This document shows positions 1-64,000 of a stretch of DNA of 64,000 bases, piece by piece. Each line of letters begins with the position of its first letter. The first letter of the stretch is position 1. The DNA is from Curtobacterium flaccumfaciens UCD-AKU (GTDB lineage: Bacteria; Actinomycetota; Actinomycetes; Actinomycetales; Microbacteriaceae). The stretch lies in the NCBI RefSeq assembly GCF_000349565.1, contig NZ_KB714629.1, positions 36,076-100,075 of the forward strand. Direction: 5' to 3'. Position numbers and translations under genes: made by a program. A model generated the notes under the pieces. It made no database searches, had not been told where the DNA came from, and saw only the letters and a program-made list of their open reading frames with translations.

Positions 1-38
1 ATCGACGCGTGTCCTGTCGGAGAACGCGTGTGCGTTCC

Positions 39-80
39 GGCCTGGAGGCGCGAAGGCGGGGCCGCTACGCGCCTCCCGTC
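39..80. repeat. Dispersed palindrome, GGAGGCsCG family (copy A)
   Basis: An imperfect hairpin with arms GGAGGCGCG (44-52) and CGCGCCTCC (68-76), flanked by CCT and CGTCC. The same core recurs at least seven more times in the window, usually just after a stop codon. Here it may end a gene lying left of the window. The rest of 1-149 shows nothing I can name. Confidence 0.5.
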
Positions 81-149
81 CGCCTGTCGGTCACGGTCAC
101 GGCGTGACCACCTGGGCGTGCGGGCGCACCCCCGGCGCATGCTGGGCCG

Positions 150-1028
150 ATGAAGCAACGAGTCATCGGAGACGTGTCCGTCAGTGCCATCGGTCTGGGC
201 GGGATGCCCATGTCGATCGAGGGCCGACCGGACGAGCGTCAGTCCATCGCCACGATCCACGCAGCGCTCGAGAACGGTGTCACGCTCATCGACACCGCCG
301 ACGCCTACCACCTCGGCGGCCACGACGAGGTGGGGCACAACGAGGAGCTCATCGCGCGGGCCGTCCGGGAGTACCACGACGACACCTCGGCCGTGCTCAT
401 CGCGACGAAGGGCGGACACCTGCGCCCCGAAGCCGGTAACTGGACCCAGAACGGGCACCCGGAGTACCTGAAGGAGGCGGCGAAGGCGTCGGCGAAGCGG
501 CTCGGCGTCGAGCAGATCGGCCTGTACCAGTTCCACCGTCCCGACCCCGCGGTGCCCTACGCCGACTCGATCGGGGCGCTCGCCGAGCTGCTCGACGAGG
601 GCGTCATCCGGATGGCGGGCATCTCGAACGCCGACCCGGACCAGATCCGCACCGCGAACGAGGTGCTCGGCGGACGCCTGGCCTCGGTGCAGAACCAGTA
701 CTCGCCGAAGTTCCGCTCGAGCGAGCCGGAGCTCGAACTGTGCGACGAGCTCGGCATCGCGTTCCTGCCGTGGAGCCCCCTCGGCGGCATCGGGAGCGCG
801 GCGGACCTCGGCACGGCGTTCGAGGACTTCGCCTACATCGCCCGCGACCGTGGCGTCACCCCGCAGGTCATCGCCCTGGCGTGGGAGCTGCAGAAGAGCG
901 ACGTCGTCGTCCCGATCCCCGGGGCGTCGCGCCCGCAGTCGATCCTGAACTCGATCACCGCACCGACCGTGCGGCTGCGACCGGAGGACGTCGCACGGCT
1001 CGACGCGTCGCAGGCCGCGGCCGCCTGA
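150..1028 (+). CDS. Aldo/keto reductase
   Basis: A 292-residue cytosolic NADPH-dependent oxidoreductase of the AKR superfamily; the substrate is unknown. The family tetrad is visible: Asp in IDTADAY (about 48) with Tyr about 53, Lys in IATKGG (about 87) and His in YQFHRPD (about 129). The C-terminal half carries the usual cofactor-site pattern VVPIPGAS. The ATG at 150 fits the family N-terminus (MKQRVIG), although the ribosome binding site is weak. It stands alone and is convergent with the two lipoproteins, with a shared hairpin terminator between them. Two further aldo/keto reductases occur in the window, one of which belongs to the fucose operon. Confidence 0.9.
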   Translation: MKQRVIGDVSVSAIGLGGMPMSIEGRPDERQSIATIHAALENGVTLIDTADAYHLGGHDEVGHNEELIARAVREYHDDTSAVLIATKGGHLRPEAGNWTQNGHPEYLKEAAKASAKRLGVEQIGLYQFHRPDPAVPYADSIGALAELLDEGVIRMAGISNADPDQIRTANEVLGGRLASVQNQYSPKFRSSEPELELCDELGIAFLPWSPLGGIGSAADLGTAFEDFAYIARDRGVTPQVIALAWELQKSDVVVPIPGASRPQSILNSITAPTVRLRPEDVARLDASQAAAA

Positions 1029-1046
1029 CCCGTCCCCCTGGGATGC

Positions 1047-1087
1047 ACGACGCCCCGCCGCTCCTTCGCAGGAGGGCGGGGCGTCGT
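1047..1087. terminator. Bidirectional hairpin terminator
   Basis: A 13-bp GC-rich stem (ACGACGCCCCGCC at 1047-1059, complement at 1075-1087) lies between the stop of the aldo/keto reductase and the stop of the convergent lipoprotein gene, so it can serve both. Confidence 0.6.
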
Positions 1088-1109
1088 CGTGTGTGGTGCG
1101 CGGTGGCGG

Positions 1110-1595
1110 TCAGCTCTTGGCGGGGCAGACGGCCGAAACCTGGTCGAGCGTGCTCTGCACGTCGGACTGGGCCTTCTTGACCTCGGTCGAGTCCTCTGCC
1201 GAACCGGACTCGATGGCCGAGCTGTAGCGCTTGGCCGCGCCCGAGAACTCCTCGAACGTGTCGTGCACCTGCTCGTTCGAGACCCTCGTCAGCGCCGAGT
1301 CGATGCGCTGGACGAACTCGCCGATGAGCGCCCCGCGGGCCTTCACGTCGGACGGAGCCGTGTTGGCACCCTGCTCCTTGAGGAACGACGCGAGTTCGTT
1401 CTCGAGCAGGGAGCAGGCCTCCTGCTTGCTCTGCGCGGGAGCCGCCGCGGCGGTCTTCGACGCCGAGGGTGCACTGGACGCCCCCGAGTCACCGCCGGAC
1501 GAGTTGCCACCGTTGCCACCGTCACCGCCGGAGCAACCGGCGAGCAGCGTGAGTGCGAGGCCGGCCGTGGCCAGCGCGGTGAGGGTGCGGCGCAT
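1110..1595 (-). CDS. Lipoprotein of unknown function (second of a tandem pair)
   Basis: A 161-residue predicted secreted lipoprotein. It starts with a classical lipobox signal peptide (Cys in LLAGCSGG at about residue 21), then a Gly/Ser/Ala/Pro-rich linker of about 35 residues, then a helical, charged domain ending with a Cys near the C-terminus. I do not recognise the domain. The start ATG overlaps the TGA of the upstream paralog (ATGA at 1593-1597), so the two are translationally coupled. Their signal-peptide DNA is almost identical, pointing to a duplication. No function can be assigned. Confidence 0.8.
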   Translation of the reverse strand: MRRTLTALATAGLALTLLAGCSGGDGGNGGNSSGGDSGASSAPSASKTAAAAPAQSKQEACSLLENELASFLKEQGANTAPSDVKARGALIGEFVQRIDSALTRVSNEQVHDTFEEFSGAAKRYSSAIESGSAEDSTEVKKAQSDVQSTLDQVSAVCPAKS

Positions 1596-2002
1596 CAGGA
1601 GTTGCACTCCTTCTGGAACGCGTTGCCGGCGTCCTGCACCTTGGTGCTGGACTTCGTCAGGCCCGAGACGTCGGCCGACTTCGGGTCCTCGGCGATGTCC
1701 TCGATGTCGTCGACCAGGTCGCCGTAGGCCTCTTCGAAGGCGTCGCCCTTGGCCTTCAGGTCGTCGTCCGACAGGTCGTCGACGCCGTCGGAGATCTTCG
1801 CGTCGAGCTCCTTGAGCTTCGTGACGGCGGCGTCCGGGTCGGACTGCAGGTTCGCGGCCTCGGACTGCACGCCCTCGGCAGCGGACTTGACGGTCTTCTC
1901 GAACTGGGTGCACTGCTCGGCCTTGGACGGCCCGGTGGAGCAACCGGCGAGCAGCGTGAGTGCGAGGCCGGCGGTGGCCAGCGCGATGAGCTTCTTGGGC
2001 AT
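1595..2002 (-). CDS. Lipoprotein of unknown function (first of a tandem pair)
   Basis: A 135-residue predicted lipoprotein. I take the ATG at 2002 because it gives a compact signal peptide (MPKKLIALATAGLAL, lipobox LLAGCS) that matches its neighbour. The mature part is acidic, helical and probably coiled, with two further Cys residues (CTQF near the start, KECNS at the end) that could form a disulfide outside the membrane. It is translated first in the pair and overlaps the next gene by 4 bp. I do not recognise the fold. Confidence 0.8.
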   Translation of the reverse strand: MPKKLIALATAGLALTLLAGCSTGPSKAEQCTQFEKTVKSAAEGVQSEAANLQSDPDAAVTKLKELDAKISDGVDDLSDDDLKAKGDAFEEAYGDLVDDIEDIAEDPKSADVSGLTKSSTKVQDAGNAFQKECNS

Positions 2003-2148
2003 GGTGGAGGGTCCCCCTCGATCCGTCCGCACTCCCCCGGATGAGGTGCAGATCCATGATCGAGCGTACAGGGAAGATCCGCTCCGGGTCCGGCCGGCCG
2101 CGGCCCCCGACAGCCGGCACGAGGGACGGGGCGCGTACCGTCGAGGGC

Positions 2149-3114
2149 ATGCACGCCATCACGTTCGACGACGCTTCCATGTCCGTCACCGACCTGCCCG
2201 ACCCCCGACCCGGCACCGACGAGGTCCTGATCGAGGTCGCCGCCGCCGGCGTCAACAACGCGGACCTGCAGCAGCGCGCCGGGAACTACCCGCCGCCGCC
2301 CGGGGCCTCGGACGTCCTCGGGCTCGAGGTCTCCGGCACGGTCCGGGCCGTCGGCACCGGGGTCACGACCGTCGCGGTGGGCGACCGGGTGTGCGCACTG
2401 CTCTCCGGCGGCGGGTACGCGTCGCTCGTCGTCGCCCCGGTCACCCAGGTACTGCCGGTCCCCGACGGGGTCGACCTGGTCGAGGCCGCCGGTCTGCCCG
2501 AAGCCGCCTGCACGGTCTACTCGAACATCGGCATGCTCGCCGGGCTCCGACCCGGGCAGACGCTCCTGGTGCACGGTGGCACGGGCGGCATGGGGTCGCA
2601 CGCGGTGCTGTGGGCGAAGGCCCTCGGTGCGACGGTGATCGCGACGAGCGGTGGGGAGCGCAAGGTCGCCGCGTCCCGTGACCTCGGTGCCGACCTGGTC
2701 GTCGACCACCGCACCGAGGACTTCGTGGAGCGCGTCCTGGCGTTCACCGACGGGGTCGGTGTCGACGTGGTGCTCGACGTCGTCGGCCCGTCCTACCTGG
2801 ACCGGAACCTGCAGGCCCTCGCCCCGAACGGGCACATCGCGGTCATCGCCGCAGGCAGCGGCCGCACCGCCGAGCTCGACTTCGGGGTGCTGATGCGCAA
2901 GCGCGCGTCGATCAGCGGCACGACCCTGCGCGCACGGCCGCTCGCCGAGAAGGCCGCCATCGTCGAGGCGGTCCGCTACAACGTCTGGCCGCTGGTCGCC
3001 GCCGGCCGGGTGCGCCCGGTCATCGACTCGGTGCTGCCCCTGGCCGAGGTCGAGGAGGCCCACCGCCGCGTGCGCGACGGTGAGGTGATCGGCAAGGTGC
3101 TGCTGACGCCCTAG
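2149..3114 (+). CDS. NAD(P)H quinone oxidoreductase, PIG3-like MDR family
   Basis: A 321-residue zinc-free medium-chain dehydrogenase/reductase. The N-terminal GroES-like domain has the quinone-reductase pattern (NNADLQQRAGNYP at about 47), and the Rossmann fold has VHGGTGGMGSHAV at about 143. It lacks the Cys cluster of zinc alcohol dehydrogenases, so it should reduce quinones or other enone electrophiles with NADPH. The ATG at 2149 fits the family N-terminus. Its 3' end overlaps the convergent ABC ATPase gene by 4 bp, leaving no room for a terminator. It is divergent from the lipoproteins. Confidence 0.85.
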   Translation: MHAITFDDASMSVTDLPDPRPGTDEVLIEVAAAGVNNADLQQRAGNYPPPPGASDVLGLEVSGTVRAVGTGVTTVAVGDRVCALLSGGGYASLVVAPVTQVLPVPDGVDLVEAAGLPEAACTVYSNIGMLAGLRPGQTLLVHGGTGGMGSHAVLWAKALGATVIATSGGERKVAASRDLGADLVVDHRTEDFVERVLAFTDGVGVDVVLDVVGPSYLDRNLQALAPNGHIAVIAAGSGRTAELDFGVLMRKRASISGTTLRARPLAEKAAIVEAVRYNVWPLVAAGRVRPVIDSVLPLAEVEEAHRRVRDGEVIGKVLLTP

Positions 3115-3887
3115 GCGTGCACGCGGGCGAGGAACTCGACCAGCGCGGGGTGCTGCGGGTGGTCGAGGACCTCGGCGGGCGATCCCTGCTCGACGACCTC
3201 GCCGCGGTGCAGGAAGACGATCCGGTCGGCGACGTTCCGCGCGAACTGCATCTCGTGCGTCGTCATCAGGATCGTCGAGCCCTGCCGCTTCAGCTCGGTG
3301 ACCAGGTCGAGCACCTCGCCGACGAGCTGGGGGTCGAGCGCACTCGTGACCTCGTCGAGCAACAGCAGCTCGGGGTCGGACGCGATGGCCCGGACGATGG
3401 CGACGCGCTGCTGCTGCCCGCCGGACAGCCGGTCGGGGTACGCGTCGGCGAACGAAGCGAGGCCGATCCGGTCGAGCAACCGTCGCGCGGTCTCCTCGGC
3501 CTGGGCCCGTCCGATGCCGTGCACCTGGCGGGAGGCGAGCGTGACGTTGTCGAGCACGCTCATGTGCGGGAACAGGTTGAACTGCTGGAACACCACGCCG
3601 ATGCGGGCCCGCACGGCGTCGACGGCGACGCGCGGGTCGGCGATGTCCGTGCCCTGCAGCAGGATCTCGCCGTCGTCGATGCCCTCGAGCAGGTTGACCG
3701 TCTTGAGCAGCGTCGACTTGCCCGACCCGGACGCCCCGATGACGCAGATGACCTGGTGGCGGTGCACCGTCAGGTCGATCCCGCGCAGGACCTCGTGCTC
3801 GCCGAAGGCCTTGCGCAACCCGCGCAGTTCGAGGACCGCGGCGTCCGTACCGGACGCACCACGGGCCTCCAGGCCTGCCTGGCTCAT
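3111..3887 (-). CDS. Polar amino-acid ABC transporter, ATP-binding protein
   Basis: A 258-residue cytoplasmic ATPase of the GlnQ/HisP type that powers the permease encoded just upstream. Walker A is GASGSGKST (about 51), the Q-loop region VVFQQFNLFPHM, the signature LSGGQQQRVA, Walker B LLLLDEVTSALD, and the switch His lies in MTTHEMQFA. About 18 residues precede the family start, so a slightly later start is possible. It overlaps the permease gene by 4 bp and is the last gene of a binding protein - permease - ATPase operon. Confidence 0.93.
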   Translation of the reverse strand: MSQAGLEARGASGTDAAVLELRGLRKAFGEHEVLRGIDLTVHRHQVICVIGASGSGKSTLLKTVNLLEGIDDGEILLQGTDIADPRVAVDAVRARIGVVFQQFNLFPHMSVLDNVTLASRQVHGIGRAQAEETARRLLDRIGLASFADAYPDRLSGGQQQRVAIVRAIASDPELLLLDEVTSALDPQLVGEVLDLVTELKRQGSTILMTTHEMQFARNVADRIVFLHRGEVVEQGSPAEVLDHPQHPALVEFLARVHA

Positions 3888-4762
3888 ACGGTCCCTCCGA
3901 TCTGCTCACGCCGCTGCTGCCGACGCGCGATCGCGTCCGTGACGCGGATCAGCGGCAGGCTGATCACCACGAACAGCAGCCCGGCGACGAAGTAGGGGGT
4001 GAAGTTGTAGGTCTCGGCCTGCGCGATCTGAGCGGAGCGGACCGCGTCGACGGCGCCGAGGATCGAGACCAGACCGACGTCCTTCTGCATCGACACGAAG
4101 TCGTTCATGAGCGCCGGCGTGACCTTGCGGATCGCCTGCGGCAGCACCACGAGGCGCAGCGTCTTGGCGTGCGAGAGCCCGAGCGACCGGGCGGCCAGGC
4201 GCTGCGAGGGGTGCACGGCCTCCATGCCGGCCCGGAGCACCTCGGCGATGTACGACGAGTAGGTCAGGGTGATCGCGATCGTGCCCCAGACCTCGGCGGG
4301 GAGCCGCGGGAACACCCCGAGCCCCGGGATGCCGTAGCCGACCAGGTAGAGCACGATGATGAGCGGCAGGCCGCGGAACAGGTCCGTGTACCCGGTCGCG
4401 AGCATCCGCAGCGGGAAGAACACCGGGTTGCGCAGGCCCCGCACGACCGCGAGCAGGGTGCCGAACACGGCGACGCCGATGGCGCTGAAGAACAGGATCC
4501 GGACGTTCAGCCACAGGCCCAGCAGGATGTCCGGGAACGTGTCGATCGCGGTCTCGGGGTCGAAGAACGACTGCTGCACCGCTGCCCAGCCGGGGGTGTT
4601 CACGACGCCGAAGTACACGACGGCGAGCACGACCAGGGTGGACACGACCGACACGACGACCGAACGACGGCCGCGCTGGCGACGGTAGAGCCGACGCTCG
4701 AGCTCGACCTGGCTCGGCGCGGGGGCGGCCACCGGGGTGCCGGTGCCTGCTGGCAGCGTCAT
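3884..4762 (-). CDS. Polar amino-acid ABC transporter, permease
   Basis: A 292-residue inner-membrane permease of the HisM/GlnP family. A hydrophobic segment near residues 35-55 is followed by the conserved pattern ADxFRGxPLIIxLYLxGYG-like (DLFRGLPLIIVLYLVGYG) and the EAA loop (LRAGMEAVHPSQRLAARSLG), which contacts the ATPase. There is a single permease gene, so the transporter probably forms a homodimer. It lies 4 bp after the binding-protein stop codon and overlaps the ATPase gene. Confidence 0.92.
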   Translation of the reverse strand: MTLPAGTGTPVAAPAPSQVELERRLYRRQRGRRSVVVSVVSTLVVLAVVYFGVVNTPGWAAVQQSFFDPETAIDTFPDILLGLWLNVRILFFSAIGVAVFGTLLAVVRGLRNPVFFPLRMLATGYTDLFRGLPLIIVLYLVGYGIPGLGVFPRLPAEVWGTIAITLTYSSYIAEVLRAGMEAVHPSQRLAARSLGLSHAKTLRLVVLPQAIRKVTPALMNDFVSMQKDVGLVSILGAVDAVRSAQIAQAETYNFTPYFVAGLLFVVISLPLIRVTDAIARRQQRREQIGGTV

Positions 4763-4766
4763 GCGG

Positions 4767-5588
4767 TTACTTCAGGACCGGGGTGCCGGTCTCGGACGAC
4801 AGCCACTTGGTCTGCAGCTTGTGCAGGGAGCCGTCGTCGTCGAGGGTCTTGAGGGCCTTGTCGACCTTGCTCGTGAGCTCCGAGTCCTTCGGCAGGACGA
4901 AGCCGAACTGGTCGCCCTTGCCGTCGTCGGGGAACTGCGCCGACACGGTGCCGTCGTCGAGCTGCGCGCCGGACATGTAGAACGCCGTCGGCAAGTCGGT
5001 GACGATGGCGTCGATCTGGCCGGACTTGAGTGCGAGCACGGCGTCGTCGTTCGAGTTGAACACCTGCGGGGTGACCCCGAGGACGTCCTTGACGCTCGCG
5101 ATGCTCGTCGAGCCGGTCGCGACACCGATGGCGTCCTGCTTGAGCGCCGCGATCGTGGTGTCGTCGGCGGCCTTCGACTTCTCCGTCGTGACCACGGCCT
5201 GCGTCGTCGTGTAGTACGCGCTCGACATGTCGACGGCCTTCTTGCGCTTCGCGTCGATCGAGAACTGCTGGACGTTGAGGTCCCAGTCCTTCGGGCCCGG
5301 GGCGATGGCGCTGTCGAAGGTGCTGCGCTTCCAGACGACGTCGGACTTGCCGTAGCCCATCTCCTTCGCGACGGCGTACGCGACGGCGGACTCGAAGCCC
5401 TTGCCGGACTGCGGCTTGTTGTCCTCGACCCAGGGCGAGTACGCCGGGTCACCGGTGGCGATCGTGAGCTTGCCGTCGGTCACGGTGCCGTCGGCGTTGC
5501 TGCTGCCCCCGGCGGAGCAGGCCGACAGGGCGAGGGCGGCGACCGCGGCGGTGGCGACGGCGAGGGTGAAGCGGAGGGGACGGGTCAC
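4767..5588 (-). CDS. Amino-acid ABC transporter, substrate-binding lipoprotein
   Basis: A 273-residue type-3 periplasmic-binding-fold protein anchored as a lipoprotein (ALALSACSAGG, Cys at about 22). I chose the GTG at 5588, with GAAGG upstream, because it gives a clean signal peptide. The body has the SBP_bac_3 features: GFESAVAYAVAKEMGY near residue 64 and DLNVQQFSIDAKRKKAVDMS near 100. It should capture a polar amino acid or similar cation and pass it to the downstream permease. The exact ligand cannot be read from sequence. Confidence 0.9.
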   Translation of the reverse strand: MTRPLRFTLAVATAAVAALALSACSAGGSSNADGTVTDGKLTIATGDPAYSPWVEDNKPQSGKGFESAVAYAVAKEMGYGKSDVVWKRSTFDSAIAPGPKDWDLNVQQFSIDAKRKKAVDMSSAYYTTTQAVVTTEKSKAADDTTIAALKQDAIGVATGSTSIASVKDVLGVTPQVFNSNDDAVLALKSGQIDAIVTDLPTAFYMSGAQLDDGTVSAQFPDDGKGDQFGFVLPKDSELTSKVDKALKTLDDDGSLHKLQTKWLSSETGTPVLK

Positions 5589-5633
5589 GGTCGGGCCTTC
5601 GTGCGAGGGGGGTGGGGGCAGGTCGAAGTGTAC

Positions 5634-5657
5634 TTCGCGGTGGGATACCAACGCGAA
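5634..5657. promoter_or_regulatory. Inverted repeat upstream of amino-acid ABC operon
   Basis: TTCGCG-N12-CGCGAA lies 46 bp upstream of the GTG start of the binding protein and 15 bp beyond the stop of the DUF985 gene. Position and symmetry fit an operator for the transporter operon; no regulator is adjacent. Tentative. Confidence 0.3.
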
Positions 5658-5671
5658 ACGGTGTCGCGGTG

Positions 5672-6190
5672 CTACTCGGCGGCAGAGTCCCCGTCGTCGG
5701 CCATCGTGAAGTCGTCGAACGAGAAGCCCGGCGACACCAGGCAGCTCAGCAGCACTTCGCCGTCGCCCGGGATCGTCCGCTGCCACACCCCGCCGCGCAC
5801 GAACGCCTGCGCGTCGTTCACCCGGTCGCGGCCGGCGTCCGGGCCGAGCGTGATCGTCGCGCCGGGCTCGGGGACGTCACCGTCGCCGCCGAGCTGCAGG
5901 TCGACGGTGTCCGGACCGTGCCACATCCAGATCTCGTCGCTCGTGACCCGGTGCCAGGCCGAGGCCTCGCCCGGGGGCAGCAGGAAGTGGATCAGGGTGG
6001 CGGCCGGACGGTCCCCCGCGGGGGTGGTGACCGTCGCCGGCGAGGTCCAGGTGCGGACGTACCAACCGCCCTCGGGGTGCGGTTGCATGCCGAGGGCGAT
6101 CGCGCGCTTCGGCACGTCGAGCCACTCGATCAGCTCACCGGTGACGGTTCGGCGTGCGGCCATCCCTGGGCGGGGTGCGGTCTCGGTCAT
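5672..6190 (-). CDS. DUF985 cupin-like protein
   Basis: A 172-residue protein of the DUF985 family (single cupin beta-barrel). Diagnostic pieces are LGMQPHPEGGWYVRTW (about 33-48), the cupin metal-site-like region ASAWHRVTSDEIWMWH (about 76-91) and a C-terminal VSPGFSFDDF. The family has sugar-binding and epimerase-like relatives, but its reaction is not established. It starts with an excellent Shine-Dalgarno (AGGAGGAACG) and overlaps the amidohydrolase stop codon (ATGA), so it is the last gene of a coupled three-gene operon. Confidence 0.85.
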   Translation of the reverse strand: MTETAPRPGMAARRTVTGELIEWLDVPKRAIALGMQPHPEGGWYVRTWTSPATVTTPAGDRPAATLIHFLLPPGEASAWHRVTSDEIWMWHGPDTVDLQLGGDGDVPEPGATITLGPDAGRDRVNDAQAFVRGGVWQRTIPGDGEVLLSCLVSPGFSFDDFTMADDGDSAAE

Positions 6191-7572
6191 CGTTCCTCCT
6201 GGTGCGGTGCGGGGATGTCCATGTGCGGGGAAGCCGGTTCGGTGACGACGCCCGCCGCGGCACGGACGACCCCGCGGATCACGGTGGCGGCCGCCCGCCC
6301 GGCGCCGTCCTCGACGAGCTCGGCGAGCGCGTCCGGCACGGTACGGGCATCGACGTCGAAGACCGCCAGGTCGGCACGCGCCCCGACGGCGAGGTGCCCG
6401 ATGCGGTCCGGCCCGACGGCGAGCCCCATCGCGTGCGCGCCACCGAGGGTCGCCGCCGCGAGCAGCCGCTCGTGCAGGTCCCGGTGCCCGTAGCCCTGGG
6501 CGCGGGCGATCCGGTGCAGCGCGGTGACGTCGGCCATCAGGTCGAGGGACGGTGACGACGACAGGGAGTCGGTGCCGATGGCGATCGGGCTGCCCTCGCG
6601 CAGGTAGTCGGCGACGGGCGGCGGATCGAGGCCGATGACGGCGTTCGACCGCGGGCACAGTGCGACGGCGGTGCCCCGGGCACGCAGGAGGGCCCGGTCG
6701 GCCGCGGTCATGTAGACGCCGTGGGCGATGTGGCAGTCCGGGCCGAGCACCCCGAGCCGGTCGACGAACGCGGTGGCACTCGCGCCGAAGCCCAGGGCTC
6801 GCAGCGCCCGGAACGACGGCACGTTCGCCAGGTGCCAGTCGTTCCCGTGTCCGACGCCGTCGACCCCGTCGAGCCCGGGGACCGGACCGAGGGCGGTGCG
6901 CTCCCCCTCGAACGCCGCTTCGCCGAGGTGCAGGTGCAGTCGCAGACCGCGCTGCCGCACGATGTCGGGGAGCTCGAGCAGCGGGGCGACCTCGAGCGAG
7001 TACGGCGCGTGTGGCGACAGACCCGCGCCGGGCGTCGTGGGGATCCGGTCGAGTTCGTCGAGCACCTGGTCGCGACCGTGCGACTGCCAGGCGTCGTTCT
7101 CCCAGTCCATGACCTCCCAGTACGCGATGCCGCCGAGCCCGGCGTCCTGCAGCGCGGTGGCGGCCTCGATGTCGGTGACGATGTCCGCGATGCTCGTGAC
7201 GCCGGCCAGGATCGACGCCCGTGCACCGTCCGCGGCTTCGGCCCGCCAGTCGTGGGGTTCGGCGTAGTCGACGTTGAACGCCGCGGCCCAGTCCTCGAAT
7301 CCGCCGTACTGGCGCTGGCCGACACTGGCCATGCCGGTGTACTGCAGGTGCGAGTGCGCGTTCACGAGTCCGGGTAGGAGCGCGCCACGCCACTGCCGCT
7401 CGGTGAACGTCGCGCCGGACCCGGTGAGCTGGTCGATGACCCACGACCGGTCGCCGACGTGCAGGATGCGGCCGTCCTGCACGGCGACCGCGCCGTCCGC
7501 GATCGGCGGCGCGGTCATCGGCACGACGACGCGCGCCGAGTGCACCGTGACCGGGTGCTGTCGGGCGCTCAC
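6187..7572 (-). CDS. Amidohydrolase, nucleoside/SAH-deaminase-like (TRZ/ATZ family)
   Basis: A 461-residue metal-dependent hydrolase of the TRZ/ATZ/MTA-SAH deaminase subgroup. Metal ligands are visible as HSH in VNAHSHLQYTG (about 71), His in LHLHLGEAAFEGE with the catalytic Glu (about 214), His in CHIAHGVYM and Asp in GTDSLSSSPSLDL. The loop ALCPRSNAVIGL is typical of deaminases acting on adenosine-like compounds. It sits between an SAH-hydrolase-like gene and a DUF985 gene, overlapping both by 4 bp. This suggests deamination of an adenosine-containing compound, but the substrate is inference. Confidence 0.85.
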   Translation of the reverse strand: MSARQHPVTVHSARVVVPMTAPPIADGAVAVQDGRILHVGDRSWVIDQLTGSGATFTERQWRGALLPGLVNAHSHLQYTGMASVGQRQYGGFEDWAAAFNVDYAEPHDWRAEAADGARASILAGVTSIADIVTDIEAATALQDAGLGGIAYWEVMDWENDAWQSHGRDQVLDELDRIPTTPGAGLSPHAPYSLEVAPLLELPDIVRQRGLRLHLHLGEAAFEGERTALGPVPGLDGVDGVGHGNDWHLANVPSFRALRALGFGASATAFVDRLGVLGPDCHIAHGVYMTAADRALLRARGTAVALCPRSNAVIGLDPPPVADYLREGSPIAIGTDSLSSSPSLDLMADVTALHRIARAQGYGHRDLHERLLAAATLGGAHAMGLAVGPDRIGHLAVGARADLAVFDVDARTVPDALAELVEDGAGRAAATVIRGVVRAAAGVVTEPASPHMDIPAPHQEER

Positions 7573-9401
7573 GTGGGGTCTCCGAAACGGTGCGTCCGGA
7601 CGTCCGGCTCGCGGTCCGCCGGGTGTTCAGGGGGAAGGCCTGGGCCCACGCCGCCGGTTCCGGGCTGACGCGCCAGCGGCAGCCCGGCCGTGCCGGTGGG
7701 GAGAGGCAGGGGTCGGCTCCCGAACGCGGCGAGCGCCGCGCGGGCGGTCACGTCGTCGACCGCGGGGTCGATCGGCACGACGGCACGCTCCAGCTCGTCG
7801 CCGCGTTCCAGGAGCATCCGGACGGCGCCGAGCTGCACGGCGAAGGACAGGTCCATGATCTCGACCGGGTTGCCCTCGGCCGCGGTGATGTTGATGCAGC
7901 CACCGTCGTCGAGCACGATCGGCCCGCCGTCGACGCCGGGGAACACGAACCGCTCGGCCTTCGGCCCCACGTCCTGGCGCCGGGCCCCGGCGGCGAGGGC
8001 GTCGTCGACGGCGATCTCTTGGTCGACCCCACCGGCGACGGCGACGATCGCGCCGTCCGCGCAAGCACGGAGCACCTCGAGGTCGATGGTGTCCGGCACC
8101 CCGGTGGCGCTCATCACGAGGTCGGCGTCACGCACCGCCTGGACGAGCGGGGCCACGGCGTACCCGGCGAAGCGGGCCTGCAGGGCGCGGACCGGGTCGG
8201 TCTCGGCGACCGTCACCCGGAACCCGAGGGCGGCGAGCACCAGGGCGACCCCTTCGCCGACGTGCCCGAACCCGGCGACGGCCGCCGCGCCTCTCCCCAC
8301 CGGCACGGCCAGCCCGCCGCTGGCGCGTCGGGCCGGAACCGGCGGCGTGGGCCCAGCCTGCAATCGGTGTGCGCCGGACGCGAGCCCGTCCACCAGGTCG
8401 AGCACCGCGAACACCGTCGACTGCCCGGTGCCGTACCGGTTGTCGAAGAACGTCTTGGTGCGGGCGTCGTTCACCGCGATCACGGGGATGCCGAGCTCGC
8501 CGCGCGCCGCCAGCACACGCAGGGGTCGCAGGCCGCTCGTGGTCTCCTCGGCGGCGCCGAGCATCGTCGGCAGCAGGTCGGGGCGCTCCTGGTGGGCGAG
8601 CCGGATGACGTGTGCCCCGTCGTCGAGCAGGATGTGCGGCGCCGTGTCGAGCATCGCGAGGGCCAGCCGCTTCTGTTCGGCGAGTGTCGCCCTGCTGCTC
8701 GCGAACACCGTCAGGCCGGCGGACCGCAGTGCGTCAGCGACGGCGTCGTCGGTCTCGTCGGCGTGGGCGTAGACGACGACCTCGGCACCGGCATCGCGGA
8801 GCAGCAGGCTCAGCACCGCCGTCTTGGGTTCGAGGAACATCGCGACGCCGATGCGTGTGCCGCGCAGGAGTCCGCCGTCGCGGAGTTCGGCGGCGACCGA
8901 CCGGGCGACCGGCATCGACCGCCGGGCCCATCGCAGGCGGGCCTCGGCTGCGGGGTCGTGCTCGGGGTCGCGGCCGGTGGAGACGAGGAAGACGTCGTCG
9001 GAGAGCATCGGGACGGCGAGGACGCCGGGGCGGGCGGGTGCGACGGGACCGAAGGCGTCCTCGTCGACGGCGGGCAGGTACCGGCCGGCGTCGATGACGA
9101 CCAGGGTGGTGCCGCGCGGGCGGTCGGCGGCCTGCTCGACGGCGGGCGTCGATTCCTCGGGCGTGCCGAGACACCAGAGCTGGTCGACCAGGTCGGACGG
9201 CTGCTGCGGGTTCGGCTGCTGCTCGTCGGCCTCGCGCGCGCCGAGTGCGGTCAGCAGGTGCCGGAGCGCCGCGGCGTCCCGGGGGTCCCCGCCGATGATG
9301 CGGAACCGGCGGGCGGCGACGAGCAGGTTGGTCGCAGCGGCGAACCGCCGGACGGCCGCCGAGGCCCAGGCCAGCGTCGCGGGGTCGGGTGCTGGCGGCA
9401 T
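7569..9401 (-). CDS. Divergent S-adenosylhomocysteine hydrolase-like protein
   Basis: A 610-residue protein; canonical SAH hydrolases are about 430-490. Homology starts near residue 155. Visible motifs are LLDDG (about 259), EETTSG (about 285), NDARTKTFFDN (about 311) and the NAD site GFGHVGEG (about 377). Two expected active-site His are absent: GHFD is replaced by GGVD (about 456) and the His of EGHPxEVMD by Asn (EGNPVEIMD, about 509). It also has a 150-residue N-terminal extension, an in-frame Pro/Gly-rich insert just before the NAD motif and a related tail; both come from a 68-bp inverted repeat (7640-7707 and 8289-8356). It overlaps the amidohydrolase gene by 4 bp. The ATG at 9401 has no clear Shine-Dalgarno, so the start is uncertain. 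Confidence 0.8.
   Translation of the reverse strand: MPPAPDPATLAWASAAVRRFAAATNLLVAARRFRIIGGDPRDAAALRHLLTALGAREADEQQPNPQQPSDLVDQLWCLGTPEESTPAVEQAADRPRGTTLVVIDAGRYLPAVDEDAFGPVAPARPGVLAVPMLSDDVFLVSTGRDPEHDPAAEARLRWARRSMPVARSVAAELRDGGLLRGTRIGVAMFLEPKTAVLSLLLRDAGAEVVVYAHADETDDAVADALRSAGLTVFASSRATLAEQKRLALAMLDTAPHILLDDGAHVIRLAHQERPDLLPTMLGAAEETTSGLRPLRVLAARGELGIPVIAVNDARTKTFFDNRYGTGQSTVFAVLDLVDGLASGAHRLQAGPTPPVPARRASGGLAVPVGRGAAAVAGFGHVGEGVALVLAALGFRVTVAETDPVRALQARFAGYAVAPLVQAVRDADLVMSATGVPDTIDLEVLRACADGAIVAVAGGVDQEIAVDDALAAGARRQDVGPKAERFVFPGVDGGPIVLDDGGCINITAAEGNPVEIMDLSFAVQLGAVRMLLERGDELERAVVPIDPAVDDVTARAALAAFGSRPLPLPTGTAGLPLARQPGTGGVGPGLPPEHPADREPDVRTHRFGDPT
7640..7707 (+). repeat. 68-bp intragenic palindromic repeat, copy 1
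   Basis: Lies in the 3' part of the SAH-hydrolase-like gene and encodes its tail. It matches copy 2 in reverse orientation at 63 of 68 positions. Its centre is a hairpin, CCGGGCT ... AGCCCGG, around the shared loop GACGCGCCAGCGGC. Confidence 0.8.
8289..8356 (-). repeat. 68-bp intragenic palindromic repeat, copy 2 (inverted)
   Basis: Encodes the Pro/Gly/Ala-rich insert just before the NAD-binding motif of the SAH-hydrolase-like protein. It is the reverse complement of copy 1 with five differences. All five fall in the central stem, and pairing is retained there (CCGGCCC with GGGCTGG). Confidence 0.8.
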
Positions 9402-9515
9402 GTGCCAATCGTAGGGCGAGGCCGGGCACACGCCTGCTGCGGAGGCCTGCGGTCCTGTCGCCCTGCGGATCGGGCGTCGGGAATGCCCAGTGTCGCTCCG
9501 ACGTACTCTCTGCAC

Positions 9516-9785
9516 ATGAGCGATGCGACGACTGCCCCCGACCGCGTGACCATGTTCGGCGCCGACTGGTGCCGCGACTGCCGTCGGTCCAAGGCGCTGC
9601 TCGACACCCTCGGCGTGGACTACGAGTACGTCGACGTGGAGCAGGACCTGTCCGCGGCGGACCGTGCCGAGGCGATCAGCGGCCGGAAGAACATCCCGGT
9701 CGTGGTGCTGCCGAACGGCAAGCACTTCGTCGAGCCGTCCGACGCCGAGCTGCGCGCCGAGCTCGAGGCCTCCGGCGTCGTCTGA
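9516..9785 (+). CDS. Glutaredoxin-like / mycoredoxin-like protein
   Basis: An 89-residue thioredoxin-fold protein with the dithiol motif WCRDC at about residues 19-23 and the cis-Pro region KNIPVVVLPNG. It should exchange disulfides or remove low-molecular-weight thiols from proteins in the cytosol. In actinobacteria the thiol partner would be mycothiol. The length equals that of classical glutaredoxins. It lies divergent from the SAH-hydrolase-like gene and upstream of the fucose lactonase, with no evident functional link to either. Confidence 0.85.
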   Translation: MSDATTAPDRVTMFGADWCRDCRRSKALLDTLGVDYEYVDVEQDLSAADRAEAISGRKNIPVVVLPNGKHFVEPSDAELRAELEASGVV

Positions 9786-9809
9786 GCCGCACCGGCAACG
9801 CGCGGGTGA

Positions 9810-9820
9810 ACATCGGATGA
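9810..9820. promoter_or_regulatory. Candidate fucose-regulon operator (lactonase promoter)
   Basis: ACATCGGATGA, 19 bp before the lactonase GTG start. It matches the two other ACATmGGATG sites, all of which lie in the fucose locus. The likely binder is the FadR-type GntR protein encoded at 12514. Confidence 0.55.
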
Positions 9821-9838
9821 ATCAGGCATCATGAGCGC

Positions 9839-10732
9839 GTGATCATCGACGCTCACCACCACCTCTGGGATCCCGCCGACCGGCCGTACCCCTGGATGGA
9901 CGACTCGGTCGCCCCGATCCGCCGCCGGTTCGACGTGGACGACCTGCGCGCCGCCGCCCGGAGCACCGACGTCACCCGGACGATCGTCGTGCAGGCCGTG
10001 CACGACCCCGGCGAGACCGCCTGGCTCCTCGAGCAGCCCGAGCCGGTCGCCGGGGTCGTCGGCTGGGTGGACCTGACCGCCCCGGACGTCGCCGACCGGA
10101 TCGCCGCCCTCGCCGCCCTCGTCGCACGACCCGGTCGCACCCCCGTGGCCGGGAACCGCCTGGTCGGCATCCGGCACCAGGCGCAGGACGAACCGGACCC
10201 GGACTGGCTCGCCCGGCCCGAGGTCGTCCGAGGCGTCCGCGCCCTCGCCGCCGCCGGCCTGGTGTTCGACCTGCTCGTCCGCGCACGGGAGCACCGTGCA
10301 GCGCTGACACTGGTCGACGCCGTGCCCGAGGCCTCGTTCGTCCTCGACCACGCCGGCAAGCCCGACATCGCGGGCGAGGACCCCGGGTGGCCGAGCCGGA
10401 TGGATGACTTCGCCGCACGCCCCAACGTCGCCTGCAAGGTGTCCGGCCTGTTCACCGAGGCCGGCCCGGAGTGGCGACGGCAGCCGGTCGACCGGTACGT
10501 CCGCGCCGTGGTCGAGCGGTTCGGCCCGGCGCGGTCGATGTTCGGGTCGGACTGGCCGGTCTCGACACTCGCCACGACCTACGACGACGTGGTCCGACGC
10601 ACCACCGAGGCGCTGGCCGACCTGAGCCCGGACGACCGCCAGGCGATCCTTGGCGGCACGGCGGAGCGCACCTACCTGCATGACAGGACCCTCAGCACCC
10701 GGAACCTTGTCGACACCTCGGACCAGACATAG
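9839..10732 (+). CDS. L-fuconolactone hydrolase (amidohydrolase 2 family)
   Basis: A 297-residue TIM-barrel hydrolase of the COG3618 lactonase group. It begins IIDAHHHLWDP (metal-binding HxH) and ends with the conserved pattern MFGSDWPVS (catalytic Asp); FVLDHAGKPD lies in the middle. It should open L-fucono-1,5-lactone (or the 1,4-form) to L-fuconate, the second step of non-phosphorylative fucose breakdown. GTG at 9839 is the family start. An operator-like ACATCGGATGA precedes it. Its stop codon is embedded in the next operator, followed by the FAH-family gene. Confidence 0.85.
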   Translation: MIIDAHHHLWDPADRPYPWMDDSVAPIRRRFDVDDLRAAARSTDVTRTIVVQAVHDPGETAWLLEQPEPVAGVVGWVDLTAPDVADRIAALAALVARPGRTPVAGNRLVGIRHQAQDEPDPDWLARPEVVRGVRALAAAGLVFDLLVRAREHRAALTLVDAVPEASFVLDHAGKPDIAGEDPGWPSRMDDFAARPNVACKVSGLFTEAGPEWRRQPVDRYVRAVVERFGPARSMFGSDWPVSTLATTYDDVVRRTTEALADLSPDDRQAILGGTAERTYLHDRTLSTRNLVDTSDQT

Positions 10733-10740
10733 GATGTCTG
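10724..10740. promoter_or_regulatory. Candidate fucose-regulon operator (inside the + operon)
   Basis: CAGACAT-AGG-ATGTCTG, a perfect 7-bp inverted repeat that overlaps the TAG stop of the lactonase gene and lies 34 bp upstream of the FAH-family gene start. Its core ACATAGGATGT matches the other two sites. It may mark a second promoter for the downstream genes. Confidence 0.6.
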
Positions 10741-10774
10741 TGGTTGCGCCGGTGCAGCCAGAGAGCGAGGAACG

Positions 10775-11623
10775 ATGCAGTTCGCACGACTCGGCCCCGC
10801 GGGCGACGAGATCCCCGTCGCGGTCGACACCGACGGCGAGGTCCTCGACCTCCGCCCGATCACGACGGACATCAGCGGCGCCTTCCTGGCAGCGGACCCG
10901 GTCGCCCGCGTCCGGCACGCGCGCGACGCCGGCGACGTCCGGGTGCTGCCCGACGCAGAGGGCCTGCGTCGCGGCGCACCGGTGGCCCGCCCCGGCAAGG
11001 TCGTCTGCATCGGCCTGAACTACCGCGACCATGCCGCCGAGACCGGCGCCGAGATCCCGACCGAGCCGATCGTGTTCATGAAGGACCCGATGACGGTGAT
11101 CGGCCCGGACGACCAGGTCCTGATCCCCCGCGGCAGCGAGAAGACCGACTGGGAGATCGAACTCGCCGTCGTCATCGGCGCCACCGCCCGGTACTGCGAC
11201 TCCGACGAGGCGGCGAGCGCCTGCATCGCGGGCTACACCATCGCGAACGACGTCTCCGAACGCGCCTTCCAGCTCGAGCGCGGCGGGCAGTGGGACAAGG
11301 GGAAGTCCTGCGAGACCTTCAACCCGCTCGGCCCGTGGCTGGTCACCCCCGACCAGGTCGACCCGGCGGCGCTCGCGCTCCGGCTCACCGTCAACGGCGA
11401 GGTGCGGCAGGACGGCACCACCGCCGACATGATCTTCCGACCCGTCGAGATCGTCCGGTACCTGTCGCAGTTCATGGTGCTGTACCCCGGCGACGTCATC
11501 AGCACGGGCACCCCGGCCGGGGTCGCCCTCGCAGGACACGCGCCGTACCTGCAGCCCGGCGACGTGGTCGAACTCACCGCCGACGGGCTCGGCTCGCAGC
11601 GCCAGACCGTAGGAGCAGCCTGA
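10775..11623 (+). CDS. 2,4-diketo-3-deoxy-L-fuconate hydrolase (FAH family)
   Basis: A 282-residue member of the fumarylacetoacetate hydrolase family with the core motifs CIGLNYRDHAAETG (about 78), the metal-binding DWEIELAVVIG (about 126) and TIANDVSER (about 151). In this context it should cleave 2,4-diketo-3-deoxy-L-fuconate to pyruvate and L-lactate, the last step of the pathway. The Shine-Dalgarno GCGAGGAACG precedes ATG. Its TGA overlaps the ATG of the dehydrogenase gene (TGATG). The substrate is inferred from the neighbours; the family alone covers several acylpyruvates. Confidence 0.85.
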   Translation: MQFARLGPAGDEIPVAVDTDGEVLDLRPITTDISGAFLAADPVARVRHARDAGDVRVLPDAEGLRRGAPVARPGKVVCIGLNYRDHAAETGAEIPTEPIVFMKDPMTVIGPDDQVLIPRGSEKTDWEIELAVVIGATARYCDSDEAASACIAGYTIANDVSERAFQLERGGQWDKGKSCETFNPLGPWLVTPDQVDPAALALRLTVNGEVRQDGTTADMIFRPVEIVRYLSQFMVLYPGDVISTGTPAGVALAGHAPYLQPGDVVELTADGLGSQRQTVGAA

Positions 11624-12417
11624 TGACCGACACCACCGACCAGACCGGCACCACCGGCACCACCGGGACGCCCGGCAGCCACGCGGGTCTCCGCGCGATC
11701 GTCACCGGCGGCGCCTCCGGCATCGGCGCGGCCATCGCGGCAGCCCTGCGGGAGCGCGGCGCAGCGGTCGCCGTGCTCGACCTGCAGCCGTCCACCGCCG
11801 AGGGACTCGTCTCCGTCACCTGCGACGTGTCGTCCGACGAGTCCGTCCGTGCCGCCGTCGCGTCGGCCGTCGACCAGCTCGGCGGTCTCGACGTGCTCGT
11901 GAACAACGCCGGCATCGGCGCTCAGGGGAGCGTCGAGGACAACACCGACGACGAGTGGCGCCGCGTGTACGAGGTCAACGTGCTCGGTGCCGTTCGCCTG
12001 TCCCGCGCCGCACTCCCCCACCTCCGGGCCTCCGACAGCGCGAGCATCGTCAACACCTGCTCCGTCGCGGCCACCGCCGGGCTCCCCCAGCGTGCGCTGT
12101 ACTCGGCCACGAAGGGGGCGATCTCCGCACTCACCCGCGCGATGGCAGCCGACCACGTCCGCGAGGGCATCCGCGTCAACGCCGTCAACCCGGGCACCGC
12201 CGACACCCCGTGGATCGCACGGCTCCTGTCGACCGCGGACGACCCGGCAGCCGAACGCGCCGCGCTCGAGGCACGCCAGCCGCACGGCCGACTGGTGAAG
12301 GCAGCCGAGGTGGCCGAGGCGGTCGCCTACCTGACGAGCCCGCTCGCCCGGTCGACGACGGGCGTCGAGCTGGCGGTCGACGGCGGGATGCAGGCGCTCC
12401 GGCTGCGGCCGGCGTGA
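11623..12417 (+). CDS. 2-keto-3-deoxy-L-fuconate dehydrogenase (SDR)
   Basis: A 264-residue short-chain dehydrogenase. After a Thr/Gly-rich N-terminus of about 20 residues comes the cofactor motif TGGASGIGAAIA (about 28-39), then NNAGIG (about 95) and the catalytic Ser with YSATK (about 162). It should oxidise 2-keto-3-deoxy-L-fuconate to the 2,4-diketo acid used by the hydrolase encoded immediately upstream. The Thr/Gly-rich start is low-complexity and may be unstructured. A slightly later start cannot be excluded, although ATG at 11623 is translationally coupled to the upstream gene. Confidence 0.85.
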   Translation: MTDTTDQTGTTGTTGTPGSHAGLRAIVTGGASGIGAAIAAALRERGAAVAVLDLQPSTAEGLVSVTCDVSSDESVRAAVASAVDQLGGLDVLVNNAGIGAQGSVEDNTDDEWRRVYEVNVLGAVRLSRAALPHLRASDSASIVNTCSVAATAGLPQRALYSATKGAISALTRAMAADHVREGIRVNAVNPGTADTPWIARLLSTADDPAAERAALEARQPHGRLVKAAEVAEAVAYLTSPLARSTTGVELAVDGGMQALRLRPA

Positions 12418-12513
12418 TCGCGCCACGGCTCCGCCGCACGGCCTGGAGGCCCGTCCCGGGTATCGTCGGGACGTCCCGTCGCACAGGCGGCCGGGTCCAC
12501 AGGAGGTGGTGAC

Positions 12514-13191
12514 GTGGCGTCGTTGACCGACGATGCGATCGCACGCATCCAGCAGATGATCGTGAGCGGCGAGCTCCAACCCGGCCAGCGCCTCCCGCCC
12601 GAGAAGGAACTGAGCGAGTCGCTCGGCCTGTCGCGGAACAGCCTGCGTGAAGCGGTGAAGGCGCTCGAGCTCATCCGCGTGCTCGACGTCCGACGCGGCG
12701 ACGGCACGTACGTGACGTCCCTCGAACCAGGCGTCCTGCTCGAGGCGGTGTCGTTCGTCGTCGACATGCACCACGACCGGTCGCTCGTCGACCTGCTCGA
12801 GGTGCGACGCATCCTGGAACCGGCGTCCGCCGTCCTGGCGACCGCGCGTGCCACGGAACAGCAGATCGACGAACTCGCGACCCTGATGCAGTCCGTCACC
12901 GACGACACCGGCGTCGAGGACCTCGTCGCCCACGACCTGTTGTTCCACTCGACCATCGCGGGCATCGGCGGCAACCAGTACCTGTCCGGACTGCTCGACG
13001 CCCTGTCGAGCAAGACGGTACGGGTGCGGGTGTGGCGGGGGCTGACCCAGAACGGCTCGGTGCAGCGGACCCTCGACGAGCACGCGGCCATCGTCGACGC
13101 CATCCGACGCCGCGACCCGCAGCTCGTGCAGGCCCTCGTCGTGTCCCACGTCGAAGGGGTCGAGCGCTGGTTGCGGCGCTCCCTGGACTGA
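12514..13191 (+). CDS. FadR-type GntR transcriptional regulator of the fucose locus
   Basis: A 225-residue repressor-type protein. The N-terminal winged helix (ELQPGQRLPPEKELSESLGL, then SRNSLREAVKALE) is followed by a helical FCD ligand domain with likely metal/ligand residues in DLVAHDLLFHSTIAG (about 132), EHAAIVDAI and VSHVEGVERW. The GTG start at 12514 has a strong AGGAGG. It is the last gene of the lactonase - hydrolase - dehydrogenase series, so it most likely senses L-fucose, fuconate or a keto-acid intermediate and controls the three ACATmGGATG sites. Ligand and targets are inferred. Confidence 0.87.
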   Translation: MASLTDDAIARIQQMIVSGELQPGQRLPPEKELSESLGLSRNSLREAVKALELIRVLDVRRGDGTYVTSLEPGVLLEAVSFVVDMHHDRSLVDLLEVRRILEPASAVLATARATEQQIDELATLMQSVTDDTGVEDLVAHDLLFHSTIAGIGGNQYLSGLLDALSSKTVRVRVWRGLTQNGSVQRTLDEHAAIVDAIRRRDPQLVQALVVSHVEGVERWLRRSLD

Positions 13192-13292
13192 ACCCGACAA
13201 TCCTCCCAGGTAGTTCCGTGTTTCGTTGGCCGTCGGCCCACAGCACGGCGTCTTGCCGCTGCTCGGACCGGCCGCAGAACAAGGAGAACACC

Positions 13293-13577
13293 ATGGGCGT
13301 CATCGGCACCATCATCGGACTGATCGTCGTCGGCCTCATCGCCGGCGCCATCGCACGACTCGTCGTTCCGGGCAAGCAGCACATCTCCATCCCCATGACG
13401 ATCCTGCTCGGCATCATCGGCTCGTTCGTGGGCGGGTTCCTCGGGTTCCTGATCTTCCGCCACGACCTGGCCGACGGCTTCTTCCAGCCTGCCGGCATCA
13501 TCGGGTCGATCATCGGCGCGATCATCGTGCTGCTCATCTACGTGCGTGTCTCGGGCCGCGGCTCGCGCAACCGCTAG
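13293..13577 (+). CDS. GlsB/YeaQ/YmgE family small membrane protein
   Basis: A 94-residue protein with three hydrophobic helices and the family pattern GLIAGAIARLVVPGKQ near residue 15 and GIIGSFVGGFLG near 41. Such proteins are inner-membrane, stress-associated and of unknown function; the older name is transglycosylase-associated protein. A good Shine-Dalgarno (AAGGAGAACACC) precedes the ATG. It has no obvious link to fucose use and ends at a hairpin shared with the convergent aldo/keto reductase. Confidence 0.85.
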   Translation: MGVIGTIIGLIVVGLIAGAIARLVVPGKQHISIPMTILLGIIGSFVGGFLGFLIFRHDLADGFFQPAGIIGSIIGAIIVLLIYVRVSGRGSRNR

Positions 13578-13607
13578 TCGCACCAGTCGGCCTCGCCGGC
13601 GCACTAC

Positions 13608-13652
13608 CGAAGGCACCCCGAACCGCGCAACCGCGTGGCCGGGGTGCCTTCG
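13608..13652. terminator. Bidirectional hairpin terminator
   Basis: A 13-bp perfect stem (CGAAGGCACCCCG at 13608-13620, complement at 13640-13652) separates the GlsB-type gene from the end of the minus-strand fucose operon. Confidence 0.65.
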
Positions 13653-13663
13653 TCGTGCGTGGG

Positions 13664-14626
13664 TCAGGTGTCGAGCAGGCCCGCAGCACGCAGGCCGTCC
13701 CAGAGCGCCTCGGGCACGACGGCGGCGGCCCGGGCGACGTTCGAGCGCACCTGGTCGGCGGACTGCACGCCGAGGGCGATCGCGGCGACCGCCGGGGCCC
13801 GCCGTGGGAACGCCAGCGCGGCCTCGGGCAGGGTGACCCCGTGGCGGTCGCACACGTCGGCGATGGCGTTCGCCCGCGCGAGCAACCGCGCGGGCGCCTC
13901 GGCGTAGTCGTAGGTCGCGCCGGCCGCGGGGCGCTCCTGTCCGAGGAGCCCCGAGTTGTAGACGCCGACCGCGACGACCGCGACACCCAGCGCCGCGCAC
14001 CGGTCGACGAGCGCCGCCGCCGGTTGCTCGAGCAGCGTGTACCGGCCGGCGAGCATGACGACGTCGCAGAGCCCGGTGTCGACGGCCGCCGACAGCGCCT
14101 CGACGGAGTTCGACCCGACGCCGACCGACCGCACGACGCCCTCGTCGCGGAGCTCGGCGAGGGTCGGCAGCGCCTGGGTCAGGCCGTCGGTGAGCGAGTA
14201 GACGTCCGGGTCGTGCAGGTAGGCGACGTCGACGTGGTCGAGCCCGAGCCGGCCGAGCGAGTCGTCGAGCGAGCGCCGCACGCCCGAGGGCGACGGGTCC
14301 CACTGCCGCACGGTGTCGTCCGGCACCGCGAAGCCCCCGGACGCCAGGTCGTCGCCGTCGCCGCGCCCCGGCACGAGCACCCGCCCGACCTTCGTCGACA
14401 CGAGGAACTCCTGCCGGGGGCGTCCGGCGAGCGCCACCCCGAGCCGTCGTTCGGACAATCCGAGGCCGTAGTGCGGAGCGGTGTCGAACCCGCGCACCCC
14501 GGCGTCCCAGGCGGCGTCGACCGTGTCGCGGGCGTCGTCGTCGGAGACCGGACGGAGCAGGTTGCCGATGCCGGCCCCACCGAACCAGAACGGCCCACGG
14601 TCCAGGTCGAGGGCGAGGTCCGTCAC
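13664..14626 (-). CDS. L-fucose 1-dehydrogenase-type aldo/keto reductase
   Basis: A 320-residue AKR of the D-threo-aldose/L-fucose dehydrogenase group. It has GFDTAPHYGLGLSE (catalytic Asp about 47 and Tyr about 52), the Lys in LVSTKVGRVL and His in VAYLHDPDVY. It should oxidise L-fucose to L-fuconolactone, the first step of the pathway. The GTG at 14626 overlaps the mutarotase stop (GTGA), which sets the start. It is the promoter-distal gene of the seven-gene minus-strand fucose operon. The assignment as fucose dehydrogenase rests mainly on context. Confidence 0.85.
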   Translation of the reverse strand: MTDLALDLDRGPFWFGGAGIGNLLRPVSDDDARDTVDAAWDAGVRGFDTAPHYGLGLSERRLGVALAGRPRQEFLVSTKVGRVLVPGRGDGDDLASGGFAVPDDTVRQWDPSPSGVRRSLDDSLGRLGLDHVDVAYLHDPDVYSLTDGLTQALPTLAELRDEGVVRSVGVGSNSVEALSAAVDTGLCDVVMLAGRYTLLEQPAAALVDRCAALGVAVVAVGVYNSGLLGQERPAAGATYDYAEAPARLLARANAIADVCDRHGVTLPEAALAFPRRAPAVAAIALGVQSADQVRSNVARAAAVVPEALWDGLRAAGLLDT

Positions 14627-14967
14627 GGGGCCACCTGGTCCGCGCCGTCCACCTGGTCCGCCAGCGACCAGACCCGCGGGACCCCGTCGTCGTCGCCCGA
14701 GTAGTCGTCGGCCGCCTGGAGCAGCGGGTTGATCGTCTCCTGCCACTCGGCGTTGACCGGGTCGTCGGCGAGCGCCCGGCGCATCGCCCGGTGGTCCTCG
14801 ACCTCGATCAGGTGGACCAGGTCGAGCCCGTCCCGCCAGATCGTCCAGTCGTGCACGCCGGCCTCGCGCAGTCGTGCCGCGAGCGCGGGCGGGACCGAGG
14901 CGTGCACGGTGTCGTACGCCGCCTCGTTCCCGGCCCGCAGTCGCGTCCGCGTCAGGATCCGCTGCAT
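14623..14967 (-). CDS. L-fucose/L-rhamnose mutarotase family protein
   Basis: A 114-residue ferredoxin-like protein of the RhaU/L-rhamnose mutarotase family, with the typical start MQRILTRTRL, HASVPPALAARLREAG and the core WTIWRDGLDLVHLIEVED. It should interconvert the anomers of the free sugar, here L-fucose, before the dehydrogenase acts. It overlaps both neighbours by one start/stop (ATGA upstream, GTGA downstream), so fucosidase, mutarotase and dehydrogenase are made together. Confidence 0.87.
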   Translation of the reverse strand: MQRILTRTRLRAGNEAAYDTVHASVPPALAARLREAGVHDWTIWRDGLDLVHLIEVEDHRAMRRALADDPVNAEWQETINPLLQAADDYSGDDDGVPRVWSLADQVDGADQVAP

Positions 14968-16292
14968 CAGTCGCGCAGGAACAGCTCGACGACGGGGACG
15001 GCGACGTCGGGTCGCACGATGGGCAGCGTCAGGGTGAGGGTGCCGGCGGGCTGGCCGCCGAGCCCGGTGTTCTGCGCTCGGGTGCCCGGCGGGATCTCGC
15101 GGAAGTGGATCTCCGACGCGTCGTTGAGCAGCTGCGCGTACGCCACCTTGCCGGCCAGGTCTGGCAGGTGCACGTGCTCGAACGGCCAGGCGAACAGGTG
15201 CAGGTACAGGCGGTTCCCGTTCTGCGTGTAGACGGTGTTCCGCGGGGCGACGAACTTCGCGGGTCCGGCGCCGTACACCGAGCGGGCGTGCTGGTGCATC
15301 CACGTCCCGATGCCCTCGAGCGTCCGGCGGGAGACCCCGTCGAACTCACCGCGACCGGTCGGCCCGATGTTGAGCAGCATGTTCCCGTTGTTCGAGACGC
15401 CGTCGACGAGCATGCGGACGAGCAGGTCGACCGGCTTCAGGTTGAGGTTGTCGCGGTCGTAACCCCACGAGCCGTTCAACGTCTGGCAGGCCTCCCACGG
15501 CACCGGGACCCCGCCGACCTCCATCGGCTTGTCGGGCTGGTACTGCTCCGGGGTGACCAGGTCACCGGGGATGTCGAGCCGGTCGTTGACGATGATGCCC
15601 GGCTGCAGGCGCTTCGTCAGCGCCATGAGTTCCTCGGAGCCCCACTCGTCGCGACCCTTGCCGCCCCAGATGTCATCGTGGTCGTTGTCCCGGTACGAGA
15701 AGTCGTAGAACAGGTAGTCGATCTGCCCGTAGTCGGTGAGCAGCTCCTCGATCTGACCGTGGAGGTACTCGCGGTAGCGGGACATGTCGCGGCCCTCGTT
15801 GAACGCCTCGATCTCCTCCGCCGAGTCGTCGCGCCGGGGGTGCACGCCGTCGACGGTGAAGTCCGGGTGGTGCCAGTCGATGAGCGAGTGGTAGAAACCG
15901 ACCCGCAGCCCCTCGGCACGGACGGCGTCGACGAACTCCCGAACGATGTCCCGGCCGAAGGGGGTGTTCGTGGACTTGTAGTCGGTGAGTGCGGTGTCCC
16001 ACAGGCAGAAGCCCTCGTGGTGCTTCGTGGTGAGGACGACGTACTTCATCCCCGCCGCGCGCGCACGGCGGGCCCAGTCGGCGGCGTCGAACAGGTCCGG
16101 GTCGAAGTGGTCGAAGTACTTCTGGTAGTCGGCGTCGGTGATCCGTTCGTGGTTCTTCACCCACTCGTGCCGTGCCGGCAGGGCGTAGAGCCCCCAGTGG
16201 ATGAACATGCCGAACCGGTCGTGGGAGAACCACGCGGGGAACCCCGCGGGATCGGTCGCGGTCTGCGGCTCGGCAGGTGCGGTGATGGTCAT
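14967..16292 (-). CDS. Alpha-L-fucosidase, GH29
   Basis: A 441-residue glycoside hydrolase of family 29. It starts its TIM barrel with WFSHDRFGMFIHWGLYAL (about 21-38), has TKHHEGFCLWD at about 89 and the probable nucleophile Asp in IDYLFYDFSY near residue 197. There is no signal peptide, so it should act inside the cell on imported fucosylated oligosaccharides or glycosides. It lies between the permease genes and the mutarotase. The enzyme is short for GH29 and lacks an added carbohydrate-binding module. The acid/base residue cannot be assigned by eye. Confidence 0.9.
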   Translation of the reverse strand: MTITAPAEPQTATDPAGFPAWFSHDRFGMFIHWGLYALPARHEWVKNHERITDADYQKYFDHFDPDLFDAADWARRARAAGMKYVVLTTKHHEGFCLWDTALTDYKSTNTPFGRDIVREFVDAVRAEGLRVGFYHSLIDWHHPDFTVDGVHPRRDDSAEEIEAFNEGRDMSRYREYLHGQIEELLTDYGQIDYLFYDFSYRDNDHDDIWGGKGRDEWGSEELMALTKRLQPGIIVNDRLDIPGDLVTPEQYQPDKPMEVGGVPVPWEACQTLNGSWGYDRDNLNLKPVDLLVRMLVDGVSNNGNMLLNIGPTGRGEFDGVSRRTLEGIGTWMHQHARSVYGAGPAKFVAPRNTVYTQNGNRLYLHLFAWPFEHVHLPDLAGKVAYAQLLNDASEIHFREIPPGTRAQNTGLGGQPAGTLTLTLPIVRPDVAVPVVELFLRD

Positions 16293-16341
16293 GAGGCCAG
16301 TGTTCCTTTCAGTGGAGGACGAGGGAAGACGTCCGGCGGCG

Positions 16342-17232
16342 TCACCGGCCGCCGAGACCGCTGGTGACGATCCCCTTGACCAGGTGCTTCTGGAGCAGGA
16401 TCAGCAGGATCACGGTGGGCAGCATCGAGATCACCGACGCCGCCATCACGAGGTTCCACTCGGAGCCCTGCTGCCCGAAGAACTGCTGCAGGCCGAGCGG
16501 GATGGTGCCACGGGCCTCGACGTCGTTGACGATGACGAGCGGCCAGAGGAACGAGTTCCAGTACGCGATGAACGAGAACACGGCGAGGACCGCCATCGTC
16601 GGCCGGGCGAGCGGGAGCATCACCGAGCAGAACGTCCGGATCGCTCCGGCACCGTCCACCCGGGCGGCGTCGTCGAGCTCCTGCGGCACGGTGAGGAAGA
16701 ACTGCCGCACCAGGAACGCGCCGAGGGCCGTGAACGCCCACGGGATGATGAGCGCCTGGAACGTGTCGACCCACCCGAAGCCCTGCATCATCACGTACAT
16801 CGGGATGACGAGGACGTCCTGCGGGATCATCAGCGTCGCGAGGAACAGGACGAACACCGTGTTCCGGCCGCGCCACCGCAGTCGTGAGAACGCGTAGCCG
16901 GACAGCACCGCGACGGCGACGTTGATCGCGGTGCCGGCCGCGGCGACGAACACGCCGTTCAGGATGAACCGGGCGAACGGCAGGTAGGTGAACGCCTGCG
17001 CGTAGTTGCCCCACTCGATGGACGAGCCCCACAGGGTCGGCGGGGTCGTGAATACGTCGGCCGACGGCTTCAGGCTCGTCGCCACCATGTAGATGAGCGG
17101 CGAGACGAACAGCAGGGCCACCAGGCACAGCAGCACGTACCCGACTGCGTGCCGCACCCTGCCGGCCTGCCGGTGCGTGCGGGGCAGCGCCCGCGGGTTG
17201 ATCGTCCGGTTGGACGAGGTCAGCTCACTCAT
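16342..17232 (-). CDS. Sugar ABC transporter permease, MalG type (fucoside importer)
   Basis: A 296-residue CUT1 permease. Six hydrophobic segments follow a basic N-terminus, and the EAA motif EELDDAARVDGAG-like stretch (QELDDAARVDGAGAIRTF) lies near residue 190. It pairs with the MalF-type permease encoded just upstream, overlapping by 8 bp, to form the membrane channel for fucose-containing glycosides. No ATPase gene is in the operon, so the energy subunit must come from elsewhere. Confidence 0.9.
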   Translation of the reverse strand: MSELTSSNRTINPRALPRTHRQAGRVRHAVGYVLLCLVALLFVSPLIYMVATSLKPSADVFTTPPTLWGSSIEWGNYAQAFTYLPFARFILNGVFVAAAGTAINVAVAVLSGYAFSRLRWRGRNTVFVLFLATLMIPQDVLVIPMYVMMQGFGWVDTFQALIIPWAFTALGAFLVRQFFLTVPQELDDAARVDGAGAIRTFCSVMLPLARPTMAVLAVFSFIAYWNSFLWPLVIVNDVEARGTIPLGLQQFFGQQGSEWNLVMAASVISMLPTVILLILLQKHLVKGIVTSGLGGR

Positions 17233-18199
17233 AGTGCACCCACCGCTTCTGTCCGAGGAACTGGACGGCCGTGATGCCGAGGATGATGACGAACAGCACC
17301 CACGCCCCGGCCGATGCGAGTCCGAGCTGCTGGGTCTGGAACCCGGTGTTGTAGATGTACTGCACCAGGGTCTCGGTCGCGGTGCCGGGACCGCCCTTCG
17401 TCAGGACGAACGGCTGCACGAACACCTGGAACGAGGTGATCAGGGTCATCATCGTCGCGAAGAAGATCGACGGCGAGATGAGCGGGAACTTGATCCGCCA
17501 GAACATCTGCCAGGCGTTCGCCCCGTCGAGCTGGGCAGCCTCGATCTGGTTCTCCGGCACCGAGTCGAGCGCCGCCGAGAAGATCAGCATGTTGTAGCCG
17601 AACCCCTGCCAGACGCTCATCGCGACGACGGCGAGCATCGCCCATTGGTCGTCCGCCAGGAAGTTCGGGGCGTGCACGCCGACGGTCGACTGCAGCGTCG
17701 CGTCGATGGCGCCGCCCGGCTGGTACAGCATCCGCCAGACGACGACGTTCGCGACGATCGGCGTGATCGTCGGGATGAAGAACAGCACGCGGAAGACGTG
17801 CCGGTGCCGGATCTTCGGGGTGAGCCAGGCCGCGAGTCCGAGGGACACGACCAGGTTGAGCGGCACGTAGAGCACGACGAACAGCACCGTGTTGAGCGTG
17901 ACCGTCCGGAAGATCGGGTCGGAGAACAGCTGCGCGTAGTTCGACAGGCCGGCCCACGAGCGTTCACCGAGCATCGGCCAGTTCATGAAGCTCACGACGA
18001 GCGACGCCAGGATCGGGAACGCCGTGAACACGACGAGGCCGATCGAGTGCGGTGCGGCGAACGCCGCGCCCCACCACGAGCGGCGGCCGAGCTCGGCGTC
18101 GGCGCCGCCGGTCTTCCGGCGGGGCGCCGCGCCGGTCGCGACCGCGACCGCGGGGGCGGGCAGCGCCGCCTCGGCGGGTGGGTCCTGGATGGTGGTCAT
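17225..18199 (-). CDS. Sugar ABC transporter permease, MalF type (fucoside importer)
   Basis: A 324-residue CUT1 permease with an N-terminal Ala/Gly-rich cytosolic tail of about 45 residues, six membrane segments and the EAA loop ENQIEAAQLDGANAWQMF near residue 215. The start at 18199 follows a GAGG-like ribosome site. It is separated from the binding-protein gene by 108 bp that hold a palindrome, an arrangement often seen where the binding protein is made in excess over the membrane parts. Confidence 0.9.
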   Translation of the reverse strand: MTTIQDPPAEAALPAPAVAVATGAAPRRKTGGADAELGRRSWWGAAFAAPHSIGLVVFTAFPILASLVVSFMNWPMLGERSWAGLSNYAQLFSDPIFRTVTLNTVLFVVLYVPLNLVVSLGLAAWLTPKIRHRHVFRVLFFIPTITPIVANVVVWRMLYQPGGAIDATLQSTVGVHAPNFLADDQWAMLAVVAMSVWQGFGYNMLIFSAALDSVPENQIEAAQLDGANAWQMFWRIKFPLISPSIFFATMMTLITSFQVFVQPFVLTKGGPGTATETLVQYIYNTGFQTQQLGLASAGAWVLFVIILGITAVQFLGQKRWVHYE

Positions 18200-18246
18200 G
18201 CGACGACCTCCTCGTCGTTCGCGCGGTCCTGAACAGGGTGGGGATC

Positions 18247-18289
18247 GGACGGGAGGCCCGTGGCGGGGCCGTGGCGGGCCTCCCCGTCC
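18247..18289. terminator. Intercistronic palindrome, GGAGGCsCG family (copy B)
   Basis: GGACGGGAGGCCCG pairs with CGGGCCTCCCCGTCC across a GGC-rich loop. It lies between the binding-protein gene and the two permease genes of one operon, where it could stop part of the transcripts or protect the upstream message. Confidence 0.5.
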
Positions 18290-18307
18290 GTCAAGGGGTG
18301 ACGCCCG

Positions 18308-19555
18308 TCACTGCGAGCCGAGCTGGCTCGCGATGGACGACATCGTGTCCTTGCCGGAGGTCTGTCCGTTCACCGCCTGCAGGGCGTACTGCGCGAAGAG
18401 CTGGTTGAGCTGGTCGCTCTGCTTGTTGCCGGGCAGCGGGGTGGCGTTCTCGAGCCCGGTCTTCAGGGCGTCCTCGACCCCGTCGATGCCGGCGTTGTCG
18501 TACCAGGCCTGCTGCGCCGCGGTGCGTGCCGGGAAGGCGCGACCCTGCTCGGCGAGCGAGGTGAGCGTGGACTCGTTCGTCATCGTCGTGATGGCCTTGA
18601 ACGCCTGCTCGGGGTACTTGCACTGCTTCGAGATGCCGAAGCCCGACCCGGCGGCGAACGAGCTGGGTCCGTCCGTGCCCGAGGGGATCGTCGTGATGCC
18701 GAGGTCGAACTGCACCTTGGCCTTCTGGCTGATGATCGACCACGGGCCGTCGCTGTACATCGCGACGTCACCGGACACGAACGCGTTGTCGTCGGTGGAG
18801 CCGTCGGTGCTCGCCTGCGTGGCGTAGCCGTCCTTGACCAGGCTGCCGATCCAGTCGAGCCCCTCGGCGAACTTCGTGTTCGAGGCGTCGAGCGTGCCGT
18901 CGGCCCCGATGACCCGACCGCCGTTGTAGCCGAGGATCATCGACTCGAGGGGGATGTCCTCGACGCTCGTGCCCCAGATCGGCGTGCCGGCGGCCTTGAG
19001 TTGCTTGGCGGCGTCCTCGAACTCGTCGACCGTCCAGCCCGGCTTCGGCTCGGGGACGCCCGCCTTGTCGAAGATGTCCTTGTTGTAGAACATGACCATG
19101 GGGCCGGTGTCGTACGGCAGCCCGTAGAGCTTGCCGTCGACCTTCATGCCGTCGAGCCCGGTCTGGTCGTACTCGCTCAGGTCGAGGTCGGCCTGCTTCG
19201 CCATGTCGTCGATCGGCACGAGCACGTCCGTGTAGTTCGCGGCGCGGAGCGACTGGATGCTCACGATGCACGGGGCGGTGCCGGTCGACAGCTGCGTGCG
19301 GAGCTTCGTCCAGTAGTCGTTGAACGGGGAGCCCTGGATCGACACGTCCACGTCGTCGTCGGTCTTGACGGTGTCGGCGACCTTCTGCCACGCGGCCTTG
19401 TCCTCCTTCCCGGCGATCCACATGGCCCAGGTGAGGGAGTCCTTCGACTGGCCGTCGCTGGCGTTGCTGCCAGCGGAACAGCCGGTGAGCACGAGCAGGG
19501 CAGCTGCTGCTGCCGCCAGCCCGGCGGTACGTCGTCGTTGCATCGGTGTCTCCAC
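18308..19555 (-). CDS. Sugar ABC transporter substrate-binding lipoprotein (fucoside importer)
   Basis: A 415-residue family-1 extracellular binding protein, lipidated at the Cys in LLVLTGCSAGSN (about 26). Typical pieces are WAMWIAGKEDKAAWQKV, YGLPYDTGPMVMFYNKDIFDKAG near residue 145 and FVSGDVAMYSDGPW near 260. The operon context (GH29 fucosidase, fuconate dehydratase) makes an L-fucoside or fucosylated oligosaccharide the likely ligand. It follows the dehydratase gene by 36 bp. Confidence 0.9.
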   Translation of the reverse strand: METPMQRRRTAGLAAAAAALLVLTGCSAGSNASDGQSKDSLTWAMWIAGKEDKAAWQKVADTVKTDDDVDVSIQGSPFNDYWTKLRTQLSTGTAPCIVSIQSLRAANYTDVLVPIDDMAKQADLDLSEYDQTGLDGMKVDGKLYGLPYDTGPMVMFYNKDIFDKAGVPEPKPGWTVDEFEDAAKQLKAAGTPIWGTSVEDIPLESMILGYNGGRVIGADGTLDASNTKFAEGLDWIGSLVKDGYATQASTDGSTDDNAFVSGDVAMYSDGPWSIISQKAKVQFDLGITTIPSGTDGPSSFAAGSGFGISKQCKYPEQAFKAITTMTNESTLTSLAEQGRAFPARTAAQQAWYDNAGIDGVEDALKTGLENATPLPGNKQSDQLNQLFAQYALQAVNGQTSGKDTMSSIASQLGSQ

Positions 19556-19591
19556 TTCGTCGTGGTGATGGGGTGTGCGGGGAGGGGGGAT

Positions 19592-20929
19592 TCAGGCGAC
19601 CCGGACGGCGTCCGGGACGTGCGCTGCGTCGGACTCGGCCCAGACCGGGCCGTCCGGGAACGCGTGGGTGGTCAGGGTGTCGGCGAGCATCTCGGTGCCG
19701 GCGCCGGGCGCGGTCGGCGGCCAGTAGCGGCCGTCGTGGACGTCGACCGGGGTCACGAAGTGCTCGTGCAGGTGGTCGACGAACTCGATGCACCGGGTGT
19801 CGAGGTCGCCGGTCAGGGCGACCGCGTCGAACATCGACAGGTGCTGCACCGCCTCGCACAGGCCGACACCGCCGGCGTGCGGGCAGACACGGACGCCGTG
19901 CTTCGCGGCGAGGAGCAGGATCGCCAGGTTCTCGTTCACCCCGGCGACCCGGGTGGCGTCGATCTGCAGCACCGACATCGACCTGGCCTGGATCAGCTGC
20001 TTCGCGATCACGCGGTTCGCCATGTGCTCCCCCGTCGCGACCGGGATCGGGGCGATGCGCCGGGCGATCTCGGCGTGGGCCAGGATGTCGTCCGGGCTCG
20101 TGGGCTCCTCGACCCACGCGATGTCGAAGGGGCGGAGCCGGTCGATCCACGCCACGGCCTCGTCGACGTCCCAGCGCTGGTTGGCGTCGATCGCGATCCG
20201 GACGTCCGGGCCGACGGTGGCGCGGGCGATGCCCATCCGTCGGACGTCCTCGTCCACGTCGCCGCCGACCTTGAGCTTGATCTGGGTGAACCCGTCGTCC
20301 ACGGCTTCACGGCACAGCCGCGCGAGCTTCTCGTCGTCGTAGCCGAGCCAGCCCGGGGTCGTCGTGTAGGCGCGGTAACCCTCGCGCTCCAGACGGGTAC
20401 GGCGTTCGGCACGCAGCGGTTCGGCGGCGCGGAACAGCTCGAGCGCCTCGGCCGGGGTGATCGCGTCGGTCAGGTACCGGAAGTCGACCAGGTCGACGAG
20501 TTCCTCGGGACGCAGGTCGGCGAGCAGGGCCCAGAGCGGCTGCCCCGCACGTTTCGCCCGCAGGTCCCACAGGGCGTTCACCACGGCGCCGATCGCCATG
20601 TGCATGACGCCCTTCTCCGGGCCGAGCCACCGCAGCTGCGAGTCGTGCACCATCGCGCGCCAGGTGCCGCCCATGTCGGCCAGGACCGCCTCGGCATCGG
20701 CGCCGACGACGTGCCCGCGGAGCGCCGCGATCGCCGACTCCTGCACCTCGTTGCCGCGGCCGATGGTGAAGACGAAGCCGGTGCCGACCAGGCCGTCGAG
20801 CGCGTCGGTGGTGATCTCGACGTAGGCGGCGGAGTAGTCGGGAGCGGGGTTCATGGCGTCGGACCCGTCGTGCTCTCGCGAGGTCGGGAACCGGATGTCG
20901 TGCACGTGCAGACCGGTGATGCGGCTCAT
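19592..20929 (-). CDS. L-fuconate dehydratase (enolase superfamily)
   Basis: A 445-residue mandelate-racemase/enolase superfamily enzyme with the FucD arrangement: KxK in [11 protein letters not shown] (about 220), metal ligands DAN (about 250), EEP (about 276) and GEH (about 303), and the His in [12 protein letters not shown] (about 353). It dehydrates L-fuconate to 2-keto-3-deoxy-L-fuconate. ATG at 20929 has AGGAGACACAG in front and gives the family start ([15 protein letters not shown]). It is the first gene of the minus-strand fucose operon, and an operator-like palindrome lies 49 bp upstream. Confidence 0.92.
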
Positions 20930-20977
20930 CTGTGTCTCCTGCCGTCCGGTCTCCGTCGACCGAACGGTGCAATCAAA

Positions 20978-20988
20978 ACATCCGATGT
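20978..20988. promoter_or_regulatory. Candidate fucose-regulon operator (main operon promoter)
   Basis: ACATCCGATGT, a perfect palindrome around a central C, inside the AT-richer stretch AATCAAAACATCCGATGTCT. It is the promoter-region element of the seven-gene operon running from the dehydratase to the aldo/keto reductase. Confidence 0.6.
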
Positions 20989-21078
20989 CTTGCGCGTCAA
21001 GAGCCGTGTTCGTGCCGTTTCGGCGAAAGTCACCCCGCAACCGTCCGATGACTGCGCATGCGGCGGTCTGGACGCATC

Positions 21079-21131
21079 AACGGCCTGGAGGCGCGGTGCG
21101 GGTCGGTCCCGCACCGCGCCTCCAGGCCGTT
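21079..21131. terminator. Perfect 24-bp palindrome, GGAGGCsCG family (copy C)
   Basis: Arms of 24 bp (21079-21102 and 21108-21131, beginning AACGGCCTGGAGGCGCGG) with a 5-base loop and no mismatch. It lies 40 bp past the stop of the TetR gene, so it can end the exporter/TetR transcript. The remaining 20989-21078 shows nothing I can name. Confidence 0.65.
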
Positions 21132-21170
21132 CTCGCCCCCGCGCCGGGGGCGACGCGATGGTCGCGCCGG

Positions 21171-21764
21171 TCAGGCGGAGGCGAGCCGCCCCATCTCGGC
21201 GACGACCGCACGCAGCCGCGCCGCGAGCTCGTCGCGCGAACCGTCCGCCGACCGGTGGGCCGACTCGATCACGGCGGCCATCACCAGCGTGGTCGCGGTC
21301 CGCGCGGTGTCCTCGCCGACCCGCTCGGCCGCGACCGTCAGGACCGTCTGCCGGGCGTGCGCCATCCACTGCATCATCGCCGGGACCATCTCGGGCCGGG
21401 CCCGGACGAGCTCCTTCATGCGCCGACGGTCCTGTGGCAGGGTGACCGTCTGCGCGACGAGCTCGCAGAGGTCCGACACCAGCGGACCCGCGGAACCGAG
21501 GAACGCTGCGCGCGCCGCGTCCGGGACCATCGTCGCCGGCAACCCGAGGGCCGCCTCGGCCTTCGACGGGAAGTAGTTGAAGAAGGTCCGCGGGGAGACC
21601 CCGGCGTCCGCGCAGATCTGCTCCACCGTCACCCCGGCGAGCCCCCGCTCGGTGACCAGGGCGAGTGCCGACCGGTGGATGGCGGACCGGGTCTGCTGCT
21701 TCTTGCGTTCCCGCAGGCCGCAGTCGCTCGCGACGAGGTCCTCGGTGGTGGTGGTCTGGTGCAC
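21171..21764 (-). CDS. TetR family regulator of the adjacent exporter
   Basis: A 197-residue regulator. The N-terminal helix-turn-helix is clear (VTVEQICADAGVSPRTFFNYF, about 48-68) and the rest is a helical ligand domain. The start is taken as the GTG at 21764 because no ATG is available in frame nearby and ACGGAG precedes it. It lies directly downstream of the DHA2 exporter gene on the same strand with a palindrome between them. It probably represses that exporter; the inducer is unknown. Confidence 0.85.
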   Translation of the reverse strand: MHQTTTTEDLVASDCGLRERKKQQTRSAIHRSALALVTERGLAGVTVEQICADAGVSPRTFFNYFPSKAEAALGLPATMVPDAARAAFLGSAGPLVSDLCELVAQTVTLPQDRRRMKELVRARPEMVPAMMQWMAHARQTVLTVAAERVGEDTARTATTLVMAAVIESAHRSADGSRDELAARLRAVVAEMGRLASA

Positions 21765-21799
21765 GTGCTGCGCTCCGTCCTGTTCTCGGGTCCGTGCGA

Positions 21800-21837
21800 C
21801 GCCGGGCCTCCGCGTCGTGTGACGAGGAGGCCCGGCG
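21800..21837. terminator. Palindrome between exporter and TetR genes, GGAGGCsCG family (copy H)
   Basis: CGCCGGGCCTCC pairs with GGAGGCCCGGCG, and an inner CGTC/GACG extends the stem. It starts 5 bp after the exporter stop codon and precedes the TetR gene on the same strand. Confidence 0.55.
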
Positions 21838-21841
21838 GGGT

Positions 21842-23902
21842 TCAGTCCTTGGACCGACCGCCCTGGACCGGGATCGAACCGGTGACCGGGGCGGTGGGCG
21901 AGCCCATCGTGTCCGCGGCCCGCACGGCCTGCGCTTCGAGGTCGTCGGCGGTGCCGGCGTCGTCCGCCTGCTCCTGCAGGGCCGAGCTCTTGCGGAGCGG
22001 CGGCGCCTTGAAGAAGAAGCTCAGGACGAACGCAAGCAGGATCACCGAGAAACCGACCCAGTAGACGGTCACGGCCGAGGCGTTGAACCCCGACATGAAC
22101 GGCCGGGTCAGGGCCGGGTCCGCACCGTTGAGGTAGGACGTGTCGCTCGTCTCGGCGTTCGAGTCCTTCGAGTCGTTCGCGCCCTTGTCGATCTGCTTCG
22201 ACAGCTCCGGGGCCAGCTGGTCCACCCAGTAGGTGCGCTGCGACGAGTCGGACCAGTCGACGACGAGTCGGCCGTCCTGCACGCTGGCGTGCGCCTTGTC
22301 GGCGGCTGCGGTGAGCGCCTGCTGCCGCACCGCATCGGGAGCACCGGCGGTGGCCGCGGTCACCTGGTCGGTGGCGGTGTCGAGCCCGGACTGCACCTGC
22401 TGCTGGAGCGGGGTGACGATCGGGTTCCAGATCTGGTCCATGACACCCTGGTTCGCCTCGGCGCTCGCGACCGTCGGGTCGAGCGCCGCGCTGAGGGCGG
22501 GCTTCAGGTTCGACTGGTCCGCCGTGGCGTGCAGGATGTTCGTCGGCATGAGCGAGAACAGGACGGACAGCAGCACGGCGGTGCCGAGCGTGCCACCGAT
22601 CTGCCGGAAGAACGTGGCGGACGACGTCGCGACACCCATGTCCCGCGGCTGCACCGCGTTCTGCGAGGCCAGGGTGATGCTCTGCATGAGCTGGCCGAGC
22701 CCGAGACCGATCAGGAACATGCCGATCATCAGGAACCACAGCGGCTTGTCGATCGTCATGAACGTCAGGACGACGTAGCCGAGCGACACCAGCGCCGTCC
22801 CGATGACCGGGAAGATCCGGTAGCGGCCGGTACGGGCCACGATCTGACCCGATGCGATCGAGGCGATCATCAGGCCACCGATCATCGGCAGCGTGGCGAA
22901 CCCGGACTCCGTCGGCGTCAGACCGGTGACGATCTGCAGGTAGAGCGGGATGGTGAGCATCGCACCGAACATCGCGAAGCCGACCAGGAAGCCCAGGACG
23001 GTCGCCATCGAGAACGTGGCCGAGCGGAAGAGCTTGAGCGGGATGATCGCGTCGTCCTGCATGCGGGTCTCGATCACCAGGAAGGCGACGAGGCCGAGCG
23101 CGCCGATGCCGTAGCAGGCCAGCGCACTCGCCGAACCCCAGCCCCACGTGCGACCCTGCTCCGCGACGAGGAGCAGCGGTGCCAGCGTGACGATGACCGA
23201 GGTCGCGCCCCACCAGTCGATGCGCGGCTTCGCCTTGGCCTCGCCGAACTTCGGCAGGTGCAGGAACGCGATCACCATGAGCAGCGCCGCGACGCCGATC
23301 GGCACGTTGATCAGGAACACCCAGCGCCAGCCGGTGATGCCGACGATCGAGCTCGCACCGGCGAACAGTCCGCCGATGAGCGGGCCGATGACGGACGAGA
23401 TGCCGAAGACCGCCAGGAAGTAGCCCTGGTACTTCGCACGCTCACGGGGCGCGAGGATGTCGCCCATGATCGCCAGTGGCAGCGACATCAGCGCACCGGC
23501 ACCGATGCCCTGGAACGCGCGGAAGGCGGCCAGCATGGTCATCGACGTCGACAGGGTCGAGAGCAGTGACCCGAGGATGAAGACCGCGATGCCGAAGATG
23601 TAGAGCGGGCGACGCCCGAAGACGTCGGAGAGCTTGCCGTAGATGGGCGTGGTGATGGTCGACGCGATCAGGTATGCGGTCGTGACCCAGGCCTGCTGGT
23701 CGAGGCCGTGCAGGTCGTCGCCGATCGTACGGATAGCGGTACCGACGATCGTCTGGTCGAGCGAGGACAGGAACATGCCCGCCATCAGGCCGTAGATGAC
23801 GAGCAGGATCTGGCGGTGCGACATGATCGGCTTGCCCGGCGTGCTCGCCGGGGAGTCCTGTCGTCCGCGCGACACCTCGACGGGTGCGGTGGCAGTGGAC
23901 AT
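21842..23902 (-). CDS. MFS multidrug exporter, DHA2 (14-TM) family
   Basis: A 686-residue drug:proton antiporter in the membrane. The DHA2 signature LDQTIVGTAIRTI lies near residue 48, motif A GKLSDVFGRRPLYIFG near 83 and motif C-like GPLIGGLFAG near 150. Between the last two membrane helices there is an unusually long hydrophilic insert of about 150 residues (about 465-615), Ala/Gln/Asp-rich and probably helical, outside the cell. The ATG at 23902 has GAGGAACACCGC in front. TetR follows. Divergent AT-rich palindromes upstream probably control it. Confidence 0.9.
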   Translation of the reverse strand: MSTATAPVEVSRGRQDSPASTPGKPIMSHRQILLVIYGLMAGMFLSSLDQTIVGTAIRTIGDDLHGLDQQAWVTTAYLIASTITTPIYGKLSDVFGRRPLYIFGIAVFILGSLLSTLSTSMTMLAAFRAFQGIGAGALMSLPLAIMGDILAPRERAKYQGYFLAVFGISSVIGPLIGGLFAGASSIVGITGWRWVFLINVPIGVAALLMVIAFLHLPKFGEAKAKPRIDWWGATSVIVTLAPLLLVAEQGRTWGWGSASALACYGIGALGLVAFLVIETRMQDDAIIPLKLFRSATFSMATVLGFLVGFAMFGAMLTIPLYLQIVTGLTPTESGFATLPMIGGLMIASIASGQIVARTGRYRIFPVIGTALVSLGYVVLTFMTIDKPLWFLMIGMFLIGLGLGQLMQSITLASQNAVQPRDMGVATSSATFFRQIGGTLGTAVLLSVLFSLMPTNILHATADQSNLKPALSAALDPTVASAEANQGVMDQIWNPIVTPLQQQVQSGLDTATDQVTAATAGAPDAVRQQALTAAADKAHASVQDGRLVVDWSDSSQRTYWVDQLAPELSKQIDKGANDSKDSNAETSDTSYLNGADPALTRPFMSGFNASAVTVYWVGFSVILLAFVLSFFFKAPPLRKSSALQEQADDAGTADDLEAQAVRAADTMGSPTAPVTGSIPVQGGRSKD

Positions 23903-23972
23903 GCGGTGTTCCTCACAGGGGGTGTGGCGTGGTGGTCGTCGGCCTGGTCGGGACCCCAAATCAGGATCAACC

Positions 23973-24027
23973 TTGCAGGCTATGCAACTTTACACCGCAA
24001 GCACCTTTGCCGCCAACGCAAAGTTGC
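23973..24027. promoter_or_regulatory. Overlapping inverted repeats, probable TetR operator region
   Basis: Three nested inverted repeats lie between the divergent exporter and phosphotransferase genes: TTGCA-N5-TGCAA (23973-23987), GCAACTTT ... AAAGTTGC (23984-23991 with 24020-24027) and CTTTGC-N7-GCAAAG (24005-24023). The stretch is AT-rich compared with its surroundings. The adjacent TetR protein is the natural candidate ligand. Confidence 0.5.
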
Positions 24028-24071
24028 CGAGCGTGCACGTTTGTGTACGGGTTCTCAGGTAGCGTCGGGTC

Positions 24072-25022
24072 ATGGGGCGAACCACCTGGACCGATGTACC
24101 GACGACGCTGCGGCAGCAGGTGGAGGGGGTGCTGGGCGGGCCCGTCGTGACCGCCGAGTCGCAGGCGAGCGGGTGGTCCCCCGGCAGCGCCGACCGCGTG
24201 ACGACCGGGGCCGGACGACGCGCCTTCGTGAAGACGGTGTCGCGCTCGCGCAACGAAGCGGCCTTCGAGCTGCACCGGCGCGAGGCCACGGTCATGGCGC
24301 AGCTGCCGACCACCGTGCAGGCGCCGCGACTGCTCGACGCACTGCACACCACCGTCGACGGCGACGACTGGGTCGCGCTCGTGCTCGACGACGTCGCGGG
24401 ACAGCACCCGGGCAGCCACCTCGACGGTTCGGACACGACGGCCGTGCTCGACGCGCTCGACACCCTGCCGCTCGCGACCGGCGCCCTGGCGGCACTCCCC
24501 CGCATCGCCGAGGACCTGCGCGGCGAGTTCGGGGCCTGGGACCGGATGCTGACCGACGACGCGACCGCCGCCCGCGTCGCCGAGGTCGTGCCGCCGCACG
24601 TGCTCGACGCCGGCCCCGCGATCGCCCGTGCGGCATCGCAGGCGGCCGCGCTCGTCGACGGCGAGCACCTCGTGCACGCCGACTGCCGAGCGGACAACCT
24701 GCTCGTCGACGGCGGCGGGCTCGTCTGGGTGGTCGACTGGCCCTGGGCGAGCGTGGGTGCGCACTGGCTTGACCCACTGACCTACCTGCTCGACACCCTC
24801 GTGCGTGGTGAGGACGCCGACGTCGAGCACCACCTCGCCACGCACCCGGTGTTCGCCGAGGTTCCGGCCGACACGATCGACGCCGTGCTGGCCGGGCTCG
24901 CCGGGCTGTTCTTCGAGCACGCCCTGCCGCCGGCGCCACCGAACATGCCCACGATCCGCGACTTCCAGCGGCGCGAGGGCGTGGCGGCCGCCGAGTGGCT
25001 GCTCCGCCGCTGGGCCGACTGA
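24072..25022 (+). CDS. Phosphotransferase (APH/choline-kinase-like) family protein
   Basis: A 316-residue protein-kinase-fold phosphotransferase. The catalytic loop LVHADCRADNLLVD (HxDxxxxN, about 199) and the metal-binding VVDWPWAS (about 219) are clear. The family includes aminoglycoside, macrolide and small-metabolite kinases; the substrate cannot be told. It is divergent from a TetR-linked drug exporter, which is compatible with drug modification but does not prove it. Confidence 0.82.
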   Translation: MGRTTWTDVPTTLRQQVEGVLGGPVVTAESQASGWSPGSADRVTTGAGRRAFVKTVSRSRNEAAFELHRREATVMAQLPTTVQAPRLLDALHTTVDGDDWVALVLDDVAGQHPGSHLDGSDTTAVLDALDTLPLATGALAALPRIAEDLRGEFGAWDRMLTDDATAARVAEVVPPHVLDAGPAIARAASQAAALVDGEHLVHADCRADNLLVDGGGLVWVVDWPWASVGAHWLDPLTYLLDTLVRGEDADVEHHLATHPVFAEVPADTIDAVLAGLAGLFFEHALPPAPPNMPTIRDFQRREGVAAAEWLLRRWAD

Positions 25023-25094
25023 CGGCTCGTCCGCGGACGCCGGGGGACGCATCTGTCCAGGGAGCGCAGCGCGCCGGAGCGTACGGTCCACCGC

Positions 25095-25508
25095 ATGACT
25101 GACGAGCACCGCACCCCGCGCCCCGAAGACGACGCCGCGCGCCTCGGTCTCGTCGTCGTCGGCGAGGCAGCAGCCCTGCAGTCCGGCGACGAAGCGGCGT
25201 TGGACGCGAGCGAGCAGAACATCCGCGACACGATCGACGAGCTGGTCGACGAGCCCCTGACGCAGCGGCAGGAAGAGGTCGTCGAGCGACTCGCCGCGGC
25301 CGGTGGGACCCTGACCGCTGGGCTCAGCGGCGCCCTCGCCGCACAGAGCGGACGCAGCGTCGACGACGTGCTCGAGGGCGCCGCTCGCAGTGTCGTCTGG
25401 CAGCAGCGGCTGGCCGACCAGCGCGAGGACGCCGGGTCGCAGCAGCGTGAGGACGCCGGTGGGCAGCAGCGCGACCAACAGGACGAGAATGGGCGCGGCG
25501 AGGGCTGA
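25095..25508 (+). CDS. Hypothetical protein with Gln-rich tail
   Basis: A 137-residue hydrophilic protein. The first 100 residues look helical and acidic (SEQNIRDTIDELVDEP, QRQEEVVERLAAAGG). The C-terminus is a low-complexity repeat of QQREDAGG type. I do not recognise a family. It has no signal peptide or membrane segment. The frame is supported by its high-GC third positions and by the preceding gene ending 73 bp earlier. Confidence 0.6.
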   Translation: MTDEHRTPRPEDDAARLGLVVVGEAAALQSGDEAALDASEQNIRDTIDELVDEPLTQRQEEVVERLAAAGGTLTAGLSGALAAQSGRSVDDVLEGAARSVVWQQRLADQREDAGSQQREDAGGQQRDQQDENGRGEG

Positions 25509-25541
25509 CCCCCGACGCGCCCGCCGAACGGGTCCGCTCGG

Positions 25542-26999
25542 TTACTCGACTGGTTCGGCCTGCGGCGCCGCCTGCTCGCGCACGACGGCTCGGGCGGCTG
25601 CCTGCCCCGTCGTGGTGCTCTTCACGATGTCGCTCAGGGTGAACCCGGCGGTGGCACCGAGCAGCGCATCGACCTCGCTGAACTGGCTGACGACGCTCTT
25701 CGACAGTGCGCCGGCGCCGTCGGAGGACACCACGGTGAGCGTGTCGATGTTGCTCATCGGAGCAGCGAGCTCGCGGGCGATGCTCGGCAGTGTCTCGATC
25801 GCCTTGACCCGCAGGACGGCCTCGGAGTGCTGTGCGAGCGCGTCGGCCTGCGCCTTGGTCGCATCGGCCTCGGCCTGACCCTTCGCACGGATCGCGTCGG
25901 CGGCGGCTTCACCCTCGGCGCGTGAGGCGTCGGCGGCGAGCTTGCGGGCGTCCGCTTCGGCCTTCGCCTCGGCCGCGACGGCCTCGGCGGAGATCCGGCG
26001 GGCCTCGGCCTGGGCGCGTGCGGTCTCGACCTGGGCACCGGCAGCGGCTTCGGCCTCGACGCGGGTCTTGCGCGCCTGGGCCTCGGCGACGGCGGAGACC
26101 TCGGACTCGAGCTCGGCACGGCGCAGTTCGGCACGCTTCTGCGCGGTGATCTGCTCCTGCTCGACGACGCCCTGGGACGCACGCGCCTGGGCGAGCGGGC
26201 CGGCGGCAGCAGCTTCGGCAGAGGCGCGGTCGGCGTCGAGCTGCAGCGCGGCACGACGGATGGCCAGGGTGTTCTCGGCCTCGGCGATCGCCTGGTCGGC
26301 GGTCGCGCGCGCCTCTCGCGCTTCACGGTCGGCCTGGGCCTCGGCGTTCTCGGCCTCGAGTCGCACGCGTGCACGCTCGGCACGACCGAGGTCACTGATG
26401 TACTCGTTGCGGTCCGAGATGCCCTTGATCTCGAACGAGTCGACGTCGAGCCCCTGGCTGTGCAGGGCGTCCTTCGCGACGTCGAGCACGGCGACGGTGA
26501 GCTGGTCGCGCTTGCGGATGATGGTCGACACGTCGGTCGCACCGATTGAGGCGCGGAGCGAACCGGACAGGACCTCGCGCGCGAAGTCGTCGATCTTCTT
26601 CTCCTGCCCGAGGAACCGCTGCGCGGCAGCCCGGATCGAGGCGTCGGTCTCGCCGACCTTGACGAGCGCGACCGCTTCGACGTCGATGGTGACCCCTCGG
26701 GAGTCCTGCGCGTTGACGTTGATGTCGATCGCGCGCGAGCTGAGCGACAGCTTCGCGACCTTCTCGAAGAAGGGTCGGACGAGCACGCCGGCGCCGAGCA
26801 CGACCTTGATGCCGGACTCGACGGTCTCGGTGCCGTCGTCGTTCTTGACCTTGCGCGAGCGCTTGCCGGTGATGATGAGCGCTTCGTCGGCGCCGGCGTT
26901 GCGGTACACGACCTTGGCGTAGATCAGCGCGATCACGGCGAGGACGATGATCCCCACGATGACCAGCGGGATGGCTCCGAGCGCGAACAGGACGTCCAT
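25542..26999 (-). CDS. Flotillin-like SPFH/band 7 protein
   Basis: A 485-residue membrane-scaffold protein. One N-terminal membrane segment (about 5-27) leads into an SPFH domain (ADEALIITGKRSRKV near 37, VDVEAVALVKVG-like region near 100), then a long Ala/Glu-rich coiled coil (about 190-400) with repeated EAxAxA heptads, and a C-terminal domain. It should form oligomers in membrane microdomains. The ATG at 26999 is preceded by AAGGGGGG. It stands alone between an unknown gene and nadE. Confidence 0.9.
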   Translation of the reverse strand: MDVLFALGAIPLVIVGIIVLAVIALIYAKVVYRNAGADEALIITGKRSRKVKNDDGTETVESGIKVVLGAGVLVRPFFEKVAKLSLSSRAIDINVNAQDSRGVTIDVEAVALVKVGETDASIRAAAQRFLGQEKKIDDFAREVLSGSLRASIGATDVSTIIRKRDQLTVAVLDVAKDALHSQGLDVDSFEIKGISDRNEYISDLGRAERARVRLEAENAEAQADREAREARATADQAIAEAENTLAIRRAALQLDADRASAEAAAAGPLAQARASQGVVEQEQITAQKRAELRRAELESEVSAVAEAQARKTRVEAEAAAGAQVETARAQAEARRISAEAVAAEAKAEADARKLAADASRAEGEAAADAIRAKGQAEADATKAQADALAQHSEAVLRVKAIETLPSIARELAAPMSNIDTLTVVSSDGAGALSKSVVSQFSEVDALLGATAGFTLSDIVKSTTTGQAAARAVVREQAAPQAEPVE

Positions 27000-27119
27000 G
27001 TTTCCCCCCTTGCGGACCAGGTACCAGCCTGGATTCCGCATCTGTTGTTCCGTTGGCTCCCATCCTAGGAGCGCCGGCGGACAGCGGGGGGCGCGCAGGG
27101 AAGTGTCGGGGACGACAGA

Positions 27120-27159
27120 CGGGAGGCGCGGTGCAGGATCACCTGCACCGCGCCTCCCG
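27120..27159. terminator. Perfect 18-bp palindrome, GGAGGCsCG family (copy D)
   Basis: Arms CGGGAGGCGCGGTGCAGG (27120-27137) and complement (27142-27159) with loop ATCA, 18 bp past the stop of nadE. Acts as a plausible terminator. Confidence 0.65.
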
Positions 27160-27177
27160 GCCGTATCGCGTCAGCGC

Positions 27178-28008
27178 CTACGCGCCCGCACGCCACCAGT
27201 CGTCGAAGGGCGTCGCCGGCACCTGCCGCTTGTGCTCCGTCGCGCGGTAGCGCGACTCGATCGCCTCGGCGACCTCGATCGGCACGTCGTGCCCCTGCAG
27301 GTAGGCGTCGATCTCGGCGTAGGACAGCCCCAGGTTCGCCTCGTCGGTCTGCCCGGGCGTCTCGTCGAGCAGGTCCGCGGTGGGGGCCTTCTCGTACAGA
27401 CGGGCGGGTGCGCCGAGGTGCTCGAGCAGCTGCCGCCCCTGGCTCTTCGACAGCCCGGTGAGCGGGGTGAGGTCGACGCCGCCGTCACCGTACTTGGTGA
27501 AGAAGCCCGTGACGGCCTCGGCCGCGTGGTCCGTGCCGACCACCAGCAGGCCACGCTGCCCGGCGACCGCGTACTGGGCGACCATGCGCATGCGGGCCTT
27601 GACGTTGCCCTTCACGAAGTCGCTCAGCTCGACGCCGGAGGCCGCGGTGTCCTCGACGACCCCGTCGACCCCGTGCTCGATGTTCACGGTGATGCCCGGG
27701 TCGGCCGCGATGAACTGCAGGGCGAGCTGGGCGTCGTCCTCGTCGGCCTGCACCCGGTAGGGCATGCGGACGGTCGTGAACTCGGCCGGGTGCCCCTCGG
27801 CACGGAGCGACTCGACCGCGAGCTGGGTCAGGCGGCCGGCCAGGGTGGAGTCCTGCCCGCCGCTGATGGCGAGGAGGTAGCCTTTCGCCCCGGTCGTCAG
27901 CAGGTAGTCGCGCAGGAACCCGACACGACGGGCGACCTCCTGCTCCGGGTCGATGGTCGGCTGGACGTTGAGGTCCGCTGCGATGGCGGCTTGGAGTTCA
28001 CGCACCAC
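27178..28008 (-). CDS. nadE: Ammonia-dependent NAD synthetase
   Basis: A 276-residue cytosolic enzyme that converts deamido-NAD, ATP and ammonia to NAD. The ATP-pyrophosphatase loop [16 protein letters not shown] lies near residue 45. Other family blocks are [22 protein letters not shown] (about 155-176; several residues bind NaAD) and [13 protein letters not shown]. It lacks the nitrilase domain of glutamine-dependent forms, and its length equals E. coli NadE. Two tandem GTG codons (28008, 28005) are possible starts. Confidence 0.92.
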
Positions 28009-28187
28009 CCCAGTATCACGCCGATCGGCCCGGATGGACCGGATCGATCGACAGTTCGATGCCACGCGATGGTGCTGTCGATCGCGCAGAGGTGTTGTTC
28101 GTCCCGATCGGGTTCCGCACCGCGCCGACGCCGCACTCGAGGCCACTCCCGTGGCGCACGCGGTCGCGCCGCGTGCGCTTCGTGCGC

Positions 28188-28226
28188 AGGAACGGTCGGG
28201 TGCGCGCCTGCGACCCGACCGTTCCT
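28188..28226. terminator. Hairpin terminator downstream of the CopC gene
   Basis: A perfect 14-bp stem (AGGAACGGTCGGGT and complement) with an 11-base loop, 25 bp past the stop of the CopC-domain gene. The rest of 28009-28187 shows no gene I can support. Confidence 0.65.
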
Positions 28227-28250
28227 GCTCACGAAGTGAGGTGCGCCGCG

Positions 28251-28862
28251 CTACGAGCTGCGCTCGGCGCTGCGCCCACGGCGCAGCAGCAGCACGACGA
28301 CAGCACCGGCCACCAGGACCGTGCCGGCGCCGAGGGCGACCCACACGCCGGGCGCGATGCCCGGTGACGACGACGGCGCTCCGTCGGACGCCCCGGTGGC
28401 CGTCGCGGTGGCGCTCGGTGTGGGCGCGGTGCTCGCCGTCGGGGTCGGAGCACCGGTCGCGCTCGGGGTCGGAACAGCAGCTGCAGCCCGGTAGTCGAAC
28501 GCGAGCGTGCCCTCGATCGGGTGGCCGTCCGGCGACACGTACCGCCAGAGCACCGTGTAGTTGCCCCGGTCGAGATCGACCGCGCGGCGCATGGTCGTGC
28601 CGGAGACGGTCACGTCACCCGTGGCGACGTCCGTGCCGGCAGCATCCGTCACCTGGATCCGGAGCCCGGCGTCGAGGCCGGCGAGCGGCGCCTCGGAGAA
28701 GGTCAGGTCGACGGTCTGCAGCGGTTCGGTGATGACCGCCCCGTCCGCCGGGGTACTGCTCGTCAGGGCCGAGTGGGCAGACGCGGGCTGGACGCCGACG
28801 AGCGTCAGCAGTCCCGCCGCGACGATCGCCAGTGCCGCCGCAGTGGTTCGGGCTGTACGCAT
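28251..28862 (-). CDS. CopC-domain copper-resistance-like protein, membrane-anchored
   Basis: A 203-residue exported protein. After a signal peptide ending near [11 protein letters not shown] the mature chain starts with the CopC N-terminal His (about 30) and has the family block [22 protein letters not shown] near 100. A Pro/Thr/Ser/Ala linker and a C-terminal membrane helix followed by [10 protein letters not shown] anchor it. CopC binds copper outside the membrane. No CopD is fused or adjacent, so an independent copper chaperone or sink role is possible. Confidence 0.88.
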
Positions 28863-28903
28863 GCGCAGACTCTACCGACGGTCGAGCGGCAATCCGCTGC
28901 GGG

Positions 28904-29071
28904 TCAGAGCTGCTCGCCGAGGAAGTCTGCGTACGTCGGCTCGTAGCGCGCGTCGCCGGCGCCGACGAGCTGGTGGCCGGTTCCTTCGAGGCGCTCGGCA
29001 ACGAGGGCGGCGAGTTCTTCCGGGGACCGGAGCCCGTGGCGGTGCCAGATGTTCTGCAAGTTGGCGGCCAT
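28904..29071 (-). CDS. Small hypothetical protein
   Basis: A 55-residue open frame starting MAANLQNIWHRHG and ending LGEQL, rich in charged residues and predicted helical. GAAGGG lies about 12 bases before the ATG. It is 41 bp upstream of the CopC gene on the same strand and could be co-transcribed. I do not recognise a family, and the reading frame is supported only by codon pattern. Confidence 0.45.
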   Translation of the reverse strand: MAANLQNIWHRHGLRSPEELAALVAERLEGTGHQLVGAGDARYEPTYADFLGEQL

Positions 29072-29244
29072 GATGACCAGCCCTTCGTCGAGATGATGCG
29101 CATCTCGGATCCGTCCGGGTCGACCCGCTGTGCCAGACCCCACAGATCGTGAGGAGCATCGTGACGACGAGTCCCTGATGACTGACCCGGTACCGCAACG
29201 ATACGGTCGCGTCCCACCGCCGTCGAGGCGGATGCGCTTCGCGG

Positions 29245-29298
29245 CTGACGACGGACGGGAGGCCCGGTGCCAGCCGGCACCGGGCCTCCAGTCGTCAG
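29245..29298. terminator. Palindrome, GGAGGCsCG family (copy E)
   Basis: Core GGAGGCCCGGTGCC-AGCC-GGCACCGGGCCTCC with outer arms CTGACGAC/GTCGTCAG, 31 bp past the argG stop. Its central 30 bp are identical to copy G at 61890, 32 kb away. Confidence 0.65.
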
Positions 29299-29329
29299 GG
29301 GGTCGCGCCCAGGGCGCGGGTCCGCTCGA

Positions 29330-32337
<3,008 letters not shown>

Positions 32338-32381
32338 TGCACCATGGTGCGGAGAGTCCTGCGACCGATGAAGGGAACGAG

Positions 32382-32834
32382 ATGACTGCCGAGGCCCTCG
32401 ACGTCCGGGCGGAACTCCGCGCGCTGATCGAGCACCGTTCCGTCGCGCTCGAGGCGATCGCGCAGATGACCGGCATCTCGGAGTCCACGCTCTCCGCGTA
32501 CCTGGCCGGGCCAGGGACCGAGCACCAGGGTCTGACCGCCCTCGGGACCGGGCTGACTCCCGACGAATCGCAGCGGCTCGCCGTCTTCGCAGCCATGCTG
32601 GCCGCGGCTTCGAGCGTGCCCGACGATGACCGCGTCCGGGGCATGCTCGAGGGTCTCACGCAGGTCTCCGGGCTGACGGTGGCGAACATCGCGTCGCTCA
32701 CCGGGATCGCGGAGTCCGACCTCGATGCGTTCTCGGAGGACCCGACCGGGGTGAGCGACGACGTGAAGTACGCGATCGCGACCCGGACCTCGTACCTCGT
32801 GAACGCCGTCAACCTCGCGACGTCGAGACACTGA
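32382..32834 (+). CDS. Protein with two tandem helix-turn-helix-like repeats
   Basis: A 150-residue cytosolic protein built of two similar halves: LEAIAQMTGISESTLSAYL (about 23-41) and VANIASLTGIAESDLDAFS (about 100-118). Each looks like an Xre-type helix-turn-helix. AAGGGAACGAG precedes the ATG. It follows the sigma/anti-sigma-like pair by 44 bp on the same strand and may belong to that unit. I do not recognise a named family. Confidence 0.7.
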   Translation: MTAEALDVRAELRALIEHRSVALEAIAQMTGISESTLSAYLAGPGTEHQGLTALGTGLTPDESQRLAVFAAMLAAASSVPDDDRVRGMLEGLTQVSGLTVANIASLTGIAESDLDAFSEDPTGVSDDVKYAIATRTSYLVNAVNLATSRH

Positions 32835-32874
32835 GCGACACCGACGCGCGGCAGGAACTCGAACCGCTTCGATC

Positions 32875-32949
32875 TGGTGCCCCTGGAGGGACTCGAACCC
32901 CCAACCGTTTCCTTAGGACGGAACTGCTCTTCCATTGAGCTACAGAGGC
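32875..32949 (-). tRNA. tRNA-Arg (anticodon CCT)
   Basis: Reading the minus strand from 32949, the acceptor GCCTCTG, D-arm GCTC ... GAGC, anticodon loop GTCCTAA, T-loop GGGTTCGAGTCCC and acceptor CAGGGGC-A with encoded CCA are all present. The anticodon CCT reads AGG. The base pair at the top of the anticodon stem is imperfect (G opposite A). Confidence 0.93.
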
Positions 32950-32962
32950 TGGCCCGTCCACT

Positions 32963-34066
32963 CTAGCGGCGGAAGGGCCCCAGGAACGCGTGCAGTTCGT
33001 CGACGAACAGGTCGGGCTGCTCGAACGGCGCGAAGTGCCCGCCGCGGTCGAGTTCGTGGTGGAACACGAGGTTCGTGGTCCGCTCGAGCCACTCGCGCGG
33101 CGCCCGCACCAGGTCGCCGGGGAAGATCGAGAACCCGGACGGCACCTCGACCCGTCGCTCCAGCTGCTCCGCAGGGATCGCGGCGTTCGCGTGGTACATC
33201 CGCATCGCCGAGCCGATCGTGGCGGTGGCCCAGTACTCGGTGAGCAGCGCCAGGACCTCGTCGCGCGTGTAGACCGACCACAGGTCGCCGTCGCAGTCGC
33301 TCCACGCCCGGAGCTTCTCGACGATCCAGGCGGCCAGCCCAGCGGGTGAGTCGTTCAGCCCGACCGCTGCGGTCTGCGGCTTCGTCCGGTGCAGCATCGC
33401 GTAGGCGCCCTCGGCGGTGCGCCAGCGGTCGGTCGCGGCGACGAACTCCCGTTCGGCGGCGGACAGCGTCGACGGGTCGAGCCCCGGCCAGGCGAGCCCG
33501 CCGTCGATGCGGTGCACGGCGACGACCCGGTCGGGGTGGTCGAGTGCCAGGTACCGGGCGACGTGTGTGCCGATGTCGCCACCGGAGACCGCGAACCGCT
33601 CGTACCCGAGATCCGTCATCAGTGTCGCCCACATGCCGGCCACCTGCCGGGCGTCGAGCACCTGCGGCGGCGCATCCGAGAAGCCGTACCCGGGCATGTC
33701 CGGCACGACGACGTCGTACCCGGCGTCGACGAGCATCGGCAGCACCTTCCGGTACCGCCAGCCGGAGTCCGGCCAGCCGTGCGCGAGCAGGACCGGCAGC
33801 GCGTCCGGCTGTGCGGCCCGGGCGTGCAGCAGGTGGATGCCGATGCCGTCCACGACGGCACGACGCGAGGGCAGCGCGGCGAGCGCGGCACGGTGCGCGT
33901 CGAAGTCGAAGCCGTCGGCCCAGTACTCGACGAGTGGCCGCAGGACGTCGTAGTCGGCACCGAGCGACCAGCCGACCCCGGCGGGTGCGTCCGGCCAGCG
34001 TGTGGCACGCAGCCGCGCGCGCAGGTCGTCGATGGTCGCGCCGTCGATGTGCGGTGTCTCGCCCAT
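32963..34066 (-). CDS. Epoxide hydrolase, EHN-domain alpha/beta hydrolase
   Basis: A 367-residue enzyme of the microsomal/juvenile-hormone-like epoxide hydrolase group. An N-terminal EHN domain (IDDLRARLRATRWPD, about 12-26) precedes the alpha/beta hydrolase fold with the oxyanion loop LLAHGWPDSGW (about 99), nucleophile Asp in VSGGDIGTHVA (about 172) and the catalytic His in RGGHFAPFEQP near the end. It adds water to epoxides in the cytosol. The substrate is unknown. It lies beside tRNA-Arg with no operon partner. Confidence 0.87.
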   Translation of the reverse strand: MGETPHIDGATIDDLRARLRATRWPDAPAGVGWSLGADYDVLRPLVEYWADGFDFDAHRAALAALPSRRAVVDGIGIHLLHARAAQPDALPVLLAHGWPDSGWRYRKVLPMLVDAGYDVVVPDMPGYGFSDAPPQVLDARQVAGMWATLMTDLGYERFAVSGGDIGTHVARYLALDHPDRVVAVHRIDGGLAWPGLDPSTLSAAEREFVAATDRWRTAEGAYAMLHRTKPQTAAVGLNDSPAGLAAWIVEKLRAWSDCDGDLWSVYTRDEVLALLTEYWATATIGSAMRMYHANAAIPAEQLERRVEVPSGFSIFPGDLVRAPREWLERTTNLVFHHELDRGGHFAPFEQPDLFVDELHAFLGPFRR

Positions 34067-34282
34067 GCGGCCGACGCTACGCGGCGCCACCGACGCAGAT
34101 CGGCGAGCGGGGACCGGAGCCGCTCCCCCTGGCGGACCGGCTGCATGTCCGCACAGGCCGTGACGAGCCTCCTGGCGGCGTTCACCTGGCGGACACCCGC
34201 GCATCGTCTGCCCGCCATGGGGTGCGTCGACGCTGGTCGGACCGCGCCGGTCCCGGCGTGGCGGCACGTACCCAGGAGTCCC

Positions 34283-34975
34283 ATGATCTCGCTCGTCTGC
34301 CTCGACATGGCAGGAACCACCGTCGACGACGGTGGCGTCGTGCTCGACGCCTTCCGCACCGCGCTCACCGACGTCGGCCTCGAGCGTGGGAGCGCCGAGC
34401 ACGACCACGCCGTGCAGTACGCCGTCGACACCATGGGCCAGTCGAAGATCGCCGTCTTCACGGAGCTCTTCGACGGGGACGGCGTCCGCGCCGCAGCGGC
34501 GAACACCGCGTTCGAACGCGCCTACGCACGCACCCTCGACCGGGGCGTGCGGCCGGTGGACGGTGCCGTCGAGACGCTCGTCGCACTCCGCGCCGCGGGT
34601 CGGCAGATCGCGCTGACCACCGGGTTCTCGCCCGCGACGCGTGACGCGGTGCTCGACCTGCTCGGCTGGCGGCCGCTGGTCGACCTCGCGCTCTCCCCTG
34701 CCGACGCCGGGCGCGGGCGCCCGTACCCGGACATGGTGCTCACCGCCGTGCTCCGGACCGGCACCGACGACGTCCGTGCCGTGGCGGTCGTCGGGGACAC
34801 CGTCGCCGACCTGCTCACCGGGCACCGCGCCGGCGCCTCCGTCGTGGCGGGCGTGCGGACCGGGACGCACCAGGACGCGGACTTCGCGACGGTCGAGCAC
34901 ACCCACGTCCTCGACTCGGTCGCCGAGCTGCCGTCGGTGCTCGCCGAGGTCGACGAGGCTGTGGCCGTGGTGTGA
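34283..34975 (+). CDS. Phosphonatase-like HAD hydrolase
   Basis: A 230-residue haloacid dehalogenase-fold phosphohydrolase. Motif I is LDMAGTTVDD (about 7-16, with the two Asp replaced as in phosphonatase-like proteins, D-M-A-G-T), motif II TTGFSPATRD near 113 and motif IV VVGDTVADL near 173. CAGGAGTCCC precedes the ATG. It is convergent with a FAD oxidoreductase of the type repeatedly found next to such hydrolases in phosphonate gene clusters, so it probably acts on a phosphonate-derived aldehyde or on a phosphate ester. Confidence 0.82.
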   Translation: MISLVCLDMAGTTVDDGGVVLDAFRTALTDVGLERGSAEHDHAVQYAVDTMGQSKIAVFTELFDGDGVRAAAANTAFERAYARTLDRGVRPVDGAVETLVALRAAGRQIALTTGFSPATRDAVLDLLGWRPLVDLALSPADAGRGRPYPDMVLTAVLRTGTDDVRAVAVVGDTVADLLTGHRAGASVVAGVRTGTHQDADFATVEHTHVLDSVAELPSVLAEVDEAVAVV

Positions 34976-35054
34976 CGACCGCGCCGGTGCCAGAGGCCGC
35001 CGGGGTCGCAGCGTTGGCCGGCCTGGTCGGCGGCTGCGCGACTGACGGTCCCCC

Positions 35055-36200
35055 TCAGCCGAGGACCGCCGGGGCGATGCCGAGGCCGGTCGTCATGCCG
35101 ATGCCCGTGGTGACCGTCACGACGTCGACGCCGGGCAGCGGCTGGTCGATGAGGAACTCCCGCCCCGGCGCCGAGGCGTAGACGCCCTGCCACCGGTCGA
35201 CCACGGAGACCGGCGCACCGAACAGGCGCTCGGTCTCGGTGACGAGCAGCCGGAAGCCGTCTTCGTCCTGGAACGGCGGTGCGTCGACCCCGCGCTCGTG
35301 GGTGTCGCCGACGATGATGCTGCCGTCCGGCGGTGACGTGTACATCTGGTTGAGGTCCCAGCGGATCCCCTCGGGCAGGTCGGCGGCGAGCCGGTCCCGC
35401 AGGGCTCCGGCGCCGGGCATCGCGGCGAACCCCGAGTAGCGCAGCAGCGACCACCCGGTCAGCAGTGGTGTGGCGAGCGGGAAGGCGAGGGGGATCGTCG
35501 CACGCAGCATGTGGAGCCGGCAGCGGACAAGGCCGATCGACTCGGCGAGCTCCGGGAAGAGCTGGTCGAGGTCGTGGTTCGTGCAGACGACGACCCTGGT
35601 CCCCTCGACGACGCCGCGACCGGTGCGGACGGCGCCGGCGGCGACCTCGAGCACGGGGGTGCGCCAGTGGAAGGTGACCCCCTGCTCGGCGAGCCAGCGC
35701 GCGATCGCGGGTGCTGCCTCCCGGGGGTCGACCTGCAGGTCGTGCGCCAGGTGCGCGCCGCCCAGGGCGGTGTCCGGGTCGACCGGCACGGCCGCGGCGA
35801 TCTCGGCCGCGTCGGCCAGCCGCACCTCCGTGCCCGAGTCGCGGTACTCCTCGAGCACCGCCATCTCCTCGGGGCGACGGGCGACGACGTGGGCACCGCG
35901 TTCCCGGGCCGTGAAGCCGGCGAGCTGCGCGAGTGTGAGCCAGCGGCGGCGTGCCTCCTGGGCGTACCCGGCTGCCTCGCCGGTCTGCGGGGTGACGCAG
36001 GCGTGGCCGAAGTTCCGGACGCTCGCCCCGACGACCGCACCCGCACGGTCGACCACCGCGACCCGGGCGCCCTGCCGGAGTGCCTCGTACGCCATGCCGA
36101 GTCCCACGATGCCCGCGCCGACCACGACGACGTCGTACCGTTCGGTCAGTGGCTGGTGGTCCGTCTCGGTGTCGAGTGCGGTGCGTGCGGAGCGGGGCAT
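35055..36200 (-). CDS. FAD-dependent oxidoreductase, phosphonate-associated (DAO/HpnW-like)
   Basis: A 381-residue amine-oxidase/DAO-fold flavoprotein. The FAD dinucleotide motif VVVGAGIVGLGMAYEAL lies near residues 24-40, with NFGHACVTPQTGEA near 63 and the C-terminal GIGMTTGLGIAP closing the FAD site. Proteins of this type occur beside phosphonatase-like hydrolases, as here (the convergent gene at 34283), and some oxidise N-alkylated aminoethylphosphonates. The ATG at 36200 has GAAAGG upstream. The exact substrate is inference. Confidence 0.83.
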   Translation of the reverse strand: MPRSARTALDTETDHQPLTERYDVVVVGAGIVGLGMAYEALRQGARVAVVDRAGAVVGASVRNFGHACVTPQTGEAAGYAQEARRRWLTLAQLAGFTARERGAHVVARRPEEMAVLEEYRDSGTEVRLADAAEIAAAVPVDPDTALGGAHLAHDLQVDPREAAPAIARWLAEQGVTFHWRTPVLEVAAGAVRTGRGVVEGTRVVVCTNHDLDQLFPELAESIGLVRCRLHMLRATIPLAFPLATPLLTGWSLLRYSGFAAMPGAGALRDRLAADLPEGIRWDLNQMYTSPPDGSIIVGDTHERGVDAPPFQDEDGFRLLVTETERLFGAPVSVVDRWQGVYASAPGREFLIDQPLPGVDVVTVTTGIGMTTGLGIAPAVLG

Positions 36201-36347
36201 GGAGACCTTTCGGGCAGTGCGGGACGCCGGTCCGGTGCGGACGTCGCAACTGTCGCAGGCAACCGGTGGGGCGGGGTTCCGTCCCGGTGCACACGGCGTG
36301 GACGGCAGGTGAAATCGATCGGCACCTGTCCGGACAGCCCGGCCGGG

Positions 36348-37184
36348 TCAGGTGGTCTCGGTGCCGCCCGGCGTGGCGCGGCGGTCCCGTCGACTGCGGA
36401 GCGTCTCGCGCACCACGCTGATCGCGATCGCGACGGAGAGCCCGATCAGGATGATCTCGATGACCCCGGTCGTTGACGGTGGTTCGGCGCCCTCGTGGTT
36501 CCGTCCGGCGGTCTGCAGGAACAGCGCGGCGTCGTTGAGCCCGTGCAAGAGCATCGGCACCCACAGCCTCCCGGTGGCGCGGCGGGCCGCGTAGAAGAGT
36601 GCTCCGTCCATGCTGAGGAACGCCACCTGGAACAGGATCAAGCCGAGCGGGAGTCCGGCGATCACGAAGCCGACCACGTGGGCGAGGCCGAACAGCACCG
36701 AGGAGACGATGAGGACGACGAACTCGGAGTGATGTGCGCGGAGCGCGGTGACGAGGATCCCGCGGAAGAACAGCTCCTCGCCGACGCCGACGCCGAGCGC
36801 ACCGATGAGCACGACGACGATGATCCCGGCCGACGCCTCGGACCACGGCACGAGGCTGAACAAGATCACTGTCGAGACGAGGGACAGCACCGGAGCGGCG
36901 AGCCACCACCAGCGCCGGGGTCGCCCGACGGCGACAGCCGGTTCTCGCCAGATGTCGTTCCACCACCCCGAGCGCCGGGCGAAGAACACCCCGGCGGCGA
37001 TCATGATGCTGACCGGGATCCAGGTGCCGGCGAGCCAGTCCGCGATCGGGTGGTCCTCCCCGTTGACGACAGCGCTGAGCAGGTTCCCGACGCCGGCAGC
37101 CATGAGCACGTAGACCACGCAGGCGACGAGGGCGATCGAGAACAGCCGCGGGACCTCACGACGCCCATTGACTGCGGCGGTCAT
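36348..37184 (-). CDS. CPBP-family intramembrane metalloprotease (second of a pair)
   Basis: A 278-residue multi-pass membrane protein of the CAAX-protease/bacteriocin-processing family. The catalytic motifs are VGEELFFRG (EExxxR, about 141), FGLAHV (FxxxH, about 173) and HGLNDA near 222. It starts at 37184, where its ATG overlaps the stop of the upstream paralog (ATGA). The substrate is unknown; candidates are membrane-anchored regulators or prenylated/bacteriocin-like peptides, but none is nearby. Confidence 0.88.
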   Translation of the reverse strand: MTAAVNGRREVPRLFSIALVACVVYVLMAAGVGNLLSAVVNGEDHPIADWLAGTWIPVSIMIAAGVFFARRSGWWNDIWREPAVAVGRPRRWWWLAAPVLSLVSTVILFSLVPWSEASAGIIVVVLIGALGVGVGEELFFRGILVTALRAHHSEFVVLIVSSVLFGLAHVVGFVIAGLPLGLILFQVAFLSMDGALFYAARRATGRLWVPMLLHGLNDAALFLQTAGRNHEGAEPPSTTGVIEIILIGLSVAIAISVVRETLRSRRDRRATPGGTETT

Positions 37185-38077
37185 GCGGCCACTCCCTGCG
37201 GGTCGGGCTCGGTCTCGGTCTCGGTCTCGGGGCTGCTGACACGGCCCTTGATGAAGAACAGCACCAGGAGCGCGAGCACCGGGTAGACGAAGTTGAAGAT
37301 CCCCGCCAGGCTGATCAGCCCGGCGTCGCCGGCGGTCGCGGCGGTGGTGTCGATGCCACCGGTCGCCAGGATCGTGGTCGGGTCGGTCGCCGCGTGCAGC
37401 AGCATCGCGGGGACGATGCTGCCCGTGACACGCATCGACAGGTAGAACATCATGCCGGCGCCGAACGTGTACACGACCGTGACGGCCACCGTGACGAGCG
37501 GGGTCCCGCCGATGGCGTTCGAGGCGTGCATCAGCCCGAACAACACCGACGACAGCAGCGCGACGGTGCGTTCGGTGTGGCGCCCGCGGCGGAGCAGGTT
37601 CACGGCGACGCCGCGTGCGACGAGTTCCTCGGCGAACCCGATGCACAGACCGAGGAAGAGCACCGCGAAGACCACGGCGACCGAGTACGACGACCAGTTG
37701 GTCGCGACGAGCCGGATCACGATCGGGACGAGCAGCAGGACGACGGCGGTACACATCCACCCCCGCCCCGGCAGTGGCTGGCGACCGAAGACCTCGCGCC
37801 CCCAGCCGAGCGTGCGGACGAAGACCAGGGTGAGCAGCCCCATCACGATGATCGGCAGGGCGACGCCCACGACGGCTCCGCGGGGTGTGGCGAACAGCTC
37901 GTCCGCGGTGATGTCGCTGGCGAGGGTGCGGGCGTTCAGCCAGCCGAGCCCCTCGTAGACGGCGAGGTAGAGGACGACGGCGAGCACTGCGCGCCACCAG
38001 CCGCCGCGGTCCCAGAAGCGCTGCCACGGGTTCCGTGCCGCTGCCGTGTCGGTCGAGCGATCTGCTCCTGCAGCCAT
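37181..38077 (-). CDS. CPBP-family intramembrane metalloprotease (first of a pair)
   Basis: A 298-residue multi-pass membrane protein of the same family as its downstream neighbour. Motifs FAEELVARG (about 147) and FGLMHA (about 180) hold the catalytic Glu, Arg and His, followed by LLHAATD. An N-terminal hydrophilic tail of about 25 residues precedes the first helix. It is coupled to the next protease gene by a 4-bp overlap. The two share motifs but differ clearly elsewhere, so the duplication is not recent. Confidence 0.88.
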   Translation of the reverse strand: MAAGADRSTDTAAARNPWQRFWDRGGWWRAVLAVVLYLAVYEGLGWLNARTLASDITADELFATPRGAVVGVALPIIVMGLLTLVFVRTLGWGREVFGRQPLPGRGWMCTAVVLLLVPIVIRLVATNWSSYSVAVVFAVLFLGLCIGFAEELVARGVAVNLLRRGRHTERTVALLSSVLFGLMHASNAIGGTPLVTVAVTVVYTFGAGMMFYLSMRVTGSIVPAMLLHAATDPTTILATGGIDTTAATAGDAGLISLAGIFNFVYPVLALLVLFFIKGRVSSPETETETEPDPQGVAA

Positions 38078-38180
38078 GCTGTCCTCGCGGGTCTCGGTCG
38101 TCGGGGCGTCTGGTGACTCGTCCTCACGTCAGCGTAGTGCGGACCCGGATCACCCCGCGTGCCCTGCACGCGCGTCAGGG

Positions 38181-38224
38181 CGGACGGGAGGCCCGTGGCG
38201 GCGTCGCCACGGGCCTCCCGTCCG
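38181..38224. terminator. Perfect 20-bp palindrome, GGAGGCsCG family (copy F)
   Basis: CGGACGGGAGGCCCGTGGCG pairs perfectly with 38205-38224 around loop GCGT. It lies 27 bp beyond the HNH nuclease stop codon on its downstream side. Confidence 0.65.
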
Positions 38225-38251
38225 TCTCGTGGTGCCTCCCACCGACGGCCG

Positions 38252-38746
38252 CTACGCGGCCACGAGGTACTCGTCCCACTCCGCCTGCGGGCGCTCGATG
38301 CCACGCACGACCCACGAGGACCCGTGCGGCACCTTCGGCGGGAACCGGAGGCGCCACCCCATCTCCTGCGGGGTGCGGTCGCCCTTGGTGTTGTTGCAGG
38401 TCAGGCAGCAGGCGACCAGGTTCTCCCACGAATCCTGCCCACCGCGCGACCGCGGGTGCACGTGGTCGATGGTGGTGGCGTGCCGGCCGCAGTAGGCACA
38501 GTGGTTGCCGTCGCGACGCAGGACGCCGCGACGGGACACGGGCACGAGCCGGGAGTGCGGGATGCGGACGTAGCGGGTGAGGATGATGACCGTCGGACGT
38601 TCGTAGCTCGACGTCGACCCGGTGACCGGGTGTTCGACGTCGGCCGCGACGACGGCGGCCTTCTGGTTCATGACCAGCACGAGGGCTCGTCGGAACGAGA
38701 TCACCGCGAGGGGCTCGTAACCGGCGTTGAGGACGAGAGTGCGCAT
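38252..38746 (-). CDS. HNH endonuclease
   Basis: A 164-residue protein with a beta-rich N-terminal part (MRTLVLNAGYEPLAVISFRR) and an HNH nuclease domain: CAYCGRHATTIDHVHPRSRGG (about 93-113; two zinc Cys and the HNH His-Asp) and CNNTKGD with the second Cys pair (CLTC). Stand-alone members of this family are common single-copy genes in actinobacteria and are not restriction enzymes; the role is unknown. Upstream are two hairpins and a possible leader peptide. Confidence 0.88.
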   Translation of the reverse strand: MRTLVLNAGYEPLAVISFRRALVLVMNQKAAVVAADVEHPVTGSTSSYERPTVIILTRYVRIPHSRLVPVSRRGVLRRDGNHCAYCGRHATTIDHVHPRSRGGQDSWENLVACCLTCNNTKGDRTPQEMGWRLRFPPKVPHGSSWVVRGIERPQAEWDEYLVAA

Positions 38747-38814
38747 GGGTTCCCTTCCGACGTGCCTGGACGGCTTCCAGGCGCTGCGGGTGCGTCGGAC
38801 CGACGACGCGGAAC

Positions 38815-38879
38815 GGGTGAACACGGCCTGTTCACACCCCTGGAACCACGAAGAGCACCACCCGGATGGGCAGTGCTCT
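38815..38879 (-). promoter_or_regulatory. Two consecutive stem-loops upstream of the HNH gene
   Basis: Stem 1, AGAGCAC/GTGCTCT (38852-38879), starts 3 bp past the stop of the possible leader peptide. Stem 2, GGGTGAACA with TGTTCACACCC (38815-38839), lies between it and the HNH start. The order leader ORF - hairpin - hairpin - gene resembles an attenuator. Confidence 0.4.
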
Positions 38880-38881
38880 CG

Positions 38882-38977
38882 TCATGCAGGGGCGTGCTCG
38901 TGCACGCAGGCTGTGCTCGACCATATGTCGACACGCGCGCGCCGACCCATGGTGCGGGTCGTGCGGAACGTCGACAT
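38882..38977 (-). CDS. Possible 31-residue leader peptide
   Basis: A short frame beginning MSTFRTTRTMGRRARVD with a strong Shine-Dalgarno (ACAGGAG, 5 bases before the ATG), placed 136 bp upstream of the HNH gene on the same strand. It contains five Arg codons. The region 38747-39027 otherwise holds only hairpins. It could be a regulatory leader peptide; coding is supported only by the ribosome site. Confidence 0.4.
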   Translation of the reverse strand: MSTFRTTRTMGRRARVDIWSSTACVHEHAPA

Positions 38978-39027
38978 GAGGGTCTCCTGTTCGCGCCGGT
39001 GCGGACCGGTGCAGCGTCAGGTTAACC

Positions 39028-39067
39028 CAGAAACCGGCCCGGCACGAGGGTGTGCGGGCCGGTTCTG
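39028..39067. terminator. Hairpin terminator of the NlpC/P60 gene
   Basis: CAGAAACCGGCCC and GGGCCGGTTCTG pair with small bulges, 34 bp past the NlpC/P60 stop codon on its downstream side. Confidence 0.55.
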
Positions 39068-39100
39068 GAGAAGTTCACACTCCCCCGGGGGCAGTGTTCG

Positions 39101-40072
39101 CTAGATGCCGAAGCGGACGATGTGGTAGTCGCTCGTCCAGATCGGGCGGATGGACACCGCGCCACCGGGCTTCGGGGCGTCCATGATCATGCCGTTGCCC
39201 ATGTAGAAGCCGTCGTGCGCCTCGTTGTTGAAGATGACGACGTCGCCGGGCTGCGCCTCGGACTCGGGGATCGTGGTGCCGGCCTGGTCCTGCAGCGGCA
39301 CCGAGTGCGCCAGGTTGATGCCGTACTGGGCGTAGACGAACATGATGAAGCCGGAGCAGTCGAAGCCCGAGGGGTCAGCGCCGCCGACGACGTACGGGGT
39401 GCCGATGTACTGCTTGGCGGTGTTGACCACGGCCGGCAGCGAGAACGGGGTGTTCGCCGCCGACGAGCTGGCTGCGTACTCCGCCGCGGACGGCCCGGTG
39501 TACGAGGCGTACTGCTTCGCGGTCGCGGCGCGGGCGGCCTGCGTCTCCTTCGCCTGAGCTGCGGCCTGCTTCGCTGCAGCAGCCTGGTCGGCGGCTGCCT
39601 GCGCGGCCGCCTTCTCGGCGTTGAGCGTCGCGGTGGAGGTGGCGCCGTAGCCGTCACGGCTCGTGTCCGCCAGCGCCACGGCGTCGGACACCGACAGCTC
39701 CTGGCTCTGCGTGGCGCGGACCTGACGCTGGGCGTCCGCGGCGACGGTCGAGTTGCTGGCGGACGTCGCGGCGAAGGCCGGAGCGACCGCGACCGTCCCG
39801 AACATGCCGGCGGCGACGGTGAGGACGACGGGCGCGAGGAACTTGCGCTTCCGCGACACCGAGCTGGCCTTCGCGGTGCTCGCGGCGGCGGCGGCCTGCG
39901 CGGCACGACGACCGCCGGGCAGCGGAGCGGAGCGCACCGGCACGACCTTGCGGACGGCTCGGCCCTCGGTCTCGCGCACGGCCCGCCGGGTGAGCGGGGC
40001 GGTGGTGGCGTTCTCGGTGTTCGTCGGGTTCGCGGGCGTCTGGTCGTCCGCGGCGGTACCGGTCTGCGTCAA
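39101..40072 (-). CDS. NlpC/P60 cell-wall peptidase
   Basis: A 323-residue exported endopeptidase for the peptidoglycan stem peptide. A basic, Thr-rich N-terminus of about 70 residues leads to a membrane/signal segment (KFLAPVVLTVAAGMFGTVAV, about 75-94), then an Ala/Gln-rich coiled stretch, and a C-terminal NlpC/P60 domain with the catalytic Cys in DPSGFDCSGFIMFVYA (about 242) and His in EAHDGFYMGNG. I prefer TTG 40072, which has GGAGA in front; ATG at 40135 would add 21 residues but overlaps leader structure. Confidence 0.88.
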   Translation of the reverse strand: MTQTGTAADDQTPANPTNTENATTAPLTRRAVRETEGRAVRKVVPVRSAPLPGGRRAAQAAAAASTAKASSVSRKRKFLAPVVLTVAAGMFGTVAVAPAFAATSASNSTVAADAQRQVRATQSQELSVSDAVALADTSRDGYGATSTATLNAEKAAAQAAADQAAAAKQAAAQAKETQAARAATAKQYASYTGPSAAEYAASSSAANTPFSLPAVVNTAKQYIGTPYVVGGADPSGFDCSGFIMFVYAQYGINLAHSVPLQDQAGTTIPESEAQPGDVVIFNNEAHDGFYMGNGMIMDAPKPGGAVSIRPIWTSDYHIVRFGI

Positions 40073-40094
40073 GAGGTGTGTCTCCAACGTCTCG

Positions 40095-40300
40095 TCATCA
40101 CGCCGCCGTGGGTGTCCGGCGGTGTGCAACCCCATCCGTTCGTCATCGTTTCCGATCGAGGCAGGAGACGGGTTCGAGACGTCCTGCCACGGGTCTCCGG
40201 CTCAGGGGCAGCACGGCGACTCGGACGAGTGTACGGAGGCGTCGTTACCGTGTCGAGACAAAACGCCACGAGGTAACGAATCGGTAAAGACTCTCAGGGA
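40095..40300 (-). promoter_or_regulatory. Long structured 5' leader; candidate c-di-AMP (ydaO-type) riboswitch
   Basis: The leader of the NlpC/P60 gene contains a GGCAGGA/TCCTGCC stem (40160-40188), a competing GGAGAC/GTCTCC pairing, the piece CGAACCCGTC followed by CCTGCCTCG that recalls the ydaO 3' consensus, and a CCGCCG/CGGCGG hairpin near the start codon. In actinobacteria this riboswitch class controls cell-wall hydrolase genes. Not all ydaO blocks could be found by eye, so the class is tentative. Confidence 0.35.
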
Positions 40301-40314
40301 CGACCCCGGAGGGG

Positions 40315-41010
40315 TCAGTCGCGCTCGATGTAGACGTGCTGGGCAACCTCGATGGGGAGCTCGATGCCCGAGTCTTCGCCCTCGACACGGACCGCCACGT
40401 AGGCCCCCGCACGCTGCACACTGCCGACCCGGCCGGGCATGACACCGGCCGTCCGGAGCTGGTGCAGGAGTTCCGGCTCGAACTGCACGGGCTCGCCCAG
40501 TCGTCGGATGACGCCGGTCGCGACGGCGTCGGTGCCCTCGGTCGCGGCGACGATGTTCTGGACGCCGTCGAGGAACCCGGCGGCCGCGGGGCCACCGATC
40601 TCGGCCAGCCCGGGGATCGGGTTGCCGTACGGCGACTCGGTCGGGTTGCCGAGCATCTCGAGCAGACGGACCTCGACCTGCTCGCTCATGACGTGTTCCC
40701 ACCGGCATGCCTCGTCGTGCACGAACGCCCAGTCGAGTCCGATGACGTCGGCCAGCAGGCGCTCGGCAAGACGGTGCTTGCGCATCACGTGGGTGGCGCG
40801 GGAACGGCCTTCGTCGGTGAGCTCCAGGTGCCGGTCACCGGAGACGACGACCAGGCCGTCGCGCTCCATGCGGGCGATGGTCTGGGAGACGGTCGGACCC
40901 GAGTGGCCGAGGCGCTCGGAGATGCGCGCGCGCAGCGGCACGATCGCCTCTTCCTCCAAGTCGAGGATGGTGCGAAGGTACATCTCCGTGGTGTCGACGA
41001 GATCGGTCAC
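40315..41010 (-). CDS. DtxR/IdeR-family metal-dependent repressor
   Basis: A 231-residue regulator with an N-terminal winged helix (LRARISERLGHSGPTVSQTI, about 29-48), a metal-binding dimer domain holding His in MRKHRLAERLL and the Cys/Glu/His cluster HDEACRWEH (about 98-106, as in DtxR Cys102), and a C-terminal SH3-like domain. It should bind Fe(II) (or Mn) and repress uptake genes. Cys at this place favours an iron sensor over MntR. GTG at 41010 with GAGGCGGACC upstream is the family start. Confidence 0.9.
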   Translation of the reverse strand: MTDLVDTTEMYLRTILDLEEEAIVPLRARISERLGHSGPTVSQTIARMERDGLVVVSGDRHLELTDEGRSRATHVMRKHRLAERLLADVIGLDWAFVHDEACRWEHVMSEQVEVRLLEMLGNPTESPYGNPIPGLAEIGGPAAAGFLDGVQNIVAATEGTDAVATGVIRRLGEPVQFEPELLHQLRTAGVMPGRVGSVQRAGAYVAVRVEGEDSGIELPIEVAQHVYIERD

Positions 41011-41194
41011 GGTCCGCCTCTCATGTCTGGGCCCAGCGCCGACCACACTACTTGTTCGCACCGACGAACACCGACCGGCGCCCGGGCACACGTGAGAAAG
41101 GGTCATCGGACGCGGTGAGCGGGTGCGCCGGACCCACCCCGTCCGGCCGGTACACGGGCGGGGGCATGCGGATCGGCGTCGGTAGGATCGGTGC

Positions 41195-42310
41195 ATGGCA
41201 GACATCGTCATCCCGGCCGAACTCCTCCCCACCGACGGTCGCTTCGGCTGCGGTCCGTCGAAGATCCGCGGTGCACAGCTCGAGGCACTCGTGACGCGCG
41301 GCGCCACGGTCCTCGGCACCTCGCACCGCCAGAAGCCCGTGAAGGACCTGGTCGGCAGCGTCCGCTCCGGCCTCGCCGACCTGTTCCAGATCCCCGAGGG
41401 CTACGAGGTCGTCCTCGGCAACGGCGGCTCGACAGCGTTCTGGGACGCCGCCGCCTTCGGCCTCATCGAGCGTCGGGCCGAGAACCTGTCCTTCGGCGAG
41501 TTCGGGTCGAAGTTCGCCAAGGCCGCCGCAGCCCCGTGGCTCCAGGCTCCGCACGTCGTCGAAGCGCCGGGCGGCTCCCTCGCCGCACTCGAGCCGGTGG
41601 ACGGCGTCGACGTCTACGCCTACCCGCACAACGAGACCTCGACGGGCGTCATGGCCCCGGTCGTCCGAGCGACCGGTGACGTCGGCGCCCTGACCGTCGT
41701 GGACGCGACCAGCGCCGCAGGTGGTGCCCTGTTCGACGTCAGCGCCACCGACGTCTACTACTTCGCGCCGCAGAAGAACTTCGCCTCTGACGGCGGGCTC
41801 TGGCTCGCACTGCTCTCCCCCGCGGCGATCGAGCGGATCGAGCGCATCGCCGCATCGGACCGGTACATCCCCGAGTTCCTGTCGCTGAAGAACGCGGTCG
41901 ACAACTCGCGCCTGAACCAGACCCTGAACACCCCGGCGATCTCCACGCTGCTGCTCCTCGACGAGCAGGTCCGGTGGATGAACGAGTCCGGCGGTCTGGC
42001 GTGGGCGGACCTCCGCACGAAGACCTCGTCGTCGACGATCTACGACTGGGCCGAGGCGAGCGAGTACGCCACCCCGTTCGTCACCGACGCCGCTGCGCGG
42101 TCGCAGGTCGTCGCCACGATCGACCTCGACGACTCGATCGACGCCAAGTCCGTGGCCGCGACCCTGCGCGCCAACGGCATCGTCGACACCGAGCCGTACC
42201 GGAAGCTCGGCCGCAACCAGCTGCGCGTCGCGACGTTCACCGCGATCGACCCGGACGACGTCGCGAAGCTCGTGCGTGCGATCGACTTCACGGTCGACGC
42301 CCTGCGCTGA
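41195..42310 (+). CDS. serC: Phosphoserine aminotransferase
   Basis: A 371-residue PLP enzyme converting 3-phosphohydroxypyruvate to phosphoserine. It has the actinobacterial-type SerC start PAELLPTDGRFGCGPSKIR, the phosphate-binding GNGGSTAFWDA (about 70), the PLP Asp in VVDATSAAGG (about 168) and the Schiff-base Lys in YYFAPQKNFASDGG (about 193). It is divergent from the DtxR-type regulator and ends at a strong hairpin shared with the convergent DUF3027 gene, a neighbourhood also known in mycobacteria. Confidence 0.93.
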   Translation: MADIVIPAELLPTDGRFGCGPSKIRGAQLEALVTRGATVLGTSHRQKPVKDLVGSVRSGLADLFQIPEGYEVVLGNGGSTAFWDAAAFGLIERRAENLSFGEFGSKFAKAAAAPWLQAPHVVEAPGGSLAALEPVDGVDVYAYPHNETSTGVMAPVVRATGDVGALTVVDATSAAGGALFDVSATDVYYFAPQKNFASDGGLWLALLSPAAIERIERIAASDRYIPEFLSLKNAVDNSRLNQTLNTPAISTLLLLDEQVRWMNESGGLAWADLRTKTSSSTIYDWAEASEYATPFVTDAAARSQVVATIDLDDSIDAKSVAATLRANGIVDTEPYRKLGRNQLRVATFTAIDPDDVAKLVRAIDFTVDALR

Positions 42311-42334
42311 CGCCGGGGACACCCGCCGGAACGC

Positions 42335-42379
42335 CGAACGGGCCCGGCACCACCAGATCGGTGGTGCCGGGCCCGTTCG
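42335..42379. terminator. Bidirectional 20-bp perfect hairpin
   Basis: CGAACGGGCCCGGCACCACC (42335-42354) pairs perfectly with 42360-42379, loop AGATC, between the convergent serC and DUF3027 genes. Confidence 0.75.
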
Positions 42380-42397
42380 TTCGTCGGTGCGGGTGCG

Positions 42398-43189
42398 TCA
42401 GGCGCGGTGGAAGTCCGGGTCGGCCTCGCCCGCGTCGAGCTGGTCCACCTCGAGGTCGGCGTCGGGCTCGACCGGCTGCACGCGGCGGGCACGGCGGCGG
42501 CGCGGCGACTGCGGAGCCTCATCCTCGTCGGCACCGTCGGAGGCGTCGGTGTCGCTCACATCGGCGAGCGCATCGACGTCCACGCCCTCGATGTCGTCGT
42601 CGTCCGACTCGTCGAGGTCATCCTCGTCGGCATCGAACTCGTCGTCGTCGTCATCATCCGACTCGTCGTCGTCCTCGTCGTCCGAGTCGTCGTAGTCGTC
42701 GTCTTCGTCGTCGTCCGACTCGTCTTCGTCGTCGTCGAACTCGTCGTCGTCATCGTCATCGTCCGACTCGTCGTCCTCGTCCGACTCGCCGTCCTCTGCC
42801 TCGTGCTCCTGCGCGGCCCGGTACTCGGCCAGCCGCTCGGACCACGGAACCCACTCGGGTGCGACGAGCGCGCCGTCCCCGGGCATCAGCTCGACCTCGA
42901 GCACGGTGGGTTCGTCGTCGCCGATCTTCGCGACGCTGACGGTCCAGCGCCACCCGGGGTACCCGGGCAGGCGGTTGGCGAACAGGACGGACACGACACC
43001 GTCCCCTTCGTCAACGGTGCCGACGGGTGCGCCGACGGTCGACTCGGGGGTGACCTCGAGCAACGCCTCGCGCGCCAGGTCGGTGTAGTTGATGGACGCT
43101 GCGTCGATGGACGCTGCGTCGATGGACACGGCGTCAGTCGACGCTGCGTCGGGAGCCGTCTCGGCCCCTGCTGTCTCGGACTCGGTCAT
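42398..43189 (-). CDS. DUF3027 protein with long acidic tract
   Basis: A 263-residue cytosolic protein. The DUF3027 core (about 35-125) is marked by YPGWRWTVSVAKIGDDEP and EWVPWSERLAEYRAAQ. It is followed by about 85 residues that are almost only Asp, Glu and Ser (about 130-220) and a basic RRRRARR patch. Near the N-terminus the frame contains four tandem 15-bp units giving repeated SIDAA. GGAGGCGTGACCCC precedes the ATG, which is 4 bp after the cold-shock gene stop. Function unknown; the gene pair is conserved in actinobacteria. Confidence 0.85.
   Translation of the reverse strand: MTESETAGAETAPDAASTDAVSIDAASIDAASINYTDLAREALLEVTPESTVGAPVGTVDEGDGVVSVLFANRLPGYPGWRWTVSVAKIGDDEPTVLEVELMPGDGALVAPEWVPWSERLAEYRAAQEHEAEDGESDEDDESDDDDDDDEFDDDEDESDDDEDDDYDDSDDEDDDESDDDDDDEFDADEDDLDESDDDDIEGVDVDALADVSDTDASDGADEDEAPQSPRRRRARRVQPVEPDADLEVDQLDAGEADPDFHRA
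43091..43150. repeat. 15-bp tandem repeat in the DUF3027 gene
   Basis: Four units of GATGGACGCTGCGTC (43091, 43106, 43121, 43136); the first two are identical and the others have two and three changes. In frame they add SIDAA-like repeats, so copy-number change would keep the frame. Confidence 0.8.
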
Positions 43190-43193
43190 GGGG

Positions 43194-43571
43194 TCACGCC
43201 TCCAACTGGTCTGCGACGTGCCGCAGGATGGCGGCGATGCGATCGCCGTTCTTCGGGTAGCGGCCGTGGCGGAGGTCTCCGCTGATCCGGTCGAGTTCCT
43301 TCACCAGGTCCTCGACGATCACGGCCATGTCGTCCGCGGAGCGACGGGTCATCCGCGACAGCGACGGCTGGGGTTCCAGCAGCCGCACGGACAACGCCTG
43401 CGACCCCTTCTTGCCCTGGACGACGCCGTACTCGAGCCGCGTGCCGGCCTTGACGGTCACGACGCCGTCGGGCAGCGAGGACGCGTGCAGGAACACCTGG
43501 TCGCCGTCGTCTCCGGTGATGAAGCCGAAGCCCTTGTCGTCGTCGTAGAACTTGACCTTGCCGGTGGGCAT
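43194..43571 (-). CDS. Cold-shock domain protein with C-terminal extension
   Basis: A 125-residue protein: a cold-shock OB-fold at 1-65 with RNP1 KGFGFI (about 13) and RNP2-like VFLHAS (about 26), then a helical extension of about 60 residues (AVIVEDLVKELDRISGDLRHGRYPK). It should bind single-stranded RNA or DNA. The extended form paired with DUF3027 is typical of actinobacteria and distinct from the 67-residue CspA at 53282. GAGGAGTCCACGC precedes the ATG. Confidence 0.9.
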   Translation of the reverse strand: MPTGKVKFYDDDKGFGFITGDDGDQVFLHASSLPDGVVTVKAGTRLEYGVVQGKKGSQALSVRLLEPQPSLSRMTRRSADDMAVIVEDLVKELDRISGDLRHGRYPKNGDRIAAILRHVADQLEA

Positions 43572-43626
43572 GCGTGGACTCCTCGAGGTCGTGGTACGGC
43601 CGTGGTGCGTCGGATATCCTGGGTCG

Positions 43627-43926
43627 ATGGCCAATCCGACCCGATCAACCGGGAACCCGCAGGATTCCGCAGAACCCCCGCTGACGTTCAATCGTACCGA
43701 ACGCGCTCTGGCGTTCATGATCGGTGGCATCTTCATCGCTGCCTTCCTCTGCATGGCGGCCATCATCGTCATGTGGCTGACGGCCTCGAGTGCGCAGGCG
43801 TCGATGCCGTGGCCGGTGATCATGGCGGTCCCGCTCATCGGCTTCCCGATCGGCATGGTGCTGGTCTTCACGCTCCTCGCCATCACCTGGACGCGTCGCG
43901 CACGAGCGAACCGGACGGCTCGCTGA
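43627..43926 (+). CDS. Small two-helix membrane protein
   Basis: A 99-residue protein with a hydrophilic N-terminus of about 25 residues, two membrane helices (about 30-52 and 64-87) and a basic end (TRRARANRTAR) that should face the cytosol. No family recognised. It is divergent from the cold-shock gene and 28 bp upstream of the helicase-associated gene, so it may be co-transcribed with the latter. Confidence 0.7.
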   Translation: MANPTRSTGNPQDSAEPPLTFNRTERALAFMIGGIFIAAFLCMAAIIVMWLTASSAQASMPWPVIMAVPLIGFPIGMVLVFTLLAITWTRRARANRTAR

Positions 43927-43954
43927 CGTCCGCCCCGGACGCTGGCACCGGACG

Positions 43955-45721
43955 ATGACGACCACCGCCGACCTCGCCGCCCGACTCCGGGCGATGCCGG
44001 ACGACGCGCTCCAGCGCCTCGTCGCGGCGAGGCGACTCCCCACCGCTGCACTCGCCGAGACCGGCCCGCAGCGCATCACCGACTTCTTCGACCTCGCCGA
44101 GGCGCTCCGCGGCGACGATGCTGTGGACGCCGCCGTCGAGCACCTGCCGCGCGCCACGATCCTGGCGCTCCGCGACGGCGGTGCCGTCGACGCGCTCGGC
44201 CCCGCGGTCGAGCTCGGCCTGGCCGACCAGGACGGCGCCGTCGACGACGCGGTCGCCGCACGCGTGGCCGCCCACCCCGACCTCACCTCACTCGACGAAC
44301 AGCCTGGAGGCCCGGAGCAGGTCCGCCCCGCTGCTCCCGTCCTCGATGCCGCGGCGCTCGCGCGTGCGCGCACCACGGGAGCGGAACAGGCGTTCGCGAC
44401 GATGACCGTGCTCGCCGAGCTGCTGCGGGCGGTCGACGCCGGCGCGGTCCGCGAACTCGTCAAGGGCGGGATCGGCATGCCGCTCGCCCGGACCCTCGCG
44501 GAGCGCATCGGCACCGACGCCGAACTCGTCGCCGGTCGCCTGGCGCTGCTCGACGGCATCGGGTTCGCCGACCCCGACACCGGACGCTGGATCGTCACCG
44601 ACGCCGGGCACGCCTGGTTGCTCGCCAGCTGGCCGGAGCGCTGGGTGTCGCTGGTGGCCGCATGGTCGGACACCCTCCCGCCGGCCGTGCACGAAGTGCT
44701 CGCGCTGGCCGACGGCGACCTGCGCGACCTCGTACCGCTCGGACGCTGGGCCTACCCGGCCGGATCCCGCTGGCTCGACGCCCTGCTGCTCGACGTCGCC
44801 GGCACCGCGGCGTCGCTCGGCCTGACCGTCGACGGTCTCGTCACGAGCACGGGCCGGGCGCTGTTCGACGGCGACGCCGAGCAGGCCGCCGACGACCTGC
44901 CGGGCACCGTCGAACGGGTCTACCTGCAGCACGACCTCACCGTCATCGCGCCGGGCCCCCTCGCGCCGGTGGACGACGACGCCCTGCGCACGGTCGCCGT
45001 GCTCGAGGCACCGGGGCTCGCGGCGCGGTACCGCATCTCCGAGGACACCCTGCGCACGGCGTTCCGGGCCGGACACTCCCGCGACGACCTGCTGGCGCTG
45101 CTCGGGCGGCTGTCGGCCACCGGCATCCCGCAGCCCCTGGCCTACCTGATCGACCAGGTCGCCGGACGCGACGGCAGCATCGTCGTCGACCGGGGACCCG
45201 GCGGTGTCGGCACCGAGGTCCGAGGCACCCCCGACCAGCTCGACCTGATCGGGGTCGACGCCGAACTCCGGCAGCTCGCCTGGGACCGGCCCGACCTGAC
45301 GACGCTGACCACGCGCTACCCGCCGCACGTCGTGCACAACGCGCTCGAGGACCAGCGCTACCCGGCCGTCCTGACGACCGCAGCCCGTCCCGAGGCGCAC
45401 CACGGGCCTCCCGGCCGGCGCAGCCCCACCGGACGCTCGCCGGAGCAGTCGGCGCACGCACTCGTCGAACGGCTCCGCCTGACGACCCGGCGCGGCGACG
45501 CGGAGCCGGAGCAGGAGTGGCTCGGTCGGCAGATCGACCTGGCCGTCCGCGGGCGCACGCCGATCCGCGTGACCGTCCGGATGCCGGACGGCTCGGAGCG
45601 ACCGTTCTCGATCGTGCCGACGTCGGTCGCCGCCGGACGCGTCCGCGGGCGGGACACCGCCGTCGACGTCGAGCGCACGCTGCCGCTGTCGCTCGTCGTG
45701 TCGGTCGAGAGCGACGCCTGA
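43955..45721 (+). CDS. Helicase-associated protein (partner of XPB helicase)
   Basis: A 588-residue cytosolic protein of the actinobacterial helicase-C-like/XPB-associated family. It lacks Walker motifs and carries winged-helix-like segments and the conserved C-terminal block LRLTTRRGDAEPEQEWLGRQ-like region and VRMPDGSERPFSIVPTSVAAGRVRG. It directly precedes the XPB helicase gene, an arrangement also found in mycobacteria, and is thought to work with it in DNA repair. Two Pro/Gly-rich stretches (near 117 and 480) appear to be insertions. Confidence 0.8.
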   Translation: MTTTADLAARLRAMPDDALQRLVAARRLPTAALAETGPQRITDFFDLAEALRGDDAVDAAVEHLPRATILALRDGGAVDALGPAVELGLADQDGAVDDAVAARVAAHPDLTSLDEQPGGPEQVRPAAPVLDAAALARARTTGAEQAFATMTVLAELLRAVDAGAVRELVKGGIGMPLARTLAERIGTDAELVAGRLALLDGIGFADPDTGRWIVTDAGHAWLLASWPERWVSLVAAWSDTLPPAVHEVLALADGDLRDLVPLGRWAYPAGSRWLDALLLDVAGTAASLGLTVDGLVTSTGRALFDGDAEQAADDLPGTVERVYLQHDLTVIAPGPLAPVDDDALRTVAVLEAPGLAARYRISEDTLRTAFRAGHSRDDLLALLGRLSATGIPQPLAYLIDQVAGRDGSIVVDRGPGGVGTEVRGTPDQLDLIGVDAELRQLAWDRPDLTTLTTRYPPHVVHNALEDQRYPAVLTTAARPEAHHGPPGRRSPTGRSPEQSAHALVERLRLTTRRGDAEPEQEWLGRQIDLAVRGRTPIRVTVRMPDGSERPFSIVPTSVAAGRVRGRDTAVDVERTLPLSLVVSVESDA

Positions 45722-45769
45722 GCCGTGCGGTCACCAGTACGCAGGCGCTGACGGCTAGGCTGGCAGGTC

Positions 45770-47467
45770 ATGAACGGACCGCTGATCGTGCAGAGCGACC
45801 GCACCGTGCTCCTCGAGGTCGCGCACCCCGACGCCGAGGACGCACGCCACGAGCTCGCGGCCTTCGCCGAGCTCGAACGCGCTCCCGAGCACGTGCACAC
45901 CTACCGGATCACCCGACTCGGACTCTGGAACGCGCGCGCCGCGGGCCACGACGCCGAGGCGATGATCGACACCCTGGAACGCTTCGCGAAGTTCCCCGTG
46001 CCGCAGAGCGTCACGGTCGACATCCGCGACACGGTCTCGCGCTACGGACGACTCGTGATCCGTCGCGAGGAACGCCCCGACGCGCCCGTGATCGCGAACT
46101 CCCCCGCCGAGGAACTCGAGCGGCTGCCGCTCCTGCTGCTCACCGCCGAGGACCCGTCGGTGCTCGCCGAGGTCATCCGGTCGAAGCGGATCAAGCCGCT
46201 GCTCGGTGACATGCGGTCCTCGACGGAGGTCGAACTGCAGCCGTGGGCGCGTGGGCAGATCAAGCAGGAACTCGTGAAGCTCGGCTGGCCGGCCGAGGAC
46301 CTGGCGGGCTACACCCCGGGCCAGCCGCACCCGATCGACCTGGACACCGCCGAGTGGCACATGCGGCCGTACCAGGAGCAGGCGGTCGACACGTTCTTCG
46401 CCCAGGGCTCCGGCGTCGTCGTGCTGCCCTGCGGTGCGGGCAAGACGCTCGTCGGCGCCGGTGCGATGGCGACCGTCAAGGCGACGACGCTCATCCTGGT
46501 CACCAACACCGTCTCGGCGCGGCAGTGGCGCACCGAGCTCCTGAAGCGCACGACCCTGACGCCGGAGGACATCGGCGAGTACTCGGGCAGCGTCAAGGAG
46601 ATCCGGCCGGTCACGATCGCGACGTACCAGATCCTCACCGCCCGTCGGAAGGGCGAGTACACGCACCTGTCGCTCCTCGATGCCCTCGACTGGGGCCTCA
46701 TCGTCTACGACGAGGTGCACCTGCTCCCCGCTCCGGTGTTCAAGCTGACCGCCGACCTGCAGGCCCGCCGACGCCTCGGCCTCACCGCCACGCTCGTGCG
46801 CGAGGACGGCCGCGAGGGCGACGTCTTCTCGCTCATCGGGCCGAAGCGCTACGACGCCCCGTGGAAGGAGATCGAGGCGCAGGGCTACATCTCGCCGGCC
46901 TCCTGCTACGAGGTCCGCATCGACCTGCCGCACCAGGACCGCCTGGAGTACGCGGCGTCGAGCGACGACGAGCGCTACCGGCTCGCCGCGACGTCGCCGG
47001 CGAAGACCCCGGTGGTGCGGGAACTCATCGAGAAGCACCGCGGTGAGCAGATCCTGGTGATCGGGCAGTACATCGACCAGCTCGACGAACTGGCCGCGTC
47101 GCTCGACGCGGCGGAGATCACCGGAGCGACCCCGGTCGACGAACGGGAGCGGCTGTACGACGCGTTCCGGTCCGGCGAGGTCGACGTGCTCGTCGTGTCC
47201 AAGGTCGCGAACTTCTCGATCGACCTGCCCGACGCGACCGTCGCGATCCAGGTGTCCGGCTCGTTCGGGTCCCGGCAGGAAGAGGCGCAGCGGCTCGGCC
47301 GACTCCTCCGCCCGAACAAGGACGGCCTGCCCGCGTCGTTCTACACGCTCGTGGCCCGGGACACCGTCGACCAGGACTTCGCGCAGAACCGGCAGCGGTT
47401 CCTGGCGGAGCAGGGGTACTCCTACACGATCCTCGACGCCGACCAGGTCCAGACGCCCGTGGGCTGA
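45770..47467 (+). CDS. XPB/Ssl2-type DNA repair helicase
   Basis: A 565-residue superfamily-2 3'-5' helicase. An N-terminal XPB domain (about 1-65) and a damage-recognition-like domain are followed by Walker A LPCGAGKTLVGAGA (about 222), the DEVH box IVYDEVHLL (about 312), motif III LTATLVRED (about 338) with the XPB RED residues, and motif VI EAQRLGRLLRP (about 505). It should unwind DNA around lesions. It follows its associated protein by 48 bp. Confidence 0.93.
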   Translation: MNGPLIVQSDRTVLLEVAHPDAEDARHELAAFAELERAPEHVHTYRITRLGLWNARAAGHDAEAMIDTLERFAKFPVPQSVTVDIRDTVSRYGRLVIRREERPDAPVIANSPAEELERLPLLLLTAEDPSVLAEVIRSKRIKPLLGDMRSSTEVELQPWARGQIKQELVKLGWPAEDLAGYTPGQPHPIDLDTAEWHMRPYQEQAVDTFFAQGSGVVVLPCGAGKTLVGAGAMATVKATTLILVTNTVSARQWRTELLKRTTLTPEDIGEYSGSVKEIRPVTIATYQILTARRKGEYTHLSLLDALDWGLIVYDEVHLLPAPVFKLTADLQARRRLGLTATLVREDGREGDVFSLIGPKRYDAPWKEIEAQGYISPASCYEVRIDLPHQDRLEYAASSDDERYRLAATSPAKTPVVRELIEKHRGEQILVIGQYIDQLDELAASLDAAEITGATPVDERERLYDAFRSGEVDVLVVSKVANFSIDLPDATVAIQVSGSFGSRQEEAQRLGRLLRPNKDGLPASFYTLVARDTVDQDFAQNRQRFLAEQGYSYTILDADQVQTPVG

Positions 47468-47518
47468 CGTACGAAGCGCTCTCAGGAAACCCCGAGGGAA
47501 CAGTCAGAAGATAAGACC

Positions 47519-48214
47519 ATGAGCGATGGCCCCAAGATCCTGATCGTCGACGACGAGCCGAACATCCGCGACCTCCTGACGACCTCGTTGCGCTTCGCCG
47601 GCTTCGCCGTGCGTGCGGTGGGCAACGGCGCACAGGCGATCTCCGCCGTGCTGGAAGAAGAGCCGGACCTCATCATCCTCGACGTGATGCTGCCCGACAT
47701 GAACGGCTTCGGTGTGACCAAGCGCCTGCGTTCCTCGGGCTACACCTCGCCGATCCTGTTCCTCACGGCGAAGGACGACACCGAGGACAAGATCACCGGC
47801 CTCACCGTCGGTGGTGACGACTACGTCACCAAGCCGTTCTCGCTCGACGAGATCGTCGCCCGCATCAAGGCCATCCTCCGTCGCACCATGAACGACGAGG
47901 AAGACGCGATCATCCGCGCCGGTGAGCTCACGATGGACCAGGACACGCACGAGGTCACGATCGGTGACGCGCAGATCGAGCTCTCCCCCACCGAGTTCAA
48001 GCTGCTCCGCTACCTCATGCTCAACCCGAACCGCGTGCTGTCGAAGGCGCAGATCCTCGACCACGTGTGGGAGTACGACTTCAACGGCGACGCGGGCATC
48101 GTCGAGAGCTACATCTCGTACCTGCGCCGCAAGCTCGACCAGTACTCCGCCGAGCCGATCATCCAGACCAAGCGCGGCTTCGGCTACATGCTGAAGGCGT
48201 CCAAGGCTTCCTAG
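47519..48214 (+). CDS. OmpR/PhoB-type response regulator
   Basis: A 231-residue two-component regulator. The receiver domain has the acidic pair DDEPN (about 10), phosphoacceptor Asp in LIILDVMLPD (about 55) and Lys in FLTAKDD (about 105). The C-terminal winged helix has LSPTEFKLLRYLMLNPNRV and ends with RGFGYMLK. It is 79 bp upstream of the sensor kinase gene that should phosphorylate it. Targets are unknown; the pair resembles the actinobacterial MprAB/TcrAS group. Confidence 0.93.
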   Translation: MSDGPKILIVDDEPNIRDLLTTSLRFAGFAVRAVGNGAQAISAVLEEEPDLIILDVMLPDMNGFGVTKRLRSSGYTSPILFLTAKDDTEDKITGLTVGGDDYVTKPFSLDEIVARIKAILRRTMNDEEDAIIRAGELTMDQDTHEVTIGDAQIELSPTEFKLLRYLMLNPNRVLSKAQILDHVWEYDFNGDAGIVESYISYLRRKLDQYSAEPIIQTKRGFGYMLKASKAS

Positions 48215-48293
48215 GGGCCAGGGCCCCTCGGGGCTCGACTTCACGGCGGCCGTCCGGTTTCACCGGGCGGCCGCTGTCTATCGTTGAGGCAGC

Positions 48294-49991
48294 ATGCACA
48301 CGCGAATGAACCACTGGTGGGACGGGATCTCCCTGCGCACCAAGATCACCGGGATCACGGTGCTCCTCGTCGCGCTCGGACTGCTCGTCGCCGGACTCGG
48401 CACGATGACGGTGCTGTCCACCTACCTCATGCAGCAGCTCGACAACACGGTCAAGCAGACGACCGAGCAGCTCGAGGGCCAGAACATCAGTGACGGCGAG
48501 CAGTACTGCAAGCTGTCCGTCGTGGTGTCGCAGAGCGCCTACGTCGCCGCGTACGACGCCGACGGCGACCGGATCTGCCAGACGAAGGCGTCGAGTCGGC
48601 CCGACGTCCGCGAGGCCACCCTGGTGCAGGCCGCGCAGTCGAACCAGCGCATCTCGCTGTACGACAGCCAGCACGACCACGAGTGGCGTGCCCAGATCAT
48701 CCCGGCGTCGCTGCAGAACCAGTCCGACGGCACCACCGAGACCGGCTACGTGCTCATCGCGGTCTCCAGTGCCGGCACCGACGAGACGATCGGCAAGTTC
48801 ACCGCGATCTTCCTCGGGTTCGGCGCCTCGGTCATCCTGCTCGGCGCCATGCTCACCCGGCTGCTCGTCACCGCGACCTTCGACCCGCTGCGCGACGTCG
48901 AGGACACCGCGGCCCGGTTCGCCGCCGGTGACTTCAACCAGCGCCTCGAAGCCGACACCCCGAACACCGAGGTCGGCCGGCTCAACCGCTCCCTCAACGT
49001 GATGCTCGAGCGGATCGACTCCGCGTTCGAGGACCGTGAGCGCACCATCGACCAGATGCGCCGGTTCGTCGGGGACGCCTCCCACGAGCTCCGCACCCCG
49101 CTGGTGTCCCTGCGCGGGTACGCCGAGCTGTACCGGATGGGTGCCCTCCGCAAGGAAGAAGACGTCGCCCAGGCGATGGAGCGCATCGAGAAGGAAGCGC
49201 AGCGGATGGGCCTGCTCGTGCAGGACCTGCTGCAGCTCGCCCGCATCGACGAGTCCAAGCCGCTCGAGCTCGGCCCCGTCGACCTCGTCGCCATCGCCCG
49301 CGACTCGGCGCTCGACACCATGGCCTCCAACCCCGACCGCGAGATCCAGGTCCTCGTCGAGGACTCCCTGACCGGCGAGAGCGTGCCGCAGGCCGTCCGT
49401 CCGTCGTCGTCCCCGTCGTCCGTCGTCTCTCCGGACACCGGCGAGGCACCGCCCGTGTCGCCGACCTCGGCGAACACCACGGGCCCGATCGCGTTCTCGC
49501 GCCAGACCATCGCGCGCCTCCGAGCCCGCCGCACGCGCGCGATGAACATCGACGCCGGCGCCACACCGACCGACGAGACCACGCCGCTGCCCACGGTCGT
49601 GCTGCCGAAGCGCCCGCCGATCGTCCTGGCAGAGGAGAACAAGATCCGCCAGATCGTCACGAACCTGATGGGCAACGCCATGCGGTTCACGGCGCACGAC
49701 GACCCGATCGAGATCGGCATCGGCGTGGACGACGAGCGCGGCATGGCGCACCTCGACGTGATCGACCATGGTGAGGGCATCCCGCCGCAGCTGCGCGAGA
49801 AGATCTTCCAGCGCTTCTGGCGTGCCGACACCTCACGCGCACGCGACACCGGTGGCTCGGGTCTCGGACTCGCCATCGTGTCCGGGATCGTCGCGGCGCA
49901 CCACGGCTCGGTCGAGGTCTTCGACACCGAGGGCGGCGGCGCGACCTTCCGCGTCTGGCTCCCCCTGCTCCCCCGCGACTTCGCCGCCTGA
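48294..49991 (+). CDS. Sensor histidine kinase with inserted linker
   Basis: A 565-residue membrane kinase. Two membrane helices (about 17-44 and 158-182) flank an extracytoplasmic sensor of about 110 residues with two Cys (EQYCKL, RICQTK). A HAMP domain, the His box VGDASHELRTPLVSLRGY (His about 265) and the ATPase domain (NLMGNAMRF, HGEGIPPQ, GGSGLGLAIV) follow. Between HisKA and ATPase lies a Ser/Pro/Thr-rich insert of about 85 residues (about 360-440) not usual in this family. It pairs with the upstream response regulator. Confidence 0.92.
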   Translation: MHTRMNHWWDGISLRTKITGITVLLVALGLLVAGLGTMTVLSTYLMQQLDNTVKQTTEQLEGQNISDGEQYCKLSVVVSQSAYVAAYDADGDRICQTKASSRPDVREATLVQAAQSNQRISLYDSQHDHEWRAQIIPASLQNQSDGTTETGYVLIAVSSAGTDETIGKFTAIFLGFGASVILLGAMLTRLLVTATFDPLRDVEDTAARFAAGDFNQRLEADTPNTEVGRLNRSLNVMLERIDSAFEDRERTIDQMRRFVGDASHELRTPLVSLRGYAELYRMGALRKEEDVAQAMERIEKEAQRMGLLVQDLLQLARIDESKPLELGPVDLVAIARDSALDTMASNPDREIQVLVEDSLTGESVPQAVRPSSSPSSVVSPDTGEAPPVSPTSANTTGPIAFSRQTIARLRARRTRAMNIDAGATPTDETTPLPTVVLPKRPPIVLAEENKIRQIVTNLMGNAMRFTAHDDPIEIGIGVDDERGMAHLDVIDHGEGIPPQLREKIFQRFWRADTSRARDTGGSGLGLAIVSGIVAAHHGSVEVFDTEGGGATFRVWLPLLPRDFAA

Positions 49992-50034
49992 CCGCCTGAC
50001 CGGCGAGGGCCGTGCGTCCCGCGGCGTCCCGGCT

Positions 50035-50053
50035 GGTCACAACACCCCGTTCA
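50035..50053 (+). repeat. Left terminal inverted repeat of the DUF559 cassette
   Basis: GGTCACAACACCCCGTTCA; it matches the reverse complement of 51298-51316 at 17 of 19 positions and lies 44 bp after the kinase stop codon. Confidence 0.6.
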
Positions 50054-50065
50054 CGGCCGCCGAGT

Positions 50066-50144
50066 GGTCACGATCTGTCGTCTGCGCACTCGCTGACCGA
50101 CAGTTCGTGACCGACCGGCGCACAGCCGACGACATGTCGTGACC
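50066..50144. repeat. Left subterminal repeat cluster of the DUF559 cassette
   Basis: Three 15-bp motifs: GGTCACGATCTGTCG (+, 50066-50080), and on the minus strand GGTCACGAACTGTCG (50098-50112) and GGTCACGACATGTCG (50130-50144). The first two form a stem-loop with one mismatch. Confidence 0.7.
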
Positions 50145-50182
50145 GCCCGACGAAGTACTCGTCCGCGTGGCACATGCCGCTC

Positions 50183-51079
50183 TCACGCCGAGCGCCGACG
50201 GTTTCCGACCGCACGGACCTCGAACGCCTGCCGGAGCCGCTCGAACAACACTGCGGGCCGGTGGGCGTCCGACGCCGTTGCATGGATCACGAGCCAGTCG
50301 TTCACCACGAACCCGTTGTCCCGTCGTTGATCGTGTCGGAAGGTGTCACGCTCGCGGTGGTGATCGCCGTCGTACTCCAACGCGATGCCGAACTCCGGCC
50401 ACGCCATGTCGACGCGGCCGAGGAACCGTCCCGCACCGTCGTGCACGTCGACGTTCAGCTCCGGCTCGGGGAACCCCGCTTCGACCACTGCCAGACGGAG
50501 CCAGGTCTCCTGCGGCGACTCCGCCCCGGCCCGGACGAGTTCCAGCGCGCGCCGAGCAGCGAGCGCGAAGCGTGTGCCGGGACGGATCGCAGCACGGAGG
50601 TCGTCCGCAGTCGCGAGACCCGACACTCCGACGAGGTGGTCCCCGATCGCGACCAGGCCGTCACGGTCCACGACACCGGCGCACTCGAACCACATCTGCG
50701 CGGGCGAACTGACCCGGCGCTCGCGGTGTTCGACGACGGTCGGCCGACGGATGCGGTGCGCGATCACGTCCGGCCGACGCATCCGGACCCCGTCTCCCAC
50801 AGTGGAGACGTGCACGGTCCGGAGCGATTGCACCGACTGCGGCAGTGGCGCACCCCAGATCGCAGCGGCGGTCGTGTGACTGAAGAACTGGTCGGGACGC
50901 ATGACCAGGGCGACGGCGTCGATGAAGTCCACCGAGTCGATCGGAGCGCGGACACCGTGGACCGGGGCTGCCAGGTCGGCACGTCGGAGTCGTTCCGGAT
51001 GAATGCCACCACCCACGGCATCGGCCACGCGGAAGGTGGATCGGTCGAACGGAGCGGGGAGGCGACGGGCAGCTGGCAT
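50183..51079 (-). CDS. DUF559 (Vsr-like) endonuclease-domain protein with AbiEi-like N-terminus
   Basis: A 298-residue protein. The N-terminal 40 residues resemble the winged-helix start of AbiEi-type antitoxins (RLRRADLAAPVHGVRAP). A central domain follows, and the C-terminal DUF559 domain has the Vsr-like active-site pattern LGRVDMAWPEFGIALEYDGDHHR (Asp about 239, Glu about 249, His pair), so a DNA-nicking activity is plausible. The ATG at 51079 gives the common start. Repeats of one family flank it on both sides. Confidence 0.8.
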   Translation of the reverse strand: MPAARRLPAPFDRSTFRVADAVGGGIHPERLRRADLAAPVHGVRAPIDSVDFIDAVALVMRPDQFFSHTTAAAIWGAPLPQSVQSLRTVHVSTVGDGVRMRRPDVIAHRIRRPTVVEHRERRVSSPAQMWFECAGVVDRDGLVAIGDHLVGVSGLATADDLRAAIRPGTRFALAARRALELVRAGAESPQETWLRLAVVEAGFPEPELNVDVHDGAGRFLGRVDMAWPEFGIALEYDGDHHRERDTFRHDQRRDNGFVVNDWLVIHATASDAHRPAVLFERLRQAFEVRAVGNRRRSA

Positions 51080-51238
51080 GCCGTCATGGTCGCTGCAGGG
51101 CACGCGAGCCGACCACCTGCGCTCGGAACCTGTGGAGAACGAGGTGAGTCGGGCCTCCTGTGCGGGAGTGGTGAGGCGCGACACGAGCAAGCCGCATCCA
51201 CGAGCCGGTCATGACTCCCCGCTCCTGCGCCGCCGGAC

Positions 51239-51285
51239 GGTCACGAAGTGTCGACGGGAAGCGGCCAAACCGACGGTTCGTGACC
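51239..51285. repeat. Right subterminal repeat pair of the DUF559 cassette
   Basis: GGTCACGAAGTGTCG (+, 51239-51253) and, on the minus strand, GGTCACGAACCGTCG (51271-51285), again head-to-head around a 17-bp spacer. Confidence 0.7.
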
Positions 51286-51297
51286 GCGCCGCGAGCC

Positions 51298-51316
51298 TGA
51301 GCGGGGTGTCGTGACC
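51298..51316 (-). repeat. Right terminal inverted repeat of the DUF559 cassette
   Basis: Reverse complement GGTCACGACACCCCGCTCA, two differences from the left end. It stops 36 bp short of the groL terminator. The stretch 51080-51401 holds only these repeats and that terminator. Confidence 0.6.
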
Positions 51317-51351
51317 AACAGGCCCACCCGCAGCCCGCACCCCCCACACAC

Positions 51352-51392
51352 ACGGAAGGGCCCCACACGCGCAGCGTGCGGGGCCCTTCCGT
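51352..51392. terminator. groL terminator hairpin
   Basis: ACGGAAGGGCCCCACACG pairs with 51375-51392 with one mismatch, 10 bp beyond the groL stop codon. Confidence 0.75.
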
Positions 51393-51401
51393 CAGGCGGA
51401 C

Positions 51402-53092
<1,691 letters not shown>

Positions 53093-53100
53093 CGCCGATT

Positions 53101-53127
53101 CTGGCACTCGACGGGTGCGAGTGCAAC
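53101..53127. promoter_or_regulatory. CIRCE element 2 (HrcA operator)
   Basis: CTGGCACTC-N9-GAGTGCAAC, a second copy 8 bp beyond the first. Double CIRCE elements normally give tighter HrcA repression. Confidence 0.85.
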
Positions 53128-53234
53128 ACAGTCGGGAGGCTCGTGACGACTTCCCAGGACACGCCACGTCCGGCGGACCCCGCACCACCGCCGCGGTCGC
53201 GCTCCCCGCACCCGTCCTCACCCCCGCACACGAC

Positions 53235-53266
53235 GAACGCGCCGCCCCTGACGGGACGGCGCGTTC
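53235..53266. terminator. Terminator hairpin of the CspA gene
   Basis: GAACGCGCCG pairs with CGGCGCGTTC around a 12-base loop, 16 bp past the stop of the cold-shock gene. Confidence 0.6.
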
Positions 53267-53281
53267 TGGAAGTGGTGGTGC

Positions 53282-53485
53282 TCAGGCGGGGCGGACGGAT
53301 TCTGCCTGCGGGCCCTTCGACCCGGTCCCGACGTCGAACACGACGGCCTGGCCCTCCTCGAGGACCTTGTAACCCGACATGTCGATGGCCGAGTAGTGCA
53401 CGAACACGTCCTGGCCCCCTCCATCCACGGTGATGAAGCCGAAGCCCTTTTCAGCGTTGAACCACTTCACGGTTCCGTTGGCCAT
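53282..53485 (-). CDS. CspA-type cold-shock protein
   Basis: A 67-residue single-domain nucleic-acid chaperone with RNP1 KGFGFITVD (about 13) and RNP2 DVFVHYSAI (about 26). It should melt secondary structure in mRNA. The ATG at 53485 is preceded by GGGAGCAAGAGATC. The about 180 bp between it and the LytR_C gene has no gene and is long enough to hold the structured 5' leader typical of csp genes, though I cannot fold it reliably by eye. Confidence 0.94.
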
Positions 53486-53665
53486 GATCTCTTGCTCCCT
53501 GGTACTGCAGTGCGGAACGACGTGATCGTCGTCTGCATGGGACTCTGACCGAACGCGCCGGATCAGGCAAGAGGTGTGACGTTGTTTCACGTCGATTCCG
53601 TCAGAATTCAACGTGCCCGAAACACACCCGTCACACAATGCGCGAAAAACGCGGTGGTGCCGGGA

Positions 53666-54277
53666 TCAACCGGTGTAGTCCGCGCCGAGGACGACACTCA
53701 CGTCCGCGTTCGGGAACGCCGCCGACTGCTGCACCGCGGTGACCCCGAGCTGCTTCGCGATGCCCTGCGCGACCGCCGCCTGCGACGCCTGCTGGTAGTA
53801 GACGATCGTCGACGTCGAGCCCGTCGTGCCGGCGTCACCGGTCGAGGCGACCTGCCAGCCGGCACCGGTCAGCGCCGCACTCGCCCGGCTTGCCAGGCCC
53901 GTGGTGGTCGTGCCGTTCAGGACCACCACGGTGGTGGTGCCCTGCTGCGCCGGCGTCGCGGCCGCGGCACTGCCCGCGCCGGACCCCGCGGAGCCCGATC
54001 CGGCCGACGAGGACGCGGACGGCTTCGACGTCGCCGAGGGCTTCGCGGTGGCGGACGCCGACGTGGACGCCGACGGAGAGTCCGAGCTGTTGAAGGAGTA
54101 GCTGCCGTTCAGCAGGGCGAGCACGAGCACGCCGATGCCGACGAGCACCCCGGTGGCGAGTGCCGCCCAGGCGAAGGCGATCCAGCCACGGCCGCGACGC
54201 TGGGCACCGCGGTGCGCACCGACCCGCGGGCCGTCGGCGACGTCGTCGAACCGGTCTCGGGGGAATCTCGTGCTCAT
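53666..54277 (-). CDS. LytR_C-domain membrane protein
   Basis: A 203-residue protein with a basic cytosolic N-terminus of about 30 residues, one membrane helix (about 32-56), a long Ser/Ala/Pro/Lys linker and a C-terminal LytR_C domain (TTTVVVLNGTTTTGLASRA, about 113-131). This domain is found at the end of some cell-wall glycopolymer ligases but here stands alone outside the membrane. It overlaps the DUF3263 gene by 4 bp, a pairing conserved in actinobacteria. Confidence 0.85.
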   Translation of the reverse strand: MSTRFPRDRFDDVADGPRVGAHRGAQRRGRGWIAFAWAALATGVLVGIGVLVLALLNGSYSFNSSDSPSASTSASATAKPSATSKPSASSSAGSGSAGSGAGSAAAATPAQQGTTTVVVLNGTTTTGLASRASAALTGAGWQVASTGDAGTTGSTSTIVYYQQASQAAVAQGIAKQLGVTAVQQSAAFPNADVSVVLGADYTG

Positions 54278-54585
54278 CGTTCCTCTTCACGTCCTTCGGG
54301 AGCCACGCCTGGCGCGACGAAGCTGCGCGTGGCCCGGGCGCTGGTGCGCGCGTGCCGGAGCCGCTGCAGCCGGCTGACGAGCTGCGGGTCGTACGCGAGT
54401 GCCGCGGGCGAGTCGATCACGCGGTTCAGCACCTGGTAGTAGCGCGCCGCCGACATCTCGAACTCGACCCGGATCTCCGCTTCCTTCGTGCGGTCGTGCC
54501 GTGCCCGGTCCTGCTCGAACGACAGCACGCGCTGGGCGAGCTCACTGAGCTGCTCAGTGCTGCGTTCGTCGGTGGGGCTGGTCAC
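54274..54585 (-). CDS. DUF3263 protein
   Basis: A 103-residue cytosolic protein with the DUF3263 signature: LSELAQRVLSFEQDRARH near the start, then FEMSAARYYQVLNRVID and LVSRLQRLRHARTSAR, which look like a small helix-turn-helix DNA-binding fold. I chose GTG 54585, just before the conserved region; ATG 54624 would add 13 residues. It is translated first in a coupled pair with the LytR_C protein. Its role is not established. Confidence 0.78.
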   Translation of the reverse strand: MTSPTDERSTEQLSELAQRVLSFEQDRARHDRTKEAEIRVEFEMSAARYYQVLNRVIDSPAALAYDPQLVSRLQRLRHARTSARATRSFVAPGVAPEGREEER

Positions 54586-54681
54586 GGCGGTTCCGATCAC
54601 GGTCGGGTAACGGGTCTCGCACATCGTAGGGGTGGAGTCGATCCGGACCCTGGCACGGGGCTGGACTGTCGCGAACACTGG

Positions 54682-55761
54682 TCACAGGTTCGGCGCACGG
54701 AACCAGCGCACGCGGGTACCGAACGGGTCGGAGACGGCGACCGCGACCCCGTCGATCGAGGCCGTCGCGAACGCGTCCGGGTCAGCGGCGTCGACGTCAT
54801 CGGGGAGCGTCGCGGCCACATCGCGCAGGATCCCGGTGCGCTCGAGGGCGATCCAGTGCACCCCCCGCTGACGGATCCGGTCCACGAACCGTTGCCGGTC
54901 CGCGCCCGGCACGTAGACCAGGGTCCCGGTGGTCAGGACGACCGGTTCGACGTCGTCCGGCAGGGCGTCCAGTGCACGGTCGAGGTCACCCGGCAGCGTG
55001 CCGACGAGCCGGTCTGGAGGGACGGCGAGCGTCGCGCGCGCCGCCTCCCGCATCAGGGCGATCCGGTCCGTCGCCTCGGGCGGGACGGCCTCGACCAACC
55101 GGTTGAACGCGCCCGCTGCGGCGAGGTCGATCGGGTTCGGGTCGAGGGCGATCCGTGCGCCGATCCGGATCGGCCTGCTCGCCGGAGCTGGAAGGACCCC
55201 GGAGACGTCCGCGACGAGACGGACCGCGGGTTCGTCGACCGCCGTGTGCATCCGGACGAGCTCGGTGCGCGCCCCGCCGTGGTCGTCGCGCCCCGAGGAG
55301 TCGGGGCGCGACGACGGCACCGGGGCGCGTTCCGCCGACACTCCGGACTCCGACGTCCGGTGGTCGAGCGTCACCCGGTCCGGGATCGAGCACAGCCCGG
55401 CGGCAGCCCCGGCATCGACCAGGCCGAGCGGCCGTACGGAGCGTTCGGCGAGCGCCGCGAAGAGCGGGACGACCGGGGCGAGCCGCCGCGGGTCGTTGGC
55501 CTGCACCGTGGCGGACGCGAGGGCCGTGACCAGCGCGGGGCGGGCCTCCAGGCCGAGCGCGCCGAGCGCACCCGGGTCCGACGGGTCCGCGCCCAGCCGC
55601 CGCGCGACCGCGAAGAACAGTTCCGGCTGCCGCTGCTGCTCGGGGACCTCGGCGAGGAGCGCGACGAGGGCGTCGTCGAGCGACCGTGCCCAGGCGGCGT
55701 ACGACGGTGAGACCGCCTCGATGCGGTCGGCGTAGGCGGCGTACCGGGCCCGGGTGTCCAT
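54682..55761 (-). CDS. DUF2332 family protein
   Basis: A 359-residue protein of the DUF2332 family, which resembles SAM-dependent methyltransferases (LGLVDAGAAAGL near 118 may be the nucleotide-binding loop). The reaction is unknown. The middle of the chain (about 142-165) has a Ser/Arg/Asp-rich insert encoded by a perfect 15-bp hairpin at 55282-55315. The ATG at 55761 overlaps the GNAT stop codon (ATGA). Confidence 0.78.
   Translation of the reverse strand: MDTRARYAAYADRIEAVSPSYAAWARSLDDALVALLAEVPEQQRQPELFFAVARRLGADPSDPGALGALGLEARPALVTALASATVQANDPRRLAPVVPLFAALAERSVRPLGLVDAGAAAGLCSIPDRVTLDHRTSESGVSAERAPVPSSRPDSSGRDDHGGARTELVRMHTAVDEPAVRLVADVSGVLPAPASRPIRIGARIALDPNPIDLAAAGAFNRLVEAVPPEATDRIALMREAARATLAVPPDRLVGTLPGDLDRALDALPDDVEPVVLTTGTLVYVPGADRQRFVDRIRQRGVHWIALERTGILRDVAATLPDDVDAADPDAFATASIDGVAVAVSDPFGTRVRWFRAPNL
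55282..55315. repeat. Perfect palindrome inside the DUF2332 coding region
   Basis: GTCGTCGCGCCCCGA (55282-55296) and its exact complement (55301-55315) with loop GGAG. It is shaped like a terminator but is read in frame and encodes part of a hydrophilic insert. Confidence 0.7.
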
Positions 55762-56234
55762 CAGCGCCCGGGCCGGTGCATGCCGACGTGGCGGATGCCG
55801 GCCTCCACGTACGGCTCCCCGAACCGCACGAAGCCGTACCGCTCGTACAGGGCCGCGACGTACTCCTGGGCGTGCAGGACGAACGGGTCGTGTCCGTGTT
55901 CGTCGAGGACGGCGGCGACGAGCCGGCCGGCGATCCCCTGCCCGCGGTGCTCCGGGTCGGTCGCGACCCGCCCGATGACCCACGCCGGCGACTCGGCGCC
56001 GTCCGGGTGGACCTCGTCCACCGCCGGGCGGATGAGCCGCAGGTACCCAACCGCAGCGGTGTCCGTGCCGAACCACCAGTGCTCGGTGTCGGGCTCGCGG
56101 TCACGGCCGTCGAAGTCCTCGGCGGTGACCCGCTGCTCGAGCGCGAACACGCGGTTGCGCAGCACGACGATGCCGTACAGTGCGTCCGTCGTCAGACGGG
56201 TCCAGCGGGCGTGGTGCACGGAATGCTCGGACAT
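55761..56234 (-). CDS. GNAT N-acetyltransferase, ElaA-like
   Basis: A 157-residue acetyltransferase. Family blocks are LRNRVFALEQRVTAEDFDGRD (about 24-44), the acetyl-CoA loop VIGRVATDPEHRGQGIAGRL (about 84-103) and AALYERYGFVRFGEPYVEAG near the end. It should transfer acetyl groups to a small amine; the substrate is unknown. It overlaps the DUF2332 gene by one start/stop. ATG 56234 is preferred over an upstream frame extension because it matches family length. Confidence 0.87.
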   Translation of the reverse strand: MSEHSVHHARWTRLTTDALYGIVVLRNRVFALEQRVTAEDFDGRDREPDTEHWWFGTDTAAVGYLRLIRPAVDEVHPDGAESPAWVIGRVATDPEHRGQGIAGRLVAAVLDEHGHDPFVLHAQEYVAALYERYGFVRFGEPYVEAGIRHVGMHRPGR

Positions 56235-56299
56235 CGTGGCGAGTTTACTGAAGTGGTCGGGAGTGCCCGGAAGAGCCCGACCGGAAGCAGGAGGAACCA

Positions 56300-56707
56300 A
56301 TGGCATACAACGTCGACAAGTCCGACGCCCAGTGGCGCGAGGAGCTCTCCCCGGACCAGTACGCCGTCCTCCGCCAGGCGGGGACCGAACGACCGTGGAC
56401 CGGTGAACTCCTCGACGAGGAGCGCGCCGGCGTCTACACCTGTGCGGCCTGCAACGCGGAGCTGTTCAAGAGCGGCACGAAGTTCGACTCCGGCTGCGGC
56501 TGGCCGTCGTTCTACGAGTCGGTGAACCCCGACGCCGTGCAGCTCATCGAGGACAACTCGCTCGGCATGGCCCGGACCGAGGTCCGGTGCGCGAGCTGCG
56601 GTTCGCACCTGGGCCACGTGTTCCCCGACGGGTTCGGCACCCCCACCGGTGACCGGTACTGCATGAACTCGATCTCGCTGAACTTCTCGGAGAAGTCGGG
56701 CGAGTGA
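56300..56707 (+). CDS. msrB: Peptide-methionine (R)-S-oxide reductase
   Basis: A 135-residue repair enzyme that reduces methionine-R-sulfoxide in proteins using thioredoxin. Two zinc-binding pairs (CAAC about 49, CASC about 98), the core DSGCGWPSFYE (about 61) and the catalytic Cys in DRYCMNSISL (about 121) are present. AGGAGGAACCA precedes the ATG. It is divergent from the GNAT gene and followed by tRNA-Thr. Confidence 0.95.
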   Translation: MAYNVDKSDAQWREELSPDQYAVLRQAGTERPWTGELLDEERAGVYTCAACNAELFKSGTKFDSGCGWPSFYESVNPDAVQLIEDNSLGMARTEVRCASCGSHLGHVFPDGFGTPTGDRYCMNSISLNFSEKSGE

Positions 56708-56744
56708 GCCCCGGACGCCCTCACCGGTAGGATGAGCGGCGTCA

Positions 56745-56820
56745 GCCGGCATGGCGCAATTGGTAGCGCACCGTACTTGTAATACGGGGGTTGCGGGTTC
56801 AAGTCCCGCTGCCGGCCCCA
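56745..56820 (+). tRNA. tRNA-Thr (anticodon TGT)
   Basis: Acceptor GCCGGCA, D-arm GCGC, anticodon stem CCGTA/TACGG with loop CTTGTAA, T-arm GCGGGTTCAAGTCCCGC, acceptor TGCCGGC and encoded CCA. The anticodon TGT reads ACA (and wobble ACN). Position 73 is C. Confidence 0.95.
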
Positions 56821-56823
56821 GAG

Positions 56824-56857
56824 CGATGCCCCGGGCGAAGTCTCGCCCGGGGCATCG
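56824..56857. terminator. Hairpin terminator after tRNA-Thr
   Basis: A perfect 15-bp stem (CGATGCCCCGGGCGA and complement, loop AGTC) begins 4 bp after the tRNA. The remaining 56858-57020 shows nothing I can name. Confidence 0.75.
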
Positions 56858-57020
56858 GCACACGGAACGCGGATCAGGGGGCGTTCCGGGCGCTGGACGC
56901 GGTAACCAGCCGGTCGTGCGACGAGGATGACACCTCACCGACCCGCGCGTCCACACCCTGACCCCACATCCGCGGAAATCCGCACGATGTGCACGAACGC
57001 GAAACGGCGCGGTCCGGCCG

Positions 57021-57060
57021 ACGCCCGCCGACTCAGCGCCCGCCGGCTCAGCGCCCGCCG
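57021..57060. repeat. 15-bp tandem repeat over a stop codon
   Basis: About 2.6 copies of a GCTCAGCGCCCGCCG unit. The third one contains the TGA of the aldo/keto reductase; the others lie just after it. Confidence 0.65.
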
Positions 57061-58079
57061 GTGATCTTCCGCTCCCGCTGCGCGACGCCCGCGGTGCCGT
57101 AGGGGTAGTCGTCGATGCGGGGCGCGCTGGCGTCGGTCAGCCGGGCGAGCTCGTCGTCGGTGAGCACCAGGTCGGCGGCACCGAGGTTGTCCTCGAGCTG
57201 CGACAGGGTGCGGACACCGAGGATCACGCTCGTGACCGCGGGCCGGGCCAGCAGCCAGGCGAGTGCGACCTGCGACTTCGACGCGTCGTGGGCGTCGGCC
57301 ACCTCGGAGACGGCGTCGAGCACCTCCCATGTGCGCTCGTCGCCGTTGCGGGCCTCCCACGCCTCCATGCCGCGCTCCGGGTTCTCGCCCAGGCGGGTGG
57401 CGCCGGACGGGGCCTCGTCGCGCTGGTACTTGCCCGACAGCCAGCCGCCGGCCAGGGGCGACCAGGGCAGCAGGCCGATGCCGGCGTCGAGGCAGGCGGG
57501 CACGACCTCGTGCTCGATGTCGCGGACGAGCAGGTTGTACTGCGGCTGCAGGGTGACCGGCGGTGCCCAGCCGTGCGCCTTCGCCTCGTAGACGGCCTTG
57601 GTGACCTGGTAGCCGAGGTAGTTCGAGAACCCGTACGCGCCGATCTTGCCGGCGGACACGGCGTCGTCGAGGAACCGCAGGGTCTCGTCGATGGGGGTCA
57701 GGGCGTCCCAGGCGTGCATCTGGTACAGGTCGATGTGGTCGACGCCGAGCCGTTCGAGCGAGGCGTCGAGGGCCACGCGCAGGTGTCGTCGGGACAGCCC
57801 GAGGTCGTTCGGACCGTCGCCCTGCGGGAACCGGCCCTTGGTGGCGAGGACGACCTGCGCCGCCTCGGTGGGGTGTGCTGCGAGCCAGCGGCCGATGATC
57901 CGCTCGGACTCGTTGCCGGAGTAGACGTCCGCCGTGTCGACGAGCGTGCCACCGGCGGCCACGAAGGCGTCGAGGATGGCGTGTGAGGTGGGTTCGTCGG
58001 CTTCGCTGCCGAACGTCATGGTGCCGAGGGTCAGCGTCGACACCGATGTCCCGCTGTTGCCGAGGAGTCTGTAGTCCAT
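57048..58079 (-). CDS. Aldo/keto reductase
   Basis: A 343-residue AKR (YghZ/voltage-gated-potassium-channel-beta-like group by length). The tetrad is visible: VDTADVYSGNESE (Asp about 48, Tyr about 53), Lys in VLATKGRF (about 83) and His in DLYQMHAWD (about 120). LLPWSPLAGGWLSGKY near 212 is typical of this group. It is monocistronic, and the last codons overlap a short tandem repeat. The substrate is unknown. Confidence 0.9.
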   Translation of the reverse strand: MDYRLLGNSGTSVSTLTLGTMTFGSEADEPTSHAILDAFVAAGGTLVDTADVYSGNESERIIGRWLAAHPTEAAQVVLATKGRFPQGDGPNDLGLSRRHLRVALDASLERLGVDHIDLYQMHAWDALTPIDETLRFLDDAVSAGKIGAYGFSNYLGYQVTKAVYEAKAHGWAPPVTLQPQYNLLVRDIEHEVVPACLDAGIGLLPWSPLAGGWLSGKYQRDEAPSGATRLGENPERGMEAWEARNGDERTWEVLDAVSEVADAHDASKSQVALAWLLARPAVTSVILGVRTLSQLEDNLGAADLVLTDDELARLTDASAPRIDDYPYGTAGVAQRERKITGGR

Positions 58080-58132
58080 GGCGGGGACGGTACGCCCGGT
58101 GGGGTCCGACCGAGGGGACCCACGAGTACCCC

Positions 58133-58918
58133 TCAGCGCGGGGCGGACAGGAACCGCAGCGCCGCTTCGCGGAACGGCCGCGAGGTCGGTGCGTTGAAGT
58201 GGTTGCGCCCCGGGATCTCGAAGAAGGTGGCGTCCGGTGCGGCCTCGGCGAGCCGGACCGCGCTGTCGCGGATGCCGTCCTCGCTGCCGGCCGCCATCAG
58301 GAGCGGCTGCGCCGGGGCGTTCTGCGGGGTCGGCTCGATGCTGTTCCGCATCCCCTCGACCATGGCCACGAGCGCGCCGAGGTCGTTGCCCTCGACGTTG
58401 CCCGCCATCGTCAGGTAGCCGTTCGTCACGCGGTCCTCGATCGGGGTGCCGTCGGCGATGTAGGCCTTCGCCTGGTCGACGCGGACGCGGCGCATCGGGT
58501 CGGCGTCCGGGATCCCGCCGAAGACTGCTCGCGAGATCCGGCCCGGCAGGCGTTCGGCGGTGTGCCAGCCGACGCGGGCGCCGAGCGAGTAGCCGAGGTA
58601 CGCGACGTCGTCGAGCAAGTACGTGTCGATGACCGTGGTGACGTCGGCGACGAGCAGGTCCATCGAGTAGGCACCCGGATCGTGCGGCTTCGCGCTCGCG
58701 CCGTGCCCCCGCTGGTCGAGCGCCAGCACGCGGTAGCCGGCACGGACCAGGTGTCGCGTCCAGCCCGATGCGTGCCAGTTGAGCACCGCGCCGGAGGCGA
58801 ACCCGTGCACCGCGATGACGGCCGGGGCGTCGGGGTCGCCGAAGTCGTAGGTCGCGAGTCGCAGCCCGTCGGGCGACATCACGAACCGGGGGCGGGGCGC
58901 TTCGGGGACGAGTGACAT
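58133..58918 (-). CDS. Alpha/beta hydrolase
   Basis: A 261-residue hydrolase with oxyanion/HG motif IAVHGFASGAV (about 36), LDQRGHGAS, the nucleophile elbow YLGYSLGARVG (Ser about 111) and the catalytic His in PGRNHFNAP near the end. It should act on an ester or similar bond; the substrate is unknown. ATG 58918 is preferred (GGAGAGG before it); a longer form from 58954 would run into the divergent nnrE start. Confidence 0.85.
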   Translation of the reverse strand: MSLVPEAPRPRFVMSPDGLRLATYDFGDPDAPAVIAVHGFASGAVLNWHASGWTRHLVRAGYRVLALDQRGHGASAKPHDPGAYSMDLLVADVTTVIDTYLLDDVAYLGYSLGARVGWHTAERLPGRISRAVFGGIPDADPMRRVRVDQAKAYIADGTPIEDRVTNGYLTMAGNVEGNDLGALVAMVEGMRNSIEPTPQNAPAQPLLMAAGSEDGIRDSAVRLAEAAPDATFFEIPGRNHFNAPTSRPFREAALRFLSAPR

Positions 58919-58952
58919 GTCCTCTCCAGCGTATCGGGGCAGTGTGGTCGCC

Positions 58953-59720
58953 ATGGACGGCTACGGCGGCGATCAGATCCGGGCGGCGGAACGCCCCCAC
59001 CTCGACGCGGGGGAACCGCTCATGCAGCGAGCCGCCGCAGGGCTCGCGCGGATCGTCGGCGACCTGCTGGACGACCCGGCCGTGCGGCCGGTCGACGGGC
59101 CGGGATCGGTCCTCGTGCTGGCGGGCAGCGGCGACAACGGCGGGGACGCCCTGTTCGCGGGTGCTCGCCTGGCAGCAGCCGGGAGGCACGTGGCGGTCCT
59201 GCGCGTCGGCTCCCGTGTCCACGCGGCCGGCCTGGCAGCGGCGCTGGACGCCGGCGCCCGTCTGCTCGACGGCGCGTCCGGCACCTCGGGACCGAACGCG
59301 GGCGGAGCGGCCGACATCCTGCGGGCAGCCGGCCGGAGCGACGGCGAGCGCCTGGCCGCCGTCGCGACCGAGGCGGCACTGGAGGCCGACCTGGTGCTCG
59401 ACGGCATCCTCGGCATCGGGGTGCACGGCGCGACCGCACTGCGGTCCCCCGCCCGCGAGGTCGTGGACGCGATCCGCGAGCTCGCCCGCGACCAGCGCGC
59501 GCCGTTCGTCGTCGCGGTCGACGTGCCGAGCGGCGTCGACGTGGACACCGGCGGCGTCGCGGACGACCACGTCCTGCACGCCGACGTCACCGTCACGTTC
59601 GGCGGCGTGAAGGCCGGACTGCTGACCGGACCCGCCGCCACCCTCGCGGGTCGGATCGAACTCGTCGACGTCGGGATCGGTGCGGACCTGGCGACGATGG
59701 AACCGCTGATCCGCACCTGA
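58953..59720 (+). CDS. nnrE: NAD(P)H-hydrate epimerase
   Basis: A 255-residue YjeF_N-domain enzyme that converts R-NAD(P)HX, a damaged hydrate, to the S form so that it can be repaired. Signature blocks are LVLAGSGDNGGDALFAGARL (about 53-72) and VVAVDVPSGVDVDTG near 190. The dehydratase half (NnrD) is absent; many bacteria fuse the two, so the partner should be encoded elsewhere. It is divergent from the hydrolase gene with only about 34 bp between starts. Confidence 0.85.
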   Translation: MDGYGGDQIRAAERPHLDAGEPLMQRAAAGLARIVGDLLDDPAVRPVDGPGSVLVLAGSGDNGGDALFAGARLAAAGRHVAVLRVGSRVHAAGLAAALDAGARLLDGASGTSGPNAGGAADILRAAGRSDGERLAAVATEAALEADLVLDGILGIGVHGATALRSPAREVVDAIRELARDQRAPFVVAVDVPSGVDVDTGGVADDHVLHADVTVTFGGVKAGLLTGPAATLAGRIELVDVGIGADLATMEPLIRT

Positions 59721-59733
59721 TCCCGCGCCGGGG

Positions 59734-60876
59734 TCAGTGGTGCTCGTACAGCACGGGCTCCGGCAGACCGTGCTCGGCGCGGATGCTGCGCGCGATGCCC
59801 TCGATCGCGACCAGGGCGTCGACCACGAGCTCCGGCGTGACGGGGAACGGCATGTTGTGGATGGTCTCGCCCTCCGCCGTCGCGGCCTCGGCCACGGCCT
59901 GCAGCACGTCGCGGTCGTCCACCGTCAGGCCGATCTCGGTCAGGGTGTTCGGCAGGCCGACCTTCGTGGTGAAGACGACGAAGTCCTCGATCTCCTCCGC
60001 CGGGGCCCCCTCGAGCACGAGCTGCGCGATCGTGCCGATGTTGACCTTCTGCCCGTGCGCCAGGCCGTGGGCCTGCGGAGCGGCGGTCAGCCCGTTGTGG
60101 ATCGCGTGGGCGGCGGCGAGCCCGCCCGACTCGAACCCCAGGCCGGACAGCAGCGTGTTCGCCTCGACGACCTTCTCGAGCGCGGGGGTGACGACCTTGG
60201 CCGTGACGGCCTCGATGGCCTGCAGGGCGTTCTCGTGCAGGAGCTTCCACGACAGTTCGGCCAGCGCGACGCCGGTCTGGGTCTGCAGGCCGCCGGCCAT
60301 GGTGTCGGCGTTGGCACGCTTCGCGGCACGGGCCTCGACCCAGGTCGCCAGCGCGTCGCCGATGCCCGCGACCAGGAACTGCACCGGGGCGTTGGCGACG
60401 AGCCTGGTGTCGATGAGCACGAGGTCCGGGTTGTGCGGGAAGAAGCGGTACTCGATGAACTCGCCCTCGGCGGTGTAGATGACGGCGAGCGCCGAGGTGG
60501 GGGCGTCGGTGGACGCGGCCGTCGGGACGCTCGCCCACCGGATGCCGGCCAGGTGTCCGGCGGCCTTCGCGGCGTCGATGGCGGAGCCGCCGCCGAGTCC
60601 CACGATGACGTCGGCGTCCTTCGCGGCGATCTGCTCGACGAGCTCGTCGACGGCTTCGGGGGTGGCGAAGCGGCCGAACCCGACACGCTCGACGGCCAGG
60701 TCGGCGGACCGGAAGCTCTCGGTGACGGCGGTCTCGACGATGCCCCAGACCACGTCGTCGGCGACGATCAGGGGCCGCTTGCCGATCGGGGCGATGAACT
60801 CGCCGACGCGGGTGATCGCGTCCTTGCCCTGGACGTAGCGGGCGGGGCTCATCACGGTGCTGATGGGAGTGGCCAT
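59734..60876 (-). CDS. gldA: Glycerol dehydrogenase (iron-containing ADH family)
   Basis: A 380-residue NAD-dependent dehydrogenase of the GldA type. The start SPARYVQGKDAITRVGEF, the NAD loop GLGGGSAIDAAKAAG (about 94) and metal ligands in AHAIHNG (His about 253) and HGLAHGQKVNIG (His about 268), with the Asp in VAGIGDALATW (about 170), all fit. It oxidises glycerol to dihydroxyacetone. GGAAGGAACC precedes the ATG. The gene stands alone. Confidence 0.9.
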   Translation of the reverse strand: MATPISTVMSPARYVQGKDAITRVGEFIAPIGKRPLIVADDVVWGIVETAVTESFRSADLAVERVGFGRFATPEAVDELVEQIAAKDADVIVGLGGGSAIDAAKAAGHLAGIRWASVPTAASTDAPTSALAVIYTAEGEFIEYRFFPHNPDLVLIDTRLVANAPVQFLVAGIGDALATWVEARAAKRANADTMAGGLQTQTGVALAELSWKLLHENALQAIEAVTAKVVTPALEKVVEANTLLSGLGFESGGLAAAHAIHNGLTAAPQAHGLAHGQKVNIGTIAQLVLEGAPAEEIEDFVVFTTKVGLPNTLTEIGLTVDDRDVLQAVAEAATAEGETIHNMPFPVTPELVVDALVAIEGIARSIRAEHGLPEPVLYEHH

Positions 60877-60976
60877 CGTGCGGTTCCTTCCGGTTGTACG
60901 ACAGGTGTACGTCAGGTGTCGGGGTGGCCGACGCCGCCGACGCTACGCGGGGCCGCTGATCGGTAGGTTCGGGGCC

Positions 60977-61870
60977 ATGACGTTCAACGACGATGCTCGG
61001 CTCCGGGGCGGCAAGGTCAAGCGGCGGGGTCGCACCACGGCGATCGGCGGTGGTGCCGTGGGTGTCGGCGCCGTCGTGGTGTTCCTGATCCTGCAGTTCA
61101 CGGGGGTCGACCTGAGCGGGATCGTCGGCGGCGACAACGGCCTGACGACGATCCAGCAGGGGGGCGAGTCCGCCGACGCCGCCCCCGAGTGCCGGACCGG
61201 GCGGGATGCCAACCTGCGCGTCGAGTGCCGGATGGAGGGCGCAGCAGAGTCCCTCGACGCCTACTGGACGTCCGAGGCACGATCCCTCGGCATCTCGTAC
61301 ACCTCGCCGGAGTTCTTCCTGTTCCAGGACTCCACCGACACCGCGTGTGGGCAGGCGTCCGCCGCGACCGGCCCGTTCTACTGCCCGCCGGACCGGGCGG
61401 TCTTCCTGGACACCGCGTTCTACGACGACCTGCAGTCGCAGTACGGCTCGTCAGGCGGTCCGCTCGCGCAGATGTACGTCGTCGCGCACGAGTGGGGGCA
61501 CCACATCCAGCAGCTGCAGGGATCCTTCGCGAGCACCGACCGCTCCGGCACGGGGGCGTCGTCGGACAGCGTCCGCGTCGAGCTGCAGGCGGACTGCTAC
61601 GCCGGAGCCTGGGTCGGCGACGCCGCGACCACCGAGGACGCGGACGGCGAGACCTTCTTCGAGCCGATCACCCGCACACAGATCACGGACGCCCTGTCGG
61701 CGGCGAGTGCGGTGGGCGACGACAGCATCCAGGAGCGTGCGACCGGCCGCGTCGACCCGGACTCGTTCACGCACGGGTCGAGCGAGCAGCGGCAGCGCTG
61801 GTTCCTGCGGGGCTACCAGCAGGGTGCGACGCACTGCGACACCCTGAGCATCCCGGGTTCGGCCCTGTAG
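60977..61870 (+). CDS. Neutral zinc metallopeptidase-like membrane protein (YpfJ family)
   Basis: A 297-residue protein of the DUF/neutral-zinc-metallopeptidase group. A short basic cytosolic start and one membrane helix (about 22-42) anchor it. The outer domain has the zincin site VVAHEWGHHIQQLQG (about 170) and the third ligand in RVELQADCYAGAW (about 196). Cys residues (ECRTG, RVECRM, TACG, FYCPP) are probably in disulfides. Its substrate is unknown. Confidence 0.9.
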   Translation: MTFNDDARLRGGKVKRRGRTTAIGGGAVGVGAVVVFLILQFTGVDLSGIVGGDNGLTTIQQGGESADAAPECRTGRDANLRVECRMEGAAESLDAYWTSEARSLGISYTSPEFFLFQDSTDTACGQASAATGPFYCPPDRAVFLDTAFYDDLQSQYGSSGGPLAQMYVVAHEWGHHIQQLQGSFASTDRSGTGASSDSVRVELQADCYAGAWVGDAATTEDADGETFFEPITRTQITDALSAASAVGDDSIQERATGRVDPDSFTHGSSEQRQRWFLRGYQQGATHCDTLSIPGSAL

Positions 61871-61881
61871 CCGCGCCGTTG

Positions 61882-61925
61882 CGGACGTCAGGCCCGGTGC
61901 CAGCCGGCACCGGGCCTCCCGTCCG
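61882..61925. terminator. Palindrome, GGAGGCsCG family (copy G)
   Basis: CGGAC-AGGCCCGGTGCC-AGCC-GGCACCGGGCCT-GTCCG, between the convergent metallopeptidase and DsbA-like genes. Its central 30 bp are identical to copy E at 29260. Confidence 0.65.
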
Positions 61926-61935
61926 TGGTCAGCGC

Positions 61936-61980
61936 GTCAGCGCTCGTCCGGACGTCAGCGCTCGTCCGGACGTCAGCGCT
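61936..61980. repeat. 18-bp tandem repeat over a stop codon
   Basis: Two and a half copies of GTCAGCGCTCGTCCGGAC. The partial third copy holds the stop codon of the DsbA-like gene, so the others are duplications of the gene end. Confidence 0.7.
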
Positions 61981-62905
61981 TGGTCGGCGTGGGCGTCGGG
62001 GTCGCGCTCGGGGTGGGCGTCGGGGTCGCGTCGGTCGTCCCGGCGGCCGTCACCACGAAGGTGCGGAAGTCGTCGTTCGTGACCGGCGAGGTCAGTTCGT
62101 ACCGCTGGCCGTTCACGAGCACGAGCGGCGTGCCGGGGAACTCCTTGAGCGTCGACCCGGGGATGGTGCCGTCGGACACCTTCGACGTCTGCTCGTCCAC
62201 CCACTTGGCGTAGTCCTGGTCGGTGATGCAGCTCCGGACGGCGCTGCGCTCCTGGAGTCCCTGCACACCCGTGACGACGTCGGTGAGCTCCGCGTCCGTC
62301 AGGCCCGCCGTGCCCTCGTCCGGCTGCTTCGCGAAGAGCGCCTGGTTGACCGCGTAGAACTGGTTCGGCGAGTGCTCGGCGACGCAGGCAGCGGCGTTCG
62401 CGGCGCGGAGCGAGTACTTCGTGCCCTGCGAGCGGTTCGACAGGATCGCGACCGGGTGGATGTCGACCGTGGCCGCCCCGGAGTCGACCAGGTCCTTGAT
62501 GTAGTCACCGTTGGCCCGCTCGAACTGGCCGCAGCCGGGGCAGAGGTAGTCGACGTACAGGGTGATCCGGACGGTCCCGGCACCGTCGGTCTCGGCGTTG
62601 CTCGGGGCGGCAGAGGCCGATCCGGATGCGGACGCGGTGACCGGCTTCAGGTCCTGTCCGATCGTGATGCCGCCCTGCGACATCGTCGACGGTCCGGGCC
62701 CGGCGGGCTTCACGGAGTCGACCAGCACGAGCGTGACGATCGTCGCGGCGGCGAGGAGCACGACCCCGAGCCCGATCTGCAGTCCGAGCCGGACACCGCG
62801 CTGGCGTCGCTTCTGCTGGGTCCGGGCACGCTGGGCTCGCTGGCGGGCGGCTTCACGGCGCTCGTTCCGCGCGGCGCGGGCAGCACCCTCGGGGCGGTTG
62901 TTCAT
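61973..62905 (-). CDS. Membrane-anchored DsbA-like thiol oxidoreductase
   Basis: A 310-residue protein with a very basic, Arg-rich cytosolic N-terminus of about 40 residues, one membrane helix (about 41-62), a Ser/Ala linker and a DsbA-like thioredoxin domain with the active site DYLCPGCGQFE (about 119) and cis-Pro region EFPGTPLVLVNG. It should form or shuffle disulfides in exported proteins. The C-terminus is a Thr/Pro repeat tail (TPTPTPSATPTPTP). The stop lies in a short tandem repeat. Confidence 0.88.
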   Translation of the reverse strand: MNNRPEGAARAARNERREAARQRAQRARTQQKRRQRGVRLGLQIGLGVVLLAAATIVTLVLVDSVKPAGPGPSTMSQGGITIGQDLKPVTASASGSASAAPSNAETDGAGTVRITLYVDYLCPGCGQFERANGDYIKDLVDSGAATVDIHPVAILSNRSQGTKYSLRAANAAACVAEHSPNQFYAVNQALFAKQPDEGTAGLTDAELTDVVTGVQGLQERSAVRSCITDQDYAKWVDEQTSKVSDGTIPGSTLKEFPGTPLVLVNGQRYELTSPVTNDDFRTFVVTAAGTTDATPTPTPSATPTPTPTKR

Positions 62906-63148
62906 CGGTGCGTCGTCCTCCTGATCGGTGTCCGCTCGGCGTTCCCCTGCTCGGCGGACGGACCCGGCGATTGTAGTGGGGCGCTCTGGGAAGCAGCCGA
63001 CCAAGGGGGAAAACACTGGCGCACCCGGGTGAACTCGTGTTGTATGAAGCTCGACAGTCGACGACGACTGTCCGGGGCCCGTACGGGCACACCGCTTCAC
63101 TCGGATCGTCCGGCACGTACCTGCCGGTGAAGGAAGGACCGAACGCTC

Positions 63149-64000
<852 letters not shown>

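Follow-up and report, generated by a model that had tools for sequence, protein, structure and literature searches.

REP repeats are widespread in bacteria. According to the available part of one account, the enzyme linked to them is the RAYT transposase, whose gene is flanked by its own repeat type, and the repeats are arranged as extragenic inverted doublets of fixed spacing; in the REPIN/RAYT systems of Pseudomonas and other bacteria the repeats also form tandem clusters, and a genome may hold several families linked to different enzyme genes (PMC3116915). In the accessible portions of two further papers, the homing endonuclease I-Bth0305I reportedly dimerises on a target of nearly 60 bp (PMC3943268), and the type of nuclease domain found in the present work is known as the Vsr-type REase, the Vsr-REase domain of MTES_1575 (PF18741) (PMC3710099).

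The locus described here, from the genome of Curtobacterium UCD-AKU (G000), probably belongs to a nuclease–repeat system that works like RAYT/REPIN with an unrelated enzyme. Set against the available part of PMC3116915, it resembles REPIN/RAYT in having an enzyme gene with its own flanking repeats, extragenic doublets, tandem clusters and several families. It differs in its enzyme, an AbiEi–Vsr nuclease here and a HUH tyrosine transposase there, and in that most compared positions are stable between related species while the half-site type changes in place. As the defining HUH transposase was not found (RAYT/Y1 transposase, PF01797, in 0 of 66 Curtobacterium genomes, the same search being positive in 5 of 14 control genomes), the system is not filed as a member of RAYT/REPIN. 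Searches of the open-access literature, outside which most subscription journals lie, listed no account of a Vsr-type nuclease that has dispersed repeats of its own. The layout, with repeats scattered through this genome and different ones in the same arrangement in many actinobacterial relatives, suggests a previously undescribed enzyme-linked repeat system with a non-homologous enzyme, a nuclease that may maintain repeats.

In the window, that is, the whole 64-kb stretch of DNA analysed, a single minus-strand gene (50183–51079) lies between a sensor kinase gene (plus strand, ending at 49991) and groL (minus strand, from 51402), both neighbours having been identified by eye from translations. 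The sequence-only reading had described an inverted-repeat cassette around this gene, and its measurements held: the outer end at 50035–50053 (plus strand, GGTCACAACACCCCGTTCA) and the reverse complement of that at 51298–51316 (minus strand, GGTCACGACACCCCGCTCA) are identical at 17 of 19 bases, and five inner motifs lie head-to-head between them, four of them exact copies of GGTCACGANNTGTCG (50066 +, 50098 −, 50130 − and 51239 +) and the fifth carrying a single change (51271 −). The head-to-head pairs are spaced by 32 bp. On the left, the inner motifs at 50066–50080 (+) and 50098–50112 (−) lie in a paired half-site unit of 24 + 17 + 24 bp (50057–50121), followed 32 bp past the pair by an extra half-site (50130–50144, −); on the right, those at 51239–51253 (+) and 51271–51285 (−, one change) lie in a second paired unit (51230–51294). 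The left outer end reads as a variant of the half-site, and some three turns of the helix separate it from the next motif. When flank-sized window pairs were slid over the 64 kb, 1 of 250 reached a match score of at least 18, and this was the nuclease locus itself (30.5). At two mismatches the inner motif was not above chance within the window (8 observed, 6.7 expected).

The gene more likely starts at the ATG at 51079 than at the TTG at 51190, giving a product of 298 aa: in a relative, L083, a stop codon immediately precedes the corresponding ATG. The stretch upstream (51080–51190, minus strand) is similar in orthologs, many of which read QEARxxxFST in frame, the frame being broken by the stop codon in L083; judged from the sequence, it is probably an untranslated leader or promoter region. 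The structure predicted for the protein (pLDDT 89.1, pTM 0.84) falls into two parts. Residues 7–183 (50531–51061, minus strand), presumed to bind DNA, resemble the AbiEi antitoxin 6y8q (Z 11.6, 170 residues aligned, rmsd 5.2), which was also the only Foldseek match below E 0.001 (E 2.2e-4). Residues 188–291 (50207–50518, minus strand) resemble the catalytic domain of I-Bth0305I (3r3p; Z 12.2, 96 aligned, rmsd 2.8; Foldseek E 0.079) and, in the same model, Vsr (1cw0; Z 10.0). On this predicted structure, the protein joins an AbiEi-like half to a nuclease of the Vsr/EDxHD, homing-endonuclease-like kind. The residues E191, D224, H241 and D250 are conserved together in 134 of 143 homologs, a count made without 11 loci judged to be duplicates from their equal match scores, the window's own gene (L166) and one locus with a mis-set start (L186); their order would fit the name EDxHD. 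The earlier recognition of a Vsr-like nuclease with an AbiEi-like N-terminus is seen in the predicted folds. As to its label DUF559, the homologs L041 (23.2 bits) and L084 (20.8 bits) pass the cut-off of that family (PF04480), and Pfam gave no match for the window protein even at E 10, DUF559 included. Homologs also give sub-threshold matches to the Vsr-REase model PF18741, that of L041 having E 3.9e-8. A sequence-profile search of solved structures returned nothing useful, and PADLOC gave the window protein only a weak ZorE match (E 0.039) and no AbiE.

Each half has a described counterpart from which the whole protein departs. With I-Bth0305I, as far as the available part of PMC3943268 goes, it shares the catalytic fold and the E/D/H/D residues, and the target of about 60 bp is close to the 65-bp repeat unit described below; unlike I-Bth0305I, it was not seen in an intron or intein, has many genomic sites and carries an AbiEi-like other half. 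With Vsr and MTES_1575 (PF18741), within the part of PMC3710099 available, it shares the nuclease fold and the sub-cut-off PF18741 matches of its homologs, whereas no mismatch-repair context was seen around it, an AbiEi-like half is fused to it and it is coupled to repeats. The N-terminal fold is that of the AbiEi antitoxin of type IV toxin–antitoxin systems; unlike in AbiE, a nuclease is fused at the C-terminus and no toxin gene is adjacent, the neighbours being the kinase and GroEL.

Genome-wide, the 15-bp core motif GGTCACGANNTGTCG occurs in G000 as 38 exact copies at 20 places, and the reversed pattern not at all. The full unit consists of two inverted 24-bp half-sites (CCGCCGAGTGGTCACGAANTGTCG) separated by a 17-bp spacer, about 65 bp in total; the 32-bp pairing of motifs emerged with no preset spacing, and 33 such units were collected. 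The outer end motif is present at 12 of the 19 other G000 repeat loci fetched (10 with CCCCG and 2 only with CGCCG), so the 'ends' of the cassette are ordinary repeat units. All 20 clusters are intergenic by home-made gene calls. Among the 19 with both neighbours called, one cluster lying at a contig end with no left gene, 12 are in convergent, 7 in tandem and none in divergent gaps, compared with 26 convergent and 29 divergent among all 102 gaps longer than 100 bp at these loci (cluster gaps included). Conservation between loci is 0.875 in the arms, 0.52 in the spacers and 0.34 at random, the units having been chosen by their arms. In one G000 cluster (L025:4845-5648) the repeat unit recurs in tandem every 174 bp or so, and in the sister genome G008 an array at the corresponding position (L206) has fewer strict motifs. 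Elsewhere (L216:19700-19860) an N run of the G000 assembly falls inside a repeat cluster, and the assembly may therefore under-count tandem units.

We consider it very likely that the nuclease recognises its cognate repeats; that it also drives their maintenance is an evenly balanced proposition. In the mechanism we propose, the AbiEi-like half would read its own half-site of about 24 bp, and the nuclease, probably as a dimer, would sit on two inverted half-sites 17 bp apart, the unit of about 65 bp. Its targets would be the units beside its own gene and those dispersed mostly at the 3' ends of genes. These units would be cut or nicked occasionally, and repair templated by other copies or by the opposing arm would keep them, multiply them in tandem and homogenise them. 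As in homing, the type of unit would then track whatever specificity the resident nuclease allele has.

The positions of the sites were compared between genomes. Of the 20 G000 clusters, 12 are matched by a cluster at the same position in G008 (21 of the 24 G008 clusters being used). Eleven further cluster comparisons gave seven shared sites (one of them cut by an assembly gap and one visible only at two mismatches), one operon-sized difference and three that could not be aligned. The operon-sized difference (L199:467-4107) is, by eye, a sugar ABC-transporter operon with a repeat unit at its end, present in G008 and absent at the G000 junction. None of the G000/G008 cluster and second-family comparisons made revealed a clean empty site or an excision. 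In the more distant G001, from which 19 clusters were fetched, five dispersed clusters and the gene's own share an intergenic interval with a G000 or G008 cluster, and these six bear mainly another motif class than G000 and G008; at one G000 site (L037) both motif classes are present.

A change of type in place was also seen in a second repeat family, that of the paralog L041 described below. Eight G000 sites of this family were compared with G008, giving four counterparts, one site with just a remnant in G008 and three unmapped sites. At two of the four shared sites both arms are of another type, while 8 and 10 bases of the 11-bp spacer are unchanged; at the third it is mainly the outer part that differs, and the fourth is nearly unchanged. 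The evidence for rewriting rests on these four sites. Against G007, G008 and G015, the second-paralog nuclease of G000 shows an unusually low identity of 74–77%, compared with 94–95% among those three genomes; the corresponding values for the group-A protein, the ortholog group of the window gene, are 85–87% and 90–92%, and the third paralog of G000 is 92–94% identical to those of the same three genomes. By its group-A protein, G000 lies somewhat apart from G007, G008 and G015 in general. The proposal that the AbiEi half alone sets specificity was unsupported: L041 and L138 are 66.7% identical over residues 1–180 and 84.3% thereafter, but the comparison of L041 with L127 and L118, which have the same motif type, tilts likewise.

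We tentatively raise the possibility, in our view a rather doubtful one, that the nuclease edits a genome-wide set of sites in place, foreign or imperfect half-sites being cut and converted to the cognate type by short-patch repair, for which a cognate copy or the other arm would be the template, with the spacer and surroundings left untouched. If this were true, scattered sites by the dozen would take on the type of a new nuclease allele, which would amount to homing of a recognition code and not of a gene.

The main rival to the nuclease-maintained reading is a fixed set of regulatory or structural sites that are never cut or copied, serving autoregulation and some function at the 3' ends of genes (in termination, at mRNA ends or in nucleoid structure), in which the specificity of the protein drifts and selection re-tunes the sites. 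The stability of position in the sister genome, and at some sites in G001, is what such a set would give, as are the wholly intergenic clusters with their preference for convergent gaps and the far better conservation of arms than of spacers, with the reservation that units were picked by their arms. The absence from divergent gaps, however, argues against promoter control, and a terminator and promoter scan returned nothing in the cassette, terminator-like sites included. Conservation of the catalytic residues in nearly all homologs, tandem arrays and strain-limited expansions also speak against sites that are only bound, and we regard this explanation as unlikely.

A nuclease homolog was found at E 1e-10 in all 66 Curtobacterium genomes searched. 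The orthologs of the window gene (group A) comprise 60 loci, 59 from these genomes and L080, of which 53 adjoin both groL and the kinase gene, five only one of them and two neither. The last two (L101 in G047 and L103 in G041) lie in the genomes richest in the GGTTCC repeat type. For the flank test, 126 loci were reduced to 112 by dropping 11 presumed duplicates with equal match scores and 3 with short flanks. A flank match score of at least 18 was reached by 47 of 57 group-A orthologs and by 4 of 1120 dinucleotide shuffles; for loci of the Curtobacterium set outside group A it was reached by 8 of 55, the other 47 falling below the threshold. At L058 and L112, at least, the group-A scores look like GC-rich runs. 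Flank repeats of group A vary between species yet agree from left to right, and their types include GGTCACGA..GTCG, GGTCGCACGA..GCCG, GGTTCC..AAT..CGGCATC and GATCGCACTTCGTG. Group-A upstream flanks paired with downstream flanks of other paralogs scored at least 16 in 8 of 342 pairs (maximum 26). Unrestricted cross-locus pairs scored at least 18 in 91 of 984; motif types are common to orthologs, so that a match between the flanks of two different loci is possible.

Across 60 genomes the flank type tends to agree with the dispersed type (Mann-Whitney p of 5e-8, 0.003 and 3e-6 for the first three types, uncorrected for relatedness). The dispersed family misfits the group-A flanks in several genomes, among them G054, G064, G013, G060, G030, G031, G003 and G055; at L047 (G054) and L104 (G064), the most abundant of the searched repeat types differs from the repeats at the group-A gene.

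The sequence-only reading had likened the cassette both to a transposon and to a REP system in which a nuclease acts on its own repeats. The second likeness is borne out in that many homologs are flanked by matching repeats, which are dispersed where this was searched. The first, in which the nuclease or a helper would move a self-mobile unit bounded by terminal inverted repeats, drew on the near-identical inverted ends, the subterminal repeats and the single gene inside, and we now judge it very unlikely: 53 of 60 orthologs keep their place between groL and the kinase gene while the flank repeats vary between species, the end motif recurs at dispersed sites that have no gene, and no clean empty site came to light in the comparisons made. 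Nor did the structure matches listed for the window protein include a transposase fold.

The sequence-only reading had also asked whether other DUF559 genes of the genome have the same flanks. These were not found at the two other paralogs compared (L041 and L042), but each bears repeats of its own, and the refutation foreseen there is only half borne out. The second G000 paralog (L041) has palindromes of the TCGAGTGAGCAGAAGACGACGGGT kind on both flanks, a motif with 24 exact copies in G000 and none of the reversed control; a related motif has at least 30 copies in each of G004, G005, G026, G027 and G039 and is missing, or nearly so, from most other genomes. The third paralog (L042) lies between CGAGCGGGCGAAA palindromes, those downstream being some 800 bp past the gene. 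G000 also contains a fourth, distant nuclease homolog (G000:C33:37512-38126, E 9.7e-19).

In a draw of genomes from the phylum, a homolog was found in at least 71 of 396. Thirty loci were fetched, and 28 remained after removal of the window's own gene (L166) and the locus with a mis-set start (L186). A repeat common to both flanks was present at 17 of the 28, compared with 1 of 73 control window pairs, the single control match (L181, 370) being an artefact of window overlap; the other 11 loci were under the threshold. These flank repeats are mostly palindromes and mostly specific to their locus, those of L177 and L184 being alike, and three of the 17 (L176, L190 and L194) have repeats with no clear palindromy. 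One of them, TTTGGACGNGATTCGGC, has 8 copies in G290 and none in seven other genomes, one from the same genus; another, ACCGACGYNWTGGTCGRTT, was counted 8 times in G139 and 3 times in G457, the copies at the flanks included, and not once in 12 others. Of four plasmid records matched by the protein search, three Arthrobacter replicons were examined and all three show the both-flank pattern. In its own 754-kb replicon one Arthrobacter palindrome occurs at 15 places, and the other plasmid records (72,556 searched) have none. Another is confined to a single strain, with 6 and 5 places in two of its replicons. Repeats thus differ between orthogroups and mostly also between distant loci.

A HUH/RAYT-like single-strand system, in which the substrate is a hairpin, an undetected RAYT moves the repeats and the nuclease is a mere neighbour, might be read from the REPIN-like inverted doublets, from a near-perfect palindrome at the Arthrobacter locus L246 and from the second family, whose arms covary (0.855 over 43 units taken from several genomes, compared with 0.690 when permuted; none of 5000 permutations reached the observed value). 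The family of the window has no such covariation (p 0.32, 33 units; 33 single-arm and 2 two-arm deviations), and the two families together do not decide between the hairpin and the duplex as sole substrate. The association with the nuclease, moreover, recurs across the phylum with different repeats, and no Y1 transposase turned up in a search that did find it in controls; we hold this explanation to be highly improbable. That palindromes simply gather in convergent gaps and flank the gene by accident, the nuclease gene itself sitting in such a gap, has a negligible chance of being right, as different homologs in distant genera have different repeats on both sides and dispersal is limited to a clade or strain.

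On the reading of a nuclease–repeat system akin to RAYT/REPIN, a nuclease unrelated to RAYT appears tied to a REP-like layout in many actinobacteria; in one of the genera concerned, Curtobacterium, the search gave no RAYT. How dispersed repeats and their enzyme stay matched thereby becomes testable, and the paralogs with different sites offer a ready-made specificity series for a little-studied nuclease fold.

A search of 50,697 phage and 72,556 plasmid records with the 131-base stretch that carries the left repeats gave no match at E 0.01, and these records therefore give no clue to a role in defence. Directly before the end of groL lies a strong GC-rich stem (51352–51392), distinct from the repeats. 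The only Rfam match at the locus falls on it, a sub-threshold hit to sbcD (21.7 bits, gathering threshold 40), and the terminator and promoter scan did not list it; it is probably the groL terminator.
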